Part shown: positions 1-64,000 of the stretch, in pieces
Layout: every line of letters starts with the position of its first letter
Position numbering within the stretch: position 1 is the stretch's first letter
Assembly: GCA_030949985.1 (NCBI GenBank)
Contig: JAUZRX010000010.1
Coordinates: 1 to 64,000, forward strand
Source of the DNA: Acidobacteriota bacterium
Lineage (GTDB): Bacteria > Acidobacteriota > Polarisedimenticolia > J045
DNA length: 64,000 nt
Direction: 5' to 3'
Notes under the pieces: model-generated
What the model was told of the DNA's origin: nothing
The model's input: the letters and a program-made list of their open reading frames with translations, nothing else
Databases searched by the model: none
Translations under genes and position numbers: made by a program

Positions 1-162
1 GCCGACCGCCGTTACCAGACACGGGCGAACTCGCCCCACTCGAAAGACAGTACTGGCCGTTCCACTCCCCTGCATCACCAGCCCCTTCGAGTATCCAGCA
101 TGCCATCTGAGAAGCGCAGAGACCAGAGCACGCCCCGGCCCCTGCGCAACTGAGCAGAACGA

Positions 163-400
163 TTACTCGCACGCCGGCGGATTCTCCTCGCAAGCCTCGA
201 AGAAATACACCTGACCCGGATTCATCATGCCGACATCTTCCATGAGCATCCGACACTCAGGGCTTCCCCAGCCGTACAGCTCACACTGGATAGCCTTGTC
301 CTGCTTCTGCCTCGGAGTTGCTCATGGTGATCAGCCACACCGTACTTGCCGCGGAAACCAGAACGAGCGCGGTCGCAGCGACTTTCCATCCCCGCGTCAT
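163..400 (-). pseudogene. small exported Cys-containing protein, frameshifted
   Basis: A strong ribosome site (GAAGGAG, six bases before the ATG at 400) leads into a clear signal peptide: MTRGWK followed by the hydrophobic stretch VAATALVLVSAASTVWL. That frame stops after about 39 codons at ...GQGYPV. One base out of frame the reading continues as DKAIQCELYGWGSPEC and ends ...FFEACEENPPACE at 163. Read with a single-base shift near 285-310 this is a 79-residue exported protein with four cysteines in its mature part. The length of 238 bases equals 79 codons plus one extra base. It could be a disabled gene, an assembly error or, less likely, a frameshifting site. I do not recognise the family. 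Confidence 0.6.
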
Positions 401-942
401 GAGATTCTCCTTCACACAAACCCAATACTTCCGGCTCTCTGAGAGGTCTGCCGGAAACTCCCAGTACTCGATAGCCCCGAGAGAATCCGATCTTCTGCCA
501 ACTCCGATTCTCACGCCGAACTGACATTCGCGGGGGCCGACCTGGCAAGGGGGAGGGCGAATGCGAAGAGGATCTAGTACTTCCGCGGAAGCGACTCCGG
601 AAAAGAACCTACTGTGAACGTGACAGACAAGGCCGAGGTGAGGTGAGGTGAGGTGAGGTGAGCAAAACCTGCGCCACGGTTTGCCCGCCGAATTCCCCCG
701 CCTGCTCACAAAACCACTGTCACTCCATCTGGACATCTGACATATCACCAACTATGGACCGCGAATTTAATTATGCACGGTTTCAAGGCGACGTGTCAAC
801 AGCCCCGCCGCCGTTCCTGTTGCCAGGCACCTCCCTCATCGCGCCACGCAAGCACATGCAAAGACATCGACTGCTGCTGGGCCGAGTTCAGCTGCCATAC
901 GGATGATTGCGGTGAAAGGTACGGTCCCCCGGCACGCCGTGA
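401..942. other. gene-poor intergenic stretch
   Basis: I see no supportable gene here. The open frames have no ribosome site and read as arginine- and proline-rich shadow translation. The segment holds the promoter side of the small minus-strand gene and, at 635-662, a short pentamer repeat. The base composition around 660-780 is more AT-rich than the rest of the window. Confidence 0.5.
635..662 (+). repeat. GAGGT pentamer tandem repeat, 5.6 copies
   Basis: Five perfect GAGGT units are followed by GAG. The copy number would be prone to slipped-strand change. The repeat lies in non-coding DNA, about 235 bases upstream of the start of the small exported protein gene on the minus strand. Confidence 0.9.
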
Positions 943-1401
943 CGGGTCACGAACCCCGGACAGGACGGCGGTGCGCCTCGCCCAGCTCAGGGCCTGCCTC
1001 GCCGGTGCTGCCGGCGAACGGGTCGCCTGCATCACTTCGGTCCAGCCACCCACCCTCGCAACGGCGGCGCTCCGATCTACACCACCCGCTCGTGCGAAGC
1101 CCCGGAGGTCTACAGCTACGAGGTCTCGGTTCCCGCCGGAGCGGAAGGCCCCTGGCGACTCGAAATCGCGAGCGGACTGGACCCCCACCGGGGCTCGGCA
1201 GCCGGGCTCCTCGCTCGCGTCGGGGGCACGGTGAGGGGCAACGGTGCGGTCGTCCTCGGATACGACACCTGGAAGGGCAGCGCGCAGAGGGTCGCCACGG
1301 AGGTGAACCTCAGCGCCGGCATCGACACCATCAGCTTCGAGGTCTTTCAGACCGACGCATCCGGCTTCGGCGTGTTCCACCCGCTGCTCTACCGAAGGTG
1401 A
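943..1401 (+). pseudogene. 5'-less fragment of an exported beta-rich protein
   Basis: The frame ending at the TGA of 1399-1401 reads as a natural protein from about 1036 on: segments such as YSYEVSVPAGAEGPWRLEIA, NGAVVLGYDTWKGSA and IDTISFEVFQTDASGFGVFH alternate hydrophobic and polar residues like a beta-sandwich. The frame is open only back to a stop at 940-942 and contains no ATG or GTG in a credible place, and the first 90 bases read as out-of-frame DNA. It looks like the C-terminal end of a gene that lost its 5' part or has an upstream frameshift. I cannot name the family. Confidence 0.45.
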
Positions 1402-1569
1402 CCTTCTCGTCCGGAAACTAGATCGACCGCCAAAGGCAATTAGCCCCGAACATTCATGGGCGCTTCGGTTCAGACGCCACAACCGGCGGCCGGGTTTCCG
1501 CACTCCGGCACTTGCCCCCCGGCCGACTAGCGGTCACCATCGACTCCTACGCCCCGTGGAGGCCTGGCC

Positions 1570-2574
1570 ATGAAGTCCGTCGAAGCAACCGTTCCGGGAA
1601 GAGTCCGCCCTCGCCGCCTGCGCCACGGCGCCCTGATGCGCGCCATGGTGCGGGAAACGCGGCTCCACCCCTCCCAACTCATCATGCCCCACTTCGTGCT
1701 GCCCACCGACGAGGGCCGTGAGCCCATCGCCTCGATGCCGGGCATCGAGCGCATGGGGCGCACCGAGCTGCTGCGCCGCATAGAAGCGGACGCCAAGCTG
1801 GGCGTGCGCAACGTGCTGATCTTCGGCCTGGCGGCGGAGGGTGAAAAGGACCCCCGCGGTACGGCTTCCTCCCATGCGGAGGGCGCGGTCCCGCGGGCCG
1901 TGCAGGAAATCAAGAAGCACTTCGGTGACGACCTGCTGGTCATTACCGATGTCTGCCTGTGCGCCTACACCGACCACGGCCACTGCGGCTTCCTCGACGA
2001 GCACGGCGAGGTGCTCAACGACCCCTCCCTGGCGCAGCTCGCGGCGATGGCCGTGGCCCACGCCCAGGCGGGGGCCGACGTGGTGGCGCCCTCCGACATG
2101 ATGGACGGACGGGTCGCCGCCCTGCGGGACGCCCTCGACGAGGCAGGCTGCGAGACGACGGCGATCCTCTCCTACTCGGTGAAGTACGCCTCGGCCTATT
2201 ACGGCCCCTTCCGCGACGCCGCCGACTCGGCCCCCGGCAAGGGCGACCGCCAGGGCTACCAGATGGACGTGGCCAACGTGCAGGAGGCGGTGCGCGAAGC
2301 CCTGCTCGACGTGGAGGAGGGCGCCGACATGCTGATGGTCAAACCCGCCCTGGCCTACCTGGACGTGATCCGCGCCGTGCGGGAGGCGACCCGCCTGCCC
2401 CTGGCGGCCTACAACGTCTCGGGCGAGTACTCCGCGGTGAAGGCCGCCGCCGAGAGAGGCTGGCTCGACGAGGGCCGCATCGTGCGCGAGAACCTGCTGG
2501 CCATGGCCCGGGCCGGAGCCGACTTGCTGATCACCTACCACGCCAGGCAGGCGCTCGAGGAGGGCTGGCTTTGA
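1570..2574 (+). CDS. hemB: delta-aminolevulinate dehydratase (porphobilinogen synthase)
   Basis: HemB condenses two 5-aminolevulinate molecules into porphobilinogen in the cytoplasm. The 334-residue length is normal for the family. The two Schiff-base lysines are visible at K205 (SYSVKYASAY) and K258 (LMVKPALAY). The metal-site cysteines C129, C131 and C139 (VCLCAYTDHGHCG) mark the zinc-dependent type. GGAGG lies seven bases before the ATG. It is the first gene of a long co-directional heme operon, and its stop codon overlaps the TTG start of hemL. Confidence 0.97.
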   Translation: MKSVEATVPGRVRPRRLRHGALMRAMVRETRLHPSQLIMPHFVLPTDEGREPIASMPGIERMGRTELLRRIEADAKLGVRNVLIFGLAAEGEKDPRGTASSHAEGAVPRAVQEIKKHFGDDLLVITDVCLCAYTDHGHCGFLDEHGEVLNDPSLAQLAAMAVAHAQAGADVVAPSDMMDGRVAALRDALDEAGCETTAILSYSVKYASAYYGPFRDAADSAPGKGDRQGYQMDVANVQEAVREALLDVEEGADMLMVKPALAYLDVIRAVREATRLPLAAYNVSGEYSAVKAAAERGWLDEGRIVRENLLAMARAGADLLITYHARQALEEGWL

Positions 2575-3869
2575 GCACCACCAAGAGCAACGCCCAGCTC
2601 TTCGAGCGGGCCTGTCGCGTCCTTCCCGGCGGTGTCTCCTCGCCGGTGCGCGCCTATCGTGCCGTGGGCGGCACGCCGCGGGTGATCGTTCGCGGTGAGG
2701 GCGCCGAGGTGGTCGACGCCGAGGGGCGCCGCTACCTCGACTTCATCGGTTCCTGGGGCCCCCTGATCGCCGGTCACGCCCGGGAGGAAGTGGTGGCTGC
2801 CGTCACGAAGGCCGTCCGCCAGGGTTCGTCTTTCGGCGCCCCCTGCCTGGCCGAGGTCGAGCTGGCCGAGCGGGTCGTGGGCTTCTATCCGGGCATCGAA
2901 CAGGTGCGTTTCGTCTCCTCGGGCACCGAGGCGACCATGAGCGCCATTCGCCTGGCCCGAGGCGCGACGGGGCGCGACCTGATCGTCAAGTTCTCCGGCT
3001 GCTACCACGGCCACGCGGACCACCTGCTCGTGGCGGCAGGCTCGGGACTGGCCACCTTCGGCGAGCCCGCCTCGGCGGGAGTTCCCCGGGCCTTCGCCGA
3101 GCTGACCCGCGTGCTGCCCCTCGACGACCCGCGGGCGGTGCAGGAACTCTTCGCCAAGGAGGGCGAGTCCATCGCGGCGGTGATCCTCGAACCGGTTCCC
3201 GCCAACAACGGCCTGCTCGTCCCCGCACCGGGCTACCTCGAGGGCCTGCGAGAGCTGACTTCCCGCCACGGCGCGCTGTTGATCTTCGACGAGGTGATCA
3301 CGGGCTTCCGCGTCGCTCCCGGTGGCGTGGCCCAGCGCAGCGGCGTGACCCCCGACCTGGTGACCTTCGGCAAGGTGATCGGCGGCGGTCTGCCCGTGGG
3401 CGCTTTTGGTGCGCGACGGGGCCTGATGCAACACCTGGCCCCCGACGGCCCGGTCTACCAGGCCGGCACCCTCTCGGGCAACCCCCTGGCCATGGCCGCG
3501 GGACTCGCCGCCCTGGACGTGATGGCCGCAAACAACGGCTGGCGGCAACTCGAGGAGATCGGGCGCCAGCTCGACGAGCACCTGGCCCCTGTCCTCGCCA
3601 GGGCGCCCTTCCCCATCACCCTCGTTCGCCTGGGCTCGATCTTCTGGCTCGCCCTGGGCGCCGAGAGCGCACCACGCAGCGCCGAACAGATTCCGGAGAA
3701 GGGAGCCGAACTCTTCAAACCACTGTTCGCCGGCCTGCTCGAGCGAGGGATCATGATCGCCCCTTCCGCCTACGAGGTGGGATTCCTCTCCCTGGCCCAC
3801 CGGGAGGAGCACGTCGAGCGTCTGGCCGGAGCCCTGGCGGAGATCTTCGCTGCCTGGCCCGGGGAGTAG
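2571..3869 (+). CDS. hemL: glutamate-1-semialdehyde 2,1-aminomutase
   Basis: HemL is the PLP enzyme that turns glutamate-1-semialdehyde into 5-aminolevulinate, the last step of the C5 route. The product is 432 residues. The cofactor lysine lies in the signature TFGKVIGGGLPVGAFG, preceded by the family motif IFDEVITGFR. The start is taken as TTG at 2571 because AGGAGG sits seven bases upstream, the N-terminus STTKSNAQLFERA then matches the family, and TTGA gives the overlap with the hemB stop that is typical of this operon. Longer open frames upstream are only shadows of hemB. Confidence 0.96.
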   Translation: MSTTKSNAQLFERACRVLPGGVSSPVRAYRAVGGTPRVIVRGEGAEVVDAEGRRYLDFIGSWGPLIAGHAREEVVAAVTKAVRQGSSFGAPCLAEVELAERVVGFYPGIEQVRFVSSGTEATMSAIRLARGATGRDLIVKFSGCYHGHADHLLVAAGSGLATFGEPASAGVPRAFAELTRVLPLDDPRAVQELFAKEGESIAAVILEPVPANNGLLVPAPGYLEGLRELTSRHGALLIFDEVITGFRVAPGGVAQRSGVTPDLVTFGKVIGGGLPVGAFGARRGLMQHLAPDGPVYQAGTLSGNPLAMAAGLAALDVMAANNGWRQLEEIGRQLDEHLAPVLARAPFPITLVRLGSIFWLALGAESAPRSAEQIPEKGAELFKPLFAGLLERGIMIAPSAYEVGFLSLAHREEHVERLAGALAEIFAAWPGE

Positions 3870-3874
3870 CCACG

Positions 3875-4891
3875 GTGGCCGGCGGCGAGAGCGGGGGCGA
3901 CGCGCCCCTGGTGCTGCTGGCCAACCTGGGCACCCCCACCGAGCCGACCCCCGAGGCGGTCGCCACCTTCCTCCGGGAGTTCCTCTCCGACCCCTGGGTC
4001 GTGGACTGGCCCCGCTGGCTGTGGAAGCCCGTGCTGGAGGGGCTGGTCCTGCGGCGCCGGCCGCCGCGGGTCGCTGCCCTCTACAGGGAACTGTGGACCG
4101 ACGAGGGTTCCCCTCTTCTCGCCGGCACACAGCGCCTGGCCCGCGCCCTGGAACGCCGCCTGGAGCGGCGGGCCACGGTGCGCGCCGTGCTGCGCTACGG
4201 CCCCGAAAACATCGAGCAGCAGGTCAGGCGCCACATGGCAGAATCCTCCTCGCCCTGCGTCGTACTGCCCCTCTTCGCCCAGCGCACCGGCTCGACCACC
4301 GGCACGATCGCCGGGGCGGCCGAAGCGGGTGCCTCGGCCGCGCCCGGGCGCCTGTGCCTCGCTCGGCTCGCCGCCGATGATCCCGACTACGTGGCGGCCC
4401 TGGCAGCGACTTTCGAGCAAGCCGTGGCGGAGAAGGTCGCTCCCCCTCGACACCTGCTGGTTTCCTTCCACGGCGTACCGGTCTCCCACGAGCGGCGGGA
4501 CGGGGGGATCTACGCCCGGGAGTGCCGGGCCACTTTCCAGGCCCTGCTCGAGCGCCTTGCCTGGCCTGCCGAGAGGGCCACCCTCTGCTTTCAGTCCCGC
4601 TTCGGTCCGGGAAAGTGGCTGACCCCCGCCACCGAGCCGCAACTGGTCGATCTGGCCCGGCGGGGTGTCACCCGCGTCGCTCTGATCGCCCCCGGCTTTC
4701 TCACCGAAGGGCTCGAGACCCTCGAGGAACTCGACCTGCGCGCCGCCACCGCTTTTCGCCGGGCGGGCGGCGAGGACTTTCTCCGGGTGCCCGCCCTCGA
4801 AGACCACCCGAGGCTCGTCGCCGGCCTCGAGACAGCCGTCTGCCGCACCCTGGAGCGGGCTCCTTCGCCGGCCGAGGGGCGCCATGGCTGA
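3875..4891 (+). CDS. hemH: ferrochelatase
   Basis: HemH inserts ferrous iron into the porphyrin ring. The 338-residue protein opens with the family hallmark LLANLGTP and carries the metal-site histidine H199 in SFHGVP and the acidic loop LTEGLETLEELD in the second half. The GTG start at 3875 follows a GGGGAG ribosome site and lies only five bases after hemL. The family acts on protoporphyrin in most Gram-negatives and on coproporphyrin in many Gram-positives. The sequence alone does not decide between them. Confidence 0.95.
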   Translation: MAGGESGGDAPLVLLANLGTPTEPTPEAVATFLREFLSDPWVVDWPRWLWKPVLEGLVLRRRPPRVAALYRELWTDEGSPLLAGTQRLARALERRLERRATVRAVLRYGPENIEQQVRRHMAESSSPCVVLPLFAQRTGSTTGTIAGAAEAGASAAPGRLCLARLAADDPDYVAALAATFEQAVAEKVAPPRHLLVSFHGVPVSHERRDGGIYARECRATFQALLERLAWPAERATLCFQSRFGPGKWLTPATEPQLVDLARRGVTRVALIAPGFLTEGLETLEELDLRAATAFRRAGGEDFLRVPALEDHPRLVAGLETAVCRTLERAPSPAEGRHG

Positions 4892-4966
4892 CAAATCTGC
4901 TAACCTCGTTCCTTCTCCCTGACCCACGCCCCCGGGCGGCTCGCTGCAGGCATCACGGAGGCCTTG

Positions 4967-6301
4967 ATGGATCGTGTCGGCATCGTCGGACTCTCTTGGC
5001 GCGAGGGGGGAACCCAGACCCTGGCGGGCTTCACGATTCCCGCCGAGGAAAGAGAAGCCCGACTGCCTCGCCTGCTCGAGGAGATCGACGCCGAAGAAGT
5101 GGTCTATCTGGCCACCTGCAACCGGGTGGAAGTGGTTTTCGTCGCCCGGCCCCGCGCGCCCTTGCGCTCCTATCGCCCCCGTATCTTCCAGGCCCTGGTG
5201 GGGCGCGCCCCCGAGCCCGGAGAGGCCCAGCGCTACCTCAAGGCCTGGGCCGGCGAGGGCGCCGTCGAACACCTGTTCTGTGTCGCCTGCGGGCTGGAGT
5301 CGGCCCGGGTGGGGGAGAGCGAGATCACCGGCCAGGTACGCGAGGCCTGGCAGCTCGCCCGGCGTGTGGGTACGGGCGGCCGACGCCTCGAACGCTGCTT
5401 CCAGCAGGCCCTGAAGGTGGCCGCGGACGTTCACGCCTCCACCGCTATCGCCGAAGGCCGCACTTCCCTGGCCGAAATCGCCATCGAGCATGCCCTCGAG
5501 CGCCTCGAACACACGCCGGGGCGGGCCGCCGTGGTCGGCGTCTCGCCGATGACCGTGCGCTGTGCGCGGGCCCTGGCCGAAGCCGGGCAGAAGGTGATCG
5601 TGGTCAATCGCACGGCGGAACGGGCCCTGGGCCTGGCCGGGGAGATCGGCGGCAGCGGCCGCACCCTCGAAGAGTTCAGCCACGACCCGGACCCGGTGGA
5701 AGTGTTGATCCTGGCCACCGGCGCGCCGGGAGCCGTGATCGGCCGGGCCACCCTGGAGCGGCTCTCCGCACGCTCGCCCTCGGGACAACCACCGCTGGTG
5801 ATCGACATGGCCGTCCCCCCCGACGTGGAGCCGGCCGACGCCCGGGCCGCGGGCACGCCACGGCTCGGCATGGAAGAGATCATCGCCGAGGCCGACAGCC
5901 ACCGCAGCGAACGCATCTCCCGTGCCGCCGCCGCCCGCGAGATGGTCGACAACGCCCTGCTCGACTTCCGCCAGAAGATGACGGAGTGGGCCTTGTCTCC
6001 GATGCTCGGCGCCCTCCAGCGGCGCTACCGCCAGACCGCCCTCGAGGGGGTCGAGCGCCTGATGCGCAAAGAGCTGTCCCAGCTCGGCCCGGAGCAGAAG
6101 GAGGCCGTCGAGCAGTGGGCCGTGACCCTCGCCCGGCGCTTCGCCCACGTCCCCAGCGTGGGCTTGCGCGCCGTGGCCATGCACAAGGGCCTCGAGGCGA
6201 TCGACACTTTCTTCGCCCACGCCGACAAGCAGCTCGCCGCCGAGTGGCAGCGGCTGCAGTCGGCCCCCGACGGGAAGGCCATGGATGGCGAGAAGAAATG
6301 A
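4967..6301 (+). CDS. hemA: glutamyl-tRNA reductase
   Basis: HemA reduces glutamyl-tRNA(Glu) to glutamate-1-semialdehyde with NADPH, the committed step of C5 heme synthesis. The catalytic cysteine is C51 in LATCNRVE. The substrate-domain motif ESARVGESEITGQV follows, then the Rossmann domain (AAVVGVSPM, VIVVNRTAERA) and a helical C-terminal dimerisation region. At 444 residues it is of normal size. ATG at 4967 is preferred over the TTG just before it because GGAGG is five bases upstream. A 75-base gap separates it from hemH. Confidence 0.96.
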   Translation: MDRVGIVGLSWREGGTQTLAGFTIPAEEREARLPRLLEEIDAEEVVYLATCNRVEVVFVARPRAPLRSYRPRIFQALVGRAPEPGEAQRYLKAWAGEGAVEHLFCVACGLESARVGESEITGQVREAWQLARRVGTGGRRLERCFQQALKVAADVHASTAIAEGRTSLAEIAIEHALERLEHTPGRAAVVGVSPMTVRCARALAEAGQKVIVVNRTAERALGLAGEIGGSGRTLEEFSHDPDPVEVLILATGAPGAVIGRATLERLSARSPSGQPPLVIDMAVPPDVEPADARAAGTPRLGMEEIIAEADSHRSERISRAAAAREMVDNALLDFRQKMTEWALSPMLGALQRRYRQTALEGVERLMRKELSQLGPEQKEAVEQWAVTLARRFAHVPSVGLRAVAMHKGLEAIDTFFAHADKQLAAEWQRLQSAPDGKAMDGEKK

Positions 6302-6332
6302 GCGCCTGCCGGCACCTCCCCGGAGACCCCCC

Positions 6333-7235
6333 ATGCTGATTCGCATCGGCACCCGTGGCTCGGCCCTGGCCCGGACCCAGACCGCCTCCATGGCCAGCCG
6401 GATCGAGGCCCTCGGCCACCAGACCGAGATCGTGATCATCCGCACCCAGGGCGACAAGGACCAGGTACGCCCCTTCGCCGAGGTGGGTGCTCCCGGCCTC
6501 TTCGTCCGCGAGATCGAGACCGCCCTGCTCGAAGAACGCGTCGACCTGGCCGTGCACTCTTTCAAGGACCTGCCGACCCAGAGCCCCCCCGAACTGAGCA
6601 TCGTCGCCATGCCCGAGCGGGTCGACCCCGCCGACCTGCTCCTGGTTCCCGCGGACGCACTCGAGACGGAGGCGGGGGCCCTCCCCCTGCGCGAAGGCGC
6701 AACGGTGGGCACGGCATCCCTGCGCCGGCAGAAACTCCTCGCCGCACTGCGCCCCGACCTGCAGGTCCAGTCCCTCCGCGGCAACGTACCGACGCGGGTG
6801 CAGCGGCTGAAGGAAGGTGCCTACGACGCCATCCTGCTCGCCGCAGCGGGGCTCGACCGCCTCCGCGCCGCCGGCGAGTCCAGCCTGGACCTCAGCGGTG
6901 TGGAGCTGGTGCGTCTCGACCCCGCGCTCTTCGTTCCCGCCCCCTCCCAGGGCGCGCTGGCCCTCCAGGCCCGCGCCACCGACCGCGACGTGCAGGCAGC
7001 CGTCCAGCCCCTGCACCAGGCGGACGCGGCGCGGGCCGTACTCGCCGAGCGGGAACTCCAGCGCCTGGTGGAAGGCGGTTGCCAGCTCCCCTTCGGTGCC
7101 TGGTGCCAGACCCTGCCCGGCGGGAAGTTGCGGCTGCATGCGGTGATCGATCGGGGAGCGGGCTTGCGCCGGGCGGAGGCCGAGGGAAGCGACCCTCTCT
7201 CCCTGGCCCGGCGGGTCTTCGACGAGTTGGAGTAG
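6333..7235 (+). CDS. hemC: hydroxymethylbilane synthase (porphobilinogen deaminase)
   Basis: HemC polymerises four porphobilinogens into hydroxymethylbilane. The 300-residue protein begins MLIRIGTRGSALAR, includes HSFKDLPT and SLRRQ, and anchors its dipyrromethane cofactor on C250 in LVEGGCQLPFGAW. The start at 6333 is chosen because the conserved IGTRGS sits right at the N-terminus, and CGGAGA lies just upstream. The next enzyme of the pathway, HemD, would be expected right after this gene but is not here. A histidine kinase gene follows 25 bases later. Confidence 0.96.
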   Translation: MLIRIGTRGSALARTQTASMASRIEALGHQTEIVIIRTQGDKDQVRPFAEVGAPGLFVREIETALLEERVDLAVHSFKDLPTQSPPELSIVAMPERVDPADLLLVPADALETEAGALPLREGATVGTASLRRQKLLAALRPDLQVQSLRGNVPTRVQRLKEGAYDAILLAAAGLDRLRAAGESSLDLSGVELVRLDPALFVPAPSQGALALQARATDRDVQAAVQPLHQADAARAVLAERELQRLVEGGCQLPFGAWCQTLPGGKLRLHAVIDRGAGLRRAEAEGSDPLSLARRVFDELE

Positions 7236-7260
7236 AACGGCTGGGGAAGGCACGGCCAAG

Positions 7261-8340
7261 ATGGAAAGAACCCGGCTGATCCAGATCGGCTTCATCGTGC
7301 TCCTGGGGGTTTGCGCCGCCCAGGCGGGGTGGTGGCTGCTCGACCAGGTGCTCGACATCCGCGCCAACCGCGCAGCCGTCGAAGAGCACCTGCTGCGCGA
7401 TCGCCGGGTGGCGCGGATGCTGCTCGAACAGGGCGCTGCTCCCGGGGAGGTGGAGGCGATTTTCGACGAGTTGATCTTCCGTGACGGAGAGGTGCACCTC
7501 GATCCCGACCACCTGGCAGCGCTGCACGAGCAGGGGCGGCGGCGCCTGTCGCGCTACGCCTGGGAGGGCGCCTTCTTCCTCGGCGTGCTGCTTTCAGGCA
7601 TCGTGGTGCTCTGGCGCACGCTGGGAGAAGAGGCCCTGCTCAAGCGGCGGCAGCAGAACTTCCTCGCCGCCGTGGGCCACGAACTCAAGAGCCCCCTGGC
7701 CAGCATCCGCCTGGCCGCCGAAACCCTCAAGCTGAGGGATCCTCCTCCCGCAAGACGACAGAAGTTGCTCGGCCGGGTGCTGGCCAATCTCTCCCGTGTC
7801 GAGGCGATGGTGCGCAACCTGCTCGACGCCGCCCGACTCGACGAGGGCCGACTGCATCTGTCTCCCGAGCGGGTAGTCCTGGCGCGGGCGGCTCACAACG
7901 CCATGGCCGGGATCGAAGACCGCCTCGCTGCGGCGGGAGCCGAACTGCAGGTGGCGATCCCCGAAGATCTCGAAGTGCTCGCTGACCCGGCCGCGGTGGA
8001 GACGGTGCTCGCCAACCTGGTGGACAATGCCCGCAAGGCGGTGGCCCGGGCCGGAGGCGGCCGGATCGAGGTGCGAGCCCGCCGCCGCGGACGCCGGGTG
8101 GAGGTCGAGGTGCGGGACGAGGGCGTCGGTTTCGCCCCCGTCCTGGCCCCGCGACTGTTCGACAAGTTCTACCGCCCGGGTGACGAGATGCGGCGCAGCG
8201 GAGAGGGCTCGGGCCTGGGCCTGTACATCGTCCGCCGCCTGCAGCGGCTGGCCGGTGGCGGCATCGAGGCGCACAGTGATGGCCCCGGTCACGGCGCGGT
8301 CTTCACCGCCTGGTGGCCGGCGGCCGGAGGGCAGAAATGA
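7261..8340 (+). CDS. sensor histidine kinase, two-TM
   Basis: This is a membrane sensor kinase of 359 residues. Transmembrane helices are near 8-28 and 102-119, bracketing a small (about 70-residue) periplasmic region. The HisKA motif has the phospho-acceptor H140 (AAVGHELKSPLASI). The ATP-binding boxes follow: N box NLVDNARKAV, G1 DEGVGFAP and G2 GSGLGLYIV. Its stop overlaps the regulator start (ATGA), so the two form a cognate pair. It lies inside the heme operon between hemC and hemE. A role in heme or redox sensing is inferred only from that position. Confidence 0.93.
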   Translation: MERTRLIQIGFIVLLGVCAAQAGWWLLDQVLDIRANRAAVEEHLLRDRRVARMLLEQGAAPGEVEAIFDELIFRDGEVHLDPDHLAALHEQGRRRLSRYAWEGAFFLGVLLSGIVVLWRTLGEEALLKRRQQNFLAAVGHELKSPLASIRLAAETLKLRDPPPARRQKLLGRVLANLSRVEAMVRNLLDAARLDEGRLHLSPERVVLARAAHNAMAGIEDRLAAAGAELQVAIPEDLEVLADPAAVETVLANLVDNARKAVARAGGGRIEVRARRRGRRVEVEVRDEGVGFAPVLAPRLFDKFYRPGDEMRRSGEGSGLGLYIVRRLQRLAGGGIEAHSDGPGHGAVFTAWWPAAGGQK

Positions 8341-9059
8341 CGGCGAGCGCGAAGGCGAGGATCCTGATCGTCGAAGACGAGCAGGATCTGGCCGAGGGGA
8401 TCCGCGAAAACCTCCAGGACGAGGGCTACGAAAGCGTGGTGGAAGGGGACGGCGAGGCCGCCCTGGCCCGGGCTCTCGAGGAAGATTTCGATCTGCTGCT
8501 ACTGGACGTGATGCTCCCCGGCCTCGACGGCTTCACCATCTGCGAACGCATCCGGCACGCGGGCCGCGACGTGCCGGTGCTCTTTCTCACCGCCCGCGGC
8601 ACCCTGGACGACCGGCTGCGGGGCCTGGGGGCCGGCGGCGACGACTACCTGCCCAAACCCTTCCACCTCGGTGAGCTGCTGGCGCGCATCGAGGCGATCC
8701 TGCGCCGACGCTTGTGGCTGACCCGCGGTACGACCGGGAAGATCCTGACCTTCGGCGACAACGAAATCGATCTCGCAACCCGGGAGGTGAAGACCTGGGA
8801 CGGAGCGCACTTCGAGCTGACCACCCGGGAGGCCGGTGTGCTCGCGGCCCTGGCCGCCGAGCCCGGCGAGACCGTCACGCGGGAGACGATCCTGGAGAAG
8901 GTCTGGGGCCGTGAACTGCTACCCTCGACCCGTGCGATCCTGGCCATCGTGGAAAGCCTCCGCAGCCGCCTGGAGCGTGAACCCGAAGCCCCCCGCCACC
9001 TGCACACCGTTCGAGGCGTCGGCTACCGGCTGACCCTCGAGCCCGAGGACCCCCGATGA
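8337..9059 (+). CDS. OmpR/PhoB-family response regulator
   Basis: This DNA-binding response regulator is 240 residues long. The receiver domain has the acidic pocket VEDEQD, phospho-acceptor D57 (LLLLDVMLPGLDG) and the conserved lysine in DDYLPKPF. The C-terminal winged helix ends with the family signature RGVGYRL. GGAGG lies seven bases before the ATG at 8337, which overlaps the kinase stop. Its own stop overlaps the hemE start. Targets are unknown; self-regulation of the heme operon would be a reasonable first idea. Confidence 0.94.
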   Translation: MTASAKARILIVEDEQDLAEGIRENLQDEGYESVVEGDGEAALARALEEDFDLLLLDVMLPGLDGFTICERIRHAGRDVPVLFLTARGTLDDRLRGLGAGGDDYLPKPFHLGELLARIEAILRRRLWLTRGTTGKILTFGDNEIDLATREVKTWDGAHFELTTREAGVLAALAAEPGETVTRETILEKVWGRELLPSTRAILAIVESLRSRLEREPEAPRHLHTVRGVGYRLTLEPEDPR

Positions 9060-10072
9060 ACGACCTCTTGCTTCGCGCCCTGCGCGGTGAACCCACCGAG
9101 CGCCGCCCCCTGTGGATCATGCGCCAGGCGGGGCGCTACCTTCCCGAATACCGCGAGCTGCGCGAGCGCCACAGCTTCGAGGAACTGAGCACGACTCCCG
9201 AGCTGGCCGCGGAAGTGACCCTGATGCCCATCGAGCGCTTTCCCCTCGACGGGGCCATCGTCTTCGCCGACCTGATGAGCCCGGTGGCGGCCCTCGGTGT
9301 CGAGGTGCGCTTCGACCCGGGACCGGTCACCGACCGCACGATCCGCACCGCCCGCGACCTGGCCACCCTGGCCGAACCCCGCTCCGGAGAGATTGCGCCG
9401 GAGGTCTGCCGGACCCTCGCGCTGGTGCGCGAGCGCCTCGACGGCCGGGCGACCCTGCTGGGCTTCGCCGGCGCTCCCTGGTCGGTGGCGGCCTACCTGG
9501 TGGAAGGCCGGGGCAAGCGGGACTTCCCCGCCTTGCGGGCCCTGGCGGCCAGCGCGCCGGAGGTCCTCGACGAGCTGCTCGCGCGCCTGACGGAGCTTTC
9601 GGCCCTCTACCTGGCCGACCAGGTCGAGGCGGGCGCCCAGGCCGTGCAGATCTTCGACTCCTGGGCCGGCATGCTCTCGCCCAGGACCTGGCGCCGGATC
9701 GTCCGGCCCCACCTGCTGCGGTTGCTCGAGAAGACAGAGTCCATCGGCGTACCGCGCATCCTTTTTCTCCACGGCGCGCCCCACCTGCTCGAGGAGATGA
9801 TCGAGCTTCCCGCCGAGGCTTTCTCTTTCGACTGGCGAGTGGACCTCGAGGACGTGCGCCGGCGTCTCGGGCCGGATCGCGCCGTCCAGGGCAACCTGGA
9901 TCCGGCGATCCTCACCGCCGGCCCCGAAGCCACCGCCACCGCGGCCCGGGATCTGCTATCCCGGGTCGAACCCCGGGGACACGTGGTCAACCTCGGTCAC
10001 GGCATCACCCCCGACGCCCCCATCGAAAGCGTCGAGGCCCTGGTGCGGGTGGTGCAGGAGGAACGGCGATGA
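9056..10072 (+). CDS. hemE: uroporphyrinogen decarboxylase
   Basis: HemE removes four carboxyl groups from uroporphyrinogen III to give coproporphyrinogen III. The 338-residue product carries the N-terminal signature PLWIMRQAGRYLPEY, whose arginines bind substrate carboxylates, and the second signature GFAGAPWSVAAYLVEG. The C-terminal HVVNLGHGITPD is also characteristic. The ATG overlaps the response-regulator stop (ATGA), so heme enzyme and regulator are translationally coupled. Its substrate requires HemD, which this window lacks. Confidence 0.97.
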   Translation: MNDLLLRALRGEPTERRPLWIMRQAGRYLPEYRELRERHSFEELSTTPELAAEVTLMPIERFPLDGAIVFADLMSPVAALGVEVRFDPGPVTDRTIRTARDLATLAEPRSGEIAPEVCRTLALVRERLDGRATLLGFAGAPWSVAAYLVEGRGKRDFPALRALAASAPEVLDELLARLTELSALYLADQVEAGAQAVQIFDSWAGMLSPRTWRRIVRPHLLRLLEKTESIGVPRILFLHGAPHLLEEMIELPAEAFSFDWRVDLEDVRRRLGPDRAVQGNLDPAILTAGPEATATAARDLLSRVEPRGHVVNLGHGITPDAPIESVEALVRVVQEERR

Positions 10073-11475
10073 GCGGCAGCAAGCAGCAAGGAGACTGGGA
10101 AGCCACCGCGCGGCTGCTCGAGCGCTACGACAGCCCGGGACCACGCTACACCAGCTATCCCACCGCGGTGGAGTTCCACGAGGGCATCGACGCGGCGGCC
10201 TACGCCGAGCGCCTGGCCCTCGCCGCCGCGCATCCCGACGAGCCCCTGTCGATCTACGTGCATCTCCCCTTCTGCGAGGAACGCTGCCTGTTCTGCGGCT
10301 GTCACGTGATCATCACCCCCCACAAGGATCGCGCCCGCCCCTATCTGGAGTTGCTGCGCCGCGAGGTCGACATGGTGGCCGAAGCCCTCGGCCGGCGGCG
10401 CTCGGTCTCCCAGCTCCACCTGGGAGGGGGCACGCCCACCTATCACGAGCCGGAGGAGTTACGGCGCGTGCTGGCCCACATCCTCGGTGCCTTCCACCCG
10501 ACGAAGGACGCCGAACTGGCGGTGGAGGTCGACCCCCGGGTGACCCGCATCGAACACCTGGACGTGCTGGCGGAATTCGGTTTCAACAGGATTTCCATGG
10601 GGGTGCAGGACTTCACTCCCCGGGTGCAGCAAGCCATCGGCAGAGTCCAGAGCGAGGAGGCCACCCGCACTCTGGTGGAGGCGGCCCGGGAACGCGGCTT
10701 CAAAGGCATCAACATCGACCTGATCTACGGCCTGCCCCATCAGCAGCTCGAGTCCTTCGCCCGCACGGTGGACGCGGTGATCGGCATGGAGGCCGACCGC
10801 TGCGCAGTGTACTCCTTCGCCTTCGTCCCCTGGATCCGCGGCCACCAGAAGAAGCTGATCGAGGCGGACCTGCCTTCGAGGGAAACCAAGTTCTCCCTTT
10901 TCGCCCGGGCGCGCGAACAATTCCTCGCGGCGGGCTATCGCGCCATCGGCATGGACCACTTCGCGCGGCCCGACGATGAGCTGGCCATCGCCCGCGAGGA
11001 GGGCCGCCTGCGACGCAATTTCCAGGGCTACACGGTGATCCCGGCCTCGGACGTGATCGGCGTGGGTATCTCCGCCATCGGGGATGTCAAGGGGCTGCAC
11101 GTACAGAACGAAAAGAAACTCTCCCGCTACCAGGCCGCCATAGAAGCCGGGCGCCTGCCGGTGGAGCGGGGGGTGGCCCGGACCGAAGACGACGAGATCC
11201 GCCGGGAGGTGATCCACGAACTGATGTGCAACGGCCGGGTGGACTTCGCCCGGGTGGAAGAGCGCTTCGGCATTCGCTTCGATGAGTACTTTGCCCGGGA
11301 TCTGGCCGAACTGCAGGAACACGCCGACACGGGGATGGTGACCATCAGCGCCGACACCATCGAGGCCACGCCCCTGGGCGAACTCTTCATCCGCAACCTG
11401 GCGCGCTGCTTCGACCGCTACTGGCGGGAGAAACATGCCGACGGTGACAGCCCCGTCTTCAGCCGGACGGTGTAG
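10069..11475 (+). CDS. hemN: oxygen-independent coproporphyrinogen III dehydrogenase
   Basis: HemN is the radical-SAM enzyme that oxidatively decarboxylates coproporphyrinogen III without oxygen. It has the CX3CX2CXC motif specific to true HemN (C69, C73, C76, C78 in CEERCLFCGC), rather than that of the HemW look-alike. Length is 468 residues. Upstream of the motif is the family's YTSYPTA, and downstream LHLGGGTPTY. The ATG overlaps the hemE stop. Choice of the anaerobic enzyme suggests heme is made under low oxygen at least part of the time. Confidence 0.96.
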   Translation: MSGSKQQGDWEATARLLERYDSPGPRYTSYPTAVEFHEGIDAAAYAERLALAAAHPDEPLSIYVHLPFCEERCLFCGCHVIITPHKDRARPYLELLRREVDMVAEALGRRRSVSQLHLGGGTPTYHEPEELRRVLAHILGAFHPTKDAELAVEVDPRVTRIEHLDVLAEFGFNRISMGVQDFTPRVQQAIGRVQSEEATRTLVEAARERGFKGINIDLIYGLPHQQLESFARTVDAVIGMEADRCAVYSFAFVPWIRGHQKKLIEADLPSRETKFSLFARAREQFLAAGYRAIGMDHFARPDDELAIAREEGRLRRNFQGYTVIPASDVIGVGISAIGDVKGLHVQNEKKLSRYQAAIEAGRLPVERGVARTEDDEIRREVIHELMCNGRVDFARVEERFGIRFDEYFARDLAELQEHADTGMVTISADTIEATPLGELFIRNLARCFDRYWREKHADGDSPVFSRTV

Positions 11476-11478
11476 ACC

Positions 11479-12879
11479 ATGCCGCGGCTGGTGGTCGTGG
11501 GAGGCGGCATCTCGGGCCTGGCGGCCGCCGTGGCCGCCAGGCGCCGAGCCGAGCAGGCCGGGCGCGGTCTCGAGGTGCTTGTCGTCGAGAAGGACGATCG
11601 CTGCGGCGGCAAGGCCCTGACCGTGGCCCAGGATGGCTACCTCTTCGAGGGCGGCCCCACCGGCTACCTCGACAACGAGCCGTTGCTCGACGAGTTGGTG
11701 CGCGCGGTGGGCCTGACGCCCCTGCCGGCAAACGACGCGGCCGCCCGGCGCTTCATCGTGCGTGGGGGGAAGTTGCGGGAAGTCTCCGCCAACCCCCTCC
11801 GCTTCGCGCTCTCCGGGCTGCTCTCCCCTTTCGGCATGGCGCGGGTTCTGGCCGAGCCCTGGATTCGTCCGGGCAAGGGTGACGACGAGGAGTCCATCTT
11901 CGACTTCGCCCACCGCCGCCTGGGACGGGAGATCGCCGAGAGGATGATCGCACCGATGGTGCTGGGCGTCTTTGCCGGGGACGCCCGCCAACTTTCCGCC
12001 GCGGCGGCCTTTCCCCGGCTCGTGGAACTCGAGCAGCAGCATGGTTCACTGATTCGCGCCCTGCTGGCCCTGCGTCGCCGGCGCAAGCTGCAAGGCTCGC
12101 CCACGGGACCGGCGGGCAAGCTGACATCTTTCGAAGGCGGACTCGAGACCCTGCCCCAGGCCCTGGCGACGAGGGGCGGCGTGGAGGTGCAGACCGGCGC
12201 GGCCGTCGAGAGCCTCGAGGCCGCCGAGGGGGTCGGCTACCGCCTGCGCATCGGCGGCCGCGCTCAGAGCCTCGAGGCCGACGCCGTAGTCCTCGCCGGA
12301 GAATGCTGGGCCATGGCGGGGCTGCTCGAGGGCCTGGCGCCCACCGCGGCACGGATCCTCGAGGCGATTCCCACACCTCCGGTCACGGTCGTCGCCCTGG
12401 GCTACGGGCCGGCGATGAGGGGAGCCGTGCCGGTGGGATTCGGCGCCCTGATCCCCCGCGGTGAAGACCTGCGCATCCTCGGCTGCCTGTGGGACAGCCA
12501 TCTCTTCCCAGGCCGGGAGCCCGCCGGACATCTGCTCATGCGGGTGATGCTCGGCGGCAGTGCCGACCCCCAGGCGGCGGGCCTGGACGACGCAACGATG
12601 CTGGCCCAGGTCACCGGCGAGCTGCGCCGCCTCTTCCCGCGCTTGACCGAGGCGCCGGTCTTCCATCGCATCGTGCGCTGGCCCCGGGCGATTCCCCAGT
12701 ACGAACCCGGCCACCTGCGCCGGGTAGAAGCGCTGCGCGGCGATCTGGCCCGCCATCCCCGCCTCTTCGTGGCCGGCAACGCCCTCGAGGGCATCGCCTT
12801 CACCAAGGCGGCGGCGGCAGGAGTGCGGGCCGGACAGGCCGCCGCGGCGCAGCTCCTGGGGTTGGAAGCGACCCGGTGA
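11479..12879 (+). CDS. hemY: FAD-dependent protoporphyrinogen/coproporphyrinogen oxidase
   Basis: This is a 466-residue flavoprotein of the HemY (PPOX) family, which aromatises the porphyrinogen ring. The dinucleotide-binding motif VVVGGGISGLAAA opens the protein; FEGGPTGYLD, the acid-loop MVLGVFAGDARQLS and the C-terminal FAD motif LFVAGNALEGIAFTKAAAAG are typical. The family uses oxygen as acceptor in known cases. Following HemN, the likely substrate is protoporphyrinogen IX, although Gram-positive relatives oxidise coproporphyrinogen III. It lies three bases after hemN, and its stop overlaps the next gene. Confidence 0.9.
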   Translation: MPRLVVVGGGISGLAAAVAARRRAEQAGRGLEVLVVEKDDRCGGKALTVAQDGYLFEGGPTGYLDNEPLLDELVRAVGLTPLPANDAAARRFIVRGGKLREVSANPLRFALSGLLSPFGMARVLAEPWIRPGKGDDEESIFDFAHRRLGREIAERMIAPMVLGVFAGDARQLSAAAAFPRLVELEQQHGSLIRALLALRRRRKLQGSPTGPAGKLTSFEGGLETLPQALATRGGVEVQTGAAVESLEAAEGVGYRLRIGGRAQSLEADAVVLAGECWAMAGLLEGLAPTAARILEAIPTPPVTVVALGYGPAMRGAVPVGFGALIPRGEDLRILGCLWDSHLFPGREPAGHLLMRVMLGGSADPQAAGLDDATMLAQVTGELRRLFPRLTEAPVFHRIVRWPRAIPQYEPGHLRRVEALRGDLARHPRLFVAGNALEGIAFTKAAAAGVRAGQAAAAQLLGLEATR

Positions 12880-13559
12880 AACTCTCGGTGGTGATCCCCG
12901 CCCTCGACGAGGAGCAGGGGATCTCTGCGACCCTCGCCGCCCTCCAGCCGGCCCGCCGGCTCGGTCACGAAGTGGTCCTGGTCGACGGCGGCAGCGCGGA
13001 CCGCACCCGGGAACGGGCCCGACCGCTGGTGGACCGCCTGCTGGACAGCCCGGCCGGACGCGCCGGGCAGATGAACCGGGGAGCCGCCGAGGCCTGCGGC
13101 GACGGGCTGCTCTTCCTCCACGCCGACACCCTCGTGCCGGAGAACTTCGTCGCGGCCATCACCGGGGCTTTCCGCGCCGGCGCCGGCTGGGGCCGCTTCG
13201 ACCTGCGTCTGGACGGGGCTCCCAGGGTCCTGCGGCTGGTGGAGACGATGATCAACCTCCGCTCGCGGCTCAGCGGCATCGCCACCGGGGACCAGGGGAT
13301 CTTCGTCCGCCGGGATCTCTTCGAAGACGTCGGAGGCTACGCTTCCCTGCCGCTGATGGAGGACATCGAACTCAGCCGCCGCCTGAAGCGCCGCGGCCCG
13401 CCGGCCTGCCTGCGGGAACGGGTGATCACTTCGTCCCGGCGCTGGGAGCAGCAGGGCATCGCCCGGACGATCCTCCTGATGTGGTGGCTGCGTGCGCGCT
13501 ACGCTCTCGGCGTCGATCCAGCCCGCCTGGCCCGGGCCTACCGCCGCCACGGCGGTTGA
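12876..13559 (+). CDS. family 2 glycosyltransferase (TIGR04283-like)
   Basis: This 227-residue GT-A fold enzyme starts VKLSVVIPALDEEQGI and has the nucleotide-sugar signatures LVDGGSADRT and LHADTLVP, the second holding the DxD-like metal site. Later, GDQGIFVRRDLFEDVGGY and PLMEDIELSRRLKRRG match the TIGR04283 group. The GTG start overlaps the hemY stop (GTGA), making it the last gene of the heme operon. Substrate is unknown. The link to heme synthesis may be no more than co-transcription. Confidence 0.85.
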   Translation: MKLSVVIPALDEEQGISATLAALQPARRLGHEVVLVDGGSADRTRERARPLVDRLLDSPAGRAGQMNRGAAEACGDGLLFLHADTLVPENFVAAITGAFRAGAGWGRFDLRLDGAPRVLRLVETMINLRSRLSGIATGDQGIFVRRDLFEDVGGYASLPLMEDIELSRRLKRRGPPACLRERVITSSRRWEQQGIARTILLMWWLRARYALGVDPARLARAYRRHGG

Positions 13560-13621
13560 GGACACCCCGTCCGCGGCTTCCTTCGCCCTTCCTGCTCCGA
13601 CCGCCCCCCGGGGCCGAGGGT

Positions 13622-14518
13622 TCAACCCTTCGCCTTCAGGTGGTCGGCAAAGTGCCGCGCGGCGGCGGGAAGGGCCGTCGACGCCCGATGGATCACGCCG
13701 TAGCTCTCCGGGGGAAAGGCCGGTCGGGGACGCAGCACACGCAGCCTGCGACGCTCGGCCGGCCTCAGGCAGAAGAAGGGAACCACAGCCAGGCCGAGCC
13801 CGGCACCCACCGCCGCTTTGATCACTTCCCAGCCGCCCGCCTCCGCGCCGACCTGGAGTGATTTCCCGGCACCGGCCAGGGCCGCTTCCACCAGGGCGCG
13901 AGAACGCGCGGGCGGCGGCGGCAGCACGAAAGGGTACCGCGCGAGCGCAGCCACGCCGGGCCGTGCGGGCAGGTCCGTCGCCGGTGGAGCGATGACCACC
14001 CGCGGCGTACGCCACACCTCCGTGTACGCCAGATCTTCCGGGAGATCGCCCGCCGAGCGAATCGCCAGGTCGATCTCCGCCACCCTCAGTTGCTCGAGGG
14101 CGTGCCGACGCGGCTGGACCGAGAGGTGGACCTGGACCTGCGGATGCCGGCGGCGAAACGCCGCCAGCACCGCGGGAAGCCGGTAGAGACTCACCGCTTC
14201 CCCCGCCCCGATTCGGAGGCGGCCGCCAAGGCGACCCGAGAGGCGCGCACTGACGACTCCGGGCAGATCCTGCCATTGTTCGAGCAGAGCCGCCGCCGGT
14301 TCGAGAAAAGCCCGACCGGCTTCGGTGAGCGCCTTGCGCCGGCCCGCCTTCTCCAGCAGCACCAGGCCGATTTCCTCCTCGAGGGCAGCGACGGCCATCG
14401 AGACAGCGGGCTGCGAAAGGTGCAGCAGCGCGGCGGCCTGACGAAAGGTACCCGTGCGGGCCACCGCCACGAAAGCACGCACCCGGTCCAGCGAGAGAGA
14501 GTTCCAGTGATAAGTCAT
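13622..14518 (-). CDS. LysR-family transcriptional regulator
   Basis: This is a 298-residue regulator with an N-terminal winged helix-turn-helix (FVAVARTGTFRQAAALLHLS then QPAVSMAVAALEE) and a two-lobed periplasmic-binding-like effector domain. The ATG at 14518 is used; TTG at 14524 is possible, and neither has a good ribosome site. It is divergent from the HD hydrolase gene and convergent with the glycosyltransferase. LysR proteins often control the divergent neighbour. Here a short inverted repeat sits directly in front of the start. The effector is unknown. Confidence 0.92.
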   Translation of the reverse strand: MTYHWNSLSLDRVRAFVAVARTGTFRQAAALLHLSQPAVSMAVAALEEEIGLVLLEKAGRRKALTEAGRAFLEPAAALLEQWQDLPGVVSARLSGRLGGRLRIGAGEAVSLYRLPAVLAAFRRRHPQVQVHLSVQPRRHALEQLRVAEIDLAIRSAGDLPEDLAYTEVWRTPRVVIAPPATDLPARPGVAALARYPFVLPPPPARSRALVEAALAGAGKSLQVGAEAGGWEVIKAAVGAGLGLAVVPFFCLRPAERRRLRVLRPRPAFPPESYGVIHRASTALPAAARHFADHLKAKG

Positions 14519-14529
14519 GCGCAAGTTTT

Positions 14530-14541
14530 ACATAAAAATGT
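14530..14541. promoter_or_regulatory. inverted repeat in lysR/HD intergenic region
   Basis: ACAT-AAAA-ATGT is a perfect inverted repeat in an unusually AT-rich patch 11 bases upstream of the LysR start. LysR proteins commonly bind T-N11-A type dyads in such divergent regions, so this is a candidate autoregulatory or promoter element. No binding evidence is available. Confidence 0.35.
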
Positions 14542-14640
14542 TTGTATGGACAAATAGGACGATTGCGCCCAAGATCACCTTGTCGGGGAACAGGGACCCC
14601 ACGAACGCGTCAAACCTCCTCTCCCTGTGCAGAGGATGCC

Positions 14641-15312
14641 ATGTCCAAGGCAAAGGCAGCAGTCCGTTTTCCCGCCGCCGCTCTCGGCCAGGCCCTGGCC
14701 TACGCCGCAGAGGTTCATGCCGACCAGAACCGCAAGGGCGGCGACACCCCCTACTTCGCCCATCCGATGCTCGCCGCGACCCTCGCCATGGAGTACGGCG
14801 CCGACCTGGAGCAGGTCCAGGCCGCCTTGCTGCACGATGTGCTCGAGGACGGCCGTGGCAGCGGCCCGGAAAAACGGGAGAGGCTGCGACGCAGCTTCGG
14901 CGAACGGGTCTACGCCATGGTGGACCTGTGCACCGACTCGGACACCGACTCCGCTTGCGGTCCCAAGGCTGAATGGCTACCACGCAAGCAAGCCTACCTC
15001 GAGCGCCTCGCGGCGGCGGATGCCGACGCCCGGTTGGTGGCGGCGGCGGACAAACTGGCCAACGTGCTGACGACCCTCTTCGACCTCCGGCGGCACGGAT
15101 CAACGACCTGGAAGCGATTTCGCCAGGGCCGGGAGGCGATGCTGTGGTACTACCGCCGCTGTGTCGCGGCGTTGCGACAAGGCGAGAGCCCCCAGGGCTT
15201 GCGCCAACTGCTCACCGAACTCGAAGCCCGTATCGCGGAACTCGAGAACGGGGATCCCCCCCACGGCGCCGCTTCCCGCGACGCGGCCTCCGGTCGAGGT
15301 CCCGGCTGCTAG
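14641..15312 (+). CDS. HD-domain hydrolase, SpoT/MESH1-like small alarmone hydrolase
   Basis: This 223-residue single-domain protein resembles the hydrolase half of RelA/SpoT. Visible are YFAHPM (first metal histidine), the HD pair in LLHDVLED, and AAADKLANV with the later aspartate. There is no synthetase or ACT/TGS domain, so it would be a stand-alone hydrolase of (p)ppGpp or a related nucleotide. The start at 14641 follows AGAGGA; longer upstream frames lack support. The C-terminal 30 residues look disordered. Substrate is inferred from the fold only. Confidence 0.75.
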   Translation: MSKAKAAVRFPAAALGQALAYAAEVHADQNRKGGDTPYFAHPMLAATLAMEYGADLEQVQAALLHDVLEDGRGSGPEKRERLRRSFGERVYAMVDLCTDSDTDSACGPKAEWLPRKQAYLERLAAADADARLVAAADKLANVLTTLFDLRRHGSTTWKRFRQGREAMLWYYRRCVAALRQGESPQGLRQLLTELEARIAELENGDPPHGAASRDAASGRGPGC

Positions 15313-15336
15313 GGCCGGAAACAGCCGACCCGCATG

Positions 15337-15370
15337 AAAAGGGCCTCGATCGCCGCAACGACCGAGGCCC
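15337..15370 (-). terminator. Rho-independent terminator of the porin gene
   Basis: GGGCCTCG (15341-15348) pairs perfectly with CGAGGCCC (15363-15370), with three more inner pairs after one mismatch. Read on the minus strand the hairpin is followed directly by TTTT (15340-15337). It lies 50 bases beyond the porin stop codon. It may also slow transcription coming from the HD gene on the other strand. Confidence 0.8.
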
Positions 15371-15419
15371 GAATACACTCCGGCGAACGGCGCGAGGACC
15401 GTCGCGCCGAGATCCCGTG

Positions 15420-16610
15420 TCAGAACTTGAGCACGTAGTCCACCTGCCAGCGGTTCATCGTCTCGCTGTCGAAGTTCGACAGGCTGGCCGTGGTGGTCGA
15501 TCCGGCGGGGGGCCAGGCGTCGACGGCCGAATCCGTGCGGTACCAGGTCAGGTTGAGATGCCCCCCCGAGTGCAGGCCGACGCGGTAGTCGAAGCGATAG
15601 CCGTCGAGGTTCGATCCGCGAGTCGAATCGGACTGGGTCCAAGCGTAGAAGATGGCATCCGGCTCCGAGTAGTAGCGGCTGAGACGGAAGGCCATCTGGC
15701 CGGGTTTCTTGTAGTCGCCGATCTGCAGACGTGCGAAGTAGGCGCTGTCGTTGTTCTTGCCCTCGCCGTTGGCGCCCAGGTTCTTGTAGAAGAAGGCGCT
15801 GACCTTCACCGGCCAGCGCTTGTTGGCCGAGTTCTTCCACTCCACGAAGGCATTGGCCACCTGGAAATCGGACACCAGGCTGCCATCGACGGCCTGAAAG
15901 TGGGTCATCTTGTTGCCCTTGATCTTTCCGTCGAGGGTCAGCGACGCCATGACCTCCGGACGTACCATGGTCTCGTACCCCACTCCGACGGTGAGTTTGG
16001 CGTGCGCACCGGCATCGAACACCGGGTAGATCTGCCCGCCCCAGGCATAGGCATCCGGTCCCGAACTCGACTCCTCGAGGACGTAGAGCCAGGCATTGGC
16101 ATGCAACTGGTCCAGGGCGCCGTCACTCCCACCGAAGGTCCAGCGACCCATGGCGCCTTCACTGACCACGTCGTCGTCGATCTGCATGTCCGAAACCTTC
16201 CACAGTTTCTTCGGTGAGAACTTGCCCGCGATCAGCGAAAAGCGCCTGGAAAGAGCGAAGTCGACGTACATCTGGGCCAGGGCGATTTCCTTCTTGGAGA
16301 ATCCCTCGTCCAAAGTCTGGTTATCCGAGACCGGATCGAGGCGGTTGCCCGATCGCAGTTCGGCACCGATGCGAATTCCTTCGCTGATGTCGGCCACCAG
16401 GCCCAGGCGGTAGCGCAGGCGGAAACGATCCCGCTGACCGTCTTCGTACTTTCCCGTGTGCTTGAACCCCTCGTAGCGCAGACGGAGGTCTCCCTTGAAT
16501 TTCAGTTTTTCGAACCAGGACGGACCGTTGCCCTCTCCAGCAAGAGCGCACGGAGCAAGCAGGGCCGCGGTCACGAGTACGGCAAGGCAACGTCGTATCA
16601 GCATCATCAT
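15420..16610 (-). CDS. putative outer-membrane porin
   Basis: The product is about 396 residues with a signal peptide (MMMLIRRCLAVLVTAALLAP... ending CALAG). The mature part is rich in alternating aromatic strands (FKGDLRLRYEGF, RDRFRLRYRLGLVADI, FEFRY-like repeats) and ends with WQVDYVLKF, a terminal phenylalanine as in beta-barrel proteins sorted by Bam. It fits the putative-porin group (Porin_5-like). Three consecutive ATG codons (16610, 16607, 16604) can serve as start after AAGAGG. Upstream lie three 11-bp repeats resembling PhoB boxes, so it may be a phosphate-responsive porin. That is inference. Confidence 0.8.
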   Translation of the reverse strand: MMMLIRRCLAVLVTAALLAPCALAGEGNGPSWFEKLKFKGDLRLRYEGFKHTGKYEDGQRDRFRLRYRLGLVADISEGIRIGAELRSGNRLDPVSDNQTLDEGFSKKEIALAQMYVDFALSRRFSLIAGKFSPKKLWKVSDMQIDDDVVSEGAMGRWTFGGSDGALDQLHANAWLYVLEESSSGPDAYAWGGQIYPVFDAGAHAKLTVGVGYETMVRPEVMASLTLDGKIKGNKMTHFQAVDGSLVSDFQVANAFVEWKNSANKRWPVKVSAFFYKNLGANGEGKNNDSAYFARLQIGDYKKPGQMAFRLSRYYSEPDAIFYAWTQSDSTRGSNLDGYRFDYRVGLHSGGHLNLTWYRTDSAVDAWPPAGSTTTASLSNFDSETMNRWQVDYVLKF

Positions 16611-16937
16611 TTTCCTCTTCTCTTGAATTCTGCCGAGCACCTGGCAAGTCCCAAGCGCGGCTTCGTAGCTCGGTTGACGGCCCCGAGCATGCCCGGACCC
16701 GGTCTCGGGCCTGTGACACATATGTGACTATCGTGTGACACCCATCGCTTTCCGGTCACCAGGCAGGCATCGATGGGAGTGGAAAAGAAACACTCATGAC
16801 GCCGATTTCCGGGCGCTACCGCCCGGCGGAACAAGAGCGCTGCGGGACGCTCCTCGGCCCCCGCTGCGGGATCCGGCGCCAGCCGCATCCCGCTGCGCGG
16901 AGCCTGTCAACGAGTTTGAGACACTCCGGATTTGATG
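16611..16937. other. porin upstream region
   Basis: This stretch has no supportable gene. It holds the promoter side of the porin gene, including the 11-bp direct repeats at 16712-16739, and at its right edge the decayed 3' end of a transposase. The open frames across it have no ribosome sites. Confidence 0.5.
16712..16740 (-). promoter_or_regulatory. three 11-bp-spaced direct repeats, PhoB-box-like
   Basis: TGTGAC occurs at 16712, 16723 and 16734, exactly 11 bases apart. On the minus (porin) strand these read GTCACA with 5-base spacers. PhoB boxes are tandem 11-bp direct repeats of a GTCA-containing core, so both the spacing and the core resemble one. The site is about 100-130 bases upstream of the porin start. 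The middle also contains the palindrome CACATATGTG, so another regulator is possible. Confidence 0.5.
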
Positions 16938-17465
16938 TTACTGCGCAGTTCGCAAGGGCCATTCCTCCATGGACGGATTGATCCAGGATTCTGAGGGGGG
17001 GGATCTGGGTGCGTTGGCCTGCCATGAACGAAGCGTTCTGGATGGGCACGGAAAGCATCGTCGAGGACTCTTTGGCGTTTTTGAATGACGGCCGTGGTCC
17101 GGCCGAAATGCACGTCGGCCGGAGTGAGCCTGGCGAGGGCCCCATGATGGTGATGGTTGTTGTACCAGGGGAAGAAGACGCGGCCATGAGAGAGGGCGTG
17201 ATGGTGCCCGCAAAAGCGGCCGGGGAAACCCGGCTGGTACTTGAGTGCCTTGAAGTGGGCTTCGGAGTAGGGATTGTCGTCGGAGACGCGGGGGTGGTGG
17301 CGAGCAGTCGGGGTTTTTCGTACTTCGGGTGGACGAGCGGGTTGCGGCGGTCCCCTGCAGCGGCGTTGGCGGCAAGGATACGGTACATGGTCCTTTCGGA
17401 GCAGAGTTAGCGCCCATCATCGAGCAGGGTGGCGAAGATCTCTGCAGGAGACTGCCTGCTGAGCG
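16938..17465 (-). mobile_element. decayed IS3/IS481-type transposase remnant
   Basis: Pieces of a DDE integrase are readable on the minus strand in several frames: QSPAEIFATLLDDGR, then a TAA where the family has a tyrosine codon, then LCSERTMYRILAA...PLVHPKYEKPRLLATTP. The sequence then jumps to VSDDNPYSEAHFKALKYQP, WYNNHHHHGALARLTPADVH and AHPERFVHGRP, and ends SWINP in yet another frame. About 100 residues are missing between LLATTP and SDDN, including both catalytic aspartates; only the glutamate in PYSEAHFK remains. No terminal inverted repeats are evident. It is certainly inactive. Confidence 0.8.
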
Positions 17466-18522
17466 CCCGGCTTCCGGCGGCGGAGCCCGCCGAGCGCGAG
17501 CACTACCTGAGCATCGACCTCGACACCCAGCGCTTGCCCGAGCTGTGGGGCTACCGTGTCAGCCAGGCCTCCGGGCTCGCTCGCCTGCGCTGGCGCGGTC
17601 AGGCTCCCGAGCCTGTGTCCGCAGCCCTGCTGGCCCCGGAGGAATACGACGATCCGGATTTCCATGTCACCCTCGACGGTCCCTGCTGGGTCCATGACGA
17701 ACCGATGGCGGTCGTCCAGGCGCGGCTGCCCTTGGGCCAACTGGCGGTCGGCTCGTCTTCCGTCCCGGCACGCCTGGCCCTCGAGATGATGGTCACTGAC
17801 GACGAGGACGGGTACGGCGAGCCCGTGTGCCGCGACTCGGCGCCCGCCGGCCGGCCGATTCTCGTTTCCGGCAACCTGCCCCCCTGTCGGCGAGAACATG
17901 GAGAGCTGGTACTGGACCTGCCCTGCGAGCTGCGCCGCTCGAGCCGCTACACGGCCACGGTGGTGCTCACCGACCTGGACTCGGGCAAGGTCTCCGCTTC
18001 CCGCCCGCGCCACACGATCACCCTGAGTCCCCTGGGCCAGGGCCCGGCCCGCATCGCTCGCCTGGCCACCGACTCCCCCGCGGACATCGTCTCGAACCCC
18101 ACGCTGCGCTGGGCCACCCCTTACAGCCCCTGGCCGGTCTGGCGCCTGCGCAACGGCGACCGGGAGATCCAGCGGGAGGAAGGGGCGGTGATCCGCCACC
18201 TCACCTGCCCCGAGGAAACGCGGCAGCGGGGCTGGCTGCTGCGCCGGCGCGAGGCGGGCGCGGCCCCGCAGGTGATGGAGTCGGCCAAGGTGCGTCACGT
18301 GGCGGCGAACGTGGAGAGCGACCTGCTCATCCTGCCCGGCTGCACGACACGCGCCGTGGCGTCCTCCCCCCCTTCAGCCTGGAGCCAGGGGACTACCGTT
18401 TCGTGCCGACCGACCCGGAGGCCACTCCCGAGCAGGTGTTGGAGGCCCACGCTCGCACGGACGAGGTGTCGCCCCGCAGCATCACGTTTCAGATGCGCGA
18501 CCCCGTGCCGGGCCAGCCGTAG
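17466..18522 (+). pseudogene. 5'-truncated, frameshifted beta-rich protein gene
   Basis: From about 17470 the plus strand codes well: EREHYLSIDLDTQRLPELWG, PDFHVTLDGPCWVHDEPM, RYTATVVLTDLDSGK and LRWATPYSPWPVWRL look like a large beta-rich protein, perhaps extracytoplasmic. No start exists at the left end, where the coding runs straight into the transposase remnant. Near 18345-18365 the frame is lost by one base and continues as RGVLPPFSLEPGDYRFVP... to the stop at 18520-18522. The last 41 bases overlap the end of hypB on the other strand. I do not recognise the family. It is most likely a casualty of the IS event. Confidence 0.65.
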
Positions 18523-19282
18523 GGGCAGACACTGGCGCGAGGGCGGCGAGCCACTCGACCCAGGCGTCCAGGCCTTCACCGGTGCGGGCGCTGAGTTCGA
18601 TCCGGCGCCCGCTGAATCCCACCTTCTCGAGGGCGCGGTGGCAGGCCTGTCGGTCCCAGTCCAGGTAGGGCAGCAGGTCGACCTTGGTGATCAACACCAC
18701 GTCGGCATCGTGGAAGGGGAGCGGATACTTGAGGGGCTTGTCCTCGCCCTCGGTCACCGAGAGCAGGGTGACCCGGTGGCGCTCACCGAGGTCGAAGGCA
18801 GCCGGGCAGACCAGGTTGCCCACGTTCTCGATCAGCAGCAGGCGGGTGTCGTCACCGAGCGCCTCGTCGAGCACCCTCCCCACCTGGCTCGCGTCCAGGT
18901 GACAGGCGCTGCCGGTTTCGATCTGCCGCACCCGGGCACCGCGTCCCTCCAGACGGCGCGCATCGTTGTCGGTCTGCTGGTCGCCGGCGATCACCGCGCA
19001 GGACAGCTCACCCTCGAGGCGCTCGAGGGTTCGCTCGAGCAGTGTGGTCTTGCCCGAGCCGGGCGAAGAGATCAGGTTCACCGCCACCACCCCCCGTTGC
19101 TCGAGCCGGCGCCGGTTGTCCGCCGCCGCCGCATCGTTGTGGGCCAGCACCCGGGTCTCCAGGTCGATCCGTCGCCGCGCAGCCCCGCTCCCGTGGTCGT
19201 GGTCGTGGTCGTGATGATGGCCATGATCGTGGGCCCAGGCCCGGGCGTTACCTTGCTGACAACCGCAGTCCCTGCACATCAT
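18482..19282 (-). CDS. hypB: hydrogenase nickel incorporation GTPase HypB
   Basis: HypB is the GTPase that delivers nickel to the hydrogenase large subunit together with HypA. The 266-residue protein has an N-terminal CRDCGCQ metal site and a His/Asp-rich nickel store (about residues 18-30), then the P loop SSPGSGKTTL, GDQQTDNDA, ENVGNLVCPA and the base-recognition ITKVDLLPY. The ATG overlaps the hypA stop (ATGA). It is the last gene of the hydrogenase operon. Its end overlaps the dying gene on the plus strand, so the rearrangement came up to but not into the operon. Confidence 0.96.
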   Translation of the reverse strand: MMCRDCGCQQGNARAWAHDHGHHHDHDHDHGSGAARRRIDLETRVLAHNDAAAADNRRRLEQRGVVAVNLISSPGSGKTTLLERTLERLEGELSCAVIAGDQQTDNDARRLEGRGARVRQIETGSACHLDASQVGRVLDEALGDDTRLLLIENVGNLVCPAAFDLGERHRVTLLSVTEGEDKPLKYPLPFHDADVVLITKVDLLPYLDWDRQACHRALEKVGFSGRRIELSARTGEGLDAWVEWLAALAPVSAPTAGPARGRASET

Positions 19283-19620
19283 TCGATCTCCATGCTCGTC
19301 ACCTGCATCTCTCGTCCGCCAACCACCCGCGTGCGGCTCTCACCGCAATTCCGGCAAGTCAAACCCGGCGCCTCCGGCCGGGTGCGCGCACCGCAGCGGG
19401 GGCACTCCACCTCCACCGGCACCTCGCGCACCCGCAGCTCGGCTCCCTCGAGCAAGGTGCCTTCCGCCGCCAGCGGAAAGCAAAACTCCAGCGGCTCCCG
19501 CTCGACGCCGCTGAGGCCCCCCAGGGCCAGCTCGACGACGAGCACCCGACAGGCCCCCTCCCGGCAGGCCGCCTGCTCGAGCTGCTCGACCATGGCCGTG
19601 GCGACGCTCAACTCGTGCAC
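19279..19620 (-). CDS. hypA: hydrogenase nickel metallochaperone HypA
   Basis: This 113-residue nickel chaperone starts MHELSVA, where H2 and E3 are the nickel ligands. A structural zinc site is formed by two CxxC motifs (CPRCG and CRNCG). The length is standard. It is translationally coupled to hypB and follows hypE after 12 bases. Together with HypB it acts after the Fe(CN)2CO centre is in place in HoxH. Confidence 0.95.
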   Translation of the reverse strand: MHELSVATAMVEQLEQAACREGACRVLVVELALGGLSGVEREPLEFCFPLAAEGTLLEGAELRVREVPVEVECPRCGARTRPEAPGLTCRNCGESRTRVVGGREMQVTSMEIE

Positions 19621-19632
19621 AGCCCGCCCTCC

Positions 19633-20649
19633 TCAGCAGATCCGGGGCAGCAGCTCGCCGCGGGGCACGTCCACCAGCCGGCGGCCGCCCATGGCGGTCT
19701 CCAGGATCACCCGGCCGCGTCCCTCGACCACCCGGCCGATCTCCGCCGCACCGCGCCCTTCCGCCAGGGCCCGCATCGCCGCCAGGGCCGCGTCGGCGCG
19801 GGCCTCGGCGCAAATCACGATCACTCGTCCCTCCGAAGCGACCTGCAGCAGGTCCATGCCGAGAATCTCCGCCACCGCCTGGGCGCCGGCCGAACGCGGC
19901 AGCGCCGCTTCCTCCACGATCACGTCCAGCTCCCGCCCCCCGACGATTTCCGCCAACACCGCCGCCGCACCGCCCCGGGTGGGATCCCGCATGAACTTCA
20001 CATCTCCCGCCCAGGGCGTCAGGGCCTCCACCAGTCGATGCACCGGTGCGGTGTCGCTGCGCGGGCCGGCGGCCAGCGCGATCCCTTCCCGGGCCGCCAT
20101 CACCGCCATGCCGTGATCCCCGAGGGTGCCACTGACCAGCACCCGGTCACCGGGCTCCAGCCGCCCGGGGTCCAGATCGAAGCCCTCGATGGGCTCGCCG
20201 ACCCCGGCGGTGTTGAGGTAGAGGCCGTCGCACTGGCCCCGGGCCACCACCTTGGTGTCACCCGTGACCACCTGGACCCCGCACTCCCGCGCCGCCCGGG
20301 CCACCGAATCCAGAATGCGGCCCAGCAGATCCCGCTCGAGCCCCTCCTCGAGAATCATCGCCAGCGACAACCAGCGGGGGCGGGCTCCACTGACGGCGAT
20401 GTCGTTGACCGTGCCGTGCACCGCCAACATGCCGATGTCCCCGCCGGGAAAAACCAGGGGCTGGACGACGAAGCTGTCGGTGGAAAAAACACAGCCCCGC
20501 GCCAGGGGCGGCAAGTGGGCTCCGTCAGGCAGGGCTGCCAGCGGCCCGTCGCCGAAGCGGCAGAGGATCTCTTTTTCGATCAGTTCCCTGCCGAGTCCGC
20601 CGCCGCCCCCGTGAGCCAGCTCGATGCGGGAGGCACCCTCGTTTCTCAT
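19633..20649 (-). CDS. hypE: hydrogenase maturation protein HypE
   Basis: HypE dehydrates the carbamoyl group received from HypF to a thiocyanate, the source of the cyanide ligands of the [NiFe] site. It is an ATP-dependent AIRS/PurM-like enzyme of 338 residues. ELAHGGGGGLGRELIE opens the protein, FSTDSFVV and HGTVNDIAVSGA follow, and it ends in the required PRIC with the reactive C-terminal cysteine. It lies 18 bases after hypD. Confidence 0.96.
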   Translation of the reverse strand: MRNEGASRIELAHGGGGGLGRELIEKEILCRFGDGPLAALPDGAHLPPLARGCVFSTDSFVVQPLVFPGGDIGMLAVHGTVNDIAVSGARPRWLSLAMILEEGLERDLLGRILDSVARAARECGVQVVTGDTKVVARGQCDGLYLNTAGVGEPIEGFDLDPGRLEPGDRVLVSGTLGDHGMAVMAAREGIALAAGPRSDTAPVHRLVEALTPWAGDVKFMRDPTRGGAAAVLAEIVGGRELDVIVEEAALPRSAGAQAVAEILGMDLLQVASEGRVIVICAEARADAALAAMRALAEGRGAAEIGRVVEGRGRVILETAMGGRRLVDVPRGELLPRIC

Positions 20650-20667
20650 GACATCTCCTTCCCGCCG

Positions 20668-21780
20668 TCACTGCCGGTCATAGCGGAACCAGGCCGCGCA
20701 GCTTCCCTCGGAGGAGACCATGCAGGCCCCCACGGGCCGCTCCGGGGTGCAGACGGTGGCGAACAGGCCGCATTCGGGGGGCCGAATCCGACCCCTGAGA
20801 ACTTCTCCACAGCGACAGCGCGGATCGACCCGGCCACCGCTGATCGACACATCGAACCGTCGGGCCGCATCGAAAGCCGCCCACTCGGACCGCAAGCCCA
20901 GCCCGCTGGCGGGGATCGTCCCGATACCCCTCCAGGTCGCGTCCACCGGCTGCAGGTAGCGCTCGATCAGCGCCCGGGCCCTCGGGTTGCCCCCGGGGCG
21001 CACGACGCGGGCGTACTGGTTGGCCAAAGCGGGCCGATCGTCGGCGAGCATCTCGAGCAGGCCCGCCAGGCCGAGGAGAATGTCCAGGGGCTCGAAGCCC
21101 GCCACCACGCAAGGCAACCGGTGGCGATCGACGATGCTGCGGTAGGCCTCGCTGCCGATGATCGCGCTGACATGGGCGGGACAGAGAAAACCATCGATCC
21201 GCAGTTCCGGATCGGCGATCAACGCTTCGAGGGCGGGAGGCACCAACTTGAAGGCGACAAGCAGCGAGAGGTTGCCCAGCCTCTCTTCCGCCGCCGCCGC
21301 CACCAGGGAGACCACCGGCGCGACGGTAGTCTCGAAACCGATGGCGAGAAAGACGACCTCCCGTGCAGGCTCCCGGCGGGCGATTTCCAGGGCCACTTCG
21401 GGGGAGTAGCCGACCTCCACCCGCGCCCCGGCGGTGCGCGCCGCGGCCAGATTCCCCGCACTGCCCGGAACCCGCATCATGTCGCCGAAGGTGACGATCA
21501 CGGCCTCCCGCCGGGCCAGCTCGAGAGCCGCATCGATGTAGCCGTTGTCGGTGACGCAGACCGGGCAACCCGGCCCGCTGACCAGTTCCACGTTCTCCGG
21601 CAGCAGATCCCGCAGGCCGTAGCGGCCGATGGCCATGGTGTGGGAGCCGCAGACCTCCATCAACCGCACGCTCCGGCCCCTCTCCGCCAGGCGCTTACCC
21701 AGGAGGGCGATTCTCCCGCGCAGAGGCTCCGCCGCCCCGCTCCGCCGAAAACCCTCGATGTAGCGCAGCTCTCTGGTCAC
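20668..21780 (-). CDS. hypD: hydrogenase maturation protein HypD
   Basis: HypD is the iron-sulfur scaffold on which the Fe(CN)2CO unit is built with HypC. The product is 370 residues. It contains LMEVCGSHTMAIGRYG, VSGPGCPVCVTDNGYID and a C-terminal cluster region with CRCGEVLRG and ECGLF. GTG at 21780 is chosen because it overlaps the hypF stop (GTGA) and gives the family-length N-terminus VTRELRYIEGFR; the longer open frame to 21831 is inside hypF. The partner gene hypC is not found next to it. Confidence 0.95.
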   Translation of the reverse strand: MTRELRYIEGFRRSGAAEPLRGRIALLGKRLAERGRSVRLMEVCGSHTMAIGRYGLRDLLPENVELVSGPGCPVCVTDNGYIDAALELARREAVIVTFGDMMRVPGSAGNLAAARTAGARVEVGYSPEVALEIARREPAREVVFLAIGFETTVAPVVSLVAAAAEERLGNLSLLVAFKLVPPALEALIADPELRIDGFLCPAHVSAIIGSEAYRSIVDRHRLPCVVAGFEPLDILLGLAGLLEMLADDRPALANQYARVVRPGGNPRARALIERYLQPVDATWRGIGTIPASGLGLRSEWAAFDAARRFDVSISGGRVDPRCRCGEVLRGRIRPPECGLFATVCTPERPVGACMVSSEGSCAAWFRYDRQ

Positions 21781-24149
21781 CGTTCCTCCGCCGGGCGGGA
21801 GGGATCGAGCCGGCCTCGACCCACCACCCACGCCTGCCCGAGGCTGATGCCGCCGTCCCCGGGGTCAGCCCGCCGCGGCCAGTACCGCTCGACACCCAGG
21901 GCTTCGAGACCCTGCTCCAGCATGCCTGCCAGCAGGCGGTTCATCATCACCCCACCGGTGAGCACCACGCCACGGGGTGCGCCCGCTTCCAGTGCGAACT
22001 CCACCTGGCGCATCACCGCCCGGGCCATGGCCCGGTGGAAGGCCATCGCCCAGCCGCCGCGGCGCGCGGCTCCGGCCGGCCCCTCGAGCCAGGGCAGGAA
22101 AGCCGGCATCCAATCGATCCACAGCCGCCCCCCCTTCTCCCGCTCGACGAAGTCTACCTGCCCGGGCAGCGGGCCCTGGTGCCCACGGGCGAGAGCCTCG
22201 AGACGCGCCGGCGCCTGGGCCTGCCAGGTGATCGACCCGGGGGCCACGCCCAGCGCGGCGGCGTAGGCGTCGAAGACCCGGCCGGCGGCGTGGGTACGTG
22301 GCGTGTTCAGTCCCCGGGCAACCTGCACCTCGAAGACCCGCCGCTGGTCTCCCTCCAGCCCCAGACGCCGCCACCAGGCTTCGGGCACCACCGCACCGGC
22401 ATCGATCCAACGCGCCAGCAACTGGCGGCCGGGATGCCGCACCGCCGCATCCCCCCCGGGCAGCGGCGCCGGGACGAAGCTCGCCCTGCGCCACCAACCG
22501 TCGGGGCCGATCTCCAGCACCTCGGCACCCCAGATCACCCCATCGCTGCCCATGCCGGTACCGTCGAAGACCACGGCCAGAGCGCGTTCGAGGCCCCATT
22601 CGGCCATCGTGGCGGCGGCGTGGGCCAGGTGATGCTGAACCGCCACCACCTCCAGGCCCGCCTCGGCGGCCAGGCGACGGCCGCAACGGGTGGAGTGCAT
22701 GTCCGGATGCAGGTCCACCGCCACCACCTCCACCTCACGCCGAAGAAAACGCGGCAACGCCTCCACGATCCGCTCGAGTCCCGCGCAGGCCTCGGGAGTC
22801 TCCAGGTCACCCACGTGGGGGGAAAGGACGATCTCGCGGTCGAAGCCGAGAGCGACGGTGTTTTTCATTTCGGCCCCCAGGGCCAGCACCGTGCGATCCA
22901 GGGGCTGCGCCAGCCCCACGGCCGCCGGGGCGAACCCCCGGGCCCGCCGCCAGAGCATCATCCCCCCCGGCGCCTCGGCCACCACCGAGTCGTCACAGCG
23001 GAGCAGGATGCGCCGATCGTGAGTCAGCCACATGTCGGCGATGCCGGCCAGGCGTTCGAGGGCCTGATCGGTGCGCGTGCAGATCGGCTCGCCCCTGCGA
23101 TTGCCGCTGGTCATCACCAGCAACTCGAAGGCGGGTGTCGGGTCCCCCGGCAGGGGACGGGCCAGCAGGGCATGGAGGGGCGTGGTGGGCAGCATCACCC
23201 CCAGCTCGCCGGTGTCCGGGGCCAGCACCCCCGCGACGGCAGCGGCAACGGTGTCGCTGCGCGGGGCGAGGAGGACGATCGGCGCCTCGGGCGAGGCGAG
23301 GGCTTCCGCGGCGCGGGCACCGAGGTGAAAATGGCGCCGGACCCCGTCCAGGCTGGAGGCCATCACCGCCAGAGGCTTGTGGGGGCGTCGCTTGCGTTCT
23401 CGCAGGCGGGCCACGGCCCCGGGACGGCAGGGATCCACCGCCAGCAGGAATCCACCCAGGCCCTTGACGGCGACGACTTTCCCCGCGACCAGGGCCGCCC
23501 GGGCCTGGCAGAGTGGATCACCGGCGAGTTCTCGACCGGCGGCGTCCAGCAGCCGGAGCCGGGGCCCGCACTCCGGACAGGCGATGCTCTCGGCGTGGAA
23601 GCGACGGCTCCGCGGATCCTCGTATTCCGCCCGGCAGGTCTCGCAGAGGGGAAAGTCCGCCAGGGTCGTACGCTCCCGGTCGTAGGGCATGGCCGCCACC
23701 ACCGTGTAGCGGGGCCCGCAGTCGGTGCATGTCGTAAACGGGTAACCGTGGAAGCGGGAAGCGGGGTCGAAGACCTCCGCCAGGCAAGCCCCGCAGACCG
23801 CCAGGTCGGGGGGAATCGCGATACGATAGGTCGGTTCTTCGCGGCTTTCGCGAATTTCGAAAGCGGGAGTCGGCTCCGCGGACGGCAGGGGCAGGAAGGG
23901 CCCGGCCCTGAGTGCCTCCAGGCGCGCCCGGGGTGGCAGGCGCGCGGGCAGATTCTCGACGAAGGCCCGCACGTCCCGTTCCGGACCGACGAGTTCCAGG
24001 TGCACCGTGCCGGAGCGATTCTGCACCCAGCCACCGACCCCCGCCTCCTCGGCCAGGCGCCGGATCGTCGGACGCAGGCCCACCCCCTGCACCGCGCCCT
24101 CGAGTTCGAGGCCGACGCGGCAGCGCCGGCTGCCGGCGCCCCGCTTCAC
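21777..24149 (-). CDS. hypF: carbamoyltransferase HypF
   Basis: HypF converts carbamoyl phosphate to carbamoyl-AMP and passes the group to HypE. All modules of the 790-residue protein are seen in order: an acylphosphatase domain (GAVQGVGLRPTIRRLA, residues 10-100), two zinc-finger pairs (CGACLAEVF, CTDCGPRY, CETCRAEY, CPECGPRL), a YrdC-like domain and a Kae1-like domain with the metal motifs DLHPDMHSTR and HHLAHAAA. The start overlaps the stop of the receiver-domain gene. Confidence 0.96.
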   Translation of the reverse strand: MKRGAGSRRCRVGLELEGAVQGVGLRPTIRRLAEEAGVGGWVQNRSGTVHLELVGPERDVRAFVENLPARLPPRARLEALRAGPFLPLPSAEPTPAFEIRESREEPTYRIAIPPDLAVCGACLAEVFDPASRFHGYPFTTCTDCGPRYTVVAAMPYDRERTTLADFPLCETCRAEYEDPRSRRFHAESIACPECGPRLRLLDAAGRELAGDPLCQARAALVAGKVVAVKGLGGFLLAVDPCRPGAVARLRERKRRPHKPLAVMASSLDGVRRHFHLGARAAEALASPEAPIVLLAPRSDTVAAAVAGVLAPDTGELGVMLPTTPLHALLARPLPGDPTPAFELLVMTSGNRRGEPICTRTDQALERLAGIADMWLTHDRRILLRCDDSVVAEAPGGMMLWRRARGFAPAAVGLAQPLDRTVLALGAEMKNTVALGFDREIVLSPHVGDLETPEACAGLERIVEALPRFLRREVEVVAVDLHPDMHSTRCGRRLAAEAGLEVVAVQHHLAHAAATMAEWGLERALAVVFDGTGMGSDGVIWGAEVLEIGPDGWWRRASFVPAPLPGGDAAVRHPGRQLLARWIDAGAVVPEAWWRRLGLEGDQRRVFEVQVARGLNTPRTHAAGRVFDAYAAALGVAPGSITWQAQAPARLEALARGHQGPLPGQVDFVEREKGGRLWIDWMPAFLPWLEGPAGAARRGGWAMAFHRAMARAVMRQVEFALEAGAPRGVVLTGGVMMNRLLAGMLEQGLEALGVERYWPRRADPGDGGISLGQAWVVGRGRLDPSRPAEER

Positions 24150-24523
24150 CCCGCCAGCTTGATCTTCAGCGTGGTCAGCAGCACGCCCGGATCGAGAGGC
24201 TTCTGAAAGACTCCGTCGAGACCCAGGGCCACCGGATCGATGGACAGGTGCACCTGATCCCCGACTGAACTGAGCAGGTAGATCGGCGCGGTATTGCCTT
24301 CCGCCTTGAGTTCCTTGACCAGCCGGGTCCCCGCGTCGACTTCTTCCATCATCAGGTCGACGATGACGAAATCCGGCCGTTGCTCGCGGTAGACCCGCAG
24401 GCCTTCTTCGCCGCTGTGGGCTTCGACCATCGCGTAGCCACTGGACTCGAGCACCGCCCGCATCGCGTCGAGCAGTCCCTGGTCGTCATCCACGTAGAGA
24501 ATCTTTGCCTTGCGCTCCGACAT
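24146..24523 (-). CDS. single-domain response regulator (receiver only)
   Basis: This 125-residue CheY-like protein has no output domain. The acidic pair is in YVDDDQG, the phospho-acceptor is D56 (VIVDLMME), and the switch serine and lysine are in LLSSVG and FQKPLDPG. It sits within the hydrogenase operon between the maturation protease (38-base overlap) and hypF (4-base overlap), so it is made together with them. No histidine kinase is nearby. The position suggests a role in regulating or assembling the hydrogenase. A simple hitch-hiker cannot be excluded. Confidence 0.9.
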   Translation of the reverse strand: MSERKAKILYVDDDQGLLDAMRAVLESSGYAMVEAHSGEEGLRVYREQRPDFVIVDLMMEEVDAGTRLVKELKAEGNTAPIYLLSSVGDQVHLSIDPVALGLDGVFQKPLDPGVLLTTLKIKLAG

Positions 24524-25001
24524 GATCCGCTCGCTTCCCTTCCTCGCACGGAGGAAGAAAGCCGGCACGATGCCAGCCCTCGAAGAACTCCAGCGCCGCC
24601 GCGAGATTCGCTTCAGCGGCGGTGGAGAGTCTCTCGCCGAACTCGTTGAAATGGTAGCCCCGAATGCCCAGCGCCCAGGCCCGGGGGCGGGCGGCGAAGA
24701 GCTCACGACCCAGGGCCAGCAGGGCCGAGGGTTCGACGCTGTGGGAGGAAAAGCTCAGCGCCGGACGCGGTTCCAGCGTTTCGAGAAAGAAGGGCTCGGC
24801 CCCGCGTACCGCCGCATCGGCGAAGATCACCACGTCGCAATCGGACAGGGCCGCCGCATCCTCCACCGCAAGCTGGTAACAGGCATCGGTGCGCACGCCC
24901 TGCAGGTCTTTCCGGGCCAGAGCCTCGGCGAAGGCCGGCCCCAGGCCGTCATCCAGACGGCCCGGGTTGCCGTAGCCGAAAACCAGGACCCGGGGTCTCA
25001 C
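24486..25001 (-). CDS. hydrogenase maturation protease (HoxW/HybD type)
   Basis: This endopeptidase trims the C-terminal tail of the hydrogenase large subunit once nickel is inserted. The 171-residue product begins VLVFGYGNPGRLDDGLGP, where the aspartate of the GNPxRxDDG motif binds the metal of the active site. A second acidic site is in DVVIFADAA and the later histidine in SSHSVEP. It overlaps the hoxH stop by 4 bases. The C-terminal 25 residues, which overlap the receiver gene, are poorly conserved in style. Confidence 0.92.
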   Translation of the reverse strand: MRPRVLVFGYGNPGRLDDGLGPAFAEALARKDLQGVRTDACYQLAVEDAAALSDCDVVIFADAAVRGAEPFFLETLEPRPALSFSSHSVEPSALLALGRELFAARPRAWALGIRGYHFNEFGERLSTAAEANLAAALEFFEGWHRAGFLPPCEEGKRADHVGAQGKDSLRG

Positions 25002-26437
25002 GGGCGTGACCTTTGCTCGATCACCGCGCCATCGGCCCCCACCAGGGTCACCACCAGGGGCATCCGGCCCATCGCGTGGGTCGCGCAGGAAAGGCAGGGA
25101 TCGTAAGCGCGAATCGCCACCTCGACCCTGTTGAGCAGACCCTCGGTGATGGTGGCACCCGACAGGTAACGCCGGGCCACGCTGGTCACCGCCCGGTTCA
25201 TCGGTTCGTTGTTATGGGTGGTGGAGACGATCAGGTTGGCCATGGTGATCTGTTCGTCGGCGTTGACCCGGTAGTGGTGGATCAGCGTGCCGCGGGGCGC
25301 CTCGATGATGCCTACCGCCTCTTCCCGCCGCTCCCCCCGCAGCAGCAACTCGTCTCCCTGCAGGTCGGCATCTTCGAGCAACTCCATCACCTTTTCGAAA
25401 GCATGGAGCAGTTCGATCATTCGGGCCCAGTGGTAGGCCATGCTCAGGGGACTGGGCCGGCCGGCGGCGAACTCGACGAAGTCCCGGCGGGCCTTCTCGG
25501 CCTCGGGGGTGTCGATACTGTCGCAAACACTCATCCGGGACAGGGGACCGACCCGGTACCAGCCCTTTTCAGGCCCCAGGGAACGGATGAAAGGAAACTT
25601 CATGTAGGACCAGGAGCGTACTTCCTCGGCGATCTCTTCCGCGTAGCGCTGGTCTTCGAGCTGATCGAAGATCACTTGCCCTTCCGCGTCGACGGCCCGC
25701 AGGCGGCCGTCATAGAGGTCGAGCCCGCCGCCCGGACGGACGATGCTCATGTGGCTGGAAGGGAAGGCCGCAAAGTCGGCCAGTTCCTCCTGGTGCTCGA
25801 GGGTGTAGTCCCGGGCGATCTTCAGCGCGGCCAGGGACCACTCCAGCATCGGCTCGGCCTCCTCGAGCAGCGCATCGCGCTCGGCCAGCGAGAGGTTCTT
25901 GTTCACCCCACCGGGAACCGCCCCCGTGCCGTGGATCTTCTTGCCCGCCGTGGCCCGGATCACCTCCTGGCCGAACTTGCGCATCAGCACGCCCTGCTTG
26001 GCCAGCTCGGGGAACTTGCGGGCCACGCCGATGATGTTGCGCACGGCGGGGTCGGCATCGAAGCCGAAGAGCAGGTCCGGCGAAACCAGGTGGAAGAAGT
26101 GCAAGGCGTGGGACTGGAAGATCTGCCCATAGTGCATCAGCCGGCGCATCTTTTCGGCGGTGGGGGTCAGCTGCTCCACGCCGACGATACGGTCCATCGC
26201 CTTGGCCGCCGCCAGGTGATGACTGACCGGACAGATCCCGCACAGGCGCTGGACCAGAACCGGCACCTCCCAGAAGGGGCGGCCCTGGATGAAGCGCTCG
26301 AAGCCGCGGAACTCCACGATGTGCAACCGCGCCTGGCGCACCTGCTGCTCCTCGTCGAGGAGGATGGTCACCTTGCCGTGGCCTTCGACCCGGGTGACCG
26401 GCTCGATCACGATGCGGCGGGTAGGACTCTCGTTCAT
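24998..26437 (-). CDS. hoxH: NAD-coupled [NiFe] hydrogenase large subunit
   Basis: HoxH carries the NiFe active site that splits or forms H2. The L1 motif is RLCGICPVSHH (C66, C69) and the L2 motif is DPCLSCATH (C448, C451), together the four nickel ligands. A 25-residue tail follows the final histidine and should be removed by the protease encoded next. The length of 479 and the neighbouring NuoEFG-like genes place it in group 3, most likely 3d (bidirectional, NAD-linked). Group 3b or 3c is less likely because the diaphorase is of the HoxFU kind. Confidence 0.95.
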   Translation of the reverse strand: MNESPTRRIVIEPVTRVEGHGKVTILLDEEQQVRQARLHIVEFRGFERFIQGRPFWEVPVLVQRLCGICPVSHHLAAAKAMDRIVGVEQLTPTAEKMRRLMHYGQIFQSHALHFFHLVSPDLLFGFDADPAVRNIIGVARKFPELAKQGVLMRKFGQEVIRATAGKKIHGTGAVPGGVNKNLSLAERDALLEEAEPMLEWSLAALKIARDYTLEHQEELADFAAFPSSHMSIVRPGGGLDLYDGRLRAVDAEGQVIFDQLEDQRYAEEIAEEVRSWSYMKFPFIRSLGPEKGWYRVGPLSRMSVCDSIDTPEAEKARRDFVEFAAGRPSPLSMAYHWARMIELLHAFEKVMELLEDADLQGDELLLRGERREEAVGIIEAPRGTLIHHYRVNADEQITMANLIVSTTHNNEPMNRAVTSVARRYLSGATITEGLLNRVEVAIRAYDPCLSCATHAMGRMPLVVTLVGADGAVIEQRSRP

Positions 26438-26460
26438 CTCGGCATCTCCCCGTCAGGAGC

Positions 26461-27006
26461 TCAGTCGTATTTGATCAACTCGTAGGGCAGGTCCAGCGGA
26501 CGACCTTCGAGCAGGGCCACCAGCGCCTGCCAGATCGCCTCCGCCGGCGGCGGGCAGCCCGGCAGGTGGTAGTCGATCTTCACCACCTCGTGAGCCGGAT
26601 AGACCTTGTTCAACAGCAAGGGAATCTCCGGATCGTCGGGCAACCCGCCGGAAGGGTTGTACACCGTCGGGCCGTTCCGGTAGGCCTCGTCGAGGCACTC
26701 TTCGAGGGGCACCATGTTCCGCATCGCGGGAATGCCACCCATGATCGCGCAGTCACCGAGAGAAACGAGAACCTCGCAGTGCCGGCGAAACTCCCTCAGC
26801 ACCTCGACATTCTCCTCGTTGCAGCAGCCCCCTTCCACCAGCCCCACCTTGCAAGTGCGGGTGAAACGCTTGATGTCGTCGATGGGCGACTTGTCGAAAT
26901 CCACCAATTCGATCAGGTCGAGGATCTTCGCGTCGATGTCGAGAATCGACATGTGGCAACCGAAGCATCCGGCAAGGGAGGTGGTGGCGATCGCCGGCTT
27001 GTTCAA
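26461..27006 (-). CDS. hoxY: [NiFe] hydrogenase small subunit
   Basis: HoxY holds the iron-sulfur cluster next to the NiFe site. At 181 residues it is the short type with only the proximal cluster. Its ligands are visible as C14 and C17 (LAGCFGCHMS), GLVEGGCC, and the C-terminal PGCPP. The start ATG overlaps the hoxU stop. A gap of 23 bases leads to hoxH. Confidence 0.95.
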   Translation of the reverse strand: MNKPAIATTSLAGCFGCHMSILDIDAKILDLIELVDFDKSPIDDIKRFTRTCKVGLVEGGCCNEENVEVLREFRRHCEVLVSLGDCAIMGGIPAMRNMVPLEECLDEAYRNGPTVYNPSGGLPDDPEIPLLLNKVYPAHEVVKIDYHLPGCPPPAEAIWQALVALLEGRPLDLPYELIKYD

Positions 27007-27713
27007 GGGGTCCCTCCTTCCTCCACATCGCTGCCGATGGGCTTGTGATCGTAGGGGCGCCGGCCGATCGGCGTGGCGTAGGCCCTGCCCCGGACGAGGA
27101 TCGCACCCACCGGGCAGGCCTCCATCGCCGCATCGGTCGTCGCCGCTTCGCTCGCACCCAGCCCCCCGGGGGCGTTGACGGCCACCCGGCGCTCGGGACC
27201 GCGGCCCACGAAACCGAAGACCGCCTTCCCGTCGACCTCGCGGGAGGCCCGCACACAGCGGCCACAGAGCACACAGCGGTTGTGGTCGATGAAGACGCCA
27301 TCGTGCGTGGCGTCGACCTCCCGCCTGGGAAACAGGTAGGGATGGCGCGGGGCGGTGATACCGAAACGGTAGGCCAGGGCCTGCAACTCACAGGAACCAC
27401 TCTTCTCACAGAACATGCAAAAGTGGTTGCCTTCGACGAAGAGCATCTCGATGATCTGCCGCCGAATCTCCCGCACCGCCTCGGAATCGTTGTCCACGAT
27501 CATTCCCGGGGCGATGGGCTGGGTGCAGGCGGCCTGGGCCCGGGAATTGACCAGGCAGGTGCAGACCCGGCAACCCCCGAAGGGTGTCAGGCCCTTCATG
27601 TGACACAGGCGGGGGATGTAGACGCCGTTGTCCTCCGCCGCCTCCAGGATGGTCTGCCCGGGGCGCCCGTGCACCGGTCGGCCGTCGATGAAGAACTCGA
27701 TGGTCCCGCTCAT
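27003..27713 (-). CDS. hoxU: hydrogenase diaphorase subunit HoxU (NuoG N-terminus-like)
   Basis: HoxU wires electrons between HoxF and HoxY. Of 236 residues, the N-terminal ferredoxin domain binds a [2Fe-2S] cluster (C37, C48, C51, C63 in the plant-type spacing). Then follows the His-Cys3 cluster NHFCMFCEKSGSC and a [4Fe-4S] site with CVLCGRC and the later CPVGA. Translational coupling to both neighbours shows one complex is being assembled. The length is too short for full NuoG, which agrees with a hydrogenase rather than a complex I role. Confidence 0.94.
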   Translation of the reverse strand: MSGTIEFFIDGRPVHGRPGQTILEAAEDNGVYIPRLCHMKGLTPFGGCRVCTCLVNSRAQAACTQPIAPGMIVDNDSEAVREIRRQIIEMLFVEGNHFCMFCEKSGSCELQALAYRFGITAPRHPYLFPRREVDATHDGVFIDHNRCVLCGRCVRASREVDGKAVFGFVGRGPERRVAVNAPGGLGASEAATTDAAMEACPVGAILVRGRAYATPIGRRPYDHKPIGSDVEEGGTP

Positions 27714-29557
27714 TGGGCCTTCTCCTCGCCGGCGCGCGGGAAGTGCACGCTGTCCCGGCCGGTCAGTCGTCGCGACGGCTCCAGGGCGCCCTGAATGTCG
27801 AAGGTGGGCAGCAGGTCGCCGTCATCTTCGTTCGTCACTTTCTGCTGATAGAGGTCGGGGAAAGCCTCGAGTGTGCTCAGAATGGGGTTGGGGGACGTCT
27901 GCCCCAGCCCGCAGCGGCTCGCGGCCTTGACGCTGCGACCGAGCTGTTCGAGGTACGCGATGTCGGCCGGGCCGGCCAGGCCGCGACGCAGGCGGGCCAG
28001 CCGCTCGGCCAACAGCACGTTACCCACCCGGCAGGGCGTGCAGTAACCGCAGGATTCGTCGATGAAGAAGGCGAGGAAATCCTGCACCACCTCGAGGAGA
28101 TCCGTACCCGGCCCGAAGACCATGATCGACCCCCCACTGGCCAGGTCGTCGTAGCACAGGGTGCGCTCGAAGGAATCGGGGCCGATCATCTTTCCGGAAG
28201 GTCCGCCCACCTGTACGGCGATCGCCTCGTCGGCACCCGCGAGGGTCAACAACTCACGGACCTTCACACCGAAAGGAAGCTCGTAGACTCCCGGCCTCTG
28301 GCAGTCGCCACTGACGCTGAAGAGCTTGGTGCCGGTACTGCGCAAGCTGCCCTGGTCGGCGAACCAGGCGGCCCCTCGCTCGAGGATCCGGGCCACGCAG
28401 CAAAGAGTCTCCACGTTGTTCACTGTCGTCGGGCAACCGAGGTAGCCCGACTGGGCGGGAAACGGCGGGCGGTTGCGCGGATCACCGCGCTGGCCCTGCA
28501 GACTGTCGAGCAGGGCGCTCTCCTCTCCGCAGATATAGGCCCCCGCCCCGAGGCGAATCCTGATATCGAAGTCGAAGCCCGGCCTGTCGCAGATGTCGTG
28601 GCCCAACAGGCCCGCCTCCCGGCGGCGGCGCAGCACGTCCTCGAGGAAAGCCTTCAAGTAGGCGTACTCGGCCCGCAGGTAGACCAGGCCTTCGCTGGCG
28701 CCCACGGCGTAACCGGCGATGGTCATGCCTTCGAAGAGCAGATCGGGCCGCTCGGTGAGAACCACCCGGTCCTTGAAGGTTCCGGGCTCACCCTCGTCGG
28801 CGTTGCAGACGACGAATCGCCGCCGGCCGGCGGCCTGGCGGGTGAACTCCCATTTCATGCCGGTGGGGAATCCCGCCCCTCCTCGCCCCCGCAGACGAGC
28901 GGCCTTGACCGCCCGGATCACTTCCATGGGAGAAACACTCAGCGCCTGGCGCAGGGCGGCACCGGGCTGGAGACCGTCGAAGATCACCGGCCCCTTCTGG
29001 CGCAGGTGGTTGACCACCATCGAGCGCACGAGGGGGTGAGCGTTGTTGCCGTCACCCAGGGTGCGCACCAGCTTGCGCGGATCACCGTGCGCCCTGAGTT
29101 CCCGGACGATTTCCCGGGCCCGGTCGCTGGACAGGCGGGTGAGCACCACATCTCCCACAAGGGCCGCGGGAGCCTGGTCGCTCATACCGATGCAGGGAGT
29201 CCACTCGAGGGAAAAGGCGCCGTCGGCAGTCGTTTCACCGAAGCGAATGCCCAGTTCCTCCTCGAAGGCCCGGCCGACCCGCTCCGCGCCGCGCAGCCGG
29301 TCGATCACATCGTTGCACAGGCGGATCACCGTCCGCCCGCGGGGCGCGGAAGAAAAGAAGGCGTAAAAGGAAATCACACCCCGCACATCCACGAACGGCA
29401 CCGAAAGTCGCCGGGCGATCTCCCGGGCCGTGGCGTCATCCACGTGGCCCCGCTCGGCGTGAACCGCTCGCAGCACGTCCAGCAGGCGCCCGGAATCGTT
29501 GCCGAAGCGCTCACAAACCGTGGCGACAACCTTTGGATCCACTGAACCCTGCCCCAT
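27710..29557 (-). CDS. hoxF: hydrogenase NAD(H)-binding subunit HoxF (NuoE-NuoF fusion)
   Basis: HoxF binds FMN and NAD(H) and is the entry point of the diaphorase. Residues 1-150 are NuoE-like and the rest NuoF-like, with the NADH/FMN motif GRGGAGFPTGMKWEF, GAYICGEESALLDSLQG, and the [4Fe-4S] ligands ESCGYCTPCR. In the NuoE part only two of the usual four cluster cysteines are present (RLCNDV and TPCIGMSDQAP), so that cluster may be absent, as the family allows in fused HoxF. GAGGAGG precedes the ATG by five bases. It is the first gene of the 11-gene operon. Confidence 0.93.
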   Translation of the reverse strand: MGQGSVDPKVVATVCERFGNDSGRLLDVLRAVHAERGHVDDATAREIARRLSVPFVDVRGVISFYAFFSSAPRGRTVIRLCNDVIDRLRGAERVGRAFEEELGIRFGETTADGAFSLEWTPCIGMSDQAPAALVGDVVLTRLSSDRAREIVRELRAHGDPRKLVRTLGDGNNAHPLVRSMVVNHLRQKGPVIFDGLQPGAALRQALSVSPMEVIRAVKAARLRGRGGAGFPTGMKWEFTRQAAGRRRFVVCNADEGEPGTFKDRVVLTERPDLLFEGMTIAGYAVGASEGLVYLRAEYAYLKAFLEDVLRRRREAGLLGHDICDRPGFDFDIRIRLGAGAYICGEESALLDSLQGQRGDPRNRPPFPAQSGYLGCPTTVNNVETLCCVARILERGAAWFADQGSLRSTGTKLFSVSGDCQRPGVYELPFGVKVRELLTLAGADEAIAVQVGGPSGKMIGPDSFERTLCYDDLASGGSIMVFGPGTDLLEVVQDFLAFFIDESCGYCTPCRVGNVLLAERLARLRRGLAGPADIAYLEQLGRSVKAASRCGLGQTSPNPILSTLEAFPDLYQQKVTNEDDGDLLPTFDIQGALEPSRRLTGRDSVHFPRAGEEKAQ

Positions 29558-29618
29558 CCATGCCTCCTCGCCGCCCCTCTGACGGTGGCTCCATGCGGGA
29601 TCAGCCCATGGGCATTAT

Positions 29619-29638
29619 ATTGTGATATTTATCACGAT
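29619..29638 (-). promoter_or_regulatory. Crp/Fnr-family operator upstream of hoxF
   Basis: TTGTGATATTTATCACGA is a near-perfect dyad (TGTGA-N6-TCACG at 29621-29636) centred about 70 bases before the hoxF start, in an AT-rich island within very GC-rich DNA. The half-site TGTGA fits CRP or HcpR better than the FNR half-site TTGAT. It suggests control of the hydrogenase operon by a Crp/Fnr-type redox or nucleotide sensor. No such regulator is encoded in the window. Confidence 0.65.
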
Positions 29639-29769
29639 TCAACCAAGCCCCGTATTTACAAGAACCTAGAGGCGATTTAGGCCGACGTCGCCCCTCCCGG
29701 ATACCCATAGGCCCCTGGATCCTGCGGGCAACCCCCGGACGCGCCGCCCCGGCGGCCGGGGTGGGTGCG

Positions 29770-30492
29770 TCAACCCCGGGCCCGGCGCACCAGGAGGGGA
29801 ATGAAAAACGAAAACAGGAACAGGAGCAGCGAGACCAGCGCCCGGGCGGAGAGAAGCCGAGCCCACTCCCCCGAGACCCACACTTCTTTCAACGTGCCGA
29901 CGAAAAAGGTGAAGACGAAGGTGCCCGCCACGATGCCCAACCCCGTACCCAGCAGGTAGTCGCGAAAGCGCACCCGGGTCAGCCCCATACCGAAGTTCAT
30001 CGGCGTGAAGGGAAAGTACACCAGGCGGAGGTAGAGCACGGTGGCCAGGCCGTTGCGCTCGATGGCCTCGTCATACTTGCCAAGGCGGTCACCGATCACA
30101 CCGGCGGCAAAATCGCGCCCCAGGGTGCGCCCGATCCAGAACGCCCCGGCGGCACCCGCCATCGCTCCACACCAGGCATAGACGAAACCCCACCAGGGAC
30201 CGAAAATCGCGCCCCCCAGCCCGGTCAGCAGGGTTCCCGGCACGAACAGGCAGACACCAAGCCCGTAGATCGCCACGAAGAGCACGGGGCCCCAGGCCCC
30301 CGCCTCTCGCAACGCACCACCGAGCAGTCCGGGGGTCAGAAACTCCACCAGCGAGGTCCAGCGCAGCACCGCCAGCGCAGCGAGAACGAAAACCGCCAGC
30401 ACCGCCGCCTTGAGCGCCGCCCGGCGGTTTCGACGTCCGCCCGAACCCCTGATCGTGTCGACCATCCTCACCACTCGCCGCCTCGGCGCCAC
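29770..30492 (-). CDS. TVP38/TMEM64-family (DedA-like) membrane protein
   Basis: This inner-membrane protein of up to 240 residues has a basic N-terminus, a first helix near 28-50, and the SNARE-associated/VTT core: CLFVPGTLLTGLGGAIFG followed by GAFWIGRTLGRD, then RLVYFPFTPMNFGMGLTRV and a C-terminal pair of helices. Relatives are thought to scramble or flip membrane lipids; the exact substrate here is unknown. GTG at 30492 or ATG at 30465 can be the start, neither with a strong ribosome site. Confidence 0.82.
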   Translation of the reverse strand: MAPRRRVVRMVDTIRGSGGRRNRRAALKAAVLAVFVLAALAVLRWTSLVEFLTPGLLGGALREAGAWGPVLFVAIYGLGVCLFVPGTLLTGLGGAIFGPWWGFVYAWCGAMAGAAGAFWIGRTLGRDFAAGVIGDRLGKYDEAIERNGLATVLYLRLVYFPFTPMNFGMGLTRVRFRDYLLGTGLGIVAGTFVFTFFVGTLKEVWVSGEWARLLSARALVSLLLFLFSFFIPLLVRRARG

Positions 30493-30552
30493 CGCCGCGG
30501 TCCACGGGCTGGGATGCCGGCACGAAGCGGGAAGTTTCCTCCCCGTCGACGC

Positions 30553-31140
30553 TCACCCCGCCCCGCGCAGCCGTGCCCGTTCCAGCAGCGCGATCAGCAG
30601 CAGCGCCTGGGCGCGCGCATCCGCATCGGCCCGGTGAGCCGTCTCCGGGTCCTGATGCTCGAGGCCCAGACACTCTTCGAGAGTCTCCCGCGAGGTCTCG
30701 AGCCAGGGCAGCCCCAGCGCTCCCATGGCCAGCGACTTGGTGTCGATCCCCTTGTAGCCGAAGGGATTGGCCAGTCCGCACCAGGCGAAGTACCAGGCGA
30801 CCATCATCCAGTCGAAGACCGCCACGTGCCCGACGAAGACCGGCTCGGTGCCCCGGCGACAGGTACGCCGCACGAAGTCGGCCAAAGCCTCCATGGCGGC
30901 CCGGGGCTCGAGTCCTTCGCGGGCGAGCCGCTCCAGGTCGAGCCCATGGACCGCGTTGGCCCGGGGATCGTGCCCGGCGAAGACCGGCCGCAATTCGAGG
31001 TAGATCTCTTCGGCGGTCTCCCACCCGCCCCCCGTTTTTTCAGCGACCACCGTCACGCCGACGCTGAGCAGGTTGTAGAGCCCCGGCACCGGCCCCGAAG
31101 CCTCCACGTCCACCGAGTAGTAGGTGCAGCCCCCGCTCAT
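30553..31140 (-). CDS. DEDD-family 3'-5' exonuclease
   Basis: The 195-residue protein has the RNase T/DnaQ-type exonuclease motifs: YSVDVEASG (Exo I acidic pair), GHVAVFDWMM (Exo II) and HRADADARAQ (Exo III with histidine, DEDDh type). The middle part FGYKGIDTKSLAM is like oligoribonuclease/RNase T relatives. Its start overlaps the stop of the PqqD-like gene. Substrate (RNA end, DNA, or oligonucleotides) cannot be told from sequence. Confidence 0.82.
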   Translation of the reverse strand: MSGGCTYYSVDVEASGPVPGLYNLLSVGVTVVAEKTGGGWETAEEIYLELRPVFAGHDPRANAVHGLDLERLAREGLEPRAAMEALADFVRRTCRRGTEPVFVGHVAVFDWMMVAWYFAWCGLANPFGYKGIDTKSLAMGALGLPWLETSRETLEECLGLEHQDPETAHRADADARAQALLLIALLERARLRGAG

Positions 31141-31499
31141 GATTCATCCTCGAGGCTCACCATGCCGGCCCGCTGGAGTTGGAGGAAGAAGGTCGTCAAC
31201 CGTTGCTCGACCGGCTGCACCCGCTCGCCGAAGGCCTCCGTCAGGCGCCGGCCGATCTCCGCCACCGGCCGGTTTCCGTCGCACTGCAACCAGACGAAGG
31301 AGCCCACATCGTCGAGATGGATCCGATAGGGAGGCAGGCGCAGACGCTCGCACCAGCGCCGAAGCCGGGGATGCCGGAAGCGCGGCACGAGCACCGAAAC
31401 CCGCTCGCAGACCTCGCCCGGCTCCCGCGGCGTGTAGGGCAACAGACGGCGGGGCCGCAGCGGGCCCCAGTCTTCGTTCACGGCGTCCACCGACCCCAT
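31137..31499 (-). CDS. PqqD-like (RiPP recognition element) protein
   Basis: This 120-residue protein has a C-terminal winged-helix PqqD fold: YRIHLDDVGSFVWLQCDGNR, VAEIGRRLTEAFGE, then a helix and LQLQRAGMVSLED. PqqD relatives bind leader peptides of ribosomal natural products and hand them to radical-SAM or other modifying enzymes. No such enzyme or precursor peptide is evident nearby. It lies between an OPT-family transporter (six-base gap) and the exonuclease (4-base overlap), so all three are co-expressed. The N-terminal 45 residues are unlike PqqD. Confidence 0.75.
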   Translation of the reverse strand: MGSVDAVNEDWGPLRPRRLLPYTPREPGEVCERVSVLVPRFRHPRLRRWCERLRLPPYRIHLDDVGSFVWLQCDGNRPVAEIGRRLTEAFGERVQPVEQRLTTFFLQLQRAGMVSLEDES

Positions 31500-31505
31500 C
31501 CCGCG

Positions 31506-33533
31506 CTACTTCTTCGCGCCCGTGAAGTGGCGCAGCGGCGGCAGGATCAGCATCCCGGCGATGGCCGCGAAGACACCGAGCATCAACAGGGTGGGAATCG
31601 CCTGGCTGCCGCCGTCGAAAGGCGCCCAGATCGCACCGCTCGCGTCGGTGGCGATGACCCAGACGGCCAGCCCCACCCCTGTCAGGGCTTCACCGGCGAT
31701 CAATCCGGAGGCCACCAGCACGCCCCTTCCGCCGGCCTCCTCGATCTGCTCCTCGCTGGCACCCCGGCGACTGAGCAGCCAGTCCACCATCCACCGGAAA
31801 AGCCCCCCGACGAAGATGGCGAAAGTGCTTTGCAAGGGCAGGTACATACCCACCGCGATGAGCATCGGGCTCGGCGCCTTGATCAGGATCATCCCCAGGG
31901 CGAAGACCGCACCGACGAAGACCAGGGGCCAGGCCATCTCCCCGCCGATGATGCCCCTCGACAGCATCGCCATCAGACCGGCCTGGGGCGCCGGCAGGTT
32001 CTCCCCACCGATACCCCCAACCCCCGGGTGGATCTTCAGATCCGCCGCATGCAGGTAACCGATGGGAGCGATCAGCAGGAAGGAGACCACCACCACCGAG
32101 AGGATCTCGCCGATCTGCATCTTCGAGGGCGTGCCCCCGAGAATATGCCCGACCTTGAGGTCCTGCATCATGTCGCCGCCGATGCCGCAGGCGCAGCAGA
32201 CCACCGTCGCCACCCCCAACACCGCCGCGATGCTCCCCGGTCCCGTCTGGGAGAGCACGACCATCAGCCCGGCGGCCAGGATCAGCGTGGAGAGGGTCAG
32301 CCCCGAGATGGGATTGGAGGACGAGCCGATCAAGCCCACCAGGTAACCCGCCACGGCACAGAAGAGAAAACCCGCGGCGATCATCACCACCGCCAGCACG
32401 GCGGCCGCCACCAGGTTTCCGGTGAAATGCCAGTAGATCAGGAAGGTGGGAATCACCATCGCGGCGATGGTGACACCGATGACGGTCACCGGCAGGTCGT
32501 GCTCGTAGCGGGAGGGCTTGCCGGTCCCGGTCTTCATCGCGCGCAGATCACCCGCCGCCTTGGTGATGCCCGCCAGCAGCTGGGAACGCATGCCGTAGAG
32601 GGTGTAGGCCGCGCCCACCAGCATCGCGCCCACGGCGATGGGACGCACGATGTTGGACCAGGCCTCCCCGGCCGCCGCGCCCCACCCTTCACTGGCGGCC
32701 AGGGCCGTGATCGCCCCCTCGGGACCGTTGATCATCAGGATCAGCGGCACCAGAAACCCCCACGCCAGCACGCCGCCCGAGAAATTGATCGCCGCCAGTC
32801 GAGGGCCGATGATGTAGCCCACGCCCATCAGCATCGGGGAGGCGTTGGGCGTGCGCCAGGCCAGGGCACCGAAAAAGGGCTTCTGCTCGCCGCCGAGGGG
32901 AATCATGCTGCGCGTGAAGGTGACCACACCTTCGATACGCTCGCGGATCAGGGTCACCCCCGCGCTGTGCTTGAAGAACTCGATCACCATCGACACCCCC
33001 ATGGCGCCGAAGACGAGACTCGCGCCGGTGGCGCCTTTCTGGCCGACCTTGTGAATCGCCGCCGCCGCCACCGACTCGGGGAACGGCAAATCCGACTCGG
33101 TCACCAGCGCCCGGCGCAGCACGATCACGAAAAGCACTCCCAGCACGCCGCCGATCAGCAGCAGCAGGCTACCCTCGAGGTAGTTGCCGGGAGTCAGCAG
33201 ATTTTCCCAGTATCCGACCAGCACGAAGGCGGGCACGGTGAAGATCGCCCCCGCCACCAGGGCCTCGCCCACCGAAGCCGTGGTCCGGATGATGTTCTCC
33301 TCGAGGATCGAGCCCCGCCACAGGCGCACGACCGCCAGCGCGATCACCGCGGCCGGGAAGGTGGCCGCCACGGTCAGGCCGGCCTTCATCCCCACGTAGG
33401 CGTTGGCCGCTCCCAGGATCGCAGCCAGAGAGACCCCCACCAGAAGGGCCCTGAGGGTGAGTTCGGGAAGATCGGTCTGCTCGGGGACGAATGGCTTGTA
33501 GTGGTACTTCCTGGTGTTGCCCGGGTCGCTCAT
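31506..33533 (-). CDS. OPT-family oligopeptide transporter
   Basis: This is a 675-residue polytopic membrane protein of the OPT family, proton-driven importers of small peptides or metal-chelate complexes. About 15 hydrophobic helices are seen. Near the N-terminus is the motif AILGAANAYVGMKAGLTVAA, and later GIGGDMMQDLKVGHILGGTP, both characteristic of prokaryotic OPT proteins. The N-terminus SDPGNTRKYHYKPFVP is cytoplasmic. The substrate (peptide, or iron-siderophore as in yellow-stripe relatives) is open. Confidence 0.9.
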   Translation of the reverse strand: MSDPGNTRKYHYKPFVPEQTDLPELTLRALLVGVSLAAILGAANAYVGMKAGLTVAATFPAAVIALAVVRLWRGSILEENIIRTTASVGEALVAGAIFTVPAFVLVGYWENLLTPGNYLEGSLLLLIGGVLGVLFVIVLRRALVTESDLPFPESVAAAAIHKVGQKGATGASLVFGAMGVSMVIEFFKHSAGVTLIRERIEGVVTFTRSMIPLGGEQKPFFGALAWRTPNASPMLMGVGYIIGPRLAAINFSGGVLAWGFLVPLILMINGPEGAITALAASEGWGAAAGEAWSNIVRPIAVGAMLVGAAYTLYGMRSQLLAGITKAAGDLRAMKTGTGKPSRYEHDLPVTVIGVTIAAMVIPTFLIYWHFTGNLVAAAVLAVVMIAAGFLFCAVAGYLVGLIGSSSNPISGLTLSTLILAAGLMVVLSQTGPGSIAAVLGVATVVCCACGIGGDMMQDLKVGHILGGTPSKMQIGEILSVVVVSFLLIAPIGYLHAADLKIHPGVGGIGGENLPAPQAGLMAMLSRGIIGGEMAWPLVFVGAVFALGMILIKAPSPMLIAVGMYLPLQSTFAIFVGGLFRWMVDWLLSRRGASEEQIEEAGGRGVLVASGLIAGEALTGVGLAVWVIATDASGAIWAPFDGGSQAIPTLLMLGVFAAIAGMLILPPLRHFTGAKK

Positions 33534-33656
33534 GAACTCTCCTCCGCCTGGCCGGTGCAGGACCCCTCCGCCTTCGACCTGATCTCGGCCGATACCGACC
33601 GGCGTATCTAACCGGGAGCGACCGGGCGGGTCAAGCCGACCCCCGAGGGGGACTTC

Positions 33657-34265
33657 TCAGCCGGCCCGGCTCGGGTGACAAAGCCCGTGTAGCAGGGACC
33701 ACAGCCGGTGGGCACCCCGCTGCAAGCGCCATCCCCCACGAAAAGGCACCCAGCGCGCCGTGAGCCGGGAGATCGCCGCCGCGCCCCGCCCGTAGAAACG
33801 GGCTCCCGCCCCTTCGAGCGACCAGCACCGGCCGTCCCGCTCGACGGCGGTGACCACTCCCAGGACATCGGAGACCGGCACGGGGAGAAGATCGGGCCGG
33901 GCCCGGTTGTCACCCTGAGTCCGCAGGCGGCCATCGGCCTCCCGTCGCACCACGCGGTGGACGACCAGGCCCCTGAGGGCCGCGAGCAGCAACGGGCGAG
34001 CGCCTTCTTCTCCGGCCACGGCCTTCACCTCGGCCCCCACGCCCCGCGCCCGAGAAGCCATCAGGAAGAGCACCACGTCACCCACCCGGGGCGGGGGCGA
34101 AGGCTCGCGCCAGTGGATCGTCTCGCCGCCACGGAAGAAGGGCCACATGGACTGGGTCTGGCGCGAGACCTCCAGGCCCCGCTCGCGAGCCTGGGAGAGA
34201 AAATGGCGCAAAAAGGCGGCCAAGTCGCACGCCGCCACCTCTTCCTGCCCCTCGAATTCCGACAT
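33657..34265 (-). CDS. S24/S26-type serine peptidase-like protein
   Basis: The 202-residue protein has the signal-peptidase-like catalytic serine S39 in QSMWPFFRGG and, at the place of the general base, LVVHRVVRR with a histidine rather than lysine, as in the archaeal/ER-type S26 group. GDNRARPDLLPV matches the later conserved GDN box. There is no membrane anchor, which is unusual for a true signal peptidase, so it might be a soluble S24/S26 relative. ATG at 34265 is used. It heads the block leading into the OPT transporter after a 123-base gap. Confidence 0.65.
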   Translation of the reverse strand: MSEFEGQEEVAACDLAAFLRHFLSQARERGLEVSRQTQSMWPFFRGGETIHWREPSPPPRVGDVVLFLMASRARGVGAEVKAVAGEEGARPLLLAALRGLVVHRVVRREADGRLRTQGDNRARPDLLPVPVSDVLGVVTAVERDGRCWSLEGAGARFYGRGAAAISRLTARWVPFRGGWRLQRGAHRLWSLLHGLCHPSRAG

Positions 34266-34375
34266 GGGGCCATTGTAACCACCCTGCCGCACCCCTGCCG
34301 TAGCGCCCGGGAGGGATCCGCGCTAGTGTGCCGGCTTGGGGCTCGATGCGGCCCAGAGTCCCGGTCGGAGCCGGC

Positions 34376-35572
34376 ATGATCGACTATCACAAGACCTATC
34401 GCAGCCTGGAGAAGGCCCTCGAAAGCATCGAGGAGACGGGCGAGCGATCCTCGACCCTCGCCGGCATCCTCGAGGCCATCGTGGCGGGCCCCGGAGAGAG
34501 CCTGGGAATCACCGGTGGCCGGCTCTACGCGGCCGATTCCGATCGCAGCCACTACCGCCTCGAACACACCGTCGGGCGCTCCGGACGAGCGCGTCCCGGA
34601 TTCACCGTCTCCGCCGACTACCGCCCGATCCAGCGGCTGCTCGAGGAAGGTTTCCTGCTGATGGAGGAAGACGACCCCGATTTCGACGCGAGCATCGAAG
34701 GGCGGGTCGGAGCCCGGCGCTTCGCCGCGATCACGGTGGGCAAGGACGGGCGGCACTTCATCGCCTTCACCCTGGGCGAGCCCCTCGACCCGGTGCGCGC
34801 GGTCTACCTGTTGGGCACCATCCGCCACGTGATCAACCTGCGCCTGACCCAGGAACACCTGCTGCACGATCTGGCGGAGGCACGCCAGATCCAGCTCAGC
34901 CTGCTTCCCGAGCGCCCGCCGGATTTCTTCGGCTTCGATATCGCCGCCCGATCCATCCCCGCCGAGGACGTGGGCGGCGATCTCTTCGATTTTCCCCTGC
35001 AAACACCGAAGAACCTGGGCGTGGTCATCGCCGACTCTTGCGGTCACGGTCTGCCGGCCGCCCTGATGGCGCGGGATGTGATCACCGGCCTGCGGGTCGC
35101 CCTGGACGTGCAGTACCGGCTGACCACGGCCGTCGAACGTGTCAACCGCGTGGTGGCCCAATCCGCCCTGGCCAGCCGCTTCATCTCCCTGTTCTACGCG
35201 GAATTCGAACCCTCGGGAAACCTGGTCTACTGCAACGCCGGCCACCCCCCGGGACTGCTCTGGCGCGGCGGGCGCATCACGCGCCTCAAGCGGGGCGGCA
35301 TGGTCCTCGGCCCCAACCCCCGGGCGCGCTACGAGCGGGGCTTCGAGAAATTCCCCCCCGGCTCGACCCTGATGCTCTACACGGACGGCATCACCGAGGC
35401 GGTTTCCCCTACCGGCAAGTTCTTCGGTGCCGGCCGCCTCGAGCGCCTGCTCAGAGAGACCCGGCATCTTCCCGCCGAGACCATCGTCGAGCGCACCTTC
35501 GCGGCGGTCGAGCAATGGTCTCCGATCCCCCGCGCCGACGACCAGACCGTCTTCGTCATCCGCCGTCCCTGA
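34376..35572 (+). CDS. RsbU-like PP2C phosphatase with sensory N-terminus
   Basis: This 398-residue SpoIIE-type serine phosphatase has an N-terminal GAF-like region (residues 20-165), a short helical linker (EARQIQLSLLPERPP) and a PP2C core with the metal aspartates in SIPAEDVGGDLFDF, VIADSCGHGLPAAL, and LYTDGITEA. Such proteins dephosphorylate anti-anti-sigma factors in partner-switching systems. No anti-sigma or STAS gene is in the window. The ATG at 34376 follows GGAG by five bases. Confidence 0.87.
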   Translation: MIDYHKTYRSLEKALESIEETGERSSTLAGILEAIVAGPGESLGITGGRLYAADSDRSHYRLEHTVGRSGRARPGFTVSADYRPIQRLLEEGFLLMEEDDPDFDASIEGRVGARRFAAITVGKDGRHFIAFTLGEPLDPVRAVYLLGTIRHVINLRLTQEHLLHDLAEARQIQLSLLPERPPDFFGFDIAARSIPAEDVGGDLFDFPLQTPKNLGVVIADSCGHGLPAALMARDVITGLRVALDVQYRLTTAVERVNRVVAQSALASRFISLFYAEFEPSGNLVYCNAGHPPGLLWRGGRITRLKRGGMVLGPNPRARYERGFEKFPPGSTLMLYTDGITEAVSPTGKFFGAGRLERLLRETRHLPAETIVERTFAAVEQWSPIPRADDQTVFVIRRP

Positions 35573-35634
35573 CGGAGCCAGCCGCCCGTTGAAAAAGCGT
35601 CGCGCGGGCGAGGCAGGCGCCGGACCCTCCGCGG

Positions 35635-37233
35635 CTAGCGCGCCACCGCCTGGGCCCTGAGCTGACGGATGACGGTGATCTTGATCCGCCCCGGGTAGTC
35701 CACCTCGCTCTGAATACGCTGGGAAAGATCGTGAGAGAGCAGGGCGGCGTGGTCATCGTCGAGCTTGCCGGCGTTGACGATCACCCGCAGCTCCCTTCCG
35801 GCCTGGAGGGCATAGCAGTTCTCGACGCCGTCGAAGGAGCCCCCCAGCTCCTCGAGGCGGGTGATGCGGCGGATGTAATCGACGGTGGTCCGCCGCCGGG
35901 CACCGGGCCGAGCGCCGGAGAGGGCGTCGGCCGCCGCCACCAGCACGGCGATGGGGTGGATCACCTCGCAATCGTCGTGATGGGACTCGATGGCGTTGAC
36001 CACCACTTCCGGCTCGCCGCAGCGGCGGGCCAGTTCGCCGCCGATCTCGGGATGGGTCCCCTCCCGCTCGAAATCGACGGCCTTGCCGATGTCGTGGAGC
36101 AGGGCCGAACGCTGGGCCAGTTTCTGATCGAGACCCAGTTCCTTGGCCATGATTCCACAAATGTAGGCCGCCTCCTTGACGTGCTCGAGTACATTCTGCC
36201 CGTAGCTGGTGCGGTACTTGAGCCGCCCGAGAAGCGAGACGATCTCCGGGTGGATCCCCTTGAAGCCGAAGCGGGCGACGGCTTCCTTGCCGGCGCGCTG
36301 GGTCTCCTGGTCCACCTTGCGCTGCATGGCGGTGATCACCTGCTGGATCTTGCGCGGATGGATCGTCCCCCCCTCGATCAGCTTCTCGAGGGCCCGACGG
36401 GCCACTTCCCGCCGGATCGGATTGAAACCGCTGATCAGGACGTGCCCCGGATTGTCGTCGAGAACGAGCTGCATGCCGCTGAGGGACTCGAAAGCGCGGA
36501 TATTACGGCCTTCCGATCCGATGATCCGGCCGCGAAGGGCGGGGTCCGGCAACGGCACGACGGACGTGGTGCGCTCGGCGGAAAAGTCGGAAGCCAGCCG
36601 CTCGGTGGCCAGGGCCATGATCTTGGCCGCCTCGAAGTCCGCCTGGAGCTGGACTTCCTCCTTGATCGCCCGCACCTCCGCCGCCGCCGCCTGTCGCACC
36701 TCGGCCCTCAAGGCGTCGAGGAGCTGGCGGCGGGCCTCGTCCCGGGAAAGCCCCGAAACTTCTTCGAGGCGCACCGTGACCTGCTCGAGGCGATGCTCGA
36801 CCTCTTCATGGCGCCGATCGAGTTCGGCCGAACGCCGGTCGATCTCCTTTTCCCGGGTGCCGAGGATCTGGTCCCGGCGAGCCAGGGCCCGGTCCCGGTC
36901 GACCAGCCGCCGGTGCCGTTTTTCCGCTTCTTCTTCCGCCTCTTCGAGAGCCTGGCGGCGGCGTTGCTCTTCCTCGGTCCACGCTTCCTGGCGGGCGTGG
37001 GCGTCTTCTTCCGCCTGGGCCAGCAAGGCCCGCGCCTCGGCGCCGGCCCGACCGCGGGCCTCGCGGACCATCTCCGCGGCCTGCTCCCGGGCCTGGCTGA
37101 GCCATCCCCGGCCGCGTCGACCGGCCCACCAGATGGCGACGCCCGCCCCCAGGACGGCCCCCGCAAGCAACAGCCCCAGCGCCCACAGCCCCGTCTCGAG
37201 GGGCCAGGCGCCCGTCTGGGCCAGAACCATCAT
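35635..37233 (-). CDS. rny: ribonuclease Y
   Basis: RNase Y is the membrane-bound endonuclease that starts mRNA decay in many bacteria lacking RNase E-led turnover. The 532-residue protein shows the full layout: a TM helix (about 12-38), a long charged coiled coil (45-190), a KH domain with the GxxG loop in GRIIGSEGRNIRAFE (about 230-290), and the HD domain with ALLHDIGKAVD and the later ESHHDDCE (about 345-440). It is convergent with the phosphatase gene, 62 bases away. Confidence 0.96.
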   Translation of the reverse strand: MMVLAQTGAWPLETGLWALGLLLAGAVLGAGVAIWWAGRRGRGWLSQAREQAAEMVREARGRAGAEARALLAQAEEDAHARQEAWTEEEQRRRQALEEAEEEAEKRHRRLVDRDRALARRDQILGTREKEIDRRSAELDRRHEEVEHRLEQVTVRLEEVSGLSRDEARRQLLDALRAEVRQAAAAEVRAIKEEVQLQADFEAAKIMALATERLASDFSAERTTSVVPLPDPALRGRIIGSEGRNIRAFESLSGMQLVLDDNPGHVLISGFNPIRREVARRALEKLIEGGTIHPRKIQQVITAMQRKVDQETQRAGKEAVARFGFKGIHPEIVSLLGRLKYRTSYGQNVLEHVKEAAYICGIMAKELGLDQKLAQRSALLHDIGKAVDFEREGTHPEIGGELARRCGEPEVVVNAIESHHDDCEVIHPIAVLVAAADALSGARPGARRRTTVDYIRRITRLEELGGSFDGVENCYALQAGRELRVIVNAGKLDDDHAALLSHDLSQRIQSEVDYPGRIKITVIRQLRAQAVAR

Positions 37234-37653
37234 CAGCCTTCCTCCGCAGCGCCGGGCGCTGGAGTGGGCGGAAGGCGGCCGTGTTCACCGGCTCATGCTG
37301 CGCGGCGGTGCCCCGGATCCGAAGGGCGAGGGGTCCGGACCGCTCCCTCGGGTGACTCCCTCTCCAGCGCGAAGATTCTCCCCAACGGGGCCGCGGGGGA
37401 GGGCGCCGGGGAAAGGGGTCGACCAGGGAACGTCAAAAGATGCAAGGCAGCCCCTCGGCTGGAGACAACCGCAGCGGCCCCGCGGAACCTGCCACGGGTG
37501 GCGCTGAGGGACTCGACCAGGCTGGGCTGCATCGGTGCCACGACAACCTTCCGGCCGGATTCTTCGATCCGGTCGCCGGCCATGTTAGCCGCCATCGGCA
37601 GGCGTGGTCAATGACAGGGGTTCAACCGCCCCCCGGCGCCCCCGGGAGGGCGC
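37234..37653. other. intergenic region upstream of rny
   Basis: These 420 bases lie between fmdB and rny, both on the minus strand. The only long frame (37293-37595, minus) has an ATG without ribosome site and a composition unlike the neighbours. There is a short AT-richer patch (TTGCATCTTTTGACG on the minus strand) near 37430-37445 that could be part of an rny promoter. I looked for a 6S-like rod structure and did not find a convincing one. Confidence 0.4.
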
Positions 37654-37944
37654 CTACTCCTTCTTGGAGCCGGAGCCGGTCTTCTTCGACGAGGAGGTCT
37701 TGCCCGCGGAGGCGTCACTCCCGGAAGACCCGGAAGACGAGGCGGCCCGCTTCTTGGCCTTACTTCCACCTGAGTAGCCGTCGGCGTACCACCCGCCCCC
37801 CTTGAGCACGAAGGCGCTCCGGGAGATCAGTTTTTCGGTCTTGCCCCCGCATTCGGGGCAGCGCCGGACCGGCCGGTCGGAGAACTTTTGGATCTTTTCG
37901 AACTCGTGACCGCACTTCTGGCACTGGTATTCGTAAATCGGCAT
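37654..37944 (-). CDS. FmdB-family zinc-ribbon protein
   Basis: This 96-residue protein starts MPIYEYQCQKCGHEFEK and carries the second knuckle CPECGG, the hallmark FmdB zinc ribbon. It is followed by SAFVLKGGGWYADGY, typical of the family, and a low-complexity Ser/Lys tail. FmdB was named from a regulator of formamidase, but the general role is unsettled. The start at 37944 puts the motif at the N-terminus; the upstream extension is arginine/proline-rich and not conserved in style. Confidence 0.9.
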   Translation of the reverse strand: MPIYEYQCQKCGHEFEKIQKFSDRPVRRCPECGGKTEKLISRSAFVLKGGGWYADGYSGGSKAKKRAASSSGSSGSDASAGKTSSSKKTGSGSKKE

Positions 37945-38126
37945 GGCCCTGCTCCCTGATGGCCCCTGGGGCCGCGGGCGGTGTGGGGCGGGTTTCGCGG
38001 CGCCAGTATGGGCGAAAAACACCGCCCGCGCCCGCGGTCTCGGCCGGCGCATGGATAAGATCTCCCCCTTGCCCTGTCAACCGCCGAGCGCGACCGGTAC
38101 CATGCGACGACGCCCCTGGAGACCCG

Positions 38127-38651
38127 ATGATGCCCGCCGCCTCCCCAGCCGACGAGCGCCTGACCCGCCCCCCCTGGAACGCGCAGGTCTGCCGCTGCCT
38201 GGAGAAGGCGGAGAAAGCCGTCGCCCGTTACTACGCGATTCGCCCGCGGGAATGGTCCACCCGCTTTCGCTACGATCTGGCCTCCGCCGCCGACCACCCG
38301 GATCTGCACTTCCCGGCCTCGGCCCTGGCCCAGATCGTTCGCATCGAACCCGCCCCGGCCGACCAGCAGCGCTACCGCATTGTCCTGCGGGACGAGGAGA
38401 TCCTGCGCCGGGCCCGGGACTTCGGCCTCGACGCCGTCCTCGAACTGACCCTGGCCCACGAACTGGTGCACCTGGTGCGCTTCGGGCAGGGCCTGGCCGA
38501 CTTCGACCAGGAGGGTCCCGAGCAGCAGGCCGAAGAGCGACGGGTGCAGCGCATCGCCGCGGAAGCCCTGGCCGCCCTCGAGCCCGACGAGGCCGAGCGG
38601 ATCCGGCGCATGGCCCGGCAGCTCGAGGCGTCGGGCGGCGCCCGGCCCTGA
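38127..38651 (+). CDS. HExxH-motif protein of unknown function
   Basis: The 174-residue protein has the segment LELTLAHELVHLVRFGQGL, a zinc-metallopeptidase-like HExxH (HELVH), followed by an acidic stretch and the helix QAEERRVQRIAAEAL. No signal peptide or membrane segment is seen, so it would be cytoplasmic. Two adjacent ATG codons (38127, 38130) follow TGGAG. It is convergent with the metallophosphoesterase gene, five bases apart. A peptidase role is suggested only by the motif. Confidence 0.6.
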   Translation: MMPAASPADERLTRPPWNAQVCRCLEKAEKAVARYYAIRPREWSTRFRYDLASAADHPDLHFPASALAQIVRIEPAPADQQRYRIVLRDEEILRRARDFGLDAVLELTLAHELVHLVRFGQGLADFDQEGPEQQAEERRVQRIAAEALAALEPDEAERIRRMARQLEASGGARP

Positions 38652-38656
38652 CGACC

Positions 38657-39403
38657 CTACTCCGGCTCGTCCACCGGGCCGCTCTCGGGGCTCCAGACCA
38701 GGCGGGGGGCGAAACCCGTGTAGTCCGCGGCCACGAAACGCAGCATCACCCCGCCGATCTCGCCCCGGGGAGCCCAGCGGTGGTCGGCGCCGTGGAGGTG
38801 CCCGTAAGCGGCCACCACGACCCCGGCCCGGCCCAGGCGCTCGAGCACCTCCCCCGCCTGGCCGGGCGCGGCGTCGGGCCCCAGGGGCGGATAGTGCAAC
38901 AAGGCCACCAGCGCGTCGCCCGGCCGGCGCAGACGCCCGGCGGCGGCCAGGGAGAGGTCGAGACGCCCCAGCTCCCGGCGATAGATCGCCGGATCCCTGT
39001 CGGGATCGCTCCAGGGCATCGACGGCAGGCTCCACCCTCGCGCGCCACAGAGGACGACCCCCTCGTCGAGGCGCAGGGCGTCGTGGTGGATCGCCGCCAT
39101 CCCGGCGGGCAAGAGGCCGCGCACCTTGGCGGCACTCTTCCACCACGAGTCGTGGTTGCCCCGTATCAGGACCTTCAGCCGCCCCCGGCGACGAGCCAGG
39201 AAGTCCAGGTCCGGGACGGCCTCGGCAGGGGTGCGGGCCCAGGAGATGTCCCCCACCACGAGCACCACGTCGTCGTCCGCCACCGACCGGTCCCAGGCTT
39301 CGGCCAGCCGGGCGGGATGATCCCTCCAGAGTTCACCGAAGACATCCATCGGCTTGGGCCGACCGAAGGAGAGGTGGGGATCGCCGATGGCGAAGATCCT
39401 CAC
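38657..39403 (-). CDS. calcineurin-like metallophosphoesterase
   Basis: The 248-residue product carries the full set of metal motifs in order: GDPHLSF (DxH), VVGDISW (GDxx), LIRGNHDSWW (GNHD), LLHYPPLG and YGHLHGADH (GHxH). The substrate is unknown. The GTG start at 39403 overlaps the proline dehydrogenase stop (GTGA), so both come from one transcript. The first loop reads GDPHLS, with proline in the position next to the DxH aspartate, which is common in this subgroup. Confidence 0.9.
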   Translation of the reverse strand: MRIFAIGDPHLSFGRPKPMDVFGELWRDHPARLAEAWDRSVADDDVVLVVGDISWARTPAEAVPDLDFLARRRGRLKVLIRGNHDSWWKSAAKVRGLLPAGMAAIHHDALRLDEGVVLCGARGWSLPSMPWSDPDRDPAIYRRELGRLDLSLAAAGRLRRPGDALVALLHYPPLGPDAAPGQAGEVLERLGRAGVVVAAYGHLHGADHRWAPRGEIGGVMLRFVAADYTGFAPRLVWSPESGPVDEPE

Positions 39404-40332
39404 CGTGGGGCAGCCTTTTCCGAACCGATGCCGAAGCCGAGTACGTTGCGCACCACGTGGGCGGCCAGGTGCGGGTTCTCCACCAGGCGCCGCAGGGAGT
39501 AACCGTGCCAGCCCCGGCCGTAGGGCACGTAAACCCGCAAGGGATGCCCCTCGGCCACCAGCAGGCGTCGCAGCTGTTCGTCCACCCCCAGCAGCATCTG
39601 GAACTCGTATCGCCCAGGCCCCAGGCCCAGCTCACGCACCAGTCGGCGGCCATGGAAGACCAGGTAGTCGTCGTGGGTGGCGATGGCGGTGTGAGTGTCC
39701 TCTCCCCGCAGCAGCACCTCGAGGGCGTCGACATAGGCTTCCCGGATGAGCTGGTACTCCTTGTACGCCAGTTCCCGCGGCTCAACGTAAATGCCCTTGC
39801 AGAGCCGCACGCTGGCGCCCTCCGCGGCCAGGGTCCGGACGTCGTCCAGGGTGCGCCGCAGGTAGGACTGGAGCACCACCCCCAACCGCTCGAAGCCCTC
39901 GCTCCTGAGCCGCCGATAGAGATCGAGCGTGGCCTGGGTGGTGGGACTGTCCTCCATGTCGAGGCGGACGAACATGCCGTGCTCGTCCGCCTTCTCCAGC
40001 ACCGAGCGGAGGGCGCGGTAGCACAGGGCCTCGGAGATCCGCAGACCGAAGGCGGTGGGCTTGATCGAGACATTGGCATCGAGGCCCTCGGCGACGATCC
40101 GCTCGATGGCCTGGTGATACTCCTCGACGTAGGCCTCCACGTCGGACTCGCGGGTCACGTCCTCGCCAAGCACGTCCACCGTGGCCCGGCATCCCTCACG
40201 CTCCAGGCGACGAACCACCTCGACGGCATGGTCCAGGCGGTCGCCCGCGATGTAGCGGCGGGCAAAGCGCCAGACCAGAGGTCGGGGACTGGCCTTGAGC
40301 AGTCGAACCAGCAACGCCTTACTACGACCCAT
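39400..40332 (-). CDS. proline dehydrogenase
   Basis: This mono-functional FAD-dependent proline dehydrogenase (310 residues) catalyses the first step of proline breakdown to P5C. The TIM-barrel signatures SIKPTAFGL, FVRLDMEDS, VVLQSYLRRT, VRLCKGIYVEP and ATHDDYLV are present, and it ends with RVYVPYGRGWHGYSLRRLVENP, the substrate/FAD region. No P5C dehydrogenase gene is next to it, unlike in PutA organisms. Confidence 0.94.
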   Translation of the reverse strand: MGRSKALLVRLLKASPRPLVWRFARRYIAGDRLDHAVEVVRRLEREGCRATVDVLGEDVTRESDVEAYVEEYHQAIERIVAEGLDANVSIKPTAFGLRISEALCYRALRSVLEKADEHGMFVRLDMEDSPTTQATLDLYRRLRSEGFERLGVVLQSYLRRTLDDVRTLAAEGASVRLCKGIYVEPRELAYKEYQLIREAYVDALEVLLRGEDTHTAIATHDDYLVFHGRRLVRELGLGPGRYEFQMLLGVDEQLRRLLVAEGHPLRVYVPYGRGWHGYSLRRLVENPHLAAHVVRNVLGFGIGSEKAAPR

Positions 40333-40393
40333 CGGAGCCTCCAGCGTCCTCGGGCGGCGGGGAAGACAAGCCTAGCAGGCCGCTCCAAAAGCC

Positions 40394-41410
40394 TCATGCC
40401 GGCGAGGGGCCTGGAGGCGACTCCTCCTCGGTGGCCAGGGCCTCGAGTTCAGGAAGCAGCAGGGTGACGGCGGCCTCCAGGGGCTGCGGCAGCACGATCC
40501 CCGAGGCGTTGCGATGGCCCCCGCCCCCGTGACGGCGGGCCAGGCGATTGACGTCCCGGGCCCCCTTGGAGCGCAGGCTGATCTTGGTCTGGCCGTCCTC
40601 CAGTTCCCGGAAGAGAACCGCCAACCGGCTTTCGCGGTGCCCCAGGGACTGGTTGATGATCTCGCTGAGGTCCTCGCCGGCGGCGCCATGGCGCTCGATC
40701 ATGGCCAGGGGGATCCGCAGCAGCAGCAGTCGGCCCTCGCAGCGGCTCTCCATGCCGGCCAGTACCTCGCCGTACATCCGCAGAAAGCCCTCGCTGTACT
40801 GTTCTTCGAGGCGGGCGTAGATGCGGGCCGGCCGGGCGCCCCGCTCGACCAGCGCGGCAGCCATGCGGAAGGCCTCGGGCGATGTATTGGCGAAGCGAAA
40901 GCGCCCCGTGTCCGAAACCAGGGCGGTATAGAGCGCCTCCGCCGCCGGCGGGTCGATGGACCAGCCGAGCGCCTCTCCCAGGGCATGAATGAGCTGGCCC
41001 GTGCAGCAGGCGCCGGTGTCCACCAGGCAGGGATTCCAGTAGGAGTCCGGGTCGGGATGGTGGTCGATGCAGGCCTTGGAAGCGGCGGCCCGGCGCACCA
41101 CCGGCTCCATCCGTCCCATGCGCGCCGCCACCGAGTTGTCCAGCATCACGATGACGTCGGCCGCGGCCAGTACCGCATCGTGGACCTGCGGCTCGTAGGT
41201 CTCGACGCGGAAGGCGGTATCCAGAAAGGTCAACAGGCGCGGCAGGGGATCCACGTTGATGATGCGCACCTCGGCGCCGGCCGCCGCAAGCATCCGGGCC
41301 AGGCCCACTTCGCTGCCCACACCATCGCCGTCCGGGCTGCGGTGGGTGGTCAGCACGACGCGGCGCGCCGATTGCAGCAGACGGTGCAATTCGCCGTTCT
41401 TGCTCGACAC
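40394..41410 (-). CDS. nrnA: NrnA-like DHH/DHHA1 phosphoesterase
   Basis: This 338-residue enzyme has the DHH-domain metal motifs SPDGDGVGSE, VMLDNS and IDHHPDPDS, the later SDTGRFRF, and the DHHA1 substrate loop HGGGGHRNASG. NrnA-type enzymes cleave nanoRNA and pAp or linear dinucleotides. With RNase Y it would provide the last step of RNA decay in a bacterium that may lack Orn. GTG at 41410 follows GGAAGGA by six bases; TTG at 41413 is also possible. Confidence 0.9.
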   Translation of the reverse strand: MSSKNGELHRLLQSARRVVLTTHRSPDGDGVGSEVGLARMLAAAGAEVRIINVDPLPRLLTFLDTAFRVETYEPQVHDAVLAAADVIVMLDNSVAARMGRMEPVVRRAAASKACIDHHPDPDSYWNPCLVDTGACCTGQLIHALGEALGWSIDPPAAEALYTALVSDTGRFRFANTSPEAFRMAAALVERGARPARIYARLEEQYSEGFLRMYGEVLAGMESRCEGRLLLLRIPLAMIERHGAAGEDLSEIINQSLGHRESRLAVLFRELEDGQTKISLRSKGARDVNRLARRHGGGGHRNASGIVLPQPLEAAVTLLLPELEALATEEESPPGPSPA

Positions 41411-41490
41411 CAACAGTCCTTCCTCGCTTTTGGCCCCGGGGCGGCGGCCGCGTGCGGGTGGAGGCCCGATGAGACGAAAAGGAGTGGAAT

Positions 41491-42447
41491 CTAGGAGCCC
41501 GCTCCCCCGCCGTCAACCGCAGCCTCCGCGGCAGGCGGATCGGGGGGCAGATCCGGCACCTCGCCGAAGGCCCCCGGAGGCCTGCGGGAGAACGCCGTCA
41601 GGCGCAGCGTGATCGCCCCGCGGAGTTTGGGGGCGTGTCCGCTGATCTTCAGCAGCGCCCCCGAGCCCTCCTCGACCCACAACTGCAGGGGGCCTTCCAT
41701 GTCGAAGAGCGTGCGCCCACCCTGTCGGGCGGGAGCCAGGTCCACCCGGCGCACCCGCAAGGCGTAGCGGCGGCTGCGGCCGGCGTCCTCGTCGCGCAGG
41801 CGCCAGCGCTCCCGGACGGAGGCCTCCGCGCGGTAGACGACTTCCACGGGCCCGCGACGGGTGAGGAGGAAGATGCGGCCGGTGCTTCCGGCGGCGGCCG
41901 TGGCCAGGCGGCCCAGCAGCCCGTAGGGATCGATGGCCGGCACCCGCTCCCAGGCCCCGGCCAGGGGGAACACGCGGCGGCGATCGAGGGTCCAGGCGCC
42001 CGTCTCGACCGAAGCACGCCGGCTGAAGCGGCTGACGACCAGCCGGTCCCCCACCAGGCGCCCCCGGCGCAGGCGACCCCTGCCGTCCCGCTCGACCCAC
42101 TCGATCAGCCGGCCGTCCACCCGGGCCCGGCTGACCACATGGTGGCGGCTGAGGTCGTGCCCCAGAACCCGGGCGGTGGACACCACGCGAACCTCTGCGA
42201 CGGGGCCCGGGTCGGCCTCTCCCGCCGCCGGGGCCTGACGCCGCTCGATCACCGACCGGCCCCGGGCCACGAGGAACTTGCGCCCTTCGATGGTCAGCCG
42301 GGTCCAGCCCTCCAGAAGGGGGGCCGCGGGGGCGGAATCCGGCGCCTCGGCGGCGGCGGCCGGCGCGGTCGGCCCGACGGCACCGAGGAGAAAAAGAACC
42401 CAGAGGAAAAAAAGCCTCGGAGTGCCTGTATTCAGACGCGCGTAAAT
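41491..42447 (-). CDS. exported protein of unknown function
   Basis: A signal peptide is clear (RLNTGTPRLFFLWVLFLLGA... ending APAAAAEA). The mature part of about 285 residues is rich in short beta-strands with alternating arginine (TRLTIEGRKFLVARGRSVIE, GRRYALRVRRVDLAP), a style seen in periplasmic DUF3108-like proteins. The start is uncertain. GGAGGAG lies nine bases before an ATT at 42447 that would place the signal peptide at the N-terminus. The only ATG in frame is 117 bases further up at 42564, in sequence that does not look coding and has no ribosome site. Confidence 0.6.
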   Translation of the reverse strand: MYARLNTGTPRLFFLWVLFLLGAVGPTAPAAAAEAPDSAPAAPLLEGWTRLTIEGRKFLVARGRSVIERRQAPAAGEADPGPVAEVRVVSTARVLGHDLSRHHVVSRARVDGRLIEWVERDGRGRLRRGRLVGDRLVVSRFSRRASVETGAWTLDRRRVFPLAGAWERVPAIDPYGLLGRLATAAAGSTGRIFLLTRRGPVEVVYRAEASVRERWRLRDEDAGRSRRYALRVRRVDLAPARQGGRTLFDMEGPLQLWVEEGSGALLKISGHAPKLRGAITLRLTAFSRRPPGAFGEVPDLPPDPPAAEAAVDGGGAGS

Positions 42448-42595
42448 GGTAAGTTTCTCCTCCTTACCCAGGGCTTCGCCCGTTCCGCCGCGCGGCGGCC
42501 TCCAGGGGGATTCCCGCTGGCTCCCACGGCCCTCGCGATCCCAGGCTGTAAGGAAACAGTTCATTCAACGCCATTCCTCATGGAGGTCTACACCC

Positions 42596-43354
42596 ATGGC
42601 CCTCACGGAGCGCCAGTATTTTGCGCTTCGCCGGTTGCACAGCCTGAGCGGCGTGTTTCCCATCGGCGTCTTCCTGGCGGAGCATTTCTTCACCAACTCG
42701 TTCGCCCTCCACGGAGCGGAGAGTTACAACGCGAAGGTAGAGTTCCTCACCTCCCTGCCCTACCTCTACCTGATCGAAGGACTGGGCATCTTTCTCCCGA
42801 TTCTCTTTCACCTTGTCGTCGGGGTGATCATCTTCCGGGAAGCTCGTTTCAACAACCGTACCCTGGGTTACCGGCAGAATGCCATGTTCGCGCTCCAGCG
42901 CATCAGTGGCGTGGTGCTGATCTTCTTCATCGGCTACCACCTGGCGGCGACCCGCTTCGGTCACTACTTCGGTTACGACACCAGTGATCTTTTCGCCTTG
43001 ATGAGCGATAAGCTGCAGAACCCCTTCATCCTCGCCTTCTACGTGATCGGGGTCTGCTCGGCGTCCTTCCACCTGGGCAACGGTCTGTGGGGCTTCGCCA
43101 TTCACTGGGGCCTGCTGCGCGGCCGTCAAGCCCAGAAGCGCTGGTCCTGGGCGGCACTGGCGGTCGCCCTGGCGCTGGCCGTGACGGGCCTCAACTCGCT
43201 GCTGGCCTTCCGGCCACTGGGCCTCGAGCCGATTCTCATCTTCGACAAGAGCGAGTCCCACGTGCACGCTGCGGCCACGCCGGCGGCGGATTCCGAGGTC
43301 CTCGAGATCCACGAACTCCACGACCGCGGCGTCGAGGGAGGTGAGCACCCATGA
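42596..43354 (+). CDS. sdhC: succinate dehydrogenase/fumarate reductase cytochrome b subunit
   Basis: This is the membrane anchor of complex II, 252 residues with five transmembrane helices and several conserved histidines for two hemes (RLHSLSG, EHFFTNSF, LFHLVVG, GYHLAATRFG, SFHLGNGLWGF). It belongs to the single-polypeptide type found in Bacillus, Bacteroidetes and epsilon/deltaproteobacteria. A cytoplasmic tail of about 40 residues rich in His and Glu follows. GGAGG is nine bases before the ATG. Quinone specificity (direction) cannot be read from sequence. Confidence 0.94.
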   Translation: MALTERQYFALRRLHSLSGVFPIGVFLAEHFFTNSFALHGAESYNAKVEFLTSLPYLYLIEGLGIFLPILFHLVVGVIIFREARFNNRTLGYRQNAMFALQRISGVVLIFFIGYHLAATRFGHYFGYDTSDLFALMSDKLQNPFILAFYVIGVCSASFHLGNGLWGFAIHWGLLRGRQAQKRWSWAALAVALALAVTGLNSLLAFRPLGLEPILIFDKSESHVHAAATPAADSEVLEIHELHDRGVEGGEHP

Positions 43355-45171
43355 GCAACAAGCCCCGCATCATCGTCGTCGGTGGCGGCCTGGCCGGCCT
43401 GATGACCGTCATCAAGATCGCCGAACGCGGTTGCCCCGTCGATCTCTTCTCGATCGTTCCGGTCAAGCGTTCCCACTCCGTATGCGCCCAGGGTGGCATC
43501 AATGCCGCCGTGAACATCATGGGCGAGGACGACTCGCCGGAGATCCACTACTACGACACCGTCAAGGGCGGCGATTTCCTGGCCCACCAGCCCCTGTGCC
43601 GCGGGATGGCCTACGACGCCCCCGCGATCATCTACCTGCTGGACCGGATGGGTGTCCCCTTCTCCCGCACGGCGGAGGGCAACCTGGACTTCCGCCGCTT
43701 CGGCGGCACGCTGCACCACCGCACGGCCTTTGCCGGCGCTTCCACCGGCCAGCAGTTGCTCTACGCCCTCGACGAACAGGTCCGGCGTTTTGAAGCCCAG
43801 GGACTGGTCACCAAGTACGAAGGCTTCGAGTTCCTCGCACCGGTTCTGGAGAGCCCGGAGGGACCCTGCCGCGGCATCGTCGCGATGGACCTGAGAACGA
43901 TGAAGGTGCAGGCCTTCCGCTCCGACGCGGTGGTGATGGCGACCGGCGGCCCGGGCCTGGTCTACGGCCGGAGCACGAACTCGATGATCAACACCGGTTC
44001 GGCGGCCGCCGGTTGCTACCGCGCCGGGGTGCGTTACGCCAACGGTGAGTTCATCCAGATCCATCCGACGGCGATTCCCGGTGAAGACAAGATGCGGCTG
44101 ATGAGTGAATCGGCCCGAGGTGAAGGCGGCCGCGTGTGGGTGCCGAAGAAGAAAGGCGACACCCGACCACCGTCCGAGATCCCCGAAAGCGAGCGCTGGT
44201 ACTTCCTCGAAGAAAAGTACCCCCGCTTCGGCAACCTGGTGCCGCGGGACATCGGTGCGCGGGAGATCTACCACGTCTGCGTCGACCTGGGCATGGGCCT
44301 CGACGGCGAGCAGAAGGTCTACCTCGACCTGACCCACAAGAGCCGCGAGTTCCTCGACCGTCGCCTGGGGGCGATTCTCGAGATCTACGAGCAGTTCGTC
44401 GGCGACGACCCGCGCACGGTGCCGATGAAGATCTTTCCCGCCGTACACTACTCGATGGGTGGCTTGTGGGTCGACTACGAGCCCACCGCCGACGGGATGA
44501 TCGACAAGAGCTCGCCGAAGAACCACATGACGAACATTCCCGGCCTCTACGCCGCCGGCGAATGCGAGTACCAGTACCACGGCGCCAATCGCCTGGGGGC
44601 CAACGCCCTGCTCTCGTGCATCTACGCCGGCACCCTGGCCGGCCCGTCTTCGGTGATCTTCGCCGAGAACCTCGACCGCCTCGCCACCGATCTGGACGCT
44701 GGACTCTACGACCGCAGCGTCAGCCAGTGGGAGAAACACTTCGATGAGATCGCCCGCATGGACGGCCCCGAAAACCCGCACAAGTTGCACCGGGAGCTGG
44801 GCGACACGATGATCGCCAACGTGACCATCGTGCGGGAGAACGACAAGCTGCGGCAGACCGACGCCAAGATCCAGGAACTGATGGAGCGCTGGAAGAAGAT
44901 CGGCGTCACCGACACTTCCAGCTGGGCGAATCCCGAGATTCCCTTTGTCCACCAGCTCTGGAACATGCTGGAGCTGGCCCGGGTGATCACCCTCGGTGCG
45001 CTCCAGCGGGACGAGTCGCGAGGAGCCCACTACAAACCCGAGTTCCCCGAACGTGATGACGAGAACTGGCTCAAGAGCACCATCGCCACCTGGTCGCCGG
45101 AGGGACCGGTGCTTTCCTACGAGCCGGTCGACACTTCGATTTCCAAGCCCGTGGCCCGCCACTACGACTGA
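43351..45171 (+). CDS. sdhA: succinate dehydrogenase/fumarate reductase flavoprotein subunit
   Basis: This 606-residue FAD subunit oxidises succinate or reduces fumarate. It has the dinucleotide motif VVGGGLAGLM, the covalent-FAD region HSVCAQGGINAAVN, the substrate loop HPTAIPG with LMSESARGEGGRVW, the catalytic arginine region, and SMGGLWVDYE followed by GLYAAGECEYQYHGANRLG. The start overlaps the sdhC stop. The overall sequence style follows the Bacteroidetes/Chlorobi-type enzyme. Confidence 0.96.
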   Translation: MSNKPRIIVVGGGLAGLMTVIKIAERGCPVDLFSIVPVKRSHSVCAQGGINAAVNIMGEDDSPEIHYYDTVKGGDFLAHQPLCRGMAYDAPAIIYLLDRMGVPFSRTAEGNLDFRRFGGTLHHRTAFAGASTGQQLLYALDEQVRRFEAQGLVTKYEGFEFLAPVLESPEGPCRGIVAMDLRTMKVQAFRSDAVVMATGGPGLVYGRSTNSMINTGSAAAGCYRAGVRYANGEFIQIHPTAIPGEDKMRLMSESARGEGGRVWVPKKKGDTRPPSEIPESERWYFLEEKYPRFGNLVPRDIGAREIYHVCVDLGMGLDGEQKVYLDLTHKSREFLDRRLGAILEIYEQFVGDDPRTVPMKIFPAVHYSMGGLWVDYEPTADGMIDKSSPKNHMTNIPGLYAAGECEYQYHGANRLGANALLSCIYAGTLAGPSSVIFAENLDRLATDLDAGLYDRSVSQWEKHFDEIARMDGPENPHKLHRELGDTMIANVTIVRENDKLRQTDAKIQELMERWKKIGVTDTSSWANPEIPFVHQLWNMLELARVITLGALQRDESRGAHYKPEFPERDDENWLKSTIATWSPEGPVLSYEPVDTSISKPVARHYD

Positions 45172-45186
45172 TCGGGAGACCCAGCG

Positions 45187-45942
45187 ATGCGCAGCGAAAT
45201 CGTTTTTCGTATCCGCCGGCAGGACGGCCCCCAGGAGCCGAGCTACGTCCAGGAGTTCCGCCTCGACTACAGGCCCAACCTGAACATCATCGCCTGCCTC
45301 CAGGAAATCGCCCGCAACCCCGTCGACGCCGCCGGCAAGGCCACGGCACCGCCGGTCTGGGACTGCTCCTGCCTCGAAGAAGTGTGCGGCGCCTGTACGA
45401 TGCTGGTCAACGGCGTTCCCCGGCAGTCGTGTTCGACACTGATCGACTCCCTGCCGGACGGGCCGATCGAACTGGCCCCGCTGAGCAAGTTTCCGGTCAT
45501 TCGCGACCTGATGGTGGATCGCAAGCCGATGTTCGACGCCCTCAAGCAGATTCACGGCTGGATTCCCATCGACGGCACCCACGACCTCGGTCCCGGTCCG
45601 CGCCGGCCGCCGGAGGAAGCAAGTCTTTCCTACGTTTTCAGTCGCTGCATGACCTGCGGCTGCTGCATGGAAGCCTGCCCCAACTACGATGGCAAGGACC
45701 CCTCCCAGTTCATCGGCCCCGCTCCGCTCGGCCAGACCCACTACTTCAACACCAACCCCATCGGGGCGATGAACGCCGGGGAGCGTCTCGACGCCGTGAT
45801 GGGCCGCAACGGCCTGACCGGCTGCGGGAACGCCCAGAATTGCGTGGAGGTCTGTCCCAAGGACATCCCGCTGACCGACGCCATCGCCGAGCTCAATCGC
45901 CAGGCCAACAAGCACTGGCTGACCAGCCTCTTCGGGAGATAG
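45187..45942 (+). CDS. sdhB: succinate dehydrogenase/fumarate reductase iron-sulfur subunit
   Basis: This 251-residue subunit carries three clusters. The [2Fe-2S] site is WDCSCLEEVCGACTM plus the later SC of PRQSCSTL. The [4Fe-4S] ligands lie in FSRCMTCGCCMEACPNY and the [3Fe-4S]/[4Fe-4S] set is completed by GCGNAQNCVEVCPKDIP. It lies 15 bases after sdhA, with its stop five bases before the TTG of the next gene. Confidence 0.95.
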   Translation: MRSEIVFRIRRQDGPQEPSYVQEFRLDYRPNLNIIACLQEIARNPVDAAGKATAPPVWDCSCLEEVCGACTMLVNGVPRQSCSTLIDSLPDGPIELAPLSKFPVIRDLMVDRKPMFDALKQIHGWIPIDGTHDLGPGPRRPPEEASLSYVFSRCMTCGCCMEACPNYDGKDPSQFIGPAPLGQTHYFNTNPIGAMNAGERLDAVMGRNGLTGCGNAQNCVEVCPKDIPLTDAIAELNRQANKHWLTSLFGR

Positions 45943-45947
45943 AACCC

Positions 45948-47312
45948 TTGCCGACATCGCAACCCACTCCCGCCTATCTCCAGGCCCTGCTCGGCCGGGA
46001 ACCGGCGCCCCCGTCTTCCGAACCGCCGCCCGCTCCGGAAGCATCCTTCAAGGAGGTTCCGCGCACCTTCGACGAGGAGTGCCTCGACGACGACGCCCTG
46101 CGCGTGATCCGGCGACTGACCGAAGCGGGCCATGAGGCCTACATGGTGGGGGGCAGCGTACGGGACTTGATCTTCGGGCTCCGCCCGAAGGATTTCGACG
46201 TGGCCACATCGGCCCAGCCGCTGCAAGTCAAGAAACTGTTCCGCAACTGCCGCATCATCGGCAGGCGTTTTCGACTGGCCCACGTCTTTTTCCGTGACAA
46301 GATCATCGAGGTCGCCACCTTCCGCTCGGGCAACCACTCCGGCGAAGGCCAGGAGAACGGCGAGCTGTTGATCCGCGACGACAACGTCTTCGGCACTGCC
46401 GAAGAAGACGCCCGGCGCCGGGATTTTACGATCAATGCGCTGCTCTACGACGTCCAGCGCCGGGTGATTCTCGACCACGTGGGCGGCACCGAAGACGCCG
46501 CCGCGCGGCTGGTACGCAGCATCGGCGATCCCGACGTCAGGCTGCGCGAAGACCCGATCCGCATGCTCCGCGCCATCCGTCTCTCCACACGACTCGGTTG
46601 CCGGATCGACCCCGCCACCGAACAGGCCATTCGCCGTCATGCGGGAGAGATCCTCAACGCCGCGGCTCCCCGCATTCACGAGGACCTGCTCCGGATGTTC
46701 TCCGGCGGCGCCATGGCCCCGGCCTTCGACGCGCTGATGACCCATGGCCTGCTCGAAGTCATTCTTCCTGAACTCCACCAGCACCTCGCCCGCTCCGCCC
46801 GGGAAGGTCGCCTCGAAGAAGTCGAGGCCCTGCGCCGCAGCCTGCGGGTCGCCGATGCCTGGACCCAGGCTGGTCGCGCTCTTTCCCCGGCCGTGCGATT
46901 GGCGATCCTCCTGGCCCCCGTGCTGCTCACGCCCCTGCACGACGCCGGCAGCCGTGATGCCACCACGGCGGTCACCGAGGCCCTGCGTCCGATCGGCCAG
47001 CGCCTGGCGATCAGCCGGCGGGAGGCCGAGCGGATCCGCCAGGTCGTGCTGGCCCTCGGGCGATTCTCGCCGCGAAACAAGCGCCGCCGCTTTTCCGTCA
47101 CGGCCTTCGTCAAGCGCGCCTATTTCCCCGACGCCCTCGACTTCTTCGAACTCCAGGCGCGGGCCACCGGCGACCTCGAACCCGAGGCCGTACGCTGGAG
47201 AAGCCGTTTCCAGGAGGTTTTCCCCCAAGGCCCCCCACCACCACGCAAGCGGGCTCCGCGGCGTCGGCGCCGCAGCCGCGAGCACGGCGAGAAGGGCGCG
47301 CGAACCTTCTGA
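45948..47312 (+). CDS. pcnB: polynucleotide adenylyltransferase (poly(A) polymerase)
   Basis: This nucleotidyltransferase of class II type adds A tails to RNA or repairs CCA ends. GGSVRDLIFG, KDFDVATSA and NCRIIGRRFRLAHVFF are very close to the PcnB pattern, followed by RRRDFTINALLYD and RLREDPIRMLRAIRLS. It is 454 residues if started at TTG 45948, which has GGGAGA eight bases upstream; the longer frame runs inside sdhB. The C-terminus is a basic tail (PRRRRRSRE). It is tightly packed behind sdhB and probably shares its transcript. Confidence 0.9.
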   Translation: MPTSQPTPAYLQALLGREPAPPSSEPPPAPEASFKEVPRTFDEECLDDDALRVIRRLTEAGHEAYMVGGSVRDLIFGLRPKDFDVATSAQPLQVKKLFRNCRIIGRRFRLAHVFFRDKIIEVATFRSGNHSGEGQENGELLIRDDNVFGTAEEDARRRDFTINALLYDVQRRVILDHVGGTEDAAARLVRSIGDPDVRLREDPIRMLRAIRLSTRLGCRIDPATEQAIRRHAGEILNAAAPRIHEDLLRMFSGGAMAPAFDALMTHGLLEVILPELHQHLARSAREGRLEEVEALRRSLRVADAWTQAGRALSPAVRLAILLAPVLLTPLHDAGSRDATTAVTEALRPIGQRLAISRREAERIRQVVLALGRFSPRNKRRRFSVTAFVKRAYFPDALDFFELQARATGDLEPEAVRWRSRFQEVFPQGPPPPRKRAPRRRRRSREHGEKGARTF

Positions 47313-47332
47313 CACCCTTTCTCGACGGGCCG

Positions 47333-49096
47333 CTAGGCGTCCCCGGCCGACTCCTCGCCGGCGCCCTTGAGCCTGAGGGAGGTGAGGATCAGCGCACCAC
47401 CGAGGGCGACCAGGGAAAGCACCGAGGCCAGGGTCGAGCCGGCCCGCAAATCCACCAGCAGCAGGCGCACAGCGCCAAGCCCCAGGGTCGGGTAGACCAG
47501 CCAGCGGGCCTCGCCCAGCCGCCGACTGCGGGACAGTTCGGCCAGCATGGTCGCCACCACCGACAGGGCCATGGTGGACAGGGCGATGCCCAGGGGACGA
47601 TCGCCGGCGGCCGGTGACCAGGACCGGGACACCGCGGCCACCAGCAGGCCGCCGCCGGAGTAGGCGGCAATGGCGATCAGAAGCACTTTGGGCACGCGGG
47701 AGAAGCGCCCCCAGGTGCGCCCGTGCCAGGCCACCCGCATCCACGTACAGGCGGCGCAAACCAGCCACACCGCGCCCATCAGGCCCGTCACCTTCCCTCC
47801 CGACGAGCCCGTCCAGGCATGCCACGCCAGGCTCCACAGTCCGGAAGCCATCACCGCGCCCCCACAAAAAAACGCGGCGTGAAAACTCAGCGTGGCGCGG
47901 GAGAAACGGGCCCCCAGCCAGGCGGTCAGAAGGGCGACCAGCGAGAAGCTCAACGCGACCATCTCCCGCGAAAAGAGCACGGGCAACGCGGCACCGGCAA
48001 ACGCCAGGGCCAGAAAGCTGAAGAAAATGAAATGCTGCCGGCCCTCGATCCGTCGGTCGGCGAAGAAAAACGACAAGGCATAGAGGGCCAGGGCGGCCGT
48101 CAGCGCGAACGAACCCACTCCCGCATGCCAGGATCCCAGTTGCCGGCAAACGCCCACCGCGCCGCCGAGGCCGATCAGAGTCGCCATCCAGGCCTGGAGC
48201 ATCTCGCCGGCCCTCATCTTGCCCCCGCTGCGTATCGCCCGCAGCGCCCCGGGCACGACGTAGATCACCACCAGGGCCACCAATCCGGCGACAAGGGCAC
48301 CGGGGGGAACCACGTCGGCGGCCCGCTCGGCATCGGTGAAGAGAAAAGCGGCCGTCACGAACCCGAAGAGAAGATCGACGACGCCGGCGACGCCTCCCGC
48401 CAGCACGCGCCAGCCCCGGCGCAGTGCCTGCAGATCGGCTGCCAGGCCGACGGCCAGGGCGAAGGCGAGAGTCATCTCCCACCCCCCCGCACCGAAAGCG
48501 ATGGCCGCCTGTACCACCAATCCGCCGAACAGGCCCGCCGCCGCCAGCATCACCAACCCGTGCCGATCGGCGATGTAGACCGCCATCGCCGAAAAGAAGC
48601 TCAGAACGACCAGGCCATGGAGCGGTGAGAAGACCCGGAAGTCGACCGTCGCCTCCCAGACCAGGGGCAGGGTGATGGCCGCGGCCATCAGCCCGTGAGC
48701 CGCGGCACTCAGCCTGCGCCCCCCGGCTCCCGCCAGGTCGGCAGCCACCAGCCAGACCAGGGCATAGATGCAGGCCAGGCCCACACCGAGTCCCTGGCGC
48801 AGCAGGTCGTTTTCGGTCAGCGCCCTGAGAACGAAGGCTCCCGAAAGAACGATCAGGGAGCGACCGACCAACGGCGCCCAGGGCTCGACCCGAGAGCCGG
48901 GTGACGCCTTGGCCGCAGGTGGTTCGGTGACGGCAGGAGGTTGCGCCTCCGGGGCCGGTTCCTTTGCGGGCATACCGTCGGCACGCTGGCGCAGGCGGGC
49001 AAGATCGGTCGCAAGTTCCTCGATTCGCTGTTCGAGCCTTGCGATCTCTTCCCTCAATCCAGGATCCGCGCCCGCGGCCGGCCGGCCCGAATTCAC
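47333..49096 (-). CDS. large polytopic membrane protein (DUF2339-like)
   Basis: The protein is 587 residues. An N-terminal coiled coil (LREEIARLEQRIEELATDLA) is followed by a Pro/Ala linker and 16 or more closely spaced hydrophobic helices from residue 75 on. This layout is that of DUF2339 proteins, whose function is unknown. The GTG start is one base after the NrfD stop, so it is the last gene of the cytochrome/NrfD operon. The coupling suggests a membrane-linked role but nothing more. Confidence 0.65.
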   Translation of the reverse strand: MNSGRPAAGADPGLREEIARLEQRIEELATDLARLRQRADGMPAKEPAPEAQPPAVTEPPAAKASPGSRVEPWAPLVGRSLIVLSGAFVLRALTENDLLRQGLGVGLACIYALVWLVAADLAGAGGRRLSAAAHGLMAAAITLPLVWEATVDFRVFSPLHGLVVLSFFSAMAVYIADRHGLVMLAAAGLFGGLVVQAAIAFGAGGWEMTLAFALAVGLAADLQALRRGWRVLAGGVAGVVDLLFGFVTAAFLFTDAERAADVVPPGALVAGLVALVVIYVVPGALRAIRSGGKMRAGEMLQAWMATLIGLGGAVGVCRQLGSWHAGVGSFALTAALALYALSFFFADRRIEGRQHFIFFSFLALAFAGAALPVLFSREMVALSFSLVALLTAWLGARFSRATLSFHAAFFCGGAVMASGLWSLAWHAWTGSSGGKVTGLMGAVWLVCAACTWMRVAWHGRTWGRFSRVPKVLLIAIAAYSGGGLLVAAVSRSWSPAAGDRPLGIALSTMALSVVATMLAELSRSRRLGEARWLVYPTLGLGAVRLLLVDLRAGSTLASVLSLVALGGALILTSLRLKGAGEESAGDA

Positions 49097-49097
49097 T

Positions 49098-50321
49098 TCA
49101 GGCCTCCTCGCCCGCGTAGGTTCTGTGGATCATGGGAATCGCCGCCTTGCACAGCAGGGTGAAGACCAGGAAACCCACGGCGAAGATCCCGGCCCCGACT
49201 CTCAGCTCCGTGATGGTCGGCGCGTACTCGTAGATCTCTCCGAGGGTGTCCGGCGTCATACCGGGAATGACCAGGGCCATGCCCTTCTCGATGTAGACGC
49301 CGGTGTAGATCAGCAAGCAGCCGATCACCAAGGTCACCTCGTTGCGCCGCGTCGAGGGCACGAGGAAGAGCAGGAACGCCACCACCGAGCAGAAAAGCGA
49401 GGCCCAGGCAAAGGGTACGAGCGTGGTGTGGTCGCCCAGGCCCGTGTAGAGGTAGCGGGTGTGCACCAGGTGCTCGGTGCGGGAATAGAACTCCTTGAAC
49501 AGCTCGGCTCCCGCCAGGAAGAGATTGATGAACATGGCGTAAGCCATCAGCTCGGCGATCTTCCAGATCGCCTCGTCCCGGATGTGGATCCGGGACACCC
49601 GCCGCAGAATCAGGAAAAGAATGATCAACACCGCCGGGCCCGAGCAGAAGGCCGAGGCGATGAATCGCGGAGCGAGAATCGAGGCGTTCCAGAACGGTCG
49701 TGCCGCCATTCCGTTGTAGACGAAGGCCGTGACGGTGTGAATACTGATCGCCGCCGGAATCGAAACCAGCAGCAGCGGGACCACGAAACGCTGATTGACC
49801 TCCTCCTTGTGAAACGCCTTGTAGAGCATGTAGCCGACGATCACCGCGTTGAGCAGCAGGTAGGCGTTGAGCACCAGCACGTCCCAGCCCAGCAGCGAGG
49901 ACGGCACGTTGAGCGTTCCGATGCCCGGAATCAGGTGCCAGAACCGCTCAGGACGACCAATGTCCACGGTCACGAAAAGCAGGCACATCACGATCGCGGA
50001 GATCGCCAGCAGCTCGCCGAAAATTGCGATCTCCTTGATCGGCTTCCAGTGGTAGACGTAGGCCGGAATGACCAGCAACACGGCGGCGGCGGCCACACCC
50101 ACGAGGAAGGTGAAGTTGCCGATGTAGAACGCCCAGGACACCTGGTCCCGCATGTGGGTCACGATCAGGCCCACGCGAAGCTGGTCCAGATAGGCCAGCA
50201 CACCACTGATCAGCAGCAGCCCCAGAAAGCCCAGCCACAGGTAGTAGGTGGTCCCACCCCTGAGGGACATCCGCAGGATGCCGAACATGAATTCCCAGAT
50301 CTTGCGCAACCTTTCCATCAC
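49098..50321 (-). CDS. NrfD/PsrC-family quinol-interacting membrane subunit
   Basis: This 407-residue protein has about ten transmembrane helices and is the quinone-binding partner of iron-sulfur proteins in many respiratory complexes (NrfD, PsrC, DsrP, QrcD). Typical elements are YLWLGFLGLLLISG, TVDIGRPERFWHLIP and GWDVLVLNAYLLL. It follows the ferredoxin-like gene by 36 bases. Together with it and the tetraheme cytochrome it makes a complete quinol-to-cytochrome path. No catalytic molybdopterin subunit is present. Confidence 0.9.
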   Translation of the reverse strand: MMERLRKIWEFMFGILRMSLRGGTTYYLWLGFLGLLLISGVLAYLDQLRVGLIVTHMRDQVSWAFYIGNFTFLVGVAAAAVLLVIPAYVYHWKPIKEIAIFGELLAISAIVMCLLFVTVDIGRPERFWHLIPGIGTLNVPSSLLGWDVLVLNAYLLLNAVIVGYMLYKAFHKEEVNQRFVVPLLLVSIPAAISIHTVTAFVYNGMAARPFWNASILAPRFIASAFCSGPAVLIILFLILRRVSRIHIRDEAIWKIAELMAYAMFINLFLAGAELFKEFYSRTEHLVHTRYLYTGLGDHTTLVPFAWASLFCSVVAFLLFLVPSTRRNEVTLVIGCLLIYTGVYIEKGMALVIPGMTPDTLGEIYEYAPTITELRVGAGIFAVGFLVFTLLCKAAIPMIHRTYAGEEA

Positions 50322-50357
50322 GGCTCCGTCCAGGCCGGCCCCGACACCGGGCAGGCG

Positions 50358-51269
50358 TCAAGTGGCATAGAAGTAATAGAACTTCGGCCGGGTGGCGAGT
50401 TCTTCCTTGAGCACGAAGACCCGCTTCTCGCGCATCAGGTAGCGGATCTCGCTCTCTTCGTCGAGCAGGTTGCCGAACTTTCGGGCGCCCACCGGGCAGA
50501 TCTCACAACAGGCGGGATAACGCCCCTCCCGTGTCCGCTGGATGCAAAAAGTGCACTTCTCCACGACCCCCCGCATACGCGGACGATTGCCGAGATAGTG
50601 CATGTCGGGATTGATCGCCTCGGCATCGATCTCGGGATCGGCCCAGTTGAAGTGCCGGGCGCCATAGGGACAGGCCGACATGCAGCAGCGGCAGCCGATG
50701 CACCAGTCGTAGTCGATGACAACGATACCGTCAGGCTCTTGCCAGGTGGCCCGGACCGGACAGGCCCGGGTGCAGGGCGAATTGCGGCACTGCTGACAGG
50801 CCACGGGAACGTAGAAGTAGTCTTCCTCGGGCACTTCCTCCGGGTTGTAGTAGGCGGTGGAGTGCACCAGGTCGATGCCCTCCTCCTTCTTCATTTGCAG
50901 TACCCGGATCCAGTGCACCTGGGGGTGTCGTGAGTTGTTGTTCTCCTTGACGCAAGCATAGACACAACGCCGGCAACCCACACAACGGGAAAGATCGAGG
51001 CCGTAACCGAAGACCACTCCTTCGAGGGCCTTGGTCGCCTTGACGTCCACTTCGCGGCCGTAGCGTTCCTCGCAGTCTCTCCGGACTTCGTCGAGGCGCC
51101 GCTGAACCTGCTGTGGAGTCAGTTCGACGAAACGGCGCGCCAGGAGCTTCTCGACGAAACCCGGCTTCGATCCCGCCACGGCGGCCGAAACCGCCGCCAT
51201 GCTGGTCAGTCCGGCGGCGGTGAGAAACGCCCGGCGGCTGGTCGGAGAAGTGCGATCGGATTCACTCAT
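50358..51269 (-). CDS. four-cluster ferredoxin subunit with Tat signal
   Basis: The 303-residue protein begins with a twin-arginine-type signal (SRRAFLTAAGL followed by a hydrophobic run), so it is exported folded. Four [4Fe-4S] clusters are bound by 16 cysteines in CVGCRRCVYAC, CQQCRNSPCTRACP, CIGCRCCMSACP and CTFCIQ...CCEICPVGA. It resembles DsrO, NrfC and HmcB. Its ATG at 51269 overlaps the end of the cytochrome gene by eight bases. It would pass electrons between NrfD and the periplasmic cytochrome. Confidence 0.92.
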   Translation of the reverse strand: MSESDRTSPTSRRAFLTAAGLTSMAAVSAAVAGSKPGFVEKLLARRFVELTPQQVQRRLDEVRRDCEERYGREVDVKATKALEGVVFGYGLDLSRCVGCRRCVYACVKENNNSRHPQVHWIRVLQMKKEEGIDLVHSTAYYNPEEVPEEDYFYVPVACQQCRNSPCTRACPVRATWQEPDGIVVIDYDWCIGCRCCMSACPYGARHFNWADPEIDAEAINPDMHYLGNRPRMRGVVEKCTFCIQRTREGRYPACCEICPVGARKFGNLLDEESEIRYLMREKRVFVLKEELATRPKFYYFYAT

Positions 51270-51960
51270 CGTGGGTGCTCCCCTCGGCGGACCGCCCCAA
51301 ATCCGAAGCGAGATAGGAGGGATGGATCGGCGGCGGCAACGGCTTGATCGGCGCGGGCCGCGGCGAGTGCGGGTTGTGACAGTGGGCACAGAGCAGGTAG
51401 CTCTTGGCGCCGTTCCAATACCCCCTGCGACGACCATGAATGCCCTGTTTCCAGTCCCGGAAGATCGTGCCGTGACACTGCCCGCAGAGTTCGTAGGATT
51501 CCTCGAAAGTCACGGTGCGGCCGGAGCTCAACCGCAGCACGTCCCGCTGCTCGGGATTGTGGCAATCGAAGCACCAGCGATCCCGGGGACCGTGGTTGAG
51601 CTGGATCTCCTCGTGAAAGCCGAGTTCGCGTCGCGTCGCATCGTAGTCCCCCTCCTCGTGACAACTCGAGCAGGGGAAGATGTCGGGATCCGAAAACGGC
51701 GGCGGCGGCAGGGTGTAGGGCGCGCTGGACTCCCCGGTCAACCCCGGCAGCGGCTCGAAATCGAAGTCGACACCGGTGACGTCCTCGGGGCCGTAGGCCC
51801 GATCGGGCATCATCTGGGAATGCCCCGGTACGTCTTCGCTGGCGACGATGGATATCAGGCTGATCAGGGCGATGCCCGCAAAAAAGACCAGCAGCACCAC
51901 CAGCGACGAACTTTCCGGTAAACGGAGCTGGGGCTCGGACTCAGGGGGTGATCGATCCAC
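51262..51960 (-). CDS. membrane-anchored tetraheme cytochrome c
   Basis: The 232-residue protein has one N-terminal membrane helix (VVLLVFFAGIALISLISIV) and four CxxCH heme sites: CSSCH, CFDCH, CGQCH and CAHCH. Extra histidines (GFHEE, NHGPRD, IHGRRR) can serve as distal ligands. It starts with GTG at 51960, seven bases after AGGAGG. It is the first gene of a four-gene operon. It may receive electrons from or give them to an unseen periplasmic partner. A true DsrJ has three hemes and is shorter. Confidence 0.9.
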   Translation of the reverse strand: MDRSPPESEPQLRLPESSSLVVLLVFFAGIALISLISIVASEDVPGHSQMMPDRAYGPEDVTGVDFDFEPLPGLTGESSAPYTLPPPPFSDPDIFPCSSCHEEGDYDATRRELGFHEEIQLNHGPRDRWCFDCHNPEQRDVLRLSSGRTVTFEESYELCGQCHGTIFRDWKQGIHGRRRGYWNGAKSYLLCAHCHNPHSPRPAPIKPLPPPIHPSYLASDLGRSAEGSTHDE

Positions 51961-52074
51961 TTTCGGACCTCCTACCGGCCTTGTCGCGATCAGTCAGGTT
52001 TCAGCAAAGCGCCGGCGAAAGAAACTTAGCAGATAGCTAGCCCCCGATAATTAACGAACCCCGAGGGTACGCTT

Positions 52075-52108
52075 AATCGCCCTCCGGAAAGTTCACCGGA
52101 GGGCGATT
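52075..52108. terminator. 13-bp perfect hairpin between pepA and the cytochrome operon
   Basis: AATCGCCCTCCGG (52075-52087) pairs perfectly with its complement at 52096-52108 across an eight-base loop. It sits 23 bases after the pepA stop on the minus strand. There is no T-run on that strand; on the plus strand five T's follow 15 bases on. It probably acts as a terminator or transcript stabiliser for pepA; a role as a leader element of the cytochrome operon is possible. Confidence 0.55.
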
Positions 52109-52130
52109 CAAGATATTGTTTTTCTATGAG

Positions 52131-53615
52131 TTAGAGACTAAGCCCGGAGAGCAGCGCCAGAAGGGTGGGCACCCCCGCACCGGTCCCGCCCTCTCCCCAG
52201 AACGGATCCTGCTTTTCCAGGAAGGCCGGGCCGGCGATGTCCAGATGCAACCAAGGCGTCTGCCCGACGAACTGTTCGAGGAACAAGGCGGCCGTAATCG
52301 ACCCACCCCAGCGGCTGCCGGTGTTGCGACAGTCGGCGATCGGCGACCGGAGCTGCTCGAAATAGTCCCCGATCATGGGCAGCGGCCACATCAGCTCACC
52401 GGCCCGCTGCGCGGCGGCGAGGAGCTGTTTGCGAAGATCCTCGTCGCGGCCGAACACCGCCGAGCAGTGTTCTCCCAAAGCCACGACACAGGCCCCCGTC
52501 AAGGTCGCCAGGTCGATCATCAGGTCGGGCTTGATCGTGGTGCCGGCGTAATCGAGGATGTCGGCCAGCACCAGCCGGCCCTCGGCGTCCGTGTTGTTGA
52601 TCTCGACCGTCTTGCCCGAGCGGGTGCGCAAAACATCCCCCGGTTTGTACGCCTTGCCCGACACCAGGTTCTCGACCAGGCCGACGACACCGTGGACTTC
52701 CACCGGCAGATTCAACCGGGAAGCCGCATGGATCGCGCCGATCACGGCCGCCGATCCGGCCATGTCGCATTTCATGGTCTCGATGTGACCCGTGGTCTTG
52801 ATGTTGTACCCCCCGGAATCGAAGGTCACACCCTTGCCCACCAGCGCGACCTTCTTCCGGGGCCGGGCCGGGCGCCAGACCAGGTGCACCACCCTGGGCG
52901 GCACCTCGCTGCCGACGGCCACCTGCAACAGCGCCCCCATCGACAGCTTTTCGATCTGAGCGCGTCCGAAGACCCTCACCTGAACCTTCTTCGAGCGGAA
53001 GTGTTGGCGAATCCGGCCCGCGTAGGTCACCGGATCCAGGGTGCCGGCCGGCTCGTTGACCAGGTCGCGGGCCAGCGCCACGCCTTCACCGAGAGCCACG
53101 GCGGCCGCCAGGGTCTTCTTCGCCGCTGCCGCGTGCCTCCCGGCGGCGACGATCACGCGCCGTGCCGGCGGCGCGTTGTCGGGCTTGCTGCGGTAGCGGT
53201 CGAAAGTGTAGCTGCCGAGCAACAAGCCCTCGAACAAGGCCCGGCAGCGCTCCCCGACGTCGCGCAGCCTGCCGCCGGGCCCGGGAAGGCCGACTCCCAC
53301 CGACCGGGCCTTGCACGCGCGGGCGGCCCGGACCGCCGCCGCCGCGGCACGATGCAGGCGCCGCGTATCGAGTTCGTCCTTCGCGCCGAGTCCGGCAACG
53401 ATCAGCAGGCGGCGACCCGACGCGATATCGATCTCCACCGCCGCCGTCTTGCCACTGCCCGCCGAAAAACCGCGCCGGGCGAGAGACTCTTCGAGCTGCC
53501 GACCGGCCTTGCCCGACAAGAGTTTGCGCGCGGCCTGGCCCTCGAAAAGAAAAAGCAGATCGACGTCGGTCTGCAGGTCGAACCATTCCCGCGGCGACAC
53601 CTGTACTTTCGTCAT
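52131..53615 (-). CDS. pepA: leucyl aminopeptidase (M17)
   Basis: This is a cytoplasmic di-metal aminopeptidase of 494 residues. The N-terminal half is the less conserved domain; the catalytic half has VGKGVTFDSGGYNIKTTGHI (metal lysine and aspartate), KCDMAGSAAV, and the signature NTDAEGRLVLADIL with the catalytic acids. The start at 53615 (MTKVQVSPREW) is favoured; an upstream ATG at 53645 is less likely. It removes N-terminal residues from peptides in protein turnover. Confidence 0.95.
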   Translation of the reverse strand: MTKVQVSPREWFDLQTDVDLLFLFEGQAARKLLSGKAGRQLEESLARRGFSAGSGKTAAVEIDIASGRRLLIVAGLGAKDELDTRRLHRAAAAAVRAARACKARSVGVGLPGPGGRLRDVGERCRALFEGLLLGSYTFDRYRSKPDNAPPARRVIVAAGRHAAAAKKTLAAAVALGEGVALARDLVNEPAGTLDPVTYAGRIRQHFRSKKVQVRVFGRAQIEKLSMGALLQVAVGSEVPPRVVHLVWRPARPRKKVALVGKGVTFDSGGYNIKTTGHIETMKCDMAGSAAVIGAIHAASRLNLPVEVHGVVGLVENLVSGKAYKPGDVLRTRSGKTVEINNTDAEGRLVLADILDYAGTTIKPDLMIDLATLTGACVVALGEHCSAVFGRDEDLRKQLLAAAQRAGELMWPLPMIGDYFEQLRSPIADCRNTGSRWGGSITAALFLEQFVGQTPWLHLDIAGPAFLEKQDPFWGEGGTGAGVPTLLALLSGLSL

Positions 53616-53682
53616 CCTCCGTACTCCCTCCCGTTTTCCAGGCACCCCAGCGTCAGCCTGGGCTCGTGATCCGCAACCCCCC

Positions 53683-55665
53683 TCAGTGATCCCACTCCAG
53701 CCGGCGGGTCACGGCATCGAGCACGGAAGCCTCGTCGATCCCCGCTTCCGCGAGCAGGCGCGGACGGGATCCGTGCCCGATGAATCGATCGGGGATCGCT
53801 CGCGGCAGCAGTTTGCCGGCAAGCCCCAAGCCATGTTCCACGTCAGCCTCGAGCAAAGCCGAGGTGAACCCGCCACGAATCGTATTCTCTTCCAGCGAGA
53901 CGACGACCCGCGCCGCTCCCACGTATCGGCGCAGCATGTCCACGTCGAGCGGCTTGATGAAGCGGGCGTTGAGCACGGTGGCACCGACGCCTCGCTCGAC
54001 CAGGGTGCGGGCGACGCCCTGGGCGATGGGCACCAGGCTGCCCACCGCGGCGAAGACCACCTCGCCACCCGTTTCCTCGAGCACCTCCCAGCTTCCGAGG
54101 GGCAGCACACGTGGGGCCCGGCGCCGGGGCCCCGGCGCCGCTCCCCGCGGATAGCGCAGCGCGAAGGGGCGCTCGTTCTGGGCGAGAGCCGTTTCGAGCA
54201 TGTCCGCGAGTTCGTCGCCATCACGGGGCGCGGCCACCACCAGTGACGGCACCAGGCGAAGATAGGACAGGTCGAAGGCTCCGTGATGGGTCGGTCCGTC
54301 CGCCCCCACCAGCCCGGCCCGATCGAGGGCGAAGACCACGGGAAGGCCCTGGAGGGCCACGTCGTGGATCATGTGATCGAAGGCCCGCTGGAGGAAGGTG
54401 GAATAGATCGCACAGACCGGCCGCAGCCCCTGGCTCGCCAGGCCGGCGGCGAAAGTCACCCCGTGGCCCTCGGCGATGCCCACGTCGAAGTAGCGCTCCG
54501 GATAGGCCTGGCCGAAGCGGTCGAGGCCGGTACCGGTAGGCATCGCCGCGGTGATGGCGACCACGTCCTCCCGCCGGCCGGCGAGATCGACCAGGGCCTC
54601 GGCGAAAATGCTGGTGTAACTCGGCGGCGAAGCCTCGGGAGGCGGCGGCGCCGTCACGGCCGCAGCCTTGGGCTTGTCCCCGGTGGCCGGATCGAAGGGA
54701 CTGACCCCGTGCCACTTGCAGGGGTCCGCCTCGGCAGGCGCGTAACCCTTGCCCTTGTGGGTCAGGGCATGGAGCAACACGGGCCCGAGATGGGATTCCC
54801 GAATCCGGCGCAGCACATCGACCAGTTCTTCCAAGTCGTGGCCGTCGATGGGCCCCAGGTAGGTGAAGCCCAGGGCCTGGAACAGCGCCCCCGGCACGAG
54901 CGCGCCCTTGAGACCCTGCTCGAGACGACGGGCGAACTCGCCGGCGGCCGGTCCGACCCGTGGGATCTTCTGCAACACCGAGTGGATCTCGCCCTTCATC
55001 CGCCGGTAGTAAGGATGGGTCGTCAGCGAGGTCAGATAGTGGGCCACCGCGCCGACATTGGGCGAGATGGACATGGCGTTGTCGTTGAGGACGATCAGCA
55101 GGTTGCTGCCCAGGGCGCCCGCGTTGTTCAGGGCTTCGAAGGCCAGCCCGCCGGTCATCGCGCCGTCGCCGATCACCGCGGCCACGTGGCGGTCGGTCTC
55201 ACCCCGCAGATCCCGCGCCGCCGCCATGCCCAGCGCCGCCGAGGGCGCCGTCGAAGCGTGCCCGGCGCCAAAGGAATCGTACTCGCTCTCGCTGCGCTTG
55301 AGGAAGCCCGACAGGCCGTCGTCCTGGCGAATGGTGTGCAACCGCGCCCGCCGGCCGGTCAGCAACTTGTGGGCGTAGGCCTGGTGTCCCACGTCCCAGA
55401 CGATCAGGTCCCGGGGCGTCTGGTAGACGTAATGCAGGGCCAGGGTGAGTTCCACGACCCCCAGGCTGGGCGCGAAGTGGCCCCCCTTCTCGGAGGCCAC
55501 CTGAACCAGGAACGAGCGAATCTGGCGGGCCAGCTCTTCGAGATCGCGGATCTCGAGGCCGCGCAGGTCGGCCGGCGTGTCGATCTGATCGAGACGCACA
55601 CCGGCCGCCGGATTCCCCTCGGCTTCGGGGCGCGCTTTCATGCCGTCATCGAGGACGTGCTCCAT
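53683..55665 (-). CDS. dxs: 1-deoxy-D-xylulose-5-phosphate synthase
   Basis: DXS makes the first intermediate of the MEP isoprenoid pathway from pyruvate and glyceraldehyde-3-phosphate. The 660-residue enzyme has the thiamine-diphosphate motif in VIGDGAMTGGLAFEALNNAG, the N-terminal HFAPSLGVVELT and WDVGHQAYAHKLLTGR, and the catalytic region DVGIAEGHGVTFAAGLA. ATG at 55665 follows GAGGGG by eight bases. It lies 46 bases behind the NuoI-like gene. Confidence 0.97.
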   Translation of the reverse strand: MEHVLDDGMKARPEAEGNPAAGVRLDQIDTPADLRGLEIRDLEELARQIRSFLVQVASEKGGHFAPSLGVVELTLALHYVYQTPRDLIVWDVGHQAYAHKLLTGRRARLHTIRQDDGLSGFLKRSESEYDSFGAGHASTAPSAALGMAAARDLRGETDRHVAAVIGDGAMTGGLAFEALNNAGALGSNLLIVLNDNAMSISPNVGAVAHYLTSLTTHPYYRRMKGEIHSVLQKIPRVGPAAGEFARRLEQGLKGALVPGALFQALGFTYLGPIDGHDLEELVDVLRRIRESHLGPVLLHALTHKGKGYAPAEADPCKWHGVSPFDPATGDKPKAAAVTAPPPPEASPPSYTSIFAEALVDLAGRREDVVAITAAMPTGTGLDRFGQAYPERYFDVGIAEGHGVTFAAGLASQGLRPVCAIYSTFLQRAFDHMIHDVALQGLPVVFALDRAGLVGADGPTHHGAFDLSYLRLVPSLVVAAPRDGDELADMLETALAQNERPFALRYPRGAAPGPRRRAPRVLPLGSWEVLEETGGEVVFAAVGSLVPIAQGVARTLVERGVGATVLNARFIKPLDVDMLRRYVGAARVVVSLEENTIRGGFTSALLEADVEHGLGLAGKLLPRAIPDRFIGHGSRPRLLAEAGIDEASVLDAVTRRLEWDH

Positions 55666-55711
55666 CTCGTCTGCCCCTCGTGGAGAAAAGACCGGAAGCG
55701 GGAAGGCGGGC

Positions 55712-56206
55712 TTACTTCGAGGCCCACTTGCGAATACCACCGGCTCGAACACCGCCGAGTTCGAGCAGCTTCTCCTTGGGCAGAACAGCCTCCTCGCGGG
55801 AAGCCACGACGAAAGTCGCCACGTCGCTCATGAAGATCGCCTCTTCCGGACAGGCCTCTTCACACAGGCCGCAATAGATGCAGCGCAGCATGTTCAGATC
55901 GAAGCGGTCGGGGTATTTTTCGACGTTGCTGTCGGGATACTCCCCGGGCACGATCTTGATCGCCTCGGGCGGGCAGACGAATTCGCACAGTTGGCAGGCC
56001 ACACACTTGAGGCGGCCGTCCTCGTCCTTGACCAGCGCGGGAATGCCCCGGTAGCCGTCGGGCAGGGGAGTCGGCACCTCCGGGTACTGGCGGGTGACGT
56101 TGTGCCGGGGATCGAGTGCGTGCCGGATGGTGGTGCCCATCCCTCGCAGCACCTCGGGAAGGTACATCTTTTCCAACAAGTTGAGTTCTTTGCGGGCTAC
56201 CTTCAC
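55712..56206 (-). CDS. NuoI-like two-cluster ferredoxin, orphan
   Basis: This 164-residue protein has the complex I NuoI layout: an N-terminal helix then GYRGIPALV and two CxxCxxCxxxCP motifs (CVACQLCEFVCP and CIYCGLCEEACP). YPDRFDLNMLRCIYC is very close to NuoI. No other complex I genes are in the window, so either the complex is dispersed or this copy serves another partner. The C-terminal part (EEAVLPKEKLLELGGVRAGG) is an extension typical of organisms with split nuo operons. Confidence 0.85.
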   Translation of the reverse strand: MKVARKELNLLEKMYLPEVLRGMGTTIRHALDPRHNVTRQYPEVPTPLPDGYRGIPALVKDEDGRLKCVACQLCEFVCPPEAIKIVPGEYPDSNVEKYPDRFDLNMLRCIYCGLCEEACPEEAIFMSDVATFVVASREEAVLPKEKLLELGGVRAGGIRKWASK

Positions 56207-56270
56207 GCCTCTTCTCCCGTGGGCCCCAGCGGGCCGGTCCTCTTGCAGGTCCTCGAGGGGAAGGCCGATT

Positions 56271-56855
56271 CTAGGCGCTGGCTCCGGGCCGCGTCAATCC
56301 TGGCCCCGCCTCCGGCAGCCCTCCCCAGGCGGCCAAAACCTGTTCCACCTTACCCCTAAGTTGCTCCAGGCTGCCATCGTTGGAGATCAGCGTGTCCGCT
56401 TCGGCCAGTGCCCGCCGAACCTGCTGGGCCGTGGGAGAGGCGGTGTTCTCGAGAGCCTCCTGGCGGCGGAAGCTCTCCAGGTCGGCGGCATCCCCCGCCC
56501 GGCCCCGCTCCATCGCCCGCTTCCAGCGCAGTTCCACGGGGGCGTCGATACCCAGCAGGCGAAAATCCTCCCGTCGCCGCAGGACGGCGATTTCGGCGGG
56601 CGAACGGATGGAATCGACCACGCCGCGCCGCCCGAGACGGGGAAGGATCCTCTCGGCCAGGACGCCGGGCCCCTCGGCGGCGCGAAGTTCCTGCCCGACG
56701 GCGATCAGGTGCTCGCGCTCAGGCGGCAGCCCCCGCCGGGCCGCCTCTTCGCGGACCACGTCGGAGAGGGAGACGACGGGAAAGCCGAGGCGGGCGAGAT
56801 GCGCCGCCGCCTCACCCTTCCCGGAGGCGTTGGGACCGACCAGGCCGATGATCAA
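56271..56855 (-). CDS. UPF0200-like P-loop nucleotide kinase
   Basis: The 194-residue protein starts LIIGLVGPNASGKGEAAAHL, a P loop ending SGKGE rather than the GKT/S of bacterial CoaE. FPVVSLSDVVREEAARRGLP, VVDSIRSPAEIAVLRRR and TLISNDGSLEQLRGKVE match the archaeal UPF0200 group better than dephospho-CoA kinase. The TTG start at 56855 sits one base after the stop of the upstream gene. Such proteins are annotated as AAA-type ATPases or kinases without a proven substrate. A CoA-kinase role cannot be ruled out. Confidence 0.65.
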   Translation of the reverse strand: MIIGLVGPNASGKGEAAAHLARLGFPVVSLSDVVREEAARRGLPPEREHLIAVGQELRAAEGPGVLAERILPRLGRRGVVDSIRSPAEIAVLRRREDFRLLGIDAPVELRWKRAMERGRAGDAADLESFRRQEALENTASPTAQQVRRALAEADTLISNDGSLEQLRGKVEQVLAAWGGLPEAGPGLTRPGASA

Positions 56856-56856
56856 C

Positions 56857-57495
56857 TCAGAACTTTCCGTTGTTGGTGACCGTCTTGTTCTTGCCGCGCG
56901 GGAGCCGCGGAGCGAGCCGGGGAACGATGCCCGGCTCCTTGACGGGGGACCGGGTCCGTCGCGTCCCCACGGCAGGCAAGGTGCCCGCACCACCGGAGGG
57001 AGTTCCACCGCCGGCACTGGCGACGGTGCGCCGCGCCTCGGGAGCGAGGACGCTCAGCGGCTGGGGGCGCGCGGAGGCGTCCTCGTTGGCCCCCCAGCCG
57101 GAGCCCCGGAAGGAGAAACCCACCGAGTTGAGTTCGCGCCCCTTCACCTTACGCGCCACGCCGGAGAGCCCCGCGGAGAGGTGACCGGCACGAACCTGGC
57201 TGCGGCGGTAGGCCATGGTTTCCCGGGCCGAGGGGCCGCGACCTCCGAAGCCGTTGGTGGGGCGGGCGTAGCGCTGGAACTCCCCCTCCTCCTGGACGGC
57301 CACCAGGGCCTTGGGAAATCCCACCTCGCTGCCGTCTTCCAGGGTCAGGTAGATGAAATCGCCTTCGACACGGGAGGAGAGCACCACGATCGTGTGGCCG
57401 TTCTTGAAGCGGATCCGCTCGGTCGCAGCCGCCCAGGGCAGGGACACGGCCCCGGCCAGAACGAGGGCGGCCATCACCTTCCAGCTTCTCTTCAT
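56857..57495 (-). CDS. exported protein of unknown function, SH3-like N-terminus
   Basis: The 212-residue protein has a signal peptide (MKRSWKVMAALVLAGAVSLP...AAA). Then comes a small beta-rich segment, RIRFKNGHTIVVLSSRVEGD and FIYLTLEDGSEVGFPKALV, as in SH3-like extracytoplasmic domains. The remaining 120 residues are low-complexity and arginine/proline/serine-rich, probably disordered. It lies directly before the UPF0200 gene. I do not recognise it. Confidence 0.6.
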   Translation of the reverse strand: MKRSWKVMAALVLAGAVSLPWAAATERIRFKNGHTIVVLSSRVEGDFIYLTLEDGSEVGFPKALVAVQEEGEFQRYARPTNGFGGRGPSARETMAYRRSQVRAGHLSAGLSGVARKVKGRELNSVGFSFRGSGWGANEDASARPQPLSVLAPEARRTVASAGGGTPSGGAGTLPAVGTRRTRSPVKEPGIVPRLAPRLPRGKNKTVTNNGKF

Positions 57496-57655
57496 GGCAG
57501 TTCTCCACCGGGTGGGCCGCCGGGCACAGCCCGCAACCCTCCCCATTTCTTACCGCGGAACGCGGGCCCGCGCCACGGGCAATGGCCCCGGGGGCGGGCT
57601 CCGGCCCCCGATGTTACCCTGCACGTGCTGTCCATCATGCCATGGGAGGTTCCCG

Positions 57656-58111
57656 ATGAAGAGCTGGCTGCTGGTCCTGGGTCTGGTTGTTGCGGTGTGC
57701 GCCCCGCAGGCGGCGCCCGGCTCCCGCAAGAAGACCGCTCCCACCATGGGCATCCGCGTCGAACAGCGGCCCGCCGCCGCCACGGTGGGCGAGCCGGCCA
57801 CGGTGCAGGTGCATGTCACCCCTCCCGACGGGATCCGCCTCAATCGTTACCCCGGCATCACACTCGAGATCGACAAGGCCGACGCCCTGGATCTCTCGAC
57901 CCGGAAGGCCTTCGTGGGCAGCACCAAGCCGATCAACGATGTGAGCAAGTTCGGCTTCGAGACCATCGACCCGCTGGTGCTCGAATTCGTCCCCAAGGCC
58001 CCGGGAGAGCACGTGCTGGAAGGCACCTTGAAGTACTTCTACTGCGTGAAGAAAAGCGGCTACTGCGCCCCGGGGCAGCAGCGGGTGCGGCTGCCGGTCA
58101 AGGCCCGCTGA
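57656..58111 (+). CDS. exported DsbD-alpha-like domain protein
   Basis: The 151-residue protein has an N-terminal signal peptide (MKSWLLVLGLVVAVCAPQAA). The C-terminal part KYFYCVKKSGYCAPGQQRVRLPV closely matches the DsbD N-terminal domain pattern (C-x5-GYC/GFC-x-P ... V-x-LPV), so the two cysteines may form a redox pair in the periplasm. The middle is immunoglobulin-like. GGGAGG lies six bases before the ATG. It has no membrane or thioredoxin partner in the window. Its end overlaps the convergent kinase gene by 14 bases. Confidence 0.65.
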   Translation: MKSWLLVLGLVVAVCAPQAAPGSRKKTAPTMGIRVEQRPAAATVGEPATVQVHVTPPDGIRLNRYPGITLEIDKADALDLSTRKAFVGSTKPINDVSKFGFETIDPLVLEFVPKAPGEHVLEGTLKYFYCVKKSGYCAPGQQRVRLPVKAR

Positions 58112-59135
58112 CCCGCAGCCCCGTCCGCCGCAGGCCCACCGGCGCGGGCCGGCCTCCCGCCCGCCGGACGGCCTCGGCCACCGGCTCCCGCCGGGAGGGC
58201 TCCACCAGCAGCACCAGGTAACCGCCCCCCCCGGCCCCGCAAACCTTCTCCCCCCAGGATCCCGCCCGGCGCGCCGCGGCGACGATCGCCTCCAGCCGGG
58301 GGGTGTAGACCTGCCCGGACCAGCTTCGCCGCGCCGCGGCGTCGGCCCGCATGGCCCGCCCCAGGGCCCGCCAATCGCCCCGAACCAGCGCCTCGGCGGC
58401 TCTGCGGGCGGCCCGGGCCACCCGCTCGAGGGCCCGCCGGGCGGGTCCTTCCCCGTCGAGGCGACGACGGATCATGTCCCAGTTGGAGGGCGCCGACGAA
58501 CGCCCGCAGCCTCCATCCACCAGCAGGAGGTGACGGGCCAGCCGGTCCACGACCCGGGGCTCCACGCGGTGCAGCCGCGACCCTCCCGGCCGATGTTCGA
58601 GGACGATCACCCCGCCATGGAGGGCCGCCAGGTGATCCTGGACGCCGGTGGGAATGCCCAGCACCTGGGCCTCCACGTCGGCCACCAGGCGCACCAGTTC
58701 CCGGCGCGGCCCCCGCCGGCCGGCCAGGGCCGTCAGGGCGGCGGCCGCCGCCAGCCCCAGGGCCGAGGAGGTGCCCAGCCCGGAGCCGGCCGCCACCGGC
58801 GAACAGGTCTCGAGGTGAACGCCGCCGGGACTCAGATCCCGCGCCAGGCGCTCGAGCAGCTCGAGGGGCCCCCGGCGGAGAGGAGGCCAGGGCCGGGTCA
58901 ACCGCCTTCGGCGGCCCAGGTCCAGGGATCTCAGTTCCAGCTCGCCGGCCCGGCGCGGCGAACGGGCCCGCGCCTCCACCACCAGGTCGAGGGTCACCGC
59001 CACCGTCAGGGCCGGCGGGTGCAGCAGGCCCATCGGCCAGATGTCGAGGGTGCCGCCGGCCAGGTCCGCCCGCAGACCGGCTCGGGCGACGAAACCCGCG
59101 GCCCGCGGGCGCGGGGATGGACGGCGGGCGCTCAC
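58098..59135 (-). CDS. GHMP-family sugar kinase
   Basis: This 345-residue kinase has the three GHMP motifs: ARAGLRADLAGGTLDIWP near the N-terminus (substrate site, as in heptose kinases), the ATP loop PVAAGSGLGTSSALGL, and the C-terminal GEKVCGAGGGGYLVLLV. It resembles D-glycero-D-manno-heptose-7-phosphate kinase-type proteins, but the substrate is not certain. The GTG start overlaps the stop of the DUF3524 gene, so they are made together. It is convergent with, and overlaps, the DsbD-like gene. Confidence 0.8.
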   Translation of the reverse strand: MSARRPSPRPRAAGFVARAGLRADLAGGTLDIWPMGLLHPPALTVAVTLDLVVEARARSPRRAGELELRSLDLGRRRRLTRPWPPLRRGPLELLERLARDLSPGGVHLETCSPVAAGSGLGTSSALGLAAAAALTALAGRRGPRRELVRLVADVEAQVLGIPTGVQDHLAALHGGVIVLEHRPGGSRLHRVEPRVVDRLARHLLLVDGGCGRSSAPSNWDMIRRRLDGEGPARRALERVARAARRAAEALVRGDWRALGRAMRADAAARRSWSGQVYTPRLEAIVAAARRAGSWGEKVCGAGGGGYLVLLVEPSRREPVAEAVRRAGGRPAPVGLRRTGLRVSGP

Positions 59136-60247
59136 GACGCCTCCTGTCCGACCCAGCGGTCGAGGGCGGCTGCCCGGCGGGCCCAGTCGTGGCGGCGGGC
59201 GCAGAGCATCACCCGGCGCCTCAGCCCGGCGAAGAGGGCGGGCCGGGCCAGCCAGCGACCGAGGCGGGCCGCCAGCTCCCGGTCGGTCCCATAGAGCAGG
59301 GCGTCGCGCAGGGAGGGGGTCAACAACTCGGGGTAGGACAGCCGGCGGGGAAAGAGGGGCACGGCTCCGGCGGCCATGGCCTCCACCGCCGCGTAGCCGA
59401 AGTTCTCCTGCCCGGCGGTGGAAACAGCGATGTCCGCCCGGCCCAGCCAAGCGGCGTACTCCCGCCGGGAGCGGGCGGGCCCGTCACGCAAGATGCGATC
59501 GCCGAGCCTCTCGCGGATCAGCGCGAGGGCGGCGATCTCGACCTGAACCACGGGCCCCAACAGGACCAGCCGGAAATCGAGCCCCTTGTCGGCCAGGCGC
59601 AACAGGACGCGGGCGAAGGCCCCGGGGCGCTTGTCGCCGTCCCAGCGGTGGTTCCAGGCGATCACCGGCGGGCTGCCCACCGGCCGTGACGCGGGAGCGG
59701 GAAAGACGCCGAGGTCCACCCCCGGCGGCAGGATACGCGAGGCCCGCAGGCGTCGGAGCAGGCCGCGGGGGCGGGGGGGCGGGATCTGCTCGAGGTAATC
59801 GCGGGTGGCCGCCAGCGCGGCGTCCCGGTGGGAACGGGAGTTCCAGGCCAGGGCGTCGGCGGCCAGCCAGGAAGCCAGGTGGGCCCCGGCGAAGGAGCGG
59901 TCGAGAGGCTCACCGGGGGGACGGGGGTAGGTCAACTGGTTTTCGTGCATGTAGAGCAGGAAGGCGGGTGGTCGGCGGCGGCGGTCGAGGCCCGACAGGG
60001 CCCGCAGGTGGGCCAGGTCCACCAGGCTGGTGGCCACCACCGCCCGGGGGGGTGGATCGAGAGCCCCCAGGCGTGGAGCGAGGGCCAGCGCCCCTGCACG
60101 CAGGCGCCACTTCCAGCGCTCGGCGGGCAGGCCCAGGCGCCGCCAGCGGTGGCGGCTGCGGGCCAGCCAGCCCTCGGCGAAGGCCTCGTGGGAGCCGCCC
60201 GCGAAGCTCTCCACGAAGACCGCGTCGATGGACCGCGTGACGCTCAC
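59132..60247 (-). CDS. DUF3524 glycosyltransferase (queuosine mannosyltransferase-like)
   Basis: The 371-residue protein has the DUF3524/GTDC1 signatures: FVESFAGGSHEAFAEGWLAR, KWKWRLRAGALALA, YMHENQLTYPRPPGEPLDRS and LAADALAWNSRSHRDAAL, then a GT-B C-terminal domain with IAWNHRWDGDKRP and the nucleotide-sugar site STAGQENFGYAAVEAMAAG. The animal member mannosylates queuosine in tRNA(Asp). The bacterial role is less clear and might be similar. It starts with GTG overlapping the M16 stop, and precedes the kinase. Confidence 0.82.
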   Translation of the reverse strand: MSVTRSIDAVFVESFAGGSHEAFAEGWLARSRHRWRRLGLPAERWKWRLRAGALALAPRLGALDPPPRAVVATSLVDLAHLRALSGLDRRRRPPAFLLYMHENQLTYPRPPGEPLDRSFAGAHLASWLAADALAWNSRSHRDAALAATRDYLEQIPPPRPRGLLRRLRASRILPPGVDLGVFPAPASRPVGSPPVIAWNHRWDGDKRPGAFARVLLRLADKGLDFRLVLLGPVVQVEIAALALIRERLGDRILRDGPARSRREYAAWLGRADIAVSTAGQENFGYAAVEAMAAGAVPLFPRRLSYPELLTPSLRDALLYGTDRELAARLGRWLARPALFAGLRRRVMLCARRHDWARRAAALDRWVGQEAS

Positions 60248-62988
60248 GGGGCGACGACGAAAAGCATCCGGTCCGGGTCGAGGTACTTCCTCGCCGCGGC
60301 GCGCACCTGCTCGGCACCAACGGCGGCGAAGTCGGCACCCGCCACGTCGAGGGTCGAGCTGGGGCCTTCGAAAAGCCGCCGGCCCAGGCGGTAGGCCCGG
60401 GAAGCGGCGGACAGCCCCCGCAGCATCGCCGACAAGCGCCGGCGGGCGGCCAGCCGCTCGAGCCGCTCGGGGTCGACGAGCCCGGTGCGCAGTTCGGCGA
60501 TCAACTCGTCGAGCAGGGCGCGCACCTGCTCCTGGTTCTCCGGCCGGGTACCCACCGACGCACTGAGCAGCCAGCCGCCACCGGGAACCACCCGCACCCC
60601 GGCGCCCAGGCGGTAGGCCAGCCCCAGTTCCTCGCGAATCCGGGCCACCATCCGGTCGGACAGGGCGTCGAGGGCGGTGAGCAGGGCAGCCCGGTCGGCG
60701 GGCTCCACGTCGGCCAGCCGCGCCGCGATCACGCTGACCTGGGGAGCGTCACCGGGTTCGATGATCTCCCCGCCCCCATGGGCCCTGGGAGTGGGATAGG
60801 GGCCGCGCACGGGTTCGGCATCGGCGCCGCCGGAGAAATAGTCGCGTACCATGGCCAGGGTCTCACCGGCCGGCACCGGGGAGGCCACGGTGAGCACCAG
60901 GTGCCGGGGAGCGAAGTAACCTCCGGGCCAGCGGCCCCAGAAGGCGCGCAGATCCTCGGCGGTGGGCACGGGGTCGTCAGGTCGTCCCGCCAGGGGCCGC
61001 GCGAGGGGGTGGTCCGCACCGAAGAGGGCGGCGCGCAGGCGGGCCACCGCACCGCCGCCGCCCCGGGCCTCCGACTTGCGGGCGGCGCGCAGTCCCTGGA
61101 GGGCACTCGACCAGCCCGCCGCATCCCACGAGGGTTCGCGAATCATTTCCGCCAGCACGGCGAGCCCTTCCTCGAGAGAGGCGGCGGGTCCCTCCAGACG
61201 CACGTAGGAGAAGTCGGGCACGTTATAGCGATTGTCGAAGGGGATCATCGGGTTGTCGGCGGTCTTGACGTCGATGCCCGCGCGCTCGAGGCGGTGGGCG
61301 AGTTCCTTGGAGCCGGCCAGCAAGGTCCCGCCATCCAGCAGGCGATGGAGCAGATCGGTGGTGCCCGGGGGCACGTTCTTCTCACGGAACCCCCGGTCGG
61401 CCACCAGCAGGTGGATGCCGAAGACGTCGTTGCCCGTCTCGGGCAGGATGCCCACTTCGAGGCCGTTGGGCAGAACGGTGACCCGGCTGCCGAGGGGACC
61501 TTCCGCCAGTTCGGCCGCGGCCCGGGGGGGCGGCGGGGCCAGCGGAGCCGGCAGAGGCCCGGCCTCGGCGGGACCGCCCTCCCCGACCCAGGCCGCCCGG
61601 GCGCGGTGGGGCAGATCGGCCAGCAGGGCACCCACGGCAGCGCGCACCTGGGCCGGCGTCACCGGAGGCGGGTCGAGGGCCGCGGCCAGGGAGCCGGCGG
61701 CGGAAGCCAGGTCGGCGCCGTAGAAGACCGCGGCATAGTGCAGGCGCTGCCCGGTCAGCGCGCGTTCGGCGGCCCAGGCCCGTTGAAGACGCATCACGTC
61801 GACGTCTTCGGGCCCGGAAGCCGCGGCCTCGAGGGCACCGAGGAGGCGGGCGAGCAGATCGGCGGGATCGACCCCTTTCCTGGCCCGCAGGTCGATGTCC
61901 ACCAGGTCACGGGGCCGGCCCGGCTGACGGCCGCAAGCGACGGACTCGGCCAGATCGGGAACCAGCACCGAGGCCAGCGGGCCATCGTCGGCCCCAAGCC
62001 AGCGGGTGGCGATCTCGAGGGCGGAGGGACCGACCGGATCGGGAGGCGGAGCGAGCAGGCTCAGGGTCAGGCGGCCGCCTTCCTCCATGGCCGGCGGAGG
62101 GCCGCCACCGTGGCCCATGGGACCGCCCTCCCCCGGGGCTCCGGTGGCGCCCTCCGGCTTGGGCCGGGCCTGCCACTGGCCCCAGCCGGGCCAACTCGCG
62201 GGGTCGGTACGGGCCGGCGGCGCGGGGGCCGCGGCCAGCGCTTCGAAACGCCGGGCCAGGGCTTCGAGTTCGCCACGGGGCAGATCGCCGCTGACCAGCA
62301 CGCGCATGGCGGCCGGGACGTAGTGCTGCTTCCAGTAGGCCAGCACCTCGTCCCGGGGTGTGGAGGTCACCGACTCGGGGTAGCCCGCGACGGGATGCTC
62401 GAGGGGGGTACCCTGCCAGAGGGCTTGCCGCAGGGTCTCTTCCACGAGGGTGGAGGGGCGGGAGTGGTCCTTGGCCAGTTCCTCGAGGATGACCTTCTTT
62501 TCCTTCTCGTAGACCTCCGGACGCAAGGTGGAGCGGGTCAGCATGCCCACGAGCAGGCCTGCGGCCCGGGCGGCGTTTTCCCGGGGCACGAGCACGAAGA
62601 AGACGGTGGTCTGCTCCCGCGTGAAGGCGTTGACGTAGGCCGAAATCCTTTCGAAGGACTCGGTGACGCCGCGCTCGTCGAGATCGTCGAAACCATCGAA
62701 GAGCAGGTGCTCGAGGTAGTGAGACGAACCCTCGCGACCCGGGGCCTCGTCCTGGGAACCGGCGGCCACCGCCACGGCGACCAGCACGGTCCCCGAACCA
62801 GGCTTGGGCCAGACCACGGCCCGGGCGCCGTTGTCGAAGACCAGGTCCCGGGGACCGCCGGTGGCGGCCGCGGCAGCCGCCGGCAGGGCCAGCAGGAGAA
62901 GCATGAGGGAGACGAGCGGCACGAGGCCGACCCGCGTGGAGGCCGCGGATCGACGCACCCGGGCGGAGACGATGGATGGATTGATCAT
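60244..62988 (-). CDS. M16-family zinc metalloprotease, two-domain
   Basis: This 914-residue exported protease (signal peptide residues 20-43) is a pitrilysin-like fusion of two M16 domains. The first has the inverted zinc motif HYLEH (H90, E93, H94, in GSSHYLEHLLFDGF), with the third ligand among the glutamates of KKVILEELAKD. The second domain (residues 480-914) lacks the HxxEH motif and is the structural partner. It is likely periplasmic and degrades peptides. It heads the operon with the DUF3524 enzyme and the kinase, but need not share their pathway. Confidence 0.88.
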   Translation of the reverse strand: MINPSIVSARVRRSAASTRVGLVPLVSLMLLLLALPAAAAAATGGPRDLVFDNGARAVVWPKPGSGTVLVAVAVAAGSQDEAPGREGSSHYLEHLLFDGFDDLDERGVTESFERISAYVNAFTREQTTVFFVLVPRENAARAAGLLVGMLTRSTLRPEVYEKEKKVILEELAKDHSRPSTLVEETLRQALWQGTPLEHPVAGYPESVTSTPRDEVLAYWKQHYVPAAMRVLVSGDLPRGELEALARRFEALAAAPAPPARTDPASWPGWGQWQARPKPEGATGAPGEGGPMGHGGGPPPAMEEGGRLTLSLLAPPPDPVGPSALEIATRWLGADDGPLASVLVPDLAESVACGRQPGRPRDLVDIDLRARKGVDPADLLARLLGALEAAASGPEDVDVMRLQRAWAAERALTGQRLHYAAVFYGADLASAAGSLAAALDPPPVTPAQVRAAVGALLADLPHRARAAWVGEGGPAEAGPLPAPLAPPPPRAAAELAEGPLGSRVTVLPNGLEVGILPETGNDVFGIHLLVADRGFREKNVPPGTTDLLHRLLDGGTLLAGSKELAHRLERAGIDVKTADNPMIPFDNRYNVPDFSYVRLEGPAASLEEGLAVLAEMIREPSWDAAGWSSALQGLRAARKSEARGGGGAVARLRAALFGADHPLARPLAGRPDDPVPTAEDLRAFWGRWPGGYFAPRHLVLTVASPVPAGETLAMVRDYFSGGADAEPVRGPYPTPRAHGGGEIIEPGDAPQVSVIAARLADVEPADRAALLTALDALSDRMVARIREELGLAYRLGAGVRVVPGGGWLLSASVGTRPENQEQVRALLDELIAELRTGLVDPERLERLAARRRLSAMLRGLSAASRAYRLGRRLFEGPSSTLDVAGADFAAVGAEQVRAAARKYLDPDRMLFVVAP

Positions 62989-63068
62989 CCGCGGATTTTA
63001 TCCGAGCCGCGGGGACAGGGTGAACTCTTCCGTGGAGATTCTGGGCCGAGCGGTGTTGGGGGCGGCCC

Positions 63069-63611
63069 TCAGGGGTGCCGGGGAGGGCCCGAGTCGTCCG
63101 CGGCGGGGGACGCCGGAGAGGCGGCGCGAACGCGAAAGGTCTCGATCATGCCCGCCAGCCACTCCGGGGGGGCGTCGCCGTGGCAGATGGCGGGCAGACT
63201 GACGAGGCGCGGGGGTTCACCGGTGAGAACCAGCACCACCCGGCGCCGACCGGTGACGCGCTCGACGCCGACCCGCGCGATCCGTTCCCAGCCGAGCCGC
63301 CAGGCCTCGCCCAGCCCATCGTCGACGGTCAGGCCCTCGTCGTCGAGCACCAGCGGCGGACGGCCGGCGGCGGCGCGCCGGTACTCCAGCAGCGCCGCCA
63401 GCCCGAAAAGGCTGGCCCCCGCGATGCCGAGCCCCACACCCGGCACCGAATCGGCCAACGCCGCCCGGGCACCGGCCCAGCACAGCACGAGCGCCGCGAC
63501 CAGGGCCGCGAGAGCCTTGAAGCGGTGCATGCCCGCCTGGCAGGGGGTTTCGAAATGCAGGGCCGGCGCCCTGGAGGCCGCGGATCCCGCCGCATGAGGA
63601 AGGGTGGACAT
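63069..63611 (-). CDS. membrane protein with PH-like C-terminal domain
   Basis: The 180-residue protein has two membrane helices (about 28-50 and 54-75) followed by a beta-rich domain of about 70 residues, LVLDDEGLTVDDGLGEAWRL, WERIARVGVERVTGRRRVVL, LVSLPAI, in the style of bacterial PH/EbsA-like domains. The start at 63611 (MSTLPHAAG) is favoured over the arginine/proline-rich extension upstream. No function is known to me. Confidence 0.55.
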   Translation of the reverse strand: MSTLPHAAGSAASRAPALHFETPCQAGMHRFKALAALVAALVLCWAGARAALADSVPGVGLGIAGASLFGLAALLEYRRAAAGRPPLVLDDEGLTVDDGLGEAWRLGWERIARVGVERVTGRRRVVLVLTGEPPRLVSLPAICHGDAPPEWLAGMIETFRVRAASPASPAADDSGPPRHP

Positions 63612-63720
63612 GGGGCGAATATAGGCTTCGCCGGGCGCTTCGCACACCGTCGACCGCCGGATCCGCGGAGGGCATGCTGCACGTGCGGGAGCAAGCGGGA
63701 CCGCAGGGCGGCGACGTTCC

Positions 63721-64000
63721 TCAGCGTCGACGTTCACGGAAGCGGTGGACCCCGCCGTCGGTCGCCCGCACCCGCCCCTGCAGGTAGGCCCCCTCCGCCA
63801 CCGCCACCCGCGGGCCGAGGATGTTGCCCCGCACCCGTCCGGAATGCCGCAACTCGCAATGTTCGGTAGCCGTGATGTCGCCGTCGACCGCGCCTTCGAT
63901 CAACACCGCGCCGCCCTCGATGGGGCCATTGACCACCGCCCCGGCCAGCACGTGCACCATCGCCGGTGTGCGAACCGAGCCATCCACGCGCCCCCCGATG
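63721..64000 (-). CDS. bactofilin, C-terminal part (runs off the window)
   Basis: The frame is open to the window edge and shows a right-handed beta-helix pattern with hexapeptide-like turns: VLAGAVVNGPIEGGAVLIEGAV, DGDITATEHCEL, RHSGRVRGNILGPRVAVAEGAYLQGRV, as in bactofilins (DUF583), which polymerise at the membrane and shape cells. The real start lies beyond base 64000; an ATG at 63987 is inside the fold. The last ten residues are basic. Confidence 0.75.
   Translation of the reverse strand, partial: IGGRVDGSVRTPAMVHVLAGAVVNGPIEGGAVLIEGAVDGDITATEHCELRHSGRVRGNILGPRVAVAEGAYLQGRVRATDGGVHRFRERRR

Follow-up and report, generated by a model that had tools for sequence, protein, structure and literature searches.

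A QTMAN-family glycosyltransferase gene chained to M16 peptidase and GHMP sugar kinase genes in an Acidobacteriota bacterium

The animal enzyme QTMAN, a tRNA-Asp queuosine alpha-mannosyltransferase that we take to be the same protein as GTDC1, has the GT-B layout. Glycosylated forms of queuosine are known from animals, but what they are for is unsettled (PMC12518689). The window treated here, that is, the whole 64,000-nucleotide stretch analysed (positions 1 to 64,000 of contig JAUZRX010000010.1), encodes a QTMAN-family GT-B (GT4-type) glycosyltransferase that shares the QTMAN_N domain and the GT-B layout with the animal enzyme, but differs from it in its bacterial host with its own queuosine synthesis, in its divergent sequence and in having an activity that is so far a prediction. 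PimA, PimB' and the methylmannose polysaccharide mannosyltransferase resemble it in fold, and PimA also in sequence profile over the C-terminal part, whereas the QTMAN_N domain, an HENQ motif and a presumed RNA acceptor set the window's enzyme apart from all three. The sugar kinase encoded next to it has the GHMP fold of the WcbL/HddA D-glycero-D-manno-heptose-7-phosphate kinases, but is unlike them in its invariant D24 and W33, its SNWDM motif and its position near dxs and leucyl aminopeptidase genes.

Three genes, namely those for an M16 peptidase (62988-60244), the QTMAN-family enzyme (60247-59132) and the GHMP kinase (59135-58098), are chained on the minus strand of the window. A four-base GTGA overlap joins the stop codon of QTMAN to the start of the kinase gene (59135..58098), and the same overlap is found between the M16 stop (60246-60244) and the QTMAN start (60247). 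The features of the region are as follows.

52131..53645, minus strand: leucyl aminopeptidase (NF002073, 455.8 bits, cut-off 432), in the kinase's class-wide neighbourhood
53683..55752, minus strand: dxs (TIGR00204, 761.8 bits, cut-off 465.95), in the same class-wide neighbourhood
56271..57017, minus strand: AAA_17 nucleotide-kinase-like protein (Pfam), likewise in that neighbourhood
57353..58111, plus strand: convergent gene after the kinase, no family match, start uncertain; beside the kinase in many class loci (tblastn)
58098..59135, minus strand: GHMP sugar kinase of 345 aa whose GTG start codon overlaps the stop of QTMAN (Pfam, alignment, WcbL fold)
59132..60247, minus strand: QTMAN-family (PF12038) GT4-type glycosyltransferase of 371 aa whose GTG start codon overlaps the stop of M16 (Pfam, alignment, model)
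60244..62988, minus strand: M16 peptidase of 914 aa, at the upstream end of the chain (Pfam PF05193 and PF00675)
63069..63737, minus strand: small protein with a weak STM3941-family match (NCBIfam, 33.9 bits, cut-off 40)

Both chained proteins are conserved in same-family relatives (57–61% for full-length QTMANs of the same type and 54–61% for the kinases), so neither open-reading frame is due to chance. A kinase start at TTG 59450, which would give the longest frame, is unlikely; relatives align from near GTG 59135. The sequence-only reading had placed a DUF3524 enzyme overlapping a GHMP sugar kinase at 58098-60247, and the Pfam matches and the GTGA overlap confirm this arrangement, with the outer coordinates right. 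Around the chain, the GHMP kinase, the convergent gene, AAA_17, dxs and leucyl aminopeptidase (window 52131-59135) recur together across the class, the kinase often lying near dxs. The small STM3941-like protein (63069-63737) lies less than 3 kb from QTMAN in genomes of the window's family, f1 (tblastn; L029-L032, L175 and L176), and adjoins the f1-type QTMAN even in G003 and G349, whose contigs yielded no M16. At 49098-51960 of the window, minus strand, genes for an NrfD-like membrane protein, a 4Fe-4S protein and a CXXCH-type cytochrome stand in a row and resemble a quinone-cytochrome oxidoreductase module.

The glycosyltransferase matched QTMAN_N (PF12038, of which DUF3524 is presumably the former name) with 131.5 bits and Glyco_trans_1_2 with 28.7 bits, the Pfam cut-off being 25 in both cases. 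In an alignment of 24 QTMAN rows, one of which is the window's, S19, H20, W45, W47, R48, HENQ (101-104), W198, R201, W202, E289, Y305 and P306 are invariant, and the window's protein keeps every one of them. It also has K206 and E281, which are conserved at 90% or more, but at certain other positions of 90% conservation it deviates, with S in place of P14 and D in place of E203. Paired glutamates and an Arg/Lys have roles in the GT4-type C-terminal domain, and the window's enzyme has such a domain as judged from the Pfam match, from R201, K206, E281 and E289, and from the fold. Its predicted structure (pLDDT 91.9) is a GT-B fold, and the solved structures closest to it belong to retaining GT-B enzymes, with the methylmannose polysaccharide mannosyltransferase in the top VIA row (Z 30.1, rmsd 2.7 Å, 327 aligned) and many others close behind. 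PimB' with GDP-Man scores Z 26.9 and PimA Z 23.9. The best PDB match of the sequence profile was the GDP-Man-dependent PimA (3.7e-10, C-terminal part), and no entry named QTMAN occurred among the solved-structure matches listed. This fold is common to many GT4 enzymes with other donors and acceptors.

In the sample of the window's phylum, PF12038 was found in 26 of 297 genomes. A low-scoring form of QTMAN is found in f1 (106–136 bits in G000, G003, G185, G071 and G215, the last two cut by contig ends), and the remaining carriers of the phylum score 167–209 bits, including G223, which belongs to the window's own family. Five f1-type QTMANs form one clade (support 100, stem length 1.17 changes per site) in a 131-row tree, from which seven of 138 reads shorter than 300 aa, some of them cut by ORF calling or a contig end, had been dropped. 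Because of this long stem and the departures at 90% positions, the donor or acceptor may have changed in the window's clade.

The kinase matched GHMP_kinases_N (52.4 bits) and GHMP_kinases_C (47.8 bits) of Pfam, and its fold is closest to that of the heptokinase WcbL (Z 40.7, rmsd 2.1 Å, 331 aligned). It scored 68.6 bits against the NCBIfam HddA equivalog, for which the cut-off is 600, and its substrate-side signature, R-x-DLAGGT-x-D-x-WP, differs from RLGLAGGGSDVSP in 3k85. D24 and W33 are invariant and an SNWDM motif is present in an alignment of 22 kinases of the class. In short, it is a WcbL/HddA-like sugar kinase in fold that lies far below the curated HddA cut-off, and the earlier description of the gene as heptose-kinase-like is borne out by the fold but not by the equivalog score.

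The window's genome carries tgt (3.1e-141), queA (1.9e-102) and queG (9.8e-87), with queA and tgt adjacent, and is thus expected to make full queuosine. Among the QTMAN-bearing genomes of the window's phylum, tgt was found in 24 of 26 (missed in G185 and G069, and at only 6.6e-7 in G140), queA in 27 of 29 (missed in G295 and G172, while G350, G090 and G185 gave no more than fragments that fall short of the cut-off) and queG in 24 of 29 with scores exceeding the cut-off (missed in G017, G044, G057, G156 and G172). The tgt miss in G185 is explained by the start of contig C314, which cuts queA, since at the six further loci that allowed both genes to be read tgt directly follows queA. Background frequencies in the phylum are 288/297 for tgt and 237/297 for queG, and neither gene is enriched with QTMAN there (Fisher p 0.18 for tgt, slightly rarer in carriers, and p 1.0 for queG), so that co-occurrence in this phylum says nothing, the queuosine genes being nearly universal. 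queH was found in none of the 26 carriers and in 39 of the 297 genomes (p 0.03).

A search of 41 genomes of the class found the kinase in 35 at E ≤ 1e-10, a number that falls to 32 at E ≤ 1e-40, as against 14 of 41 for QTMAN, and 20 of the 32 strong-kinase genomes are without QTMAN. QTMAN was absent from all 14 kinase loci fetched from outside f1, where AAA_17 was found in 12, dxs in nine, an aminopeptidase in nine and M16 in three. In G247 and G223 of the window's family (loci L159 and L174), the M16 and kinase genes share the four-base GTGA overlap with nothing between them. Conversely, tblastn with three kinases gave no match at any of 131 other QTMAN loci, which span 3.4–19 kb and several of which end near QTMAN. 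The f1-type QTMAN adjoins the kinase in all six readable genomes (G000, G003, G185, G349, G350 and G295, the last with only the end of QTMAN on the contig), co-directionally in five and divergently in G185. Contigs end inside QTMAN in G071 and G215, which hence give no adjacency reading; elsewhere in these genomes the kinase was not found in G071 and matched weakly in G215 (1.2e-18). Neither gene was found in G231, which belongs to the window's genus. Kinases of f1 are 51–59% like the window's when QTMAN is their neighbour and 54–56% when it is not. The QTMAN-kinase pair is thus restricted to a single divergent clade within the window's family and is not retained across QTMAN-bearing lineages, although its presence in all six readable genomes of the clade makes selection for adjacency possible there. 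The sequence-only reading had called for a look at the queuosine genes and at the conservation of the pair: tgt, queA and queG are all present, and the pair is kept within the window's clade but not outside it. The two findings that it had named as contrary to itself hence come out differently, a lack of queuosine synthesis not being observed and non-conservation of the pair holding only outside the clade.

Elsewhere the immediate neighbours of QTMAN are mixed, and among the matches listed group-1 glycosyltransferases account for 2 of 75 scanned neighbours in one set and 2 of 68 in another; such loci are unlike a glycan cluster. These scans covered 69 of 107 and 143 of 167 references (with long sequences in the second set trimmed to 500 aa), and the neighbour families listed are the best 25 of 51, 106 and 102 in three scans. 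No neighbour conserved across phyla appeared among the matches listed. The largest neighbour cluster (14 loci) looks like generic paralogues: its distances and strands are mixed, and its single scanned member proved to be a sensor histidine kinase. Krumholzibacteriota-type loci (L094, L104, L112, L116, L123, L124, L126 and L130) share genes beside QTMAN, and in L094 and L104 a HAD-like hydrolase gene begins at or just inside the QTMAN stop.

The explanation that we favour, and to which we give an even chance as a whole, is that the window's QTMAN glycosylates queuosine tRNA and was inserted into an M16-kinase operon whose kinase is independent of it; the donor, acceptor, activity and insertion are the parts that we infer. 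The predicted enzyme would move a hexose, probably mannose from GDP-mannose, most likely onto the cyclopentenediol of queuosine, at position 34 of a tRNA with a GUN anticodon, and for queuosine tRNA as the acceptor we consider the chances roughly balanced. A fast-evolving QTMAN copy would have come, within the family, between the M16 peptidase gene and the class-wide GHMP kinase gene, and in the window's genome it has four-base overlaps on both sides. Gain of QTMAN in the family followed by its loss in G247 and G223 would fit equally well, and under either history the kinase would not depend on QTMAN. The WcbL/HddA-like kinase would have a substrate of its own and would not specifically serve the glycosyltransferase; as judged from gene distribution, it is very probably independent of QTMAN. 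We read the overlap of the two genes as a probable feature of local operon layout rather than as a sign of a new pathway.

The sequence-only reading had instead made the kinase the source of a phosphorylated sugar for the glycosyltransferase. In such a route the kinase would yield a sugar-1-phosphate and then a nucleotide sugar for QTMAN, for example GDP-heptose for heptosyl-queuosine, in the window's clade. The WcbL-like fold of the kinase, the constant and mostly co-directional adjacency in f1-type genomes and the coherence of the divergent f1-type clade all speak for it, but the kinase is far more frequent in the class than QTMAN and most strong-kinase genomes do without the glycosyltransferase, the same overlap with M16 exists in its absence, the two genes are divergent in G185, no kinase was found at the 131 other QTMAN loci, the HddA score lies far below the cut-off and the signature differs from that of 3k85. 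The supply route is hence unsupported, and we consider it very improbable; that the window-family QTMAN uses a kinase-derived nucleotide sugar such as GDP-heptose and so makes a new glycosylated queuosine, for example heptosyl-queuosine, seems less probable still.

Another alternative concerns the acceptor: bacterial QTMANs may glycosylate something other than queuosine tRNA (a lipid, an envelope glycan or a small molecule), the animal activity being a later specialisation. Evidence on this came from the phylum that includes the Dehalococcoidia genome G313 (source of locus L089), which was chosen because queuosine is patchy there, with PF12038 in 31 and queA in 189 of 301 genomes. queA was found in 10 of the 31 QTMAN carriers as against 179 of 270 non-carriers, that is, it is absent in 21/31 versus 91/270 (Fisher p 3e-4, uncorrected for kinship), so the QTMAN family overall is not tied to de novo queuosine synthesis. 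Two of the 10 queA-positive carriers, G561 and G629, are doubtful members with a branch length of 4.3. Four of the queA-less carriers (G471, G487, G519 and G591) are single-contig genomes of 4.7–5.8 Mb, in which an assembly gap does not explain the absence. Twenty of the 21 queA-less QTMANs were placed in the tree (that of G567 was too short), and 18 of them (L203-L206, L208, L209, L211-L216 and L223-L228) form one clade with support of 97. Enoyl-CoA hydratases recur near queA-less QTMANs (9 of 69 neighbours, among the matches listed, which are the best 25 of 51 families). These carriers either salvage queuine or use another acceptor. A non-queuosine acceptor would agree with the queA-less clade and with a fold so widely shared among GT4 enzymes, but against it stand the presence of tgt in 48 of 50 named QTMAN genomes (out of 80 named carriers, 50 were taken into the scan), neighbours that are not glycan clusters and the high frequency of queA in carriers of the window's phylum, where, however, queuosine is nearly universal; we regard it as somewhat unlikely. 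In the queA-less genomes, QTMAN could also, as in animals, act on queuosine for which the cell takes up queuine or queuosine from outside. All six named Chloroflexota carriers tested have tgt, but in five of these it has the motif GGLAVGE or GGLSVGE, which may mark a preQ1-type pocket. We assume Sphaerobacter thermophilus, too, to be a member of the Chloroflexota. Its DUF2419/Qng1, an enzyme of queuosine-monophosphate salvage, has been studied structurally (PMC11592518). None of the six tested carriers falls in the 18-member queA-less clade, and salvage of this kind seems to us improbable.

The QTMAN family is widespread in bacteria; a single scan confirmed at least 589 relatives. Among the matches listed in a literature search, none was recognized by title or abstract start as concerning a bacterial QTMAN, and the term 'DUF3524' was not found in the literature searched. 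Glycosylation of tRNA by bacterial QTMANs, as predicted here, is plausible. Since the carriers include named strains such as Desulfosarcina alkanivorans PL12, Desulfatibacillum alkenivorans DSM 16219, Geomonas paludis and Balneola sp., the first of which has both tgt and queA (L198), bacterial manQ would be directly testable, and the queA-less clade would tell whether the QTMAN family can act without de novo queuosine synthesis.
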